DNA of 64,000 nt from Tubiluchus corallicola (lineage: Eukaryota > Priapulida > Priapulimorpha > Priapulimorphida > Tubiluchidae): NCBI GenBank assembly GCA_030141605.1, contig JAQGDQ010000416.1:124001-188000 (forward strand), given 5' to 3'. This document shows, piece after piece, positions 1 through 64,000 of the stretch (the first letter of the stretch is position 1; each line of letters opens with the position of its first letter). Below the pieces are notes generated by a model. It saw only the letters and a program-made list of their open reading frames with translations, searched no databases and was not told where the DNA came from. The position numbers and the translations under genes were made by a program.

Positions 1-176
1 AGAGACTCCGGGAGAGGATAGCCACTCTAGAAACCCGCAATACGTCACTCAGTTTAAAAATGTCTCAACAGCAATGGGAATTGGAGCACAGACTATCCGA
101 AATCGAAATACAGATCACCGGAACTGATGGCGGAAGTAGCAGTACAGACGAAAAAGATTTGCATTTATTTACCTAG
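1..176 (+). CDS. C-terminal exon of an unidentified coiled-coil protein (partial)
   Basis: Frame 3 is open from base 3 and gives 57 residues before a TAG at 174-176. The first half is a heptad-like helix rich in Leu, Glu and Arg (LRERIATLETRN, then QQQWELEHRLSEIEI), typical of a C-terminal coiled coil. It is followed by a flexible acidic and Ser-rich tail (GGSSSTDEKDLHLFT). The upstream exons are outside the window, so no family can be named. A good AATAAA lies about 50 bases after the stop, which supports a real terminal exon. The exon's 5' boundary is at or before base 1. Chance ORF is possible but unlikely given codon flow, coiled-coil periodicity and the poly(A) signal. Confidence 0.6.
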   Translation, partial: RLRERIATLETRNTSLSLKMSQQQWELEHRLSEIEIQITGTDGGSSSTDEKDLHLFT

Positions 177-223
177 TTAAAATTTCCCTTACCGAATATC
201 CGTTTAGACGGACATAAATATAC

Positions 224-229
224 AATAAA
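224..229 (+). terminator. Poly(A) signal AATAAA of the coiled-coil gene
   Basis: Canonical AATAAA 48 bases downstream of the TAG stop at 174-176, a normal distance for a short 3' UTR. Confidence 0.5.
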
Positions 230-3085
230 GAGTGACCAAGGGTGTTGCCACACTGGCAGAGAATGTACCAAAGAGAAATAGTTCACAAAAGAAGCAAAAG
301 AAAAAGAAGACAGAGCGAAAAATTAATGTTCTTGAAAGTGAAAAATAGGATTCCACGGTGAAGAGACACATAAACATGTCCGCGACCGCAGAAAATGTGC
401 CAAAACGAACAGGCACAGTGAACATGTTTATGAACACAGCTGTTCATAAGAGTAAAGAATGAACAGCTGTTCATAAGAGTAAAGCATGATCACTATGTTA
501 ACATATTCACTAAATTATAGAAAATACCAGAATGGGCAGACCCAATAAACGAGGACCGAGAAGGAGCTAGGATAACAAAATTTAATGACATAAATAAGCT
601 AAACTCGGCGAAGACGTTAATGAAAATAGAAAAGTGCCAGAACATGCTGATCGACCTTCTATATTCATAGCATCAGTAAAAACATCAGGAGACAAAACCA
701 GCGACATGGCGATAAGAAATGAACATCTTAACGAGAGCTGAGAAAGTCCCAAAACAAAGATTCCCAAAACACATGTTATCGAATGTGGCAAATGATTACA
801 GACCAGCTGAAAATGTTCAATAAATTAAAAAGCATGTATATCAGAGATTGGATCACATGCCTACGCCAGGATTAAAGTGTTCAAATGAGAAAAAAGGCAC
901 TGCGTGGTATTTCACTTGATAAAGTGTGTTTCTGGCACACTATAAGCGATTTCTTGAACATCTTAACTAGAATGAAAAGTGGACGACACTGAATAACAAG
1001 CCAATGAACGCGCTCTTAAGAGCAAAAATTGCACTCAAACTAGGAGACTTGGTAAATTCAGATTCAAAATTGAGGTGGAACGCGGCAGAACGCAGTTGCA
1101 CTCATTAAAACGTCTCGTTTGTTAATAATTGACCAGTATAAGAGTTCATGGAGCGAATCTCTTGAGCTTACAATCATGTCCAAGACTTCTTAGCACCTGA
1201 TAATTCTTTTTTCGATAATTTTACTACGAAATAAGTAAAAGCAAATGGCTGTAACCAGGCACACAATTGTCATAAAAAATCAAATTTTTGTTCTAACTTA
1301 AATTTCTTGCTCATTTTCATTTGTTTGTTGTTTTTGCATTGAAGTACGCATCGAAGAACGGATTGATGACACGTTTAAAAATGATGAAGATTTCTCGTGA
1401 TGTTCCTTCACAACATACGCAGCCTACACACGCTTTTTATTAGAAGCTGGTTTGTTATGAAAAAACGGTTTTTTAATACGGGCTGAATCAAGGTTATAGG
1501 CACCGCAGTATATCGGTGTATAGGCCTCATCTTTACTTTTGTATCAAATACCAAAGGCATGAGGTCCCAAACACTTTTATTTCTTTGTGCCTGAGGACTC
1601 AAAATAACACAAAATCTATAATAAAGTGGACTTTGATGAGGTGCCCATTTTTATTTCATTATTTAATGCCAGCAGGGTCCTAGTGCCTAAAGCCTCACTA
1701 TTATTTGGAAAAGCAAAGATGCAGCCTCAGACCCCAACTTATAGATGGGGCCTCAGGCCTCACCCGTTGATTCACTGCAGCACTGTAGACCTGAGCTTTA
1801 TTTGTAAACAACATTTGCTACATATACAGGCTTATAACAATTTAACTTAATGTGGGTGTGACATATATAGTGCAGACCCTATAAATTCTTATTTTTACAT
1901 GGCTTACTTTTTTGAACGAAATTGTACCTCGTCAGCAACATAATAGGTTTCAGTATCATCGCCTTTCATTCTAAAATTCATTTTTTCTGTCACTACAATC
2001 TAAGAATACAAAGAACAAGCTTTCTAAAGTCCCTACAGTCCAATGTTCGAACGTTTATTAAAACTGAAGCCACGAATTTCTATAATCAGCAACGTTCATT
2101 AAGGAGAGCAATTAATCTACAAGTTTGATCATCAATAATGAAAAACCATTTACAATTCGTAGCCATAAAAATATACTTCTACTAAAAGCGGTGTGTATGT
2201 ATCATTAAAGGCAATATTTATGAAAATACTGCAATGCTACCACATACCCTTGGCGACAAATAAAATCACAACAATAAAACTATTTATCGTAATGAGCCTG
2301 TTTACTGTTTTATAGTGCGATAAAGTTGGGTTAACGTGCAGGATTAATGAAACTGAAGCAAAAACAGGAAGCAAAGTGATAACAATTTCTGTTAATTAAA
2401 TTATCAGTATTAGAATTAATTTAAATTCTGATGAAACCATCAAATTGTACAAAACACAGAATGTGCTCCAAAAAAGTAATGTAAATTTTTCATGCGCATT
2501 TTAATACACATGCAAGTAAGACAAGCAAGAACAGTCAAAAAGAATACATTCACCCAGAAAGAAATAACCGCTGTTGAATTGCTAACTGCATGCTATTTGA
2601 AGTCAAATGTAAAGTCAGTGAATGAAAGTTGAATCTTTGTCGTGTAAAAATGTTAAAATTTGAAACACTTCGTACCTTTATAAGATAAACGATCAGCTAA
2701 AACAAAAATAATTTGAGTTTAACAAAGCAACTTGCCAATTTGGCGTCAGTTTTCAAAAACGTTTCAGCAATTAATAAACGCAAGTTGTGTTTGAAGAGAT
2801 ATTTGTATGGTCTCGGTAATTACTGTTGCATCAGTGTTTGCAAATTTATTAAGGCAGTGTAATGCATGCAAACTTAATACAGTAACGATTTACATGGCGT
2901 CGCCGCATAATTTATGATGCAAATGTTGAACGATCAAACCAACTCGTATTTGCAATTGACGCATTCTGTGAAAATCTCAACTTTATCGAAAAAAATCAAA
3001 TGTAACCCCACGAGTTATAAGAACATCATGAACTTCCGTTTATTTTCTCATAAATATAACAGGGCTTTATGGATTTGTAACACTA
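230..3085. other. Gene-free stretch, mostly unique AT-rich DNA
   Basis: No exon with splice sites and family similarity was found. A perfect direct duplication of about 22 bases (ACAGCTGTTCATAAGAGTAA) sits at about 436-485. Bases 1490-1800 are richer in GC and hold many scattered GAGGC and GCCTCA motifs, which look like the remains of a decayed mobile element. The rest shows nothing I can support. Confidence 0.4.
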
Positions 3086-3089
3086 ACAG

Positions 3090-3455
3090 GCAGTAACACA
3101 CATCTAATGAATGAAAAGTATGAGAAAAACGCAAACCGAGCATAGTAACTAAATAAATTTTCGCACGTATCATTTAAGCAAATAACTGTGAAAGCACACT
3201 GAACTGTTGATTATTTAGAAAGGTTTTTAAACCATGAACCAGTAATTAAACCTTGACTGCATCACGAACTGCAACCTTTAAAAGTTTGTTGCTGATTCAT
3301 GAATTTAAACTCTCTCTAAACAATCAACAGTTCAGTGTGTTTTTACAACTATTTGCTTGTAATTAAATAATACATACAGTTATTTTCTTGCTGTTCACTA
3401 TCGGTGAATATATTTAGCTGTACTTTCATTCATTATTTCTTACTGACTGCTACAG
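3090..3455. repeat. Imperfect foldback (palindromic) element of about 365 bp
   Basis: The left arm contains CACTGAACTGTTGATT at about 3199 and the right arm its reverse complement AATCAACAGTTCAGTG at about 3323. The match continues outward on both sides with small gaps: AGCAAATAACTG pairs with the complement of CAACTATTTGCT, and ATGAATGAAA pairs with TTTCATTCAT near 3430. Arms are about 165 bp each. No ORF and no clear target duplication were seen. It is best described as an old MITE or foldback element. Confidence 0.65.
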
Positions 3456-4719
3456 ACAAGACTCTAATGGTGTATGTGAGAAAACTCAGCATGTTCTTAT
3501 ACGTCACGTATAAGATGTTAGATGTTTTTAGATGTTTTTGATGTAACAGCTACTCCGTAAATTTGATCGAATTGCAAAATAGGTTAATAAACAAAGCCTA
3601 GATTCGCCGCTACGTTGCCCAAAAGAGCAACGCAGGTGTACTTAATATTAATATTAGTTCTAACATTATCCAATGTTGGTTGTTTATTTCTAATTTACGA
3701 AACAACTGACTTTTTGCTCATGTATTATTTTAAAATATACTTTGCGTGATATTTATTGGTCGCATAACTTTTTTAAGGTCAAAAAGCAGGCGATTTAAAG
3801 CTTCGCCTAGACTTTGGATATGTACCAAAGTCAGTTCGTCTTGCAGAATGCATGAACAGTTGGTAATGAATTCTAGGCTTAGTCGCGAGATTAGGTCTAC
3901 CATGATTATCTTTGTTGATGTGTCTTTTGCGTGCAATATGTTGCAAATGCACGACTTAAAATGTCCCTAACACAGGAAGAAAAAAACAATTTCTTGTTGC
4001 GGAGAAATTGCCGTGTACCTGCTGCTATATGACATACAAGTTTGTGAATCACGCTATCTCATGCCTTCAATATCAGAACAGATCACTCATATGGTAAACC
4101 TCGTGAAACAATATTTCTGATTTCTCTTGGTGATTCCATAAAATTGAGGCAATTCCAACACTATTAGAAGTTCAAAGAGTGAGTTAATAGACCTTATAGT
4201 CCGAGTTTAATAAAGAAATCCTTCTACAGCTTTAGGATTTTCATGACTGAGTAGGCGTTGCCAAAAAAAACTTCAGCTACCCTGCACAAAACAAATTGAA
4301 TGTTTGTACATTATATTTTTGGCAAAATAACTGACTAGACATCAATAATTAAAAATAAAAGATTTGTCGTAAGTTTTGTAATCTCTATGGCATAGTGTAG
4401 GACTAAGTTCTTGGCGCTAAAGAAATAGATTGTTTGATACTGAAAAAGCTAAATGTAAAGCACATTTTCTTTTAGCAAAAGAAAGATACAATGTAAAAGT
4501 GTTAAACTTGCAACGTAATTGCAACTAATGTAGATATTTTCTTTAGAAAACTATGTTTTTATGGCATATAATATGAAAAGAACACGTAATGCATAACGTG
4601 CATAACACGTACCGTGTTACCATGATACTGTGTGAAAACTGGATATTTTAGAGAACTTTGGTAATATACAGTCATTATATAACAGTGTGAACCAACATAA
4701 TTTGTTGCATTTTGTTTAG
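3456..4719. other. Gene-free AT-rich stretch
   Basis: Two overlapping antiparallel ORFs at 3730-3970 are mirror images of one stretch and match nothing I recognise. No splice-site-bounded exon or repeat could be supported. Confidence 0.35.
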
Positions 4720-4860
4720 GCGCGTTTTAATATTTTCAAGTGATTACGTTTTTGTATAAACCTTACTTGCAATTCTCTTACTCCCTTGTAACTCCTGTTA
4801 GGGGACTGCAACCTTTAAATAAACTTACTACTAATAATAATATTAACTAGTAGGCCAACA
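4720..4860 (+). repeat. Retroelement 3' tail with TAA-type repeat
   Basis: A short stem (CCTGTTAGGGG) is followed by ACTGCAACCTTTAAATAAAC and then a CTAATAATAATATTAA tract. A structured 3' end followed by a trinucleotide microsatellite is the usual look of a non-LTR retrotransposon or SINE tail. No coding part remains beside it. Confidence 0.4.
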
Positions 4861-5067
4861 GTGCGGCGCCTTGAAGCCTAGAACATGTGCTGTGCAACAG
4901 CTAAACAGTAGCAATTAACAATCGCATTAAACACCAATGAATAATTGAAAATATCAGAAAATCTCAGTAAATTTCTTCCACGTTTGCAAATACGAGTGAG
5001 TACGTACAAATAATTTAGTGATCAATAGTAGCAATACTAGTAACAATTTGTTAGTAGTAATAGTAGC

Positions 5068-5075
5068 CGGCAGCA

Positions 5076-5125
<50 letters not shown>

Positions 5126-5165
5126 GGTAGTAGTAGTTGTAGTAGTAGTAGCAGCAATAGTAGCA
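5068..5165. repeat. AGC/AGT trinucleotide microsatellite
   Basis: About 30 trinucleotide units, first mainly CAG/AGC, then GTA/AGT mixed. It gives spurious poly-Ser and poly-Leu ORFs in both directions, which are not genes. Confidence 0.9.
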
Positions 5166-5194
5166 TCAGCGCGATCAAAATTTCAAAAAAATCT

Positions 5195-5265
5195 AATTTG
5201 ATCAGTTGAACTTTCAAATTTTGATCAACTGAACTTTCAAATTTTGATCAGCTAAGCTAACAAAT
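5195..5265. repeat. Short tandem repeat, about 24-bp unit, three copies
   Basis: Repeated TTTGATCA(A/G)(C/T)TGAACTTTC-type units followed by AAA are seen three times in a row; the last is diverged (CAGCTAAGCTAAC). Confidence 0.65.
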
Positions 5266-6212
5266 TTTGACCAACGATATATTTATTGTTCTACTTGTGT
5301 TATCAGAGATAGTGCACCGTTTTGCTGTAAAACAGGAGTGGCTCCAAAAATAACCATAGCAACAAAGAAGCGTATGCAGACAAAGGGCATTATTGCCTGG
5401 TGCAGCCTACACTGGGGAGGCTGGGGGTTATACGCTAACTGAACAATAGATGCGTGCCAGCCGGCATAGTCTGGCAGGCACGATTATCTTTGCTGGGTAA
5501 GGTTAGGTCAAAAAAAGCGCTGTGTTTCTCTAACTGATCCAGATTGGGGCTTGAACATCTGCTTTCCCTCATCAGGGACGCTTCGCCGGGTGTTGAGTCC
5601 AGTTGTGTTTACCTCAGACGGAATCAATGTCGAATTAAAGGTATGTTCACTTATATTAATTATTAAAAGATTGTTTTGTTTTAGTTAGATTCGCATATTA
5701 TGTTGCTGCACTTGCAGCATTACTACCACAGCCGTGTTTTTTTTTACATTAATCAATGTTTACTTTTTTGCTATAATAGTTTTGTTGCAGTAACTGCAAA
5801 AAACAGTAAAGACGGAGACCTATAATATCACATTTTTTCCCATTTAATTAACATCACTTGCTACTCGGAAAAAATTCAAAAATGTCCGTATTTAATAATG
5901 TAGTAGTATATTGTTATTTACTCTACGTCTGCTGCATTTTCATCCATGCAAAGTAATAATGAAATTTAATTAAATCGTAATGAAAATTTATGTATTCAGA
6001 TACTGTAGGTGATTGTAACTTAGCAAGCCTAAAGCTAATATTAACAAGCCAAACAGACCTCTATGTACAAGTACATTGATAATTGTCACTAATGAGTATT
6101 AGTCGCGGAATTAAAACATTTCAGACTTTCGCAGATCCAGCAGACTTATGCTTATCGCAAACCCGAGAACAATAGTAATTAGTTTATGATGTTACGAACA
6201 CACAATTAATTA
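5266..6212. other. Gene-free stretch with a GC-richer segment and donor-like site
   Basis: Bases 5380-5640 are markedly more GC-rich than their surroundings and end in TTAAAG followed by GTATGT, a good 5' splice donor at 5640. This could be a promoter with a non-coding first exon, perhaps of the PNT gene at 8796, which has an acceptor-like TTTTTTGCAG ending at 8640. That link is only inference. The rest is AT-rich and featureless. Confidence 0.25.
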
Positions 6213-6350
6213 AATTTGATGCCAAACTTGATAGACAGGATATGTGGAAAAGTTAAAATGAAGCCTGGATTTGAACCAGGCAGAGACGCAAATCCAAGCT
6301 GCATTTCAACTTTTTACATTTCCGGTCTATCAAGTTTGGTATCACATTTA
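6213..6350. repeat. Foldback element with a tRNA B-box-like loop
   Basis: The arm CCAAACTTGATAGAC (about 6221) is mirrored by GTCTATCAAGTTTGG (about 6325), with arms of about 45-50 bp. The loop, read on the minus strand, contains GGTTCAAATCC, a close match to the RNA polymerase III B-box consensus GGTTCGANTCC, within a small stem (CCTGGTTCAAATCCAGG). No convincing A box was seen. Confidence 0.6.
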
Positions 6351-7366
6351 CAGGGGTTCCTTACATCATTACTAATTTTTTGACAATAAAATTATATCAA
6401 TTACTAGTCGCTGTAGCTAGCTTACTTATGCATTATTTAGCTAAGAATAAAATATAAAGTTTTTTAAATGTAGGTTAACGCTAAAAATCTATAGGGCTGA
6501 CATTTTTAAAATACAGAAATGTATATCGTGCTCTCATTAAGTAACTTCTTCAAATACGAAAGGAAACCGAGCCTATATACAATGACAACAAAGAATTCTG
6601 TTAAGCCTAGAAATAAACTTTTGTGTGTTGTGATGCTATCTATATACAGGCAGTGTTGTTGTCATATATCCCCGTGGGCTCATTATATGACAGAAGAATA
6701 GAAAGAGCTCTTCAAACCGACTTTCATTTCCGCCTCGCATAAAAAAGATGGGGGCGGAAGATCAGCAAGCTGAGAGCCTGTGGGTTTCCTTTGTTATCAT
6801 TGTTAAAATTTAAAACCGACACTGTTTGCCCAAAAGAGGAAATGCGTAATATCTCCAACTGCATTGAAATTAAGCTTTACATTAAGAGGTAAAGCGAGCA
6901 GGTGAGACGGTAACGATTAGCTGTAGATTCAGTAAATAGAGTTAACTTAATTGAAACAACTGGAGAACGCAGTTGTCAGAAAACGATAAATTTTTCGCAG
7001 TTTGCAGGTTGCCTTCAGTCGCAGAACGCGTGCAGGTCGCGCGTCAGTAGTTCAGCCTAGGGGGCGGTGATGCGTCACACTGGGAGTCCCTGGAGGCGCA
7101 TTTTGCTCACGAATGTAGGTCTACGTCATTCATTTTTATAATGTCTCAGGTATACTTTTTTTCTGGGAAATCAGTGCAAAGTCGCATGCAGTTAAGTAAC
7201 ACATAGAAAAGTGAGTTCATTTCTAGATCTCATTATTTTAAGCTGATTAGTGCCCTACTACTTGTTGACCTACCTATATTCATGTATTAGTTATTACGAT
7301 TTAATTACAATTTCTTGCAAATTTGTAAGTACGTATACCTGTTTTCAGAGGGTTGGGAATAAAAAC
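6351..7366. other. Gene-free stretch
   Basis: No exon could be supported. Bases 7010-7110 are GC-richer and include GGTGATGCGTCAC, a CRE/AP-1-like palindromic core (TGACGCA on the other strand). It may be regulatory, but nothing ties it to a gene. Confidence 0.25.
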
Positions 7367-7546
7367 TACGAAAGTGTATTAGGGCTATGATATCCGATTA
7401 TAAAAAATCTGGTTATAACCAAATTTTTTACAATTAAATGGTAAAAAAGTTTGTTATAACCAGATTTTTTTATAATCGAAAGGCAAAAACTTGCTTATAA
7501 CAAGATTTTTTGTAATCGGATATCATGGCCCAAATAAACTTTCGTA
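7367..7546. mobile_element. TA-flanked MITE, about 176 bp
   Basis: The left end reads TA then CGAAAGTGTATTAGGGCTAT; the right end is its near-perfect inverse, ending ACTTTCG then TA. The inverted match goes on through GATATCCGATTA and the GGTTATAAC blocks, so the element is nearly all palindrome with arms of about 50 bp and more. The TA dinucleotide at both ends is consistent with a Tc1/mariner-type target duplication. No transposase is present, so it is non-autonomous. Confidence 0.75.
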
Positions 7547-7843
7547 AAAAACGGCAGAGCTAATGCAAAATATTTCTCAAATAATCTCCCTTGTAAAAAA
7601 AACTAAAGTACCGTGCACTTTCGTTACTGTTTTCGTTATGAGATGAATGTAAACGTAATATTAACTACATGTAGTAAGCAATTGCAGGAACAACTTTGTA
7701 ATTTATTACCCTTACCAATACCGTTGTAACAGTTTTAATTTACACCGAGATTCAATAAAGTGATTTTAATTTAGCGGATAAATAAATATTTGCATGTGAT
7801 ATATTTTTAATTACTGAACAGGTTGTTCGAAAAATTTTATCTG

Positions 7844-8191
7844 TTAACTAAGATGGTAAACGTCGCATGAATGTCGGAAGTCATACTGTGTGTCAAAACT
7901 ACCTTCTAGCAAAATTGTTCTTTTACTTTTGTAACGCTCGAGAAATCGCACTATTGCAATAAGTTTGGCTTCAGATCTAGAACGAAAACATAATTTCGAT
8001 GGTGTTAGGCTTTGTTTAAGGAAGTAGTGATTTACAGCTAGTGGGGATATTTCTAACTTAGTTTTAAGATAACGCAAGAGGTAATTTGAACCTAGGTTAG
8101 AAATACGCCGGTAATTTAAAACTGGGTTTGAATGACCAAGTTGGGATCGTGGTGTAATGAATAAGGGATATATTAACTGGTACACCTGCAT
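7844..8191 (-). other. Unassigned 115-codon ORF, doubtful gene
   Basis: A 115-codon ORF, rich in Leu, Arg, Ser and Tyr, with no motif I recognise. It has no splice-bounded extension that I could find and no obvious poly(A) signal. Among AT-rich noncoding DNA a frame of this length may be chance or part of a decayed mobile element. It is listed only because it is one of the longest unexplained frames in the left third. Confidence 0.15.
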
Positions 8192-8795
8192 TATCTTTTT
8201 TTCTCGAAATTCATTTTTTATTTAGTATGGCAGTCTAAAAAATACATGCAGAATAAGAGAAATTAATATAACGAATATTAAATTCAATGTTTTAAATATA
8301 AATCAGCATTTTAAATAATGGGCACATTTAATTGACAGTGCTTGTGGCAGCATTATCCGTTTTACAGCGCGACTAAGAAAATAAGACATTTCTGCCGATG
8401 GCTCATAGTAATAATGATAGATCATGACCAGTGGTCAACCCCACCGTTGTGCTTTACTTTATAAATTACAATTGTCTAATTTATCCTTGTATTTTTAATT
8501 TCTCTTTTTCCTTCTTTTTTGTTTCATATTTAATAGCTAAATCCCTACCGTAAACGTACATGTGACAGCTGTAAGCTACTAACATAAACGTCTGGTTATA
8601 ATCTTATATAATCTTACACCTTTCTTTCAATTTTTTGCAGAGACAAAAAATACCCGAGTGGAAAATGACCAGCAACTGCGCGCAACCAATACTATGAAAA
8701 AGCCACAGGAAGATCTGTTTTCCTAAATATAAGTGTAAATCGCGTAACAACGTTGTGTACAATTTGCAATAAAGAACTAACACAGTAATAAAACA

Positions 8796-10860
8796 ATGAA
8801 AGCTGAAGCTAAGGCGCCCATTGCGCATGCTCATCCTGCTGAACCTAGGCACAGTTTCACCATCCACTACACCGGTGAGAGAGCTATGGATCTTTCTCCC
8901 ATCTGGAGGAGAAGAGCGAAGGGTGGAGACAGATGTGTCGTACCCGTACATGGGAATGAATTCTTGCTAGCCAGTAGAACGAGAAAGGCGGTTTATAAAC
9001 AGTCATATGAAAAAAAACTTCCGAGATTGCAATCTGCATTGCAGAATATCAACACCAAGTAAGCCATATAATTTTTATTTACATATTACCTCGTAGCCTT
9101 GTTGCTTTCCCTCTTTAGTACATATAATTTTCACTGTCGAGTTTAAAACAGGCTGCTAATATACCCAGGGCCTATTTCAGCCTAGGCGAGGCCCGGGGAA
9201 GTGGGGCATATGAGGCCCCATCAGGGGGGGGGGCGAAGCGCCGGGTATCGGGCACTACCATGTTTGGCGCCCAGAAAATTTTTGAACTGCTAGAACGTTG
9301 GAGAAGCATTTTCGAAGAGAAATTATGGAGTTATACAGTTGTTAAAGGAAAGAACAATTGAAAGAAAAAACTGCTTTATTCTCAAGACCAGTCCTTAATA
9401 CTTGTCAATACTGGCAAACGACGCGCGTGCGGCAAGAGAAAGAGGAGGCAGTATGTTCGCATAAAGCAAAAAAATGATACCTTGGCGCGAGGCCCCCTGG
9501 AGGGTGAGGCCCCGCGGGGAAGTATCCCCACTCCCCCCCCTTGAAATAGGCCCTGAATATACCACATGCCTGCACTAACAAAAGTGAAGGTAAATGTGGT
9601 CAATATGAAAAGTCTGATGATGAAGTGGTAACTATCAGCCCCTTCACCCCAAGCAGTGATTGATTCATTGACTTGCTTAATTTACTTTAATGGACAAGTA
9701 CTTCGCTTGTCATTTTGCTTGGTACGTAGTTGCAGGATGTTATATAAATTTACAACAGTGTTGAAAATTCTTACTGTAGGTATTTACAAATGCTGGAGGT
9801 TGGTGATAAAAAGCGGCTATGCGAAGGAGCTCTGAATTTATCTAAAGGTAGGTCTTCACTTTTTGCAATTTTTCATGTGCACATATTATCTAACAAGCAT
9901 TTCACGCGTCTAACATAATACTAACATTTACATTTAATTACTGTTTTACAAGTTTATATTTCGTGTTTTATAAAAAATCTTACAAAATGTTACCGATAAG
10001 CTGTTTTTTAAATGAATAAATGAGCTTCATTCATTACATCATTCCATTTTAAGCACTAATGTTTTTTTTTTATCACGATTCACTTCAAATTTTCAGATTA
10101 TCTCCATTACTTTTTTTTTCTATCACTGTGTGGGACAATCTAACAAGCCCTGCTTTTTGATTGCCCGCAACACATTTACCTTCGTGTATAAGTGAACAGT
10201 GTTTGAGGCTTTTCCTGTGCAGTATTTCTTATTTGTATTATATCCATTGTAGGCCCTTTCACTAGATGTGTAAGGTGAAATAAATGACTTATGACTTATC
10301 CCAGTCATAATTACATCTAAATCTGGCTAAATGATTGCGGATCAGATAAGCTAGAACTGATGTTGTTTTGAAGAATTTATAGTGTCTCATATATTTCAAA
10401 ACAGAATCCAAATAAAAAATATGTTTGTTAGAAAATTTAATGGAGGCAAATTCAGCAATATACCGTTACTGACACAGCCCGAGGTCATTCGGAAATTTTT
10501 GTTGCCAACAATACCACTATATTGAAAATGAAATTCATGTACACAAAGCAATTTAGCTGGCTGCACATGGGTACTGTACATACTACTCAAGACATGACAA
10601 CATTGGATTGTTAATACTGTTGTAATAATGCTTCTTGTGATTTAGATCCAAGAGAGTGGGACAGAGCAGAAGTGGTCCTCTGGCTGAAAGCCATGTCACT
10701 AGTCCACGGAATCGACGTCCTTCTTGACAGATTTCAAATGAACGGGAAAGCCTTGTGTCTTATGAACATGGACATGTTTGTAGTGCGGGTACCTCTTGGA
10801 GGTAAACTCCTCTTCAAGGACTTTCAACTGCGACTTCACAAGGCACTGCACAACGTATGA
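8796..10860 (+). CDS. Stand-alone PNT (pointed/SAM) domain protein, ETS-modulator-like
   Basis: Three exons join in phase: 8796-9058, 9780-9847 and 10646-10860, giving 181 aa. Junctions are CACCAA/GTAAGC, TACTGTAG/G, TCTAAAG/GTAGGT and GATTTAG/ATCC. An in-frame TAA at 8778 makes the ATG at 8796 the first possible start. Residues about 110-178 form a clear PNT domain: DPREWDRAEVVLWLKAM, then FQMNGKALCLMNMDMF, then RVPLGGKLLFKDF. The FxMNGKAL block resembles the TEL/ETV6 type. The PNT exon runs straight into a TGA, with AATAAA at 11128, so no ETS DNA-binding domain follows. The N-terminal 110 residues are basic (IWRRRAK, KKLPRL) and unknown to me. PNT-only proteins such as Drosophila Mae/EDL (about 177 aa) bind PNT domains of ETS factors and control ERK signalling; a like role here is inference. 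An alternatively spliced ETS gene is the main alternative. Confidence 0.75.
9166..9555. mobile_element. hAT-type non-autonomous element, 390 bp
   Basis: Ends are CAGGGCCTATTTCA and its exact inverse TGAAATAGGCCCTG. They are flanked on both sides by the same 8-mer AATATACC (9158-9165 and 9556-9563), a perfect 8-bp target duplication as made by hAT transposases. The inside is GC-rich with G and C runs (GAGGCCCGGGGAAG) that also form inverted repeats. It lies in the first intron of the PNT gene, about 100 bp after the donor. There is no transposase. Confidence 0.9.
10245..10300 (+). repeat. Probable LINE/SINE 3' tail fragment
   Basis: TAGGCCCTTTCACTAGATGT is followed by GTAAGGTGAAATAAATGACTT and a short TTATGACTTAT repeat. 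This resembles the end of a non-LTR element, with a hairpin-like block, then AAATAAA and a short tandem tail. It lies in the second intron of the PNT gene. Confidence 0.3.
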
Positions 10861-11127
10861 CCAGACAACTACTTCACTTCTACTGATGCTCAAAATCAAT
10901 CAAGCCAATTGAAACCGATTGACAACAGCATCCTTTCAGTTTGGATTAATACTAGTCAGCAAAAGTGCACTGCAGTCATTACCATATTAATGGATGAACT
11001 GCGACAGAAAGTTGGTGCTTCTTTGCATAGTAGTGTTTTCCAACACTTTTTTGCACACGTCAAACTGATCAAAGCAGTAGCTGTCTGCTCAGCAGCTTTT
11101 GATTAAATTCCCAGAGCTGAATACGCT

Positions 11128-11133
11128 AATAAA
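11128..11133 (+). terminator. Poly(A) signal of the PNT gene
   Basis: AATAAA 268 bases after the TGA stop at 10858-10860. It supports the PNT exon being the terminal coding exon. Confidence 0.55.
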
Positions 11134-13098
11134 TCTTTTTAATTAAATTAATGGAATGTTACCTCAGTTGTCACAAGTTTTAGTAAACAGCAAGGCTGGT
11201 GTATTTTTATTCTATAGGTTTGATTGTAATAATGCCAAAGAGAAATGAAGCCAAAGAAAGTTTAATCCTTGTGAACTACAAAAAATATGTAAAAACTTTG
11301 GATAATCTGCAACCTATGTTACTTTTTTGTATTTTATCACCGTGAGTCTAATATATTTGTCAATTCTATAGTTCTGTCAGTGTTGCTGATACTGCTAGTA
11401 TGTACTTATTATTAAAACTCATTGTCCTCGTGCAAAACTCAGTAGTAGTGTCTGTGGTGCTATCAATTCCTCTCTTTTATATTTAAAACTGTAATTATAT
11501 GTAAATAGTAATAAATAAAATTTTAAAGAAAAACAATGAATTAAACTAATTAAATAGACGTTTAAACAAACATACTCATTTAATGGCATACACATGTCAA
11601 GCAGAACCGAACAGTACCACATAATGAGAATGACCTTAAATAACATACTACAACCAATAAACGTACTATAACAGTACACAGTAACACTAATAATCACAAC
11701 ACAGAATGACCTAGTTGACTGGCAGTATTCCATTACTATGATATAAAATCAACAACATATTTAATAGCAGGCTAACAAATTGAAACAATGACAATACGAA
11801 ACTGATTTGAGATATGCTCAAACATTTGTACATTTACTCTAAATCTTTAATGGGGTAAACTGGCATTCAAATACAAAGCACTTAACTTTGACAATTCAAA
11901 ACGAATCATTTTCCATGATGTTACGATGCAAGTTGTACAACTTTACTACTGAAGGACAGGGTCACAAAGTTCATTCACTGGCATGGTACTTTTACAGACA
12001 CAACAAATAATGCCGTATTTCAAAAAAAAGTTGAAAATGATTTTAATTCAATGTGACTGTTATTAGCAGTTGAATTTGATTTTCTGAAAAAAGTCGCAAT
12101 TTTAAGGTCACAGAATTCATACCCGAAGGTAAGTCACAACCATTAATTACGGTCAGTGTTAGATAATTTCATTCAGTAAATGAGAGGAAAAGCAAACATT
12201 GCTTGCCTAATTTTGGAAAACAATCATAATTTGTCAAAGAGGTAATAAGTAAACAGCCAAAAATTCCAATCAAAATTTTTAAAATTCTCAAAAAATATGA
12301 AAGAGAGGGATCATGAAACTCTTGCAGGTCCAAAATGAAATGTAGTTGAATGACAGTTTGTGCTGAAGACTATGAACACGAATGCACATGTTTAACACAA
12401 AGTTACTAAATACTTTGTTGTATCATTTTTGACAATTGATATTACATTTGACAAAAATTAGTATTAATGACAATGAAAAGTATTACATTAAGCATTATCA
12501 GAGACATTTAATAATGAAGAAGTAGTTGGTGAATTAAGATTGAATTAAGAAGTAAATGATCACAAACTCTCCATTTTCTCATTTTAATTTCATATTTCAA
12601 GCTTAAGTTCCTATTGATATTCTAATAGTGGATTAACTCCATCACATGACGTTTTCCAGCTTGAGTTCAACAAAATGACTCAATTATATCTGTATTTAAA
12701 CATTTCAGAAGAGCTTTGATGCAAGTGAAAATCATTTTATTCTGATTAAGGATAAAACAATTTCATTTCAAAAATTTTGCAAACACCCTTAGACAAAATC
12801 TGACATAGTTTAAAAACTAGCCTCTTATTTGCTATACCAGTCACAGAAAAGATATAGATATCAAAGCAAAACAAACACCAGTGATTTTTCATAGTTATAA
12901 TTCACCAATGTTCAAATCACTCCTACATTCTGCAAAGTATATCTAATTTATTTACATAAAAATTTTATCTTAAAATGGCAAAATTTCACAAAACACATGA
13001 ACACCATTAAATAGCCAGTGACTATTAGTTATGATACATAGTCGTCATATTATATAATAATTAATGTACTGACTAGATCAGGATTCATTAATGCACAT
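11134..13098. other. Convergent 3' flank between the PNT gene and TBCD
   Basis: This AT-rich interval separates two genes that run toward each other. TTTATT (AATAAA on the minus strand) at 12947-12952 is a possible poly(A) signal for TBCD, about 150 bases past its stop. The 104-codon minus-strand frame at 11419-11733 is hydrophobic low-complexity sequence without family similarity and is not called. Nothing else can be supported. Confidence 0.4.
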
Positions 13099-34300
<21,202 letters not shown>

Positions 34301-34849
34301 CGTACGTGTCATGAAAATACAGAGCATCGAAAAAACGTCATAATTCATTCATTCACTTCGTTGGTCATTTAAAATTTTCGTCAGGCATTCAGATAGTTTT
34401 CAAATAATAAAAACAAATACATTTTGCTTTTTATAAGCAACACGTTGTACAAAAACAACCAGAACTAATTGCCAATTATACAACAATAACAAACAACAAA
34501 TTTGTACACTAAAATAAATTTACTACACCATCGTGTCGCTTTAATCGCTTGTATCATGGCAGCTCACTAGTAGGGTTAAGTAAGCGTGTTTTAGTGTTTT
34601 ATTAAATTTTAAGTGCTTTGTTTCGGTGTATGCAAAGATTAAATCGCACACTCGCAGTGTAGATAGCTCACGAGCAGTTTCACGTCACAGATTTACTTCA
34701 AAATATGGGGGAGGGGGTGTTCACACACCGAGTCCATTCACAAACATAATTTAGAATGTAAATACGTGCCAAAGTTAACATTATGTGCTAGCAAGTGGTG
34801 GAGCGGCCTAGATATCTCCAAGGGGCACACCTAGGATGGGATGGATTGA

Positions 34850-35065
34850 TTTTTTAGATATCGTCACTGTTCAAAAAACTTTAAGCGTTGATTTACCGTT
34901 GTTGCAGAATTTTGAAGATGTGCTTTGTAATTTGGACAAAAGAAATACATGTGGAATATTCCTAGAATTGACCAAAGCATTTGATACCGTGATTCCTCCC
35001 CACAAACTTAAACACTGCAGAATTAGAGAAACTCTACTTAAACTCTTTGAGATGATCATCATTGC
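34850..35065 (+). pseudogene. Short LINE reverse-transcriptase fragment
   Basis: The frame reads CGIFLELTKAFDTVIPPHKL, a diverged copy of the GIFLDLSKAFDTV motif that holds the first catalytic Asp of non-LTR reverse transcriptases; here that Asp is Glu. The rest of the domain is missing. It does not overlap the larger LINE at 32380 and is probably another family. Confidence 0.55.
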
Positions 35066-35384
35066 ATAATTATAAGATAAACAAGTGGATGTTTTTGATT
35101 GTGTCAAAAACTGTGGTAAGATTTTGCATCTGCGACTGAAAATGTTTTGGGTGATAGCTTGACAGCTTTTGCTTCTTAGATAAATATTGCTTTTCAAAAT
35201 AATTAACATCAAATATGTATCACTGTTGTGCATAAAAGCTTCATATTAGCACATTCAAACAAATTTTAAGAAAATGTAAATTAAATATCTTAATTTTGGA
35301 AATCAGTGAAACCTGACAGAAGCATTTTGCACAATTACTAAACTGTGTGAGTTGAAAAAAGATGTTAAAAGGTACGAAACAAAA

Positions 35385-35475
35385 ATTTTTAATTGGGAAT
35401 GGAATCCACAACTTTCAAATGGCAATCCCAGCATGCTAGCAGTTAGGCTAGCAAGGATTAGTATGAGTTCATTTT
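35385..35475 (-). repeat. tRNA-derived SINE-like fragment
   Basis: On the minus strand TAGCCTAACTGCTAGCATGC is A-box-like, and about 25 bases later GTGGATTCCATTCCC is a decayed B box. The order and spacing match the head of tRNA-derived SINEs. It has drifted too far to be a working tRNA gene. Confidence 0.4.
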
Positions 35476-35892
35476 TTTACCAAGCACTGTGGTGAGGCGT
35501 TTGTGAAACACACCAGTTTTATTTGGCGGCAATCGATTTTTGCACTCATTTAGCTGCGTTTGGAAAAAACATATCATCTTGTAGCCCTGTTCTTTCTCTT
35601 TCTAAAGAGTTATAAAACTCTCCCTTAAAAGTTCCAGTAACAAACCCGATGAACACTTTTTCTGGACGTTTCGCAAACTTTTTAACACTGAAATTCCAAC
35701 TTTTTATCGTTAACCTGTGAACACTTGAAATATGTGAAAATATTCACATCAGACAACACAGAATGACACTGAGTGAATGATCTTCTTATAGCTTGTCGCG
35801 CTGCCTTGTCACATCAGTAATTCATGATAGTGTTTCATCTGTTTCAGTGTCATTTAAGCAGCTTCCAATCGATGCCGTAACACGATGTGACT

Positions 35893-38800
35893 ATGCATGC
35901 TCATTTGACTCGTCAAGAGGTATTTCATGAAAACATTACTGTACAGAAACTTTACATTCCCTCAAAGTTATCGATTTGTGATGTGAAAATTGGCTTGCTG
36001 TTTGGCTGGCAAGATTTATCTTGCAATGCCAGTTGCATTATTTCTGTCTTACCATGGTCGAGTGAAGATGGTAATGTCTGTTTTAATAAAGCAATTGCTG
36101 GGTTTTCACACCTTGGTTCTTTTTATGCAAGAACACGATGCTTGCAAAATTGCAAAACTGGAAAATGGGCTTTGCTGGGCATTTTAGTAAAGAGAGAAAA
36201 TGAGTCAGAGTGGCTTCCTGAACATTTTGAACTACTTCGTAGTAGATTAGAAAGTAACAGCTGGTTCGTTATAGAGAAAGACAAGTGCAATGTTATACGT
36301 GCTACTTTTGCTAAGAGAGTGACAACAGACATTTCTGATACTGACAAACATCCTTTAATGTGTATATATTATGAACCAGATGATATTATGCGTAGTCAGA
36401 TTTTGTATAGTGATATACCATTAATGCCAAATGATCTTCGAGCTCTCAAGATGATAGTGGATAAATTTGGAGCCTTTAACAGGCATCATTTGAAAGTCGA
36501 AAGTGAGACCAGTGATTGGCCTAATAGACTTGAGTGGATTGACTTGATAGACAGATCATCATTGCCTTATCAAAATGACATGCAAAAAACATCTATTTCG
36601 AGGTATGATTTACTTTGTTTAAAGAAAACTACCATGCAGTTAGGTTATTTAAAATTTTGTTCTTTGGCTCTGTGAGAAAAACATCTGTAGAAATCTATGC
36701 ATCCTTTAAAAAAATATCTTTATTCAGTGACCCACAGTTATTAAATTTCAATACCAAGTTTATCTGGAAGAAAGGAACTTGAAAAAATCATGAACATATT
36801 CACTTGTTGTGGGTTTATTTTTGTGTTAATAAATGATCTTGAAATTAGGATTATAAATATTTGAAAAAAATGTATTTTTCTCTTGAAATTAATGCATTTC
36901 TGTTTGTGTTAATTACAGGTTCCAGAATCCACTGTCACGGATGCTGTCTTTGTCTTTAACGTGGTGTCAGATTGAGCATAGATTCTATCAATTGAAATCC
37001 ATTGTAAACTACAGAAGAACTTCCTTTCTATGGTAACCATATTTCATAAATTTGAATTAAAAAATTGTTTTAAATTCGGTTCTGTAAACCTTAAATTTAA
37101 AAATGTTTTTGAACATTGAACGCTTATGTGCTTAATGTACATTAATTGAACATCTTGTGTTAGTATCAACTGCGTACAGGTTTTTCTAGTTTTGTCAGCT
37201 CAGCAGCAGAGCTTACTTAGCGAATATGGTTGTGGTGGGACTAAAAGCTTACTTTTTCTAAAGATACTAAAATGAAACACTGTATTGACTGAAGTATCTA
37301 TGCCAATAGTAGGAACCACTCAGAAGCAGATTCTGTAGTAGTCACCTATCCATTTTTTCTTGTGTCAGCTAGTGTTCATTGTTGCTTAATCTTGATCGCT
37401 GAGCACATAATCAGTGATCATGTGATCATGTGATCATTCAGGCATCATCCCACCCTGCATACATGAACCATTTTTATGCCTTATGCATCTGAATTCATCT
37501 TAGAGGATTAGTGTCATTAATAAACAAGATTCCAGTCTTGCCACAACAGTACCCATCAACATAATAATTGAGTGCTGGATTTTTGCTTCATCAGTAGGAA
37601 AAAATTACATTAATTTAACCCCAATCCTAAGGCTTTGTCCAAGGTTTAATGGATTCAAACAGTGTCAAACATGCAGTAGACTAAGTGTAATGGTAAGCTG
37701 TGCCATATACTGGTATAATTAACAAAAGTCTCTATAGATTATTATCAAGCCTAGTTAACGACTAGAATGACACTTGATCTAACTCATATGATATGTGTAT
37801 GATGAAAGTCTAATGTGGAGAATACTTTTTCTGTTTAGCAGGGGTAATACTGCATTATTACTAGCTACGGACATTTTGTCTGGCATTGTTATGATCTGGG
37901 TGATTTCTTCCTTCCTGGCCACCAATCAGTTCCATATGGCTGGTAGCATACTCAGAGCAGCTGAGGTTTGTACACTTTAGATATTTACTTACAGTGGCGG
38001 CTCGTGTATAGGTACTGTGGAACTGCAGCACCTCCTATTTTCACTCAATATTATCGATAATATTCAATATAATCAGTCTTTAGTTTTTTCTTTATACTTG
38101 TACAGAACCAGAACACATGAGGATAGTACTGTTTGCTTCGCAATCCAGTACAATGACCTCCAGTAATGCAGCATTTGGCTGTTGTGCGCATGCGGCCTTG
38201 CGCAGTTTTTTTGCGCACATGTCTGAACCCAGTTAGAGACAGTACTGTTGCTCATACAGTTTGTTGTCAGTTGTCACATGCTTCCCGTTAATGGATCAAG
38301 CTTGATCTACCACAATTTAGGCTATTACTAAGCAAAAAAGTATTTTTTGGTGTAGGATTTTATCAAGTTTATGTATAAACTTTCGTATGTTTGTTTTGTT
38401 TTACACATTATTAAAACGATCGCTAAAAATTTTCTGTAGCAGCACCCCCACTCATTTTAGTCAGCTACGAGCTGCCACTGTTTATTTATTAAAAAACATT
38501 AAAATTCTGCAAAGAGTTCAAAAATACTTGACAATGTTTTTGCAGGTTATTGTATATTTGGTACAAGAACTATTGCAATGGTTAATGGGCATACCTGCAG
38601 GCTTGAAACTCAACATTCCACTGAATTATACCCTGGGAAAGTTTTTCTTGTATCACATGCACCTTTGGAAACGTAAATATATTATTGTTGTCTTTTCTGT
38701 TGTTTTTATACTTGTTTTTACTATTTTGTATAATTTTCTTGATGTATTTTGAAGATTAAGTGTAGTGTGATGTTAATGTTTTTTCACGACTTCCAGATTA

Positions 38801-41800
38801 AATTAATTTTACTCTGTAAATGTCTACTGTTGATTAGTGTAATGTACTATGATTATATAATCACGCACTGATAGTTGTTTAAATTGTTTGTAAGTATAAT
38901 GCTTTTTTCAAGGATAACGACCAATCTCCAAGACTATGCTTTAGAAGTTATCTCATGATTTGTTTTTAATATTTCTTTGACTAAAGTTGATTTTTTAACG
39001 GAGCACGTAAATTTCAGGTTACATTGTTCTCCTAGTCAAGCCTTATCTGCCATCATTACTGTACTGCATTGGGATGATGGGTTGTGGAGGTGTCACTTTC
39101 CTGCTGAGCATGTTTGGTGATCTCATCTCGTTACTAACATTTCACGCGTATTGTTTCTACATTTATGCAGCAAGGTAAGCCAAGCATCAATGGTTTTAAA
39201 TTCTTTGTTATCGGTACCTACGAAATTAAAATGTCCCACTAAAATGCAGCTGTTTTTGATGTCAGGAAAGTTTCTTTTGTAAGTGCAGTCAAGTCTGCCT
39301 AAGTCATATCTCTGGGCACTAATTAAATGTGTTGTACCACTATGAATATGTTCAGAGAAGCCCATCATCTGATCCACTTTGAGTGGATCTCACTGCAACT
39401 TAATAGGTCATGGCTTAGTAGCTTAACGTTTGCATTTGCCATTGAGTGTGAAACCTCTAATGAATCCTGCGCAGTGTCACGGTACATGAATTTTTCTACA
39501 TTAGGTCACAGTAGCACGCTCCTTAATGAATAAGTATCTCTGCTAGACAAATATGATCATCTTATTGGGATCAAGGAATGGATAAGCTTGAACAAACATT
39601 CTTGCAGCTAGGCTTATTGTCATTTACAGAAAAAGTACATTGTATCTAGTTGCACTTTCAAATTATTACACAAAAAGGACCACATTTGCAACTATATTCT
39701 AAAATCTACTAAATCCTGTAAAACTAATGCTTTTGTTTAACACTCATATGATTGCATGTATTTCAGACCTATACAGCTATTTAAGATTATTTTGTATCTT
39801 AGTCTATTGTGAGACATTGTGAACTTGTTAATACTATTAATAAATAAATATGCTTATGTAGGAAATCTACTAAATTGTTTTTTGTTAGTTTTTCTCCACA
39901 GTCACAGTATAATCACAACTTGTGCTACATGTCTACTTATCACTATAATTGCATGAAGCGTGAAATTAATAATAAATTTATAATAGAGCAGTCCTAAGGA
40001 TTAAAGTCGTTTTGCCTTAGCTTGGATAATCAGTTACTAAGTGAGCCAAAGGAAAAATTTCCAAATAACTTCTTTTAATTTTTCCTTTTTAGTAAGCGAA
40101 TAATTTTACTTTATACTTCACTTACTTGCTTAGGTAGATAAAATTCTGAGTAATTTTTTTTATACCTCTACCTGTTTTGTTTCTAGGTTGTTCTACTTGA
40201 TGATTTTTGGACTGAAATCTCTCTTTCGCTTGTTCCGTGGAAAGAAATGGAATGTCCTGAGACAACGGATTGATTCTTGCTCTTATAATATGGATCAGCT
40301 GTTTGTAGGATCTATTCTTTTCACTGTGATACTATTCTTGCTACCAACAGTGGCAATGTACTACATAGTTTTCACTAGTGTAAGTCCCATTTTGAGTGAT
40401 AAGAAATCTGTGTTTCAAGCTGAATGGCCGTGCTACTTTTTAGCTGATGGTTATAGTAGGGCTAGAACGAACTAATCATATATATAGTCTTCTAGATTGA
40501 GATGCATTTAAATCTCATTAAATAAATAGTCGGAGACTGTATGGCAGAAGAAATTGTCCAAAGATAAATTTTCCTGAGGTCAGTCATCCATTTACTAATC
40601 AGGTCCAGCACTGCTGCCCGCTGAAAAGTGCTCAAGAGTTTGAGTGACATGGTTTTTACACAATAATACTTGCAGTAAGTTAGGCAAAACAGAACATTTT
40701 TAGACGAATTTAGTGACATGGCAAGAATGATCGAACCTCTGAAATGCTTTGGAATTTATCTGAAAAACGAGAATGGACTTTTAACTAATTATGCGGCTAA
40801 GTGCTTCCAGAGCATGATTAACATTAACTACTGGAAAATGCTTCATTCCTATTTCCATAATATTATTATTAGTATTAAATTTAGTTAATATTTCCTTCAC
40901 ATTTTTTCAAACAAGGCTTGAAGAAAAGTCTAGCATTTCTTCCTTTACTCCCACTTGGTTCTTCCACTGTAGCATTGTGCCAATTTTGGGGCACTCTGCT
41001 TAAAAGAAGAAATTACTGTATCTAGAACAACAGTTCTTCATAGCTAGTGTATTCAACTAACAACATTTTATTGTGGTCCTTCTTAATTGATATCCTGCTG
41101 CATTTGAAAAACCAAACTATTGCGGGAAAAACAGATGTAGGCATAATTATGTGTAGCGTGAATAACATTCTTTTACTGTATCTTTTTCCAGCTGAGATTG
41201 ATTGTACTGATGACACAGACATTGCTAATTCGATTACTAACATTCATCAATACGTGTCCCATATATGCTGTAATCTTATGGCTGCTTCAGTCTGCATCAA
41301 TAAAAGGTAAATACTGTTACTGGATTTTAATCAATTAAGTCACTATGAATGACTTTTCAAAATACAATAGCAATTACTAGTTATTTTTCAAAACATTTAA
41401 TCATTTTAAAACAAAACAATTTTAAATGCCTGTTACTATAACTAGAGATCACAAGTTCTCAACTGACAAAAGTAGTACCCATCTTGCATATATTTGTTCA
41501 TACTCTTAAAATGGATGTAACTATTCAATTTGCTTTGCAATTTCGCTTGCTAATTGTGCTGTAATTTTTCACTTTTTGCTGAATATGTTGAACTATGTCA
41601 TTTAAATGATAGCTATTGTTGTAGGAATGTAGGTAAAATTAGATGATGTTGACTTTTATGTAAACTTCACGACCTTGAAAATAACGCCAAATAGACTGAG
41701 GTCACGCTTTCATTTGTTATCATTTATTATTATCACATTCAGTTCAATATAGTGACATTCTATACATGGTGACAAACTATCAAGATTGTTACTTCATACT

Positions 41801-42354
41801 GTACTTCATACTTCAATTGTTATGTTTCATGCATTATCATTATCATAAAAGAATAGTTTTTAGTTCATGATTTATGTCATTCCAAAGCCTTGGACCAAAA
41901 TTTCCAATGAATTTTTGTGCCACGTCTTTTACAGAAGTTAATGACAAACTCATTCATTCTTTAGAAGGTCATTGTGATGTTTTAATTTTCTGTAACTTGC
42001 AGGCAATGTTAGATATCGCATCCTTTCTTCACCACATGATGAATGCTTATGGATGAAGATGGAGGTGAGTGCAAAATGTATTTCGAAGTTCGTGAATGCA
42101 TTAATCACTAGTGTGTCAGCAATAAATGTCACGTTTGTTTGCATTTCTTTTAGCTGATATTTTGTTGTCTTATTTTGATGTTTTTTTATTATCAAATATG
42201 CATTATTTCTTTCCAGCTGAAGCCAGTGTTGTTAAGAGACTTAATTGATCAGTGTCACCGTCAAGAAATTCAACCAAACTTTCAAGGCCAGGGAACAACG
42301 GATGGTCTCCTGTCGTCGCTTGTTCAAGGGAAAATTATTGCAAAACTTGTTTGA
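35893..42354 (+). CDS. PIGQ: GPI GlcNAc-transferase subunit Q (PIG-Q/Gpi1), complete, nine exons
   Basis: Subunit of the ER-membrane complex that moves GlcNAc from UDP-GlcNAc to phosphatidylinositol, the first step of GPI-anchor synthesis; Gpi1/PIG-Q is thought to stabilise the complex. Exons: 35893-36602, 36919-37032, 37842-37965 (or from 37839), 38546-38672, 39018-39174, 40187-40379, 41192-41306, 42003-42064, 42217-42354. They total 1740 nt, 579 aa, with phase kept throughout. Landmarks matching human PIGQ are [58 protein letters not shown] and [19 protein letters not shown]. Several hydrophobic segments from exon 3 to 7 fit the known multi-pass membrane topology. The N-terminal 240 residues are far less conserved. 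The start was taken as the first ATG (35893), shortly after a short out-of-frame ATG-TGA at 35885. The TAGCAG acceptor of exon 3 allows one extra codon. Confidence 0.95.
37992..38480. mobile_element. hAT-type non-autonomous element, 489 bp (family A, copy 2)
   Basis: Ends CAGTGGCGGCTCGT and the inverse of CAGTGGCAGCTCGT; flanking 8-mers TTTACTTA (37984-37991) and TTTATTTA (38481-38488), 7 of 8 matching. It is homologous to 21521-22071 in opposite orientation. It fills most of the 580-bp PIGQ intron 3, starting 26 bp after the donor and ending 65 bp before the next exon. Confidence 0.85.
39123..39377 (-). pseudogene. Possible LINE endonuclease fragment
   Basis: The frame includes [19 protein letters not shown], which resembles the ILxGDFN motif of apurinic-type LINE endonucleases with the catalytic Asp changed to His. 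The frame is short and isolated. It begins just inside PIGQ intron 5 and its first bases overlap exon 5 of PIGQ. Low certainty. Confidence 0.3.
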
Positions 42355-43566
42355 AAATTCACTTGCCATAGATTATTTGCACATAATTATTATAATGCTT
42401 TTTGACACTAACTGATTAATCGACACCTCAATGAAGATGAAAGATTAACTAAAAAATGCCAGTGTGTCAGCCGATAGCAGATTTACAATCCAGGATTTTA
42501 TATTCTGTCCAGACCAACAGACCAGTGACATTTTTTTGACCGTTTTTGTGATGATTTTAGCAGTTTCAGGTAAGCAGTCTGTAAATCCAATGCTCAAATG
42601 ACACACAACTACAACCATAATTGAATGTATAGATTTGTTGGCCGATTTTACAAATCCTTTATAAATCACGTAAAGGGAAAAAAATTTCCAACACAAGTGG
42701 CATATTTAGCTATTAATAATGCAGGTGTTGACGTGTTGTATTAATTTCTATCAAAAACAGTTATAGATGAAAAGTCAGATGTGCAGAAGTACAGAAAAAG
42801 AGCAATTTATTATCACAGCAAAACTGCAGGACACAAAACACGTTATCTAAAGTATGTGTAAATTGATTACATTGTACACTGTACAAATTGTTTTCTAATA
42901 CATTATTACTAATAATGTGTAATATCGAAAAAATTGTGTTATCAAATTGGTAAATAAGAAGCATATATGTTGTTTACTGCAGAAGTAAATGGTGGAGCAG
43001 AAACCATTAATCAAAAAAAGATTAACTGTCAACTAATGAGGATAAGATTGAATATGATTTAAATCTGTTTCATATATGAGCAACATTGCAAGTCTGTATT
43101 TCATTAATTTAACCAGAATAACCTGCTTTAGTAACTTGGGCGGAATACTTTCTGAATCTAATAACACTTTAAAAATACCTTCACTTATCAATATGGGACA
43201 TTTACTGCAATTCCTGTATAAAATGATTCTGTATGTATATATGATAATAAACTACATAAATACAATACTCATGGTTTCATCACACAAATGGTTTAGTTTC
43301 TCTATAAAAACTATTGCATAGTAGCTATTATATCTAACAACAAAGCAATTACATATAAATAAACTAAAGCTAGAAACAATTTGTATCTCGATGGCCAAAA
43401 TTAGTAAAATGTGAACTATATGACCACTTGTATTTGCAAGCACTTCAAATCTAATATTACTTAGCAGCAAAATCAGAATTAACGGGATCTCTCTTGAGCA
43501 AAATTGTCTGTAATATGTACTGCTGTAAATTGGTCTTCATTACCAAGTCATGTCCATGGACTTTGC
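42355..43566. other. Tail-to-tail spacer between PIGQ and CCP110
   Basis: About 1.2 kb of AT-rich 3' flank for two convergent genes. AATAAA at 43246-43251 (+) and TTTATT at 42806-42811 (AATAAA on -) are the only candidate poly(A) signals I noted, both rather far from the stops. Taken at face value the two transcripts would overlap. Nothing else is seen. Confidence 0.35.
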
Positions 43567-46500
43567 TCACTTCCAAGGCTTTAGTCCACGTTTTCCGGAT
43601 TTTTCTTTTTTGGTCGACTGACTCGACTTTGGCACATTTTTATACAGGCTTCTCCGAACTGACTTCCTTTCAGTTAGCTTTTCTGTCGACAAATAAAAAA
43701 ATAAATAATGCTTCATAAGGTGCAAATTACTAGTTGCTACAACAAACATATTTTTCATTGAGCTAAAATTATAGTGCATATTTTTGCACTAGGCAAGAAG
43801 CACCAAAATAGCAAACGAAATAAAAATATTTGAATTTTAAAAACAATTTAGCTTCAATAGTTCAACAATCTTTTTTCTTTTATTTTATTACGATAACATA
43901 TTCGTTATTATTATTTTTTATTATTAACACCAAACAACAATAAAATCTAACAAAACACGATAACCTGACATTGTATACATCGGATTTTATAATTACGTTA
44001 ATATTCTAATAAAATGAGCATGACATGATATCTATATAAATTGTTGCTTGCATTATAGTTTGAAACATTACTTGTGCGGCTATAATGCAATTAATGATGC
44101 AGGAGTTAGGTACAAAAAAGGGAAGGTAAAAAAGTGACGGAATACTAGTGGAGAGTGCAAGAGAAAAGAAATTAGTAGGATTAGGGTAATGAAATGATGT
44201 GATTGAGAATGAATATGAGATTGCTCTTTAGGATATCGAAAAAAGTACATATAAATTTATGAACAGAAGTACACTATGTACACTCGCAATGTTTAACAGT
44301 ACAGTAATATCAAAAAAGAAATCTTCTTGCACAACTGTGACAACAAATTCTTGGATACCGACTATTGTGCTACTTTACTGAATTTTTTACAAAATTAACA
44401 AAAGTTGCTATTATTTTTAATTGTTCACAAAAAATACGTTATTTAAATTTTAGCAACACAACAAAGCTTCAAATGCTTTCATGCAGCCACAAACTGTAAA
44501 CTGTAATTCTCACTTTAACAAAATAGAATATTTTGTAAACATGTCACTCAATCGAAGATTTTGAAGTTAAATTACTGATGAAACAAATTGTCCTTATGAA
44601 AGTTAATCTCTAAATTACACTTCCGTCTCTCAAGACTACTGTAAGCCCTTTTCTGTAAACTACAGGCTTCTTTGCAGTGTAAGAGGCAAGCAGCATTCCT
44701 TAGAGATAAAATTTCTGAGATATAATTCAATTTTACATAACGCACAACAGCCACTTATGTTAGCTCAGTACTTATTCTTATTCTATACAAGATGAATTGT
44801 ATAGTTCTGGCTTTTCTTCTTATGTAGTCGCTTCTCTAACTTATTATATTTTAAATCAATGACGTTTAGCAACTACTTTCGTTTTTTAATGTTCTTGTTT
44901 TGCTCTCGAACATGCTGTTTTGACAATTTATCTGTAATTTTCAGCTGATGAGACTGCCTAGGGTGAAAGTTTTTGAAATAAAAATACCTAATCATTGAGA
45001 CTATAAAAGGTGTTACATTTTTTTGTTAAAGATGGAAAGATGACAAGTCTCAGGAGAGCTCCCTCATATTATATGTACTACATGCATTTTAAATGCAAAC
45101 CTGTTTGGTTTAATCTCTGTGTACCAGACATTGGTCGGAAATTCTCTTTCTGACTCCCTTTATCATCACTATGATCCAGCTTTGGTTTCTTTGGACTATG
45201 ACGTCTAATCGTGACATTAGCAGTCCAGTGACCAGATTTGCGTGGCATACTGAAACTATTAAATGAGCAATATAGTAAATATTGTATAGAACTCCACTCA
45301 TATAATAAGAAACATTTTTCAAAATTCACAGTTTTATACAGTTACTAGAATAAATACATGATACATTTGTGTTCTTGTAATTTGTGAATTGCTTCTTACT
45401 ATTTTTAAATATATAAATATATGTACATCCACCACCAATTTTGAAACAGAAGTAAAATTTGCATTAAATTAAGCCTCACTATTATGAAATAACTGTTTTG
45501 ACATTATAACAGTATATTGAAATTATAGTAGTAGTAAGTAGTCGTAGTAGTAGTAGTATTTTTATTGTCATCAAGGCCACCGAGATTACATGTACATTTA
45601 CAATAACAATACGTGTAACGCATATTACAACTGAAACAAATATTAGTCGGAGTTTACAAATTTTGCTAAAGTATAGTACAAAATACCCTGCAATAGTAGT
45701 AATTTTTTTTAACGTAATAACATCCAAAAAGGTATTAATAACCAGATAACAATTGATAACAACCAGATATACACGAGTAGTTAATCCAATCAGTGCAGAT
45801 ATCCAATAATGCTTACTTCCAATGCGTTAGATAATTATCATTATAATGTTTTGTAATAATGGAACTTATGCAAACCTTTGACTTTTCTTTCTGTCCAGAT
45901 ACTTAACAGTTGCAGACGAAAGGACACTTTTTCTGCTGATAGCTTCAGCTGACACCGTTGCTGCTTCCTATGTAACATTGGTTTCATTTAATAAATACAA
46001 TTAATGTTGAAGAGACTTACAAGATTGTGAAGTAAACTGCTCAATATCATTTACTGCACAAATCTGATCATTTTCGGAAATTTAAAGTGTTTAGGTTACA
46101 AGAGCACAATGCTATACTTAACACAAACTGACACAGCAGCTTTTAAATAAATTCAGCAAACAAACAGAGCATACAAAATGTCATATTTTCTTTTGAGAAT
46201 CCGTATATATATATATAAGGAAACATGTAATACAAAACCTAATAGCAGTATGTGAAATTGTAAATGAACATGCACAAGAGTTTCAAGTTTATTTCAACTC
46301 ATTTTAAATTTTATTTATTGAATACTTGAAACATTAAAAGTAGAATAGAGTTAAGTTTTGAGCCTTCATATACAATGAAAGTTTCCTGTACGAGAAATTT
46401 TAATAATGGCTTATTCATAAAATCATTACCCTCTCTCTGGAATGCTTTTCTTGGAGTAATTGTCGGTCATGAGATATAATAGCCATGCGCTCAGCTACTG

Positions 46501-49500
46501 GTATCACGTGAAAGATATCGTGTAAGTCTATCAATGCTGCCATCAACTATAAATAAATACATATCCACTCGCACCACCTGAATTAAATTATTGAAATGCT
46601 TGATTTACCCTCCACAATGATCAACTTGGGCCCTGTTTCAAAATGAAAAGATATACTTAGCTGCAGACTGCATCATATGCCATGTATATAATTTAGCAGA
46701 TGGCAGGTGCACAAGAGAACAGGTCTGGAGGTAAGTTCTGTTTGGGAGTAATTTAGCATCATGTGTTCTAATGATATGCTACAACTTAATTAAGGTGTTT
46801 ATTTTCATTCCCTGTAAAGTTACATGAATTTAAACACCATTCTAATTTAATACGCAAATACTAAAACAGTACATTGAATAAACCACTCAAAGTCTGACTA
46901 CTAAGTTCAAAAATGACATAATTATAGTGCAGCATACACTAACACGTGACTATAAATCAGTCAACAATAAGAATATAAATGTATGGCCAGATTGGTTACT
47001 AACCTGAAAAACTTTAATTTGTATAAGCAGCTAGGTGATTTGTTCTATTTTCTGCTCTTACTATAATATGAATAGACGACTTGGATATCAGCAAAAAAAG
47101 TACTTCAATTAGCACATCCAACAATTACTACAAGTAAAACTAGAGCAGTTTATTCTTCGGAATCGTTCTTCTCATCAGTGATGGCATATAAGTAATAATC
47201 ATTTCCATCCTGCTAAGATGTAGCTCTAACTTAAAACACTTACAAGTTGAGAAAAAGAAAAAAATGAACCAGAGATTTTATTTTAGAGTACAGGACTCTG
47301 GCACATTTTGCAAAAGAAGTGAACCATTAGTCAGTAGTGTGACAACATTCTAATTCTAATTACATACCTGTGCTAGAAGTCTTTCCTGTAGCTCTTGATC
47401 TGGCAAACTAGCTTGACCCTGTTTCATTGGTGTCTCAGAAGTTAAATTAATAGTAAAATCTAAAGTGTCCTATAAGAACAAAAACATGTCTAAGCATTTT
47501 CTGAAGCACAACAGTACACATGCTTCTTTCAACTCTGTTGTATAATGTAATTCAACCGAAAAGTGATCAAAATAAAAGACTTAACAAATAATATATACTA
47601 CAACACAGAATTGAACAAAATTAAATTGTTTTACATACAATGATGATAAAAGGATGGCAGTAGTACTAAGCATCATCACTCTCTAATTCTCTGGAAAAGT
47701 TCCAAACATAATAACTACTCTTAACAAATATACAAGATGGTATTAACATGTATAATTAATCCAAAAAATATCAACACAACAAAAACCACAGACAGATTCA
47801 TGGTAAAGTTTTATTCTTTCTTACAAAAAACAAATAACTTTACCACCCATGAATCTGTCTACAATATTTGTTGTGTTGACACTTTCAATAACGAATGCCA
47901 AATCGTTTATAATCCCAAAAAAGTTTCTAAACCTTGATTATAATAACACAATCTTACAAAGTCAAACCAAAACCACCTTTATCATTTTTATAATAGCCTG
48001 CACTTTAGCTGTTCGTAACAGTCTTCTCGTCAAATATCCCTTTGCTGCTGCTGACAGTTTATCAAACTTCTTTGCCAAGGATTTCCACTGCAAAAATCAA
48101 TCAAATCTAAATAATATGAAAAATGTTTTGGTACATGAACAGCTGTGATATATCTGGTAATTTGCGATGGCTGTGTGTAAAAGTTTAAAGTACTAACCAA
48201 AAGTGTTGTAAAAAGCAGCAACGGCCATGCACAGGGCACTTTATTTATGACTTTTCTTGCAAAATAGTCATAAATAGTCATAAATAAGATTTCAAATTTG
48301 TCATAAATAACGAAAGAAAAATAATCATTTCCCGATGAATGGAACAAAAAATTCAGTACAGAAAACTGTTTCCACCGTCTCTCTCTCTCTCTCTCTCCCA
48401 CACACACAGGCAGTCCATAAGAAGCTTGCGCGTGACTGTTTGGTGGACTAACACAGTAACTGAGACTGTCTAACTGATGCGTTTATCTGTCATTAACTCG
48501 TCTAGAAGCAACCTAAATAATAAAAAGTAAATGAGCGCGTTACCGCGAAAAAATAAATAGGCACCGACAGAATCGTTGTCGTTCCATCGAAAATTTGAAT
48601 TAAAGACAGCTTACCTATTTTAATGTCCTAAAGTTCTGCCGCCTCAAACCTACGCTCTGCACAATAACAGAAATCTACACTTCTAATTCTTTTCTTTGCA
48701 CGTTCATTTCAGTGCCTTTCTCATCCTAGCGGCGTTAGGGGTGAGCATTCTCTACCAGAAAGCGAATTCGAATCGAACCGAATTTGTGACTTTCGAATTC
48801 GAATCGAACCGAACTTCGATGCTTACCCCTAAGCGGCGTAAGTCAATGGCTTGGGTGTAGGTTTTAGCTCGAGTTTGCCGCAAGCGTTTCCCGTGCCTTA
48901 CTGCCTCATCCTCAAGAAATAAGAATAATGCCGTCTGCTAGAATTTGAGCATATTTTATCTTTGGGAGAATTTGTTGCTTCATTGTCATTAAAATTTAAC
49001 TGTTTTTCTTGTTTAGTTATTTTGCTTAATGTAATTTTAATTAGAAAACATACGTGACGGTTCCCTAGAAAGATGTAATAGCCAATAGTATTTTCCAACA
49101 TTAAATTTAAAATCGATATTTAAAAAAATACATTATTTACTTGTACTAATTGTGGCTACGAATTGTGACTGTACGAATTAATTAATAGATTGATTTTTAT
49201 GAGCAGTAATTTTATAGGTCATCCTAAACAAATTAAAACCGATACTATAATTATTATAAACACGATCACGGATTTCAGTCTGGAGGGATGCCTGCATGCA
49301 AAACAATACGAGAAACTTCAGGCCTTGGAATGATGAAAGTAGACATTTTTATTACATTTTAATGTAATGAAGAACGAAGAAAGGCAAAATACAAGATTCT
49401 GATTAAAAATATGTATTTCTTTTAGCTCAGGATGGCATTTTTGGTCAAAATTTGACACGTCATAAATAGTCATAAATAAAATCTGAAATTAGTATTAAAT

Positions 49501-52500
49501 AAGCTATTTATGCAATTTATGACTAAAGTCATAAATAAAGTGCCCTGGCCATGCACTACTAATGAATGGAAATTTAGCATTACAAATTTAATTTATGAAA
49601 AGCATGCTTTAGAGTAACTTACCTGATGAGATTTTTTCAAAAAGTTGTTGTCAAGAGCAACGGAATGAATGCTTGCAGATGAAGTTTGCTTTGCTACTGA
49701 ACTACGGCTGCTTGAGTGTCGCTCTTTTCTCTGAGCAGACTCCATTAAAAAATTTTCCTGTTGCTGAATTTCCTTTTGTAATCTTTCTTGCTCCTGCTGT
49801 TGTCTTTGCAAAAGCAGTGACAGCTGACTTTGTTGCTGCTCCATAAGCTGCTTCCTGAGCTGTTCGAAATGCTTTGCCTGTTTTTCTAGAAGTACTAATG
49901 GTAAATTTTCATAGCTTGCAGTACCAGTAAATGATTCATCAGGTGTTGAACCAAAAACAAAAACATCCCGAGATGGAGATGCAACACTTAAGGCCTGCTG
50001 TGTACTTGCTTTTTTATGTTTCTCAGATTTACTGTTTTCAGCGACACTCTTCCAAGTGACAAAATTGTCATTTTGACCAAGCTTTGACTGCATGGGCATT
50101 TGCGAATACACGGGTAAACCAGGGAATGCAGTGAGCGAATTATTATTGAAATTATCATTTGCAGACACTTCATTAAGAAATCTTTTTAAATGGTCCTGTT
50201 TGCCTTTCTCTTCTGCATAGTCATTACAGAACAATGACTTCAAAGGACTCTGTTGTTTGCTTTTTGATAAAGACGGTGATCTTACATCGATTTGTTTGGT
50301 TGCATGGTTTTTATCATTATTTCGACGATGAGCCTCTAACAAGCCAGGCGAAGGACTGTCCAAAGTGTAAGAACCCAGTCGTGGTCGTCTTTCAACAGAA
50401 TGCAGTTGATCATGATTATCACTAGACACATCACTTTTGTTACCCAGTGCTGACTTTACAGAAAAAATAACTTCCGCTTTTTTCACTGAACTTTGATCGT
50501 TATAATTGGATGCCTGTACCTCTTCAGCATTTGCAACATGTTGTGTTACAGTAGGTGTACTTGTAACAGTGTCAAAAGAACTGTTGACATACTGGCGTAG
50601 ATCAGTACTGGAGCTTCGCATTAAGGTTGAGGGTGTTTCAAGAGAATTTTGGGGTTCATCCGATAGCAACTGTTGTGGATGATGCTGCATAGCTGAACAC
50701 GGTAAAGATGAATTTGCATCCGAATCAATATACTTCACATCTTCACTGGTGTTTGCATTCAAGGCATCCTCACTTTTGTGACCCATGTCAAACTCAGACT
50801 TGCCAACACTATTTGCTGATATAAATGAGTTAAGATAGTTGTCACATCTATTGTTGGCCTCACACTTGTTGTCAGGAGGCTCTGGTGTTGGAAAAGGTAA
50901 AGTAGGGGCATTGTTGCTGGGCTCACTCATGTCAAGTTTAATGCTATTTAGCTTTTCTCTACTTGGTGTATCACTAGGTAATGGGAAATGCATATCAATA
51001 TACTCCACAGATGTCACCACACGTTCACTCTTATCAATTGGATAAGTATCTAAAGCTTTAGTATCACTAGGTAATGGGAAATGCTTATCAACATACTCCA
51101 CAGATGTCACCACACGTTCACTCTTATCAATTGGAAAAGTATCTAAAGCTTTAGTATCACTAGGTAATGGGAAATGCTTATCAATATACTCCAAAGATGT
51201 CACCACACGTTTACTCTTATCAACTGGAAAAGTATCTAAAGCTTTAGTAAGAGAATAAGTAAGTGAAAAACTTGTCTCAGTGAAACAGTGGTCACTGTTA
51301 GTAGCATGATTATTTTGACACGAGTCATCATCATATTGACGCAATTCTAACCCAGTTTCGTTTGGAGATTGTTGTATTTTCTCGTGTGAAAGTACTTCAG
51401 CATTAGCAACATCTTTGATTGTACTGACTGAAGATGCCGAAAGGGACGTCCGACTAAAGTTAACGTCATGGTTACTAGCTTCACACAAATCGCTTTTTGA
51501 TTGCGTATCACTCCTAGGAGAATTAGTTGGTGTTTTTCTTTCCTGAAACAATTTATTTTTGAAATGTGAACATCTATTTAACAATCTTACCAAAGTCAGT
51601 CAAATGTCTTGTGTGAGACTCATAGCTCACGTGTTCTGGCCTTCAGCATGTAATAACTGAATGACTGCTGTTAATATAGGAGTGCAGTTAGTTAAATTGC
51701 ACCGGTGGCTGTTTATATGAGAATACAAATGATTACAATTTCTTAACTGCCACTGAATCTTAATAATCTGGTAACCAGGTATCCAACAAGTATAAGGAAA
51801 AGGCTACCCGAATCTGATTTTTGCTACACGTGTAAACATTAATCCTTTGAGATTTCAAAAGACAAAACTGAATGAACTTTTTCACAAAAACAAACAGGAG
51901 CAGGCCACCAGCACTACATAAAAATGCCAGTAAAATAATATACGTAAATGATAATAATAATAATGTGGCCACAAATTTCTATGAAATGAAAATACTTTAA
52001 GCTTTAACTGATCATCAAAATTAAGCTCTATAGTAACTACAGTAACTGACAATTGACAGGCATGCAAAATAAATCAGGGACATAAAATTTTCTGCTTTTC
52101 TCTTAACATAAAGGCAGTGCTCTAACACAGTTAGTAAACAACAAAATACGAACTGAATTCTACCCAGTATTTAACATTTTACTTGGGAATATTAAACTTA
52201 TATCAAAAATTAAAACTGAATTAAACTCAGCAATTGCAATACATGGATACAATTAGAAAGTAATGAATGCTGCAGCTGCTATATTTCGAGTGGCACTTTT
52301 ACTTTATAGAAAATACCTCAATTCTGTTTAATACAGCTTGAACTTTTGCGATAAGAGCCCTAGATCGCCTTGCATTTTTTCTTGCTTCTATAACGCACGC
52401 TTGCTGTCTGTACGAATAAATGTCCTGTCGTTTACTGGCTGTTATCTGAAAAGACACAAGTAACTTGCAAATCATCGATGCACCATGTCATGGCAGCCCT

Positions 52501-53513
52501 AAAGTTGCTACTGCACATACACTCAAGAATGCAAAACAACATTCTTCTAATACTCAATAAAATATAAATGTGGAAGTTAAAAGCTACAAAAATTTTGAGT
52601 TCTTGAAACAAAATCTTAAAATTAAGTATATTTTTGATACAGATAATCTTAAAAATAACCAATTAAGTGTTATTCCAAGCTCTAAAGTAATTGTAAGAAA
52701 ATAATCTAAATGGTCATTAACTATTATAGCACTTAGAAAACTAGAAATTCGAAAAAAAACTGGTTTGGTTGCAAACATTGATTTAAGGGTAGTCTTTATC
52801 ACATGAGGCTATAAAGTCCAATAAGACATGACATTCAGCTTGTAATCCAGAGGTCTGTGGTTCAAATCAAGGCCCAGTCATACTTTTCACATAAATTCTA
52901 CCTTTTGCTGGTTTAGAAAAATTTGTATATTTTAGGCCTGAAATTAATAGTAAAAACAAATTAGAGAATAATGAATGATAAGCGCACAGAACGCGGATTG
53001 CCGAACTTTCAAGTGAGTGAAAAAAACAAGATTTTCTTAATGGAAGATGTCATTAAGTTTTGATTTTTCTTTCAGGAACAGTGTATTTTGGAATCAGATT
53101 ATCAGATATCCCTAAGGATCACTTTTATGCAAATTAATGGGTACATATGTGTTGTGTTTTTTCTAGAAATTTATGCATTTTTTAATTTACAAATGAACCA
53201 ACTGTTCTTTTTATGGCATTACATTGAATTAACAAGGACCTTACAGAAACAGCTAGTCCACATCTATTCTTAATTTCATGCTATAAACTTATAAAAATAT
53301 TGTTATTATAAAAAATTAAAATAGTAACAGGTCACTAAAAGATTAACATTTTACCACTGGAGGAGGCAGTGTTACACTGTTCAGTTTCAAGACTGATGTA
53401 AAACGGCTTGGTTTTGTGGAGGGCTCATCTTCGTTTGCTTCCAGTAGCTCCAGCTTAGCAACTTCGTCTTCTAATTCGTGTATTAGGTTCTCTATACGTT
53501 GCAAATTTATCAT
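43567..53513 (-). CDS. CCP110: Centriolar coiled-coil protein CP110 homologue, nine exons
   Basis: CP110 caps the distal end of centrioles with CEP97 and holds back cilium formation. Exons, 5' to 3': 53355-53513, 52317-52445, 49623-51542, 47977-48087, 47368-47469, 46430-46546, 45876-45967, 45101-45249, 43567-43682; total 2895 nt, 964 aa (human about 1000). Similarity to human CP110 is clear in RSRALIAKVQAVLNRIE (N-terminal), in the coiled coil of exon 3 (HFEQLRKQLMEQQQSQLSLL then EQERLQKEIQQQE), in AAAKGYLTRRLLRTAKVQAI (IQ-like segment) and in DLHDIFHVIPVAERMAIISH. Exon 3 has a long Ser/Asn-rich disordered stretch with a 31-aa tandem triplication. The 3' end is basic (SGKRGLKPWK). The ATG is the first codon after an acceptor, so a 5' UTR exon, or a further coding exon, must lie upstream. 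Confidence 0.93.
47770..47880. repeat. Hairpin/MITE-like inverted repeat, about 110 bp
   Basis: The arms CAACACAACAAAAACCACAG and ATTCATGG (47772-47805) are mirrored by CCATGAATCTGTC and TTGTTGTGTTG (47847-47880), with a 26-bp loop. It lies in CCP110 intron 4 (between exons 47977-48087 and 47368-47469). Confidence 0.7.
48378..48410. repeat. CT/CA dinucleotide microsatellite
   Basis: TCTCTCTCTCTCTCTC followed by CCACACACACAC inside the larger hAT element. Confidence 0.85.
48736..48831. mobile_element. Nested 96-bp hAT-like MITE
   Basis: The ends TAGGGGTGAGCAT and ATGCTTACCCCTA are inverted repeats with one mismatch, flanked by perfect 8-mers AGCGGCGT (48728-48735 and 48832-48839). The inside is an array of TTCGAATTCGAATC-like blocks. 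It inserted into the larger hAT element after that one had arrived. A decayed relative is at 17722. Confidence 0.92.
50966..51247 (-). repeat. CCP110: 31-aa (93-bp) tandem triplication inside CCP110 exon 3
   Basis: Three nearly identical head-to-tail units containing (S/K)(E/K)RVVTS(V/L)EY(V/I)D and HFPLPSDT are encoded here. The nucleotide copies differ at only a few positions, so the expansion is recent. The unit length keeps the reading frame. I know no matching repeat in vertebrate CP110. Confidence 0.9.
52815..52925 (+). repeat. tRNA-derived SINE-like fragment
   Basis: CTTGTAATCCAGAGGTCTGT then GGTTCAAATC then AAGGCCCAGTCA: anticodon-arm, T-arm and acceptor-like parts in tRNA order, with a near-consensus Pol III B box. 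An A-box half is not clear, so this is a SINE piece rather than a gene. It is in CCP110 intron 1. Confidence 0.5.
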
Positions 53514-56300
53514 CTGGAAAATGATAAATAAAATTTAAATTACAGAAAACTCTGCACAAACATATTCAGAGACTGCCCTCATTCTATTAATACAGAGAGC
53601 ATTTGTACGTAACTATTAAGGATTGGATGCTAGACATATTACTTTACCTATCTGGAGAACGCATTGTGCTGTTCACACACCTGTATATAACTAACTATTT
53701 GTGTAAGGTATCTGTTCTTCCATAATGAAGAAAAGCAAAACAATTGACCATGTCTTGAAAAACCATTCTGACCAAATCTAAAGGTCATAGTTTTCTAACA
53801 TAGTTTTCACAATTTGAGCAACATATATTTAGTGGTGGTTAAACTGTGTAGCTTCAAGGTGGCAAGTGGAGCTCCAGCTAAGGAAGCCAGCACTAATGTA
53901 CCCAGCACCAACCAAGGTACATCATAACAAAACTATGTACAGTCTAGCTAGCCAGCACGGAAGCATGCCGCACTGAGGTGACTAGCGGCAAGGTAGCCGT
54001 CTCGATGAAGACTGTACATAGCTAGCTGATACGGAAAAGTATGTTGCCGATATACATAGTGTGCTGAGGGAGACAACGCAGTTACCAATGTACGTGACGA
54101 ACTGCCGACATGCCTAGAGTGCTGAGGTAGACTACACCATTATTAGTGTACATAACGAAATATGTGGTGCCGTGGTACAAGGCCCCACGGCACATGGCAA
54201 GGCAATAAACAGCAAAGTGATACACAGTGTAGTGGCGAACAGGGACATAAAACAGTTAAATCTACATAGAATGTCCACAGAGTATGTATATTCAGTAAAA
54301 AATTGACGTGTCAGTAAGCAAATGGAATAATTTGCTTCTCGGGTTATTGTCACATCGACCCTAGTAAAGTTTAAATCTTTAAGTGACGATTATCTTGCGG
54401 AAAAATATGGCGTTTCTGTGAGTGTACTCGCTTAAAGACTAATCATGACAGTATAACACTAAAAATAGTAGTTAGTACCACTGTCACACGGTGACAGTCA
54501 AATGCACTGCTTCTCTGACCTTTACGTTAAAACACCATTACCTTGAATTACACCAGTTGTTATTAAGCTACTATGCCTTATACAGTAGGTACTGAAGTTA
54601 TTTACATGATACACAAATATCACTATTACTAAATGAAAATTTAAAAAATCCTCATCTATAGCGCGCTAAGCAAGAATGCAAGAGAGAATTGCGGGAAATC
54701 TTCAAAAATTTCGCAAATTGTAGAATCAACTTAATGGTTTCCTGTCATGTGGTCTCAAACCTGGTTTCGTGGGAAGGAGTTTCTGACGATGATGGAATAA
54801 ATCGAATAGATTTTATTTCAGAATATTGATATGGGTAAAGAACTAATCAGTGATATGTTCTTTAGTGATCAGTGAAAAGACATTCTAAAGTTTATGTGCA
54901 TTAAAGGAAAACCGGATGATTGTGTAAACATGAGTTTAGAGTGAAGAATGCTCTAAAATATTGAAAACTACAAAAGCTTTTAAATCAAAGCTTAGTTAAA
55001 TAATAATTACCACGGATACTCAAATTTGGTTAAACTTTCAAAGTTACGCGCGGCGCAGTGAATCTACTAAGAAGGCAGCTGTGCCTTTTTGTCACATTCG
55101 CATGGCTGACAAATAGAAGGCGGTACCGTGTTAAGCATGATCATGAACTACGTCATATGATGTAAAGCCCATTTTTCGTGACATCATGGTTTAAACAGTA
55201 CTGTAACACTTATTCAAATGTGCTTGATGTGCAAGGGAAGATGCTTGCCATTGCACAAACTGTGGTTTGTTTCTGACGTAAACAATAGCTGTGTTCGTTT
55301 GCCCGTTAATTAACTTTCTAAGCTAATTATTCAAATATAAGGAACAATTGTTAACTTTTATAGGCAAGAAAATGTATATTTTGGACAGTAAACAATCGTC
55401 CGGTCTTCCTTTGAGAATGTTTTCTTTTTCAGCCAAGTAGCAGTTTTTGACGGCTCACCTTGATACAAAAAGGTTTGAGGCCTTGAACTGAACTCAAGTC
55501 CTAAGTCAACTCAACTTAAGTTAACGAGAAGTCTTGGTAAAGTGAGAAGTGATATTTCGCAAACACCAAAGCTACGATCACGAAGCTCACAGAACACACT
55601 TAACAGCTAGGGATATTTATATGTAACATGTCACCTCATGAAAGGCCACGTTGTAGGTGAAGCTTCGTGTAATTTCATTAGGATATATCTCCCCGGTCCA
55701 TTTTTGAGCAGCACTCTGTTAGAATCCAGGTCCCGATCAATTTTCGCTGAGCGATCACCTATTTGATATAAGTGCCTGGTGCAATGTGATGATCCTCTCT
55801 GTTCTCACAATTGCTCGTCAATACTCGTTGGCCATCTGCGTTTCTATGTCCAGTACATTTGTGTATTGAATTCTGTGAAAATACAAATATTTAATAATTG
55901 AGATAATGCTGTAACAGTAAAAGTGCTGAACATGACTTTGTTCTGTCAAAACGTTAGTTCATTTGGCTGGATCAATAAATTCTTGGCTTAAATGATATTT
56001 TTCAGTAGTTTTTATATTATTATACCAAATCAGAATTTTCTTTCGGAAACATTTGTTGGCCCCTATTAGGACCCAGCCCTGAAAAGGCCTGGTTTGGTGA
56101 AATGCAAGCGTATCCGTTTATTTGGCGGGAAACCAGTCTGCCATATGAAGCAAAGTACATTTCATTGCTTCTCATTTGTCGTGCTGCTCCACATAGACTT
56201 GTCCAGATGCATTGGGAGTGTGGTGGATGCACATCCATGCATAGCCTGCAATTTTCCCACATGCATTCGATGTTGTTTATGTGGGTGCCAGTCCTCAGTC
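53514..56300. other. CCP110 5' flank with degenerate repeats
   Basis: About 2.8 kb without recognisable coding exons. Bases 53890-54165 are GC-richer and hold two to four degenerate copies of a unit of about 65 bp built around TGCCGA-CATAGTGTGCTGAGG-AGAC and GTACATAACGAA. Bases 55925-55985 (GTGCTGAACATGACTTTGTT, CTGTCAAAACGTTAG, AATAAATTC) resemble the retroelement tails at 22525 and 29790. The CCP110 promoter and any 5' UTR exon must lie here but cannot be placed. Confidence 0.4.
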
Positions 56301-57520
56301 CAGGGGGCGGAACTAGGGGGAACGAGGGGGCGCCCCCCTCCCTTGTCAAAATTTGCGCGCCTCCCTGCAAAATCGGACAAATAATTTTTTTTGCAGTGAA
56401 AATTGCATTTCGCATGTAATCATTTTCAATATGAATTAGAATTGGGTAAAAAAATGTTTGGTAGCTTCAGTGTATTATTTTCTTAAAACTTGTGTATTAT
56501 TTTATCTTAAAATTTCTATAAATAACAATTTAGTTAGAGGCACATTAATAACGTTAGGTTAACTGAGAGTTAATTTTCTCATTATTGCTTTGTCCGCTAC
56601 GCCGTTCTACACACGCTAATTATAGGCCTGCATGCAGTATAAAAGGGGTTAAAATTGGCTTAACCATTATTTAACCATTTCGGATACCTCGCCCCCCCCT
56701 CCCCCCAGAAAATTTTTGCGCCCCCCCCCCCTGTTTGCCACATCTAGTTCCGCCCCTGGCTCAGTCAACAAAGTCAGGCCACTGTTTGTTTCAACAAAGA
56801 TCTAATTGTTTTACCACTCAACTGAGCAGCAAAATAAAAATAGTATAGCATCCAGTCAAAAGCTTACACATTTCCCGTTGCCTTTGTTAACCTAAAATTA
56901 CTTGCTATATAATTATTTTAACTAAACTTATTTGATATGTGTATGTTCTGTCCAACCCCTTGACTAACATTTAATATAAACAACCTGCTGTGCCAGACAA
57001 CACGCGAGACTAAAAAAATCATCAGGGAGCATAACATTGAAAATTAGGTATGAAAAGTTTAAAGATACATACATGAAACGTTATTAACATGACGGCTGTG
57101 GAAATTAAAATCTGACTGTGACATGCTTAGTTATTAATAGTAATGCCGATGATAATGAAGATTACTATAATTATTGTTATTATGAAAAATTACGTACTTT
57201 ATTTCAATAAAAAACATCATAAACACACTTCTTGAAGCACAAACACTTTACGCTGCTTGTAGCAGTTTATTTATTTATTCAGGTTAAAATACATCTTATA
57301 CGATTGTATGCATCAAAAATTTGGGTCAAATATCAAAATTAATACTAAACTTATTGGACTTTTATATCCTGCTATTTTATTAACTTTTTCCACCACTGGT
57401 GAAACTCAGGTGCTGATCAACCATCGTATTGTAAGAGCAGCATGGTTCATCTTAATGCGCCTTCAAAATAGGCGATCGTTCGGCGAAAATCGACCGGGAC
57501 CTAGATTCTAACAGAGTGCC
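55711..57520. repeat. Inverted repeat pair, arms about 60 bp, 1.8 kb apart
   Basis: GCACTCTGTTAGAATCCAGG-TCCCGATC at 55711 is mirrored by GACCGGGACC-TAGATTCTAACAGAGTGC ending at 57519. The match continues inward (TTTTCGCTGAGCGATC against GATCGTTCGGCGAAAA). The pair may be the ends of a large element, or two opposite copies of a short one. A hAT element (56301-56758) lies between them. Confidence 0.6.
56301..56758. mobile_element. hAT-type non-autonomous element, 458 bp
   Basis: Ends CAGGGGGCGGAACTAG and the inverse of CAGGGGCGGAACTAG; flanking 8-mers CCTCAGTC (56293-56300) and GCTCAGTC (56759-56766) match at 7 of 8. Subterminal poly-G/poly-C and AAAATTTGCGCGCC-like blocks are also inverted. 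Frames across it are artefacts of the palindrome. It lies in the CCP110-FLCN spacer. Confidence 0.85.
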
Positions 57521-57529
57521 TTTTGAGCT

Positions 57530-58010
57530 AGGGGCAAAATTTTTATTGTGTCTAGATGGGGTTGAGATCTTGTGCATGGCTGAATATGGCCATTTGCATC
57601 TAGGAAATTTTTTCATAGTGGGAAGAAAACGAAATTGGGGGAACACTATTGCTTCCAGTGTCAAGCAATGGTGGCTTGTAGTTCACCAAGTGCATTGTCT
57701 TGATGAGACAAATTGAATGTTATAAGTCAAGCACAGATTGTTTGACCCTTGGTCATGCTAGATGGCAAAACCGAAATTGAGGGTCAGGGATACCAATGCT
57801 TCTATTGTTGAGAAAAAGGGGCTTACAGCATTGTAGTACATCAAATAAAAAGCCTTGATGAGACAGATTGAATAGTATGAGTTACATTCTGATTGGTTGA
57901 CTCCTGATCCCACCATGGAAGTAAAAATCTAAATTGGGAAGGGGGGTCAAATCAGACACATGCTTCCAGTCATGTAAGATAGTCAAGCTACAAATTATAT
58001 CTTGATCTTT
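57530..58010. repeat. Degenerate tandem repeat, unit about 160 bp, about three copies
   Basis: CCTTGATGAGACAGATTGAA and TCTTGATGAGACAAATTGAA, about 160 bp apart, mark two copies. Each is followed by TTGACC/TTGACT, an AAATTG-GGG block and TGCTTC. A third, more diverged copy lies upstream (AACACTATTGCTTCCAGTG). No function is seen. Confidence 0.6.
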
Positions 58011-58067
58011 GCATTTTTGGATATTTTAAATACGTTTATATCTTTCATAATTGCTTTCAGTCAACAC

Positions 58068-58075
58068 CACGTGAC
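58068..58075. promoter_or_regulatory. E-box (CACGTGAC), partial CLEAR match, upstream of FLCN
   Basis: CACGTGAC on the plus strand (GTCACGTG on the minus) fits 8 of the 10 bases of the TFEB/TFE3 CLEAR consensus GTCACGTGAC. It is about 320 bp before the FLCN start codon. A single E-box can arise by chance. Confidence 0.3.
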
Positions 58076-58391
58076 AACGAGAAACTTGTAACTAAGACCC
58101 AGTAAGAGATTGCTCATAGCAATGTATCATGGATGAAAGTAGTACACCTGCTCATCTATAACACCCGAACATAATCAGTAATATTATTAACTGGTGTGCA
58201 GCGAATGTCAACTGTTATGCTTGGAAATGTCTAAGTTTATGAAGAATTCCTGTCATCATACAAATTGTTTTTCTATAATTCTTATCTCGTGTTAATCCTA
58301 ATGTTGTCTTCTTTTGCTTTGGGATACACAGTTCTTCTAGATGGATTGGAAGTCTGGTACCTTGCTTTAGACCAGCATAAACTGAAGTGAA

Positions 58392-61300
58392 ATGAATGCA
58401 GTGATTGCCTTGACTCACTTTTGTGAGCTTCACGGTCCTAGTATTGTATTCTGCACACAAGCATTTCATGCACAGGATCCTATTGATATACTTGATGCCA
58501 GCACATCTCAGCCTGATTTTAATGTTAGTCAACGAAACATTGATGGTGAGTGCCGGTTTTCACAAACTCTTTTAATTACTGTGTTGTGATTAAAAACTTC
58601 TGATAATTACCGAATTAGTAATGATCTGATAATTACTGATAATTTTAGGTTTTGCTGAACTTAACACATTTTTAAGTGATAACTGGAGTCTGAAGATATG
58701 GATCTTTTTTATCTTAACTTCTGCTCACATAATGTATTTTCATCTGACACTTGAAATTTCAGTTTATGTATACTTGCCAACTTTTGAAAGAAAAATTCGG
58801 GAGATGTTAGTAAAATAGCAGTTGGACAACTATAAGATGGAATTGTTATATTGTAGAGACTGTTAGCCAACACTCAGGAGATATAATTTTCTATGGCAGT
58901 ATCGAACCATGGCTCCGTTCAAAGTCTTCAAGCTCAGTTCCTTCAACACCAGGATCAGGACATTTGGGTGTTGGACTTTCAACTGCTGGGGGAAATGTTT
59001 CTGAAATGTGTGAGGTAAACGCCAAAGTTTGTGATGTATTTTCTTGATATATTAATAACAGCTCTGTAGTTGACTCGTTTCATTTTTTTGCTTATTGTCT
59101 CTAATATTTTACTATTATTTAGGCTTGTAAGTCTATGCCAGCTGGACAACCTGGATTTATTAGCAATGATCATGAAGCGAAAATAAGTTACATTAGCAGT
59201 CAATACCCTTGTCATCCTGAGATATTTAGCATTGTTCGACAAGCATGTGTAAGGAGCTTAAGTTGCGAGGTAAGAAAATATTAGAGTTTAATTGTTAACT
59301 AAGTATTTAAGTAGTGTTTGCCTGAAAAAATAGTGCTATAATAAATTTGTGCTTTACTAGTTACAAAATCATTTACAGCTTACCTTAATTCATCTTACAG
59401 GTTTGTCCTGGCAGAGAAGGTCCAATATTTTTTGGCGACGACCAACGTGGGCATGTATTAAGCCATACGTTCTTTGTGAAGGATAGTCATGCTCGCGGGT
59501 TTCAGCGTTGGTATAGCATACTCGTTGTAATGATGGATAAAATATTTTTGCTCAACTCTTGGCCATTCCTTGTCAAGCACATTAGGTCAGATATTACTTA
59601 CTAAAGCAGCTTTTCTCTTTTAGAATTGATAGATTTGTAAAGCACAGCTCAGCGATAAATTACAGTAACTGAGTGACTTGATTATTTATTACTTCTACAA
59701 TATTTGCTTTTGTAGAATTTTCAATTTTGAAGATGATTCTGTTCAACAATTGTTAACATATTCATCTGACTGTATATTATGGGCCTAATTATAAAAATCA
59801 GTAATTTCAATCACTCACACTTAACTGTACATGAATACATTTCAGATATTTGTTATTACTTAACAGTGCTGAAAACCTTTTCTTTAAATTTCTAGAATCA
59901 TTATCGACATCATACAAGAAAAGGCACTGAAAGTTTATGAAATGGAGCAGACAGAATGTCCTCAGAGGTCATTGAGGTTAGGCAGCGGAACAAACCCACG
60001 AGATTTTCTTCGGCATCGAGGGATGAACAAACCTGCTAGGTCTTTGGTAAATATTAAATTTGTCAGTAGTAAATTTAGTAGCCATTGTTATATATATTTA
60101 ACATTTCTGAAAATTGCTCAAAATCTACAAAATGTCACATAGGTTTCTGGTTTTCCTTATTTCTACAAGGACACATCAACTCACAGAGGTTTAAAGGGAA
60201 GCTGGCACTTGGTTTGTGAATGTTTATTGGTACTTGTCACTGTACGGAGACAGGCTTTTTTTGCTAAATTTAAATTATGCTAATTTGCAGAGAGCTAAAT
60301 TTACTCAGAGTAAAAACATTTAAACTCTCATTTAACTAAGTTTCTTCCCACTGGTTGCCTTTATTTCCAGAATAAATACAAATGTACACTTACTTGCCAG
60401 TTTCTAATGCAACAAAAGAATGGGTATTGTTGATAACAACATTGTAACCTCTTAACTCCATCAGGACCACACCATTCAAAATAGGTCTTATAAAACCTGT
60501 GACTTTTCTGCTACTGTATGAGCACAGAGATAACTAAATGATTACAAATTAGGTACTGTTCTATTCAGGAGAATCTCGATTATCCAACCATGGATAAGAG
60601 ATTATATTATAAGAGATTTAATTAGATAAAATTAAGAAAAATACGCCCTTTTCAGACACTCCAACTTAGCCTATTGAGTAGCTTAGTCTGGTATACACTT
60701 GTGTGATTGTACACACTACTTTATTACATATTACTTTATTAGAAACCTACAAAAATTATCGAACATGACCCAATCGCAGCTTACTGAGAGCAGTTTTTCA
60801 TGAACCCATGTAAAATGCAGCAAACACTTACGGTCCTGAAGGAGTTAAGTGCTAATGTTTCGTTGCACCATCAGCATCATCATGACAGTGTGCAGTGAAA
60901 CCTAAATATTAAAAGTGTACCGTGTACCGTGTTGTTATCAACAATAGCATTACTTTTGTGCATTACAAATACTCGGGTTCCCCAAGCATAAACCAGTTTC
61001 TTATTATTTGTTAAGTAATAATACTTTCAACAGACTTTGGCATGATAAAAATGAAGATGACTTATTAGTGTTTAATTTGAGCTAACATCAGTTCACTTTA
61101 TTTACTTGTTTTATAAACCATACAATAAGACACTTTTTTAATTCTTATCCTTGGGTTCAACGTTTAGTCTATAAGGCATTACCTTCGCTCTTTTGTATTT
61201 TATTAATGTGTTGTTTAGGTAGAGCTAACTCAGGAAAAAGACTTATTCCAGAGATTTCATTTTTGGTTCACCTGGCTTCTGAAAGCTGGAGGAACTCGCA

Positions 61301-63319
61301 TGTCCGAGAGACTTCTTGAAGGACCACCAACGGAGGACACTGTCATTGACATGGAAAGACAGGAAGGTTAGAGGCCATCTGCTCTAATAACTGGTGCATT
61401 ACAATTTACTTACAAGTGCATTGTAAAAAATAGCTGTTAGCATTTATTATGATTATTATAAATATTTTATTAGTTCCATCAATTCAGTTATAAGCACTAG
61501 TTTCAAAATAGTAAGACATAATGAATCTGTTAACAAGATTCTGTAACTTGCATTGATTTCCTGTTTTAAATGCTAATTTATTATTTGTGATAATATTTAT
61601 CAAGAAACTGCATTTCTAAAAGGAGATATTTTTCTTTCTTCACATCACAGAAACTGAGGAAGGATTTGTGAAACTTTTTACTAAAAACCTGGAAGTGACT
61701 AAGAAATCAGATGCTTCCTGTGATAATACTTTAGAATCTCAAATCAACGCTTCACTGGCTTCACAGGAAAAGGATTCATCTTCCAGTGGGCCAACATTCA
61801 AAAATTTGAGGCATTTGCTAAGGGTAACTAAAGTACAATTAAAAGGATATTTTAGAAATTTGAAGTTTTAATTGTTGCAATTGCATTTTTCTCTTTGTCT
61901 AATTTTGTTTTTGCAGTCATCACGGTATGTGCGTTAGCTATCTGACATATTTTACTTACTTTTTAATGTATTAAAACTGAAATTTTTTTCACTAGGATCG
62001 AAACTTTTGAAAGCTGACAAATTAGTAGTGCATCCTTTCATCTTTTTGATGTCATTCAATTAACTAGTTTATAATATTTGTGCGCTTAACCCTGTGATAG
62101 GTTTAACTTGAAAGATTAATTAAAATTTCTAGAAAAACAAATTTTTTTTATTAAGTTTTAAGTATACAGTTATCTGAGTAATGTAGAATTTCAGTGTGGC
62201 AAGAATTTGATATTAGTGTTAAAGACAGGTAAAGTTAACACACAAAAAAATTCAACTCTCTTAATTGATATTTAACAACAAAATATTGATATGACATGTT
62301 ATGTTAGATTCTTCTTATGTTTGTAGGTATTGGAGTATGAGAAGTTTCATTTGTTATGCCATCATGCAATAATAGGCAATCAAGTTATTGTGCGAGGCTG
62401 TAATCCTCGGCTTGTTGCATCTGTGATCCAGGCTTTAGAAGTATGGAAAAATTTTCTTAAAACTAAAACATCTCTTAAAGAAACTTCAATTCATCAGTGA
62501 ATTTGATAAAAATGTTGAAATATTTTTCAATGTCCTTTTTTGAAAATGCTGTCTTTGTTTCTCTTGGTGCGCAAGTGTAAATATAGCAGTTTTTACTTGG
62601 TTTTTCTAAGTCGAAAACAAAATGAGGTGGTTGGGCTTAAGCAGAAGGAAATGCTATTTTAAAGTATGTCCCAAAAAATTTCCCCCACAAAGTTATATTA
62701 ATTAGCATTATCCTTACTTGCTTGAAAGACTTATGTAAATAGAAAAAAAATTCTTACTTAAAATATTTGTTCCTCCTGGTAAAATGGCACTGCATCGGCT
62801 TCCTAGCGTGCACCACCAAAAAACACATTATTGTCGTTATTGACAACATAAAGTAATTTAAACTTTTGCTTAGTTAGTGAAAAGTGTGCTACGAATGCAC
62901 TGGTTATTCAGACTTTATGCAGTGATTTCTAACTTATTACTAAATGACTTAACGATGCTTAAGGTCATCGCAGGAGTTGAAATTTATAAGTTTTATACAG
63001 TATTACACTAACGCAAGCTCTGTATGCAATAAGGTTGCATGTATGTTAAATAAAATTTCAAGGTGAATTTTTTCGACAGCATGTAAGCAGACAAATTAAC
63101 TGAATTTTAATATTTTTACAAGAAATAATTTGAAATTGGAGTTTAGCAATAGCAAAATAGTTGCATAATTAGAAAGATTAATTATACAAAACATGTCAAA
63201 ACTAAATACTGAGATGGTGTAAATAATTTCGTTTTTACAGAGCTTGTTACCAAAAGGTTGTTGCAGAAAGATTGTTTGGAGTTCTGTTTATGAGGATTCT
63301 TGGAAGTGCAATTTCCTTG
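58392..63319 (+). CDS. FLCN: Folliculin, first nine exons (3' part beyond window)
   Basis: Folliculin pairs with FNIP, acts at the lysosome as a GAP for RagC/D and so sets TFEB/TFE3 and mTORC1 signalling. Exons: 58392-58545, 58857-59014, 59123-59269, 59401-59585, 59896-60046, 61219-61366, 61651-61823, 62327-62440, 63241-63319; 1309 nt, about 436 aa, all in phase. The N-terminal longin part starts [20 protein letters not shown], almost as in human. Further landmarks are [34 protein letters not shown] and [13 protein letters not shown]. By my count the Arg in SHARGF is residue 185; from memory it aligns with the human GAP arginine (Arg164). The later exons ([25 protein letters not shown]) lead into the DENN-like half, whose remainder is outside the window. 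An acidic Ser-rich loop in exon 7 is poorly conserved, as in human. The exon 9 donor (CTTG/GTAAGT) is intact. Confidence 0.96.
60560..60680 (+). repeat. Possible pogo/Tigger-like terminal fragment
   Basis: CAGGAGAATCTCGATTATCC resembles the first 20 bases of pogo/Tigger elements. No matching inverted end could be found with confidence in FLCN intron 5. Confidence 0.25.
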
Positions 63320-63449
63320 GTAAGTTAGTGCTTATGTCCTTTAAAGTGAACTGCTGTGTTAGATATATATAACATAATATCAGTTTACGTTGTAAAAATC
63401 TGTCTGCAACAGATTTATCTGATACAAAGTGTCACAGACGAAATTTTCC

Positions 63450-63782
63450 CACACACTACAGCTTTGTCTGACAAAGTAATAGCAGTAAACATTTATCAGA
63501 TGAACGTGACAAAATCTTTGGTCTGATCTGACTTTGTATGACACAAGTTGAGGCACCGTGCGCACAGACGAGCAGGGCGAGTTTATCAGATACAGAAATT
63601 TTAGCATGTTTAATAAAAATATACATCCGATAAAGTTCACAAAACGACATTTATTGACAGAAACTTTGGCATGTTTAATAAAAATCTACATCTGATAAAG
63701 TTCACAAAACGACATGTATTGAGGCCTCCCCATAGCAAAAGTGTTTGACAAAGTTGTCTGACAGATTTTGCATAGTGTGTGC
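63450..63782. mobile_element. MITE-like element with internal 64-bp duplication
   Basis: CACACACTACAGCTTTGTCT-GACAAAG at the left and the inverse of GGCACACACTATGCAAAATC-TGTCAGACAACTTTGTC at the right form imperfect terminal repeats. Inside, two direct copies (about 63595-63657 and 63660-63722) share GCATGTTTAATAAAAAT and GATAAAGTTCACAAAACGAC. It lies in FLCN intron 9. Confidence 0.6.
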
Positions 63783-63920
63783 CCAGTTATAAGCATTTCG
63801 GTATTTCATTTTGTAGCTGTCTCACCCAAGGTCTACTGATTTATTTTTGAAATGTTAGTAACACAGGATAAAACATGCACAATATTCTGTTGTTAGCAGA
63901 TTAATAGATTTTACCTGACA

Positions 63921-64000
63921 GGTAATGCTTTTGTGCTTTTTCAGTGCACAGATAATGCTCTAATGCTTTTTCACTGCACAAGTAATGCTTTAGTGCTTCC
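63921..64000. repeat. Tandem repeat running off the window end
   Basis: About three copies of a 33-34-bp unit containing GTAATGCTTT(T/A)GTGCTT and TTTTCA(G/C)TGCACA. The array continues past base 64000. Confidence 0.65.

Follow-up and report, generated by a model that had tools for sequence, protein, structure and literature searches.

Drosophila Mae/EDL (CG15085; PDB 1sv0 chain C) is a stand-alone PNT protein of about 177 amino acids that lacks an ETS domain. Drosophila Mae is monomeric, as its end-helix (EH) face has an Asp in place of a key hydrophobic residue, which prevents polymerization, and it retains a mid-loop (ML) face through which it caps polymers of Yan (PMC3355116). PMC9499636 reports that the ML face of Mae masks the EH face of PntP2 and keeps MAPK from docking. 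In flies, Mae couples the repressor branch of transcription under ERK control to the activator branch. PMC6033539 states that Edl/Mae relatives occur in Tribolium, echinoderms and Ciona, by description the same kind of stand-alone regulator as the gene reported here, and that there is no clear vertebrate orthologue. The PNT domains of Yan and ETV6 (TEL1) belong to the same fold family and carry MNGKAL in the ML core, but they are parts of ETS-bearing, polymerizing proteins and have Val or Leu where Mae and the protein described here have Asp. The human TEL2/ETV7 isoform TEL2a likewise would be a PNT-only product, and a construct built to resemble it was shown in cell assays to block TEL1 and ETS1/2; unlike the product of the present gene, TEL2a is spliced from a gene for a complete ETS factor, and its SAM domain can polymerize (PMC3355116).

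A PNT-only gene of the Mae type is thus already known in kind beyond flies, and the locus analyzed here leaves that picture unchanged in kind. The literature that we found, in which subscription papers are thinly covered, showed no wider survey of Mae across phyla; PMC6226293 names Mae twice, in its reference list.

Gene structure

The window, by which we mean the whole 64-kb stretch of DNA that was analyzed, contains three exons that join in phase to 546 nt, corresponding to 181 codons and a TGA stop. Exons 1 and 2 are predicted exons.

8796-9058, plus strand: exon 1, coding, 263 nt; residues 1-87 and two bases of codon 88
9780-9847, plus strand: exon 2, coding, 68 nt; the rest of codon 88 to residue 110, and one base of codon 111
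10646-10860, plus strand: exon 3, coding, 215 nt; the rest of codon 111 to residue 181, then TGA
11128-11133, plus strand: first AATAAA polyadenylation signal 3' of the TGA, the next being at 11510

An earlier note on this DNA had claimed three in-phase exons encoding 181 residues, followed by a stop and AATAAA, and each of these elements was recovered, with GT/AG borders throughout and with both sequence motifs quoted in that note present in the translated frame. Exon 1 corresponds to the basic N-terminal region (pI 10.3), its start ATG lying in the context AAAACAATG, exon 2 to a linker reaching as far as the PNT core, and exon 3 to the core of the SAM_PNT domain. The two introns have the donors GTAAGC and GTAGGT and TAG acceptors, and the pyrimidine tracts preceding exons 2 and 3 are only moderate (0.55 and 0.60, respectively). 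No Pfam family matched the first 110 residues at or above its cut-off; below the cut-off were DUF5614 (E 0.03-0.09) and a CtpB_N-like match (E 0.13). The earlier note's idea that these residues may be new is a tentative one.

The G+C fraction is 0.47, 0.40 and 0.48 in exons 1, 2 and 3, as against 0.32-0.37 in the flanks and in those parts of the introns outside the transposon-like element, so that exons 1 and 3 stand well above their surroundings and exon 2 is barely higher. First-order simulations based on the dinucleotides of each exon gave probabilities of 0.008, 0.14 and 0.05 that exons 1, 2 and 3, respectively, would be free of in-frame stops. A codon-usage score, trained on other open reading frames of the window, mainly one unusual frame of 668 residues, was negative for exons 1 and 3 and slightly positive for exon 2; we regard this test as uninformative because the certain PNT exon also scored negative. 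Upstream of the start codon, at 8619-8640, a strong pyrimidine tract (0.85) ends in a CAG acceptor, marking a possible spliced non-coding 5' UTR exon from 8641.

The gene is known here from genomic DNA, the codon-usage test lends it no support, and the good acceptor ending at 8640 points to a possible non-coding exon upstream, all of which would be compatible with a Mae descendant that is now non-functional, or with mispredicted 5' exons (a pseudogene or a gene with different first exons). We consider this very unlikely in view of the three clean in-phase exons with intact start and stop, the G+C content of exons 1 and 3 well above that of the introns, and a full-length PNT domain whose ML core is unchanged.

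The PNT domain and its relationship to Mae

Residues 102-171 of the 181-residue protein match Pfam SAM_PNT with 43.6 bits (cut-off 24, E 3e-11), bearing out the C-terminal PNT domain that had been proposed from the sequence. A phmmer search of the PDB with the PNT domain returned Drosophila Mae (1sv0_C; 77 bits, 2.3e-20) as the best of the 45 distinct sequences listed, and no ETS factor took that place. The best other single PNT domain among the matches listed was that of Yan (30.7 bits); fusions containing three copies of ETV6 scored 63-65 bits and a two-copy fusion 44.5 bits, values that sum several domains. When Mae's own PNT domain was the query, no other single PNT domain of the PDB scored above 33 bits, and the window protein is therefore closer to Mae than is any other solved PNT domain listed. 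A single-sequence AlphaFold2 model of the PNT exon had a pLDDT of 57 and showed strands where an all-helix fold is expected, and was discarded as a failed prediction. Scans of viral contigs and of genome contigs, from prokaryotic and viral collections, with the alignment of the window protein and Mae gave 116 and 35 pattern matches, respectively; none was confirmed, and no relative was found.

An alignment and a phylogenetic tree were built from 11 PNT domains (window protein, Mae, Yan, ETV6, ETV7, SPDEF, ETS1, ETS2, GABPA, FLI1 and ERG), in which most comparison sequences, and the GABPA and ETV7 rows in particular, are provisional and Mae was represented by one sequence, its PNT part (1sv0_C). 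Identities with the window protein in this alignment are 38/73 (52%) for Mae, 25/71 for Yan, 23/69 for ETV6, 21/69 for ETV7 (provisional sequence), 20/71 for SPDEF, 20/72 for ETS1, 19/72 for ETS2, 18/70 for GABPA (also provisional), and 18/72 each for FLI1 and ERG. Nine residues (A, M, V, L, M, K, D, F and R) occur in the window protein and Mae and in none of the nine other domains. The clade uniting the window protein with Mae received a support of 100/100, and the AU test rejected all five constrained alternatives (p 2e-5 to 7e-4): four in which the window protein joins TEL/Yan, the TELs, Yan or ETS1/2, and one in which Mae joins TEL/Yan. The branch between this pair and the remaining domains is long (1.97); long-branch attraction is an unlikely cause of the grouping because the two sequences are 52% identical.

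The earlier note had proposed a Mae/EDL-like stand-alone PNT regulator, and the 77-bit match to Mae, the clade and the rejected alternatives, from a tree that includes TEL, Yan and Mae as that note had advised, all agree with the proposal. It had described the regulator as "independent or shared", and of these two options the shared one is supported and the independent one is not. A PNT-only protein of independent origin, left when some other ETS gene lost its ETS domain, would resemble Mae in plan and not by descent; such a plan could arise repeatedly, and the N-terminus is without a significant match. The nine Mae-only residues, the 52% identity, the 100/100 clade and the AU rejection of the alternatives, on the other hand, make this origin very unlikely.

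Direct membership of the TEL/Yan group was also considered and was rejected on the grounds that the tblastn search described below revealed no ETS domain in the window, that the clade with Mae has 100/100 support, and that placement of the window protein among TEL/Yan failed the AU test.

Search for an ETS domain

The TEL/Yan repressors carry a C-terminal ETS domain, and none was seen near the window gene or elsewhere in the 64-kb window in a tblastn search with provisional sequences of two human ETS domains (best E 0.19 with ETS1 and 3.6 with ETV6), a search run without a positive control and one that an intron-split domain could escape. This agrees with the earlier claim that no ETS domain follows the PNT domain. 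The next recognized gene downstream of the PNT gene is convergent with it and encodes tubulin-specific chaperone D.

14380-28357 and probably wider, minus strand: TBCD (tubulin-specific chaperone D) gene, with TFCD_C at 14380-14694 and ARM_TBCD_2nd at 26261-26539 above the Pfam cut-off and a match at 28121-28357 below it

A hidden downstream ETS exon is unlikely because the convergent TBCD gene comes next and no ETS domain was seen. These findings bear on the idea that the PNT exon is part of a full TEL/Yan-type ETS gene, with the stop codon ending a short isoform like human TEL2a. There is precedent for such an arrangement, TEL2a being a predicted SAM-only isoform of human TEL2 (PMC3355116), and the next-best relatives of the window PNT domain in the PDB search are Yan and TEL. 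With the tblastn search negative for the window, TBCD lying downstream on the opposite strand (TFCD_C match at 14380-14694), and trees that place the window protein among TEL/Yan rejected (AU p ~1e-4), however, we consider a full ETS gene highly improbable.

The second-best tblastn match of the PNT domain within the window lies at 642-719 on the minus strand (26 residues, 42% identical, E 0.03); the open reading frame around it (585-824) has no Pfam match, and the resemblance is probably due to chance.

Predicted mechanism

Two short segments of exon 3 bear on how the protein might act.

10738-10764, plus strand: codons of the ML face core MNGKALCLM, identical to Mae at 9 of 9 residues and placed by counting
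10819-10821, plus strand: codon of Asp 169, the end-helix Asp

Among the 11 PNT domains, Asp 169 is common to the window protein and Mae only; the same column holds Val in Yan, Leu in the two TELs and His in the other six ETS PNT domains, so that, by sequence, the hydrophobic EH face of the polymerizing TEL/Yan proteins is absent here. Asp 169 aligns with the sole Asp in the last-helix stretch of Mae (1sv0_C), and we take it to be equivalent to the published polymer-blocking Asp. Over the wider ML stretch FQMNGKALCLMNMDMFVVR, the identity to Mae is 13 of 19 residues by count. The last-helix Asp, MNGKALCLM, RVPxGGK and [KR]DF are common to Drosophila Mae/EDL and the window protein, in which one loop is three residues shorter than in Mae and a Lys occupies the Asp position of the GDV motif of the alignment.

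Taken together, the Asp in the EH face and the unchanged ML core predict a monomeric cap with one working face. Very probably the gene is a Mae/EDL orthologue whose product, small and basic, has a single PNT domain at its C-terminus, lacks a DNA-binding domain and is predicted to act as a monomeric PNT cap. The protein would be kept monomeric by the broken EH face, and its ML face would bind the EH faces of the animal's Yan/TEL-type and Pointed/ETS1-type PNT domains. Once bound, it would cap Yan/TEL polymers and hide the ERK docking surface of Pointed/ETS proteins, and the combined capping and hiding would damp both the repressor and the activator branches of ERK output. The closeness of the match to Mae suggests that the capping mechanism is conserved. 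Human TEL1 is only modestly weakened by fly Mae, and human TEL2SAM with a mutated EH or ML face still blocked ETS2 (PMC3355116), indicating that an ML/EH cap need not be the sole mode of action.

Other features of the window

The remaining features recognized in the window are as follows.

7875-7881: the heptamer CGGAAGT, which resembles an ETS site and lies 921 bp upstream of the ATG
9166-9555: transposon-like element of 390 bp in intron 1, bounded by 14-bp terminal inverted repeats CAGGGCCTATTTCA and flanked by a perfect 8-bp target duplication AATATACC
18263-19066: tandem repeat with a unit of 28 bp in about 29 copies (88% matches)
32400-33742, plus strand: LINE-like retroelement, with RVT_1 pieces in different frames (2.7e-14, above the cut-off, and 1.3e-5, below it)
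49596-51599, minus strand: open frame of 668 aa, Ser-rich and ending in a Gln-rich stretch, without a Pfam match
58386-61368, plus strand: folliculin gene; the open reading frame with the folliculin start matches human FLCN (2.8e-8), and 61219-61368 matches Pfam Folliculin at 0.0005, below the cut-off

By its form, the element in intron 1 is presumably a hAT-type miniature element, and no further copies of it were found within the window. The 668-residue frame contains three repeats of 31 residues (93-bp unit, 50968-51249). Of the many open reading frames present, 28 distinct ones were searched against Pfam (30 queries), yielding ARM_TBCD_2nd, TFCD_C and RVT_1 above the cut-off and a second RVT_1 match, a second TBCD match and folliculin below it; none of the remaining frames scanned had a match above the cut-off, and Rfam gave no match at the gathering score across the window.

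Fly mae is itself a target of Yan and Pnt (PMC3355116). CGGAAGT occurs six times in the window versus 2.3 expected, a count reached in 1 of 100 shuffles, whereas a looser ETS-site pattern is near chance (83 versus 70.6 expected; 12 of 100 shuffles), and because of the latter we make no claim of autoregulation.

Implications

What this gene adds to the known picture is that the putative polymer-blocking residue and the ML core travel together with the PNT-only plan. The presence of the monomerizing Asp and of the ML core in another probable Mae favours conservation of the mechanism, and the predicted protein offers a second natural cap for comparison with blockers of TEL/ETS PNT domains. More tentatively, and with somewhat less than even confidence, we propose that the animal lies outside the arthropods and that the capping device itself, the EH-breaking Asp with an intact ML core, and not just the PNT-only plan, came from an early animal ancestor, the basic N-terminus being lineage-specific. 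If this is true, Mae would have belonged to the ERK-ETS switch from the outset, and vertebrates would have lost it later.
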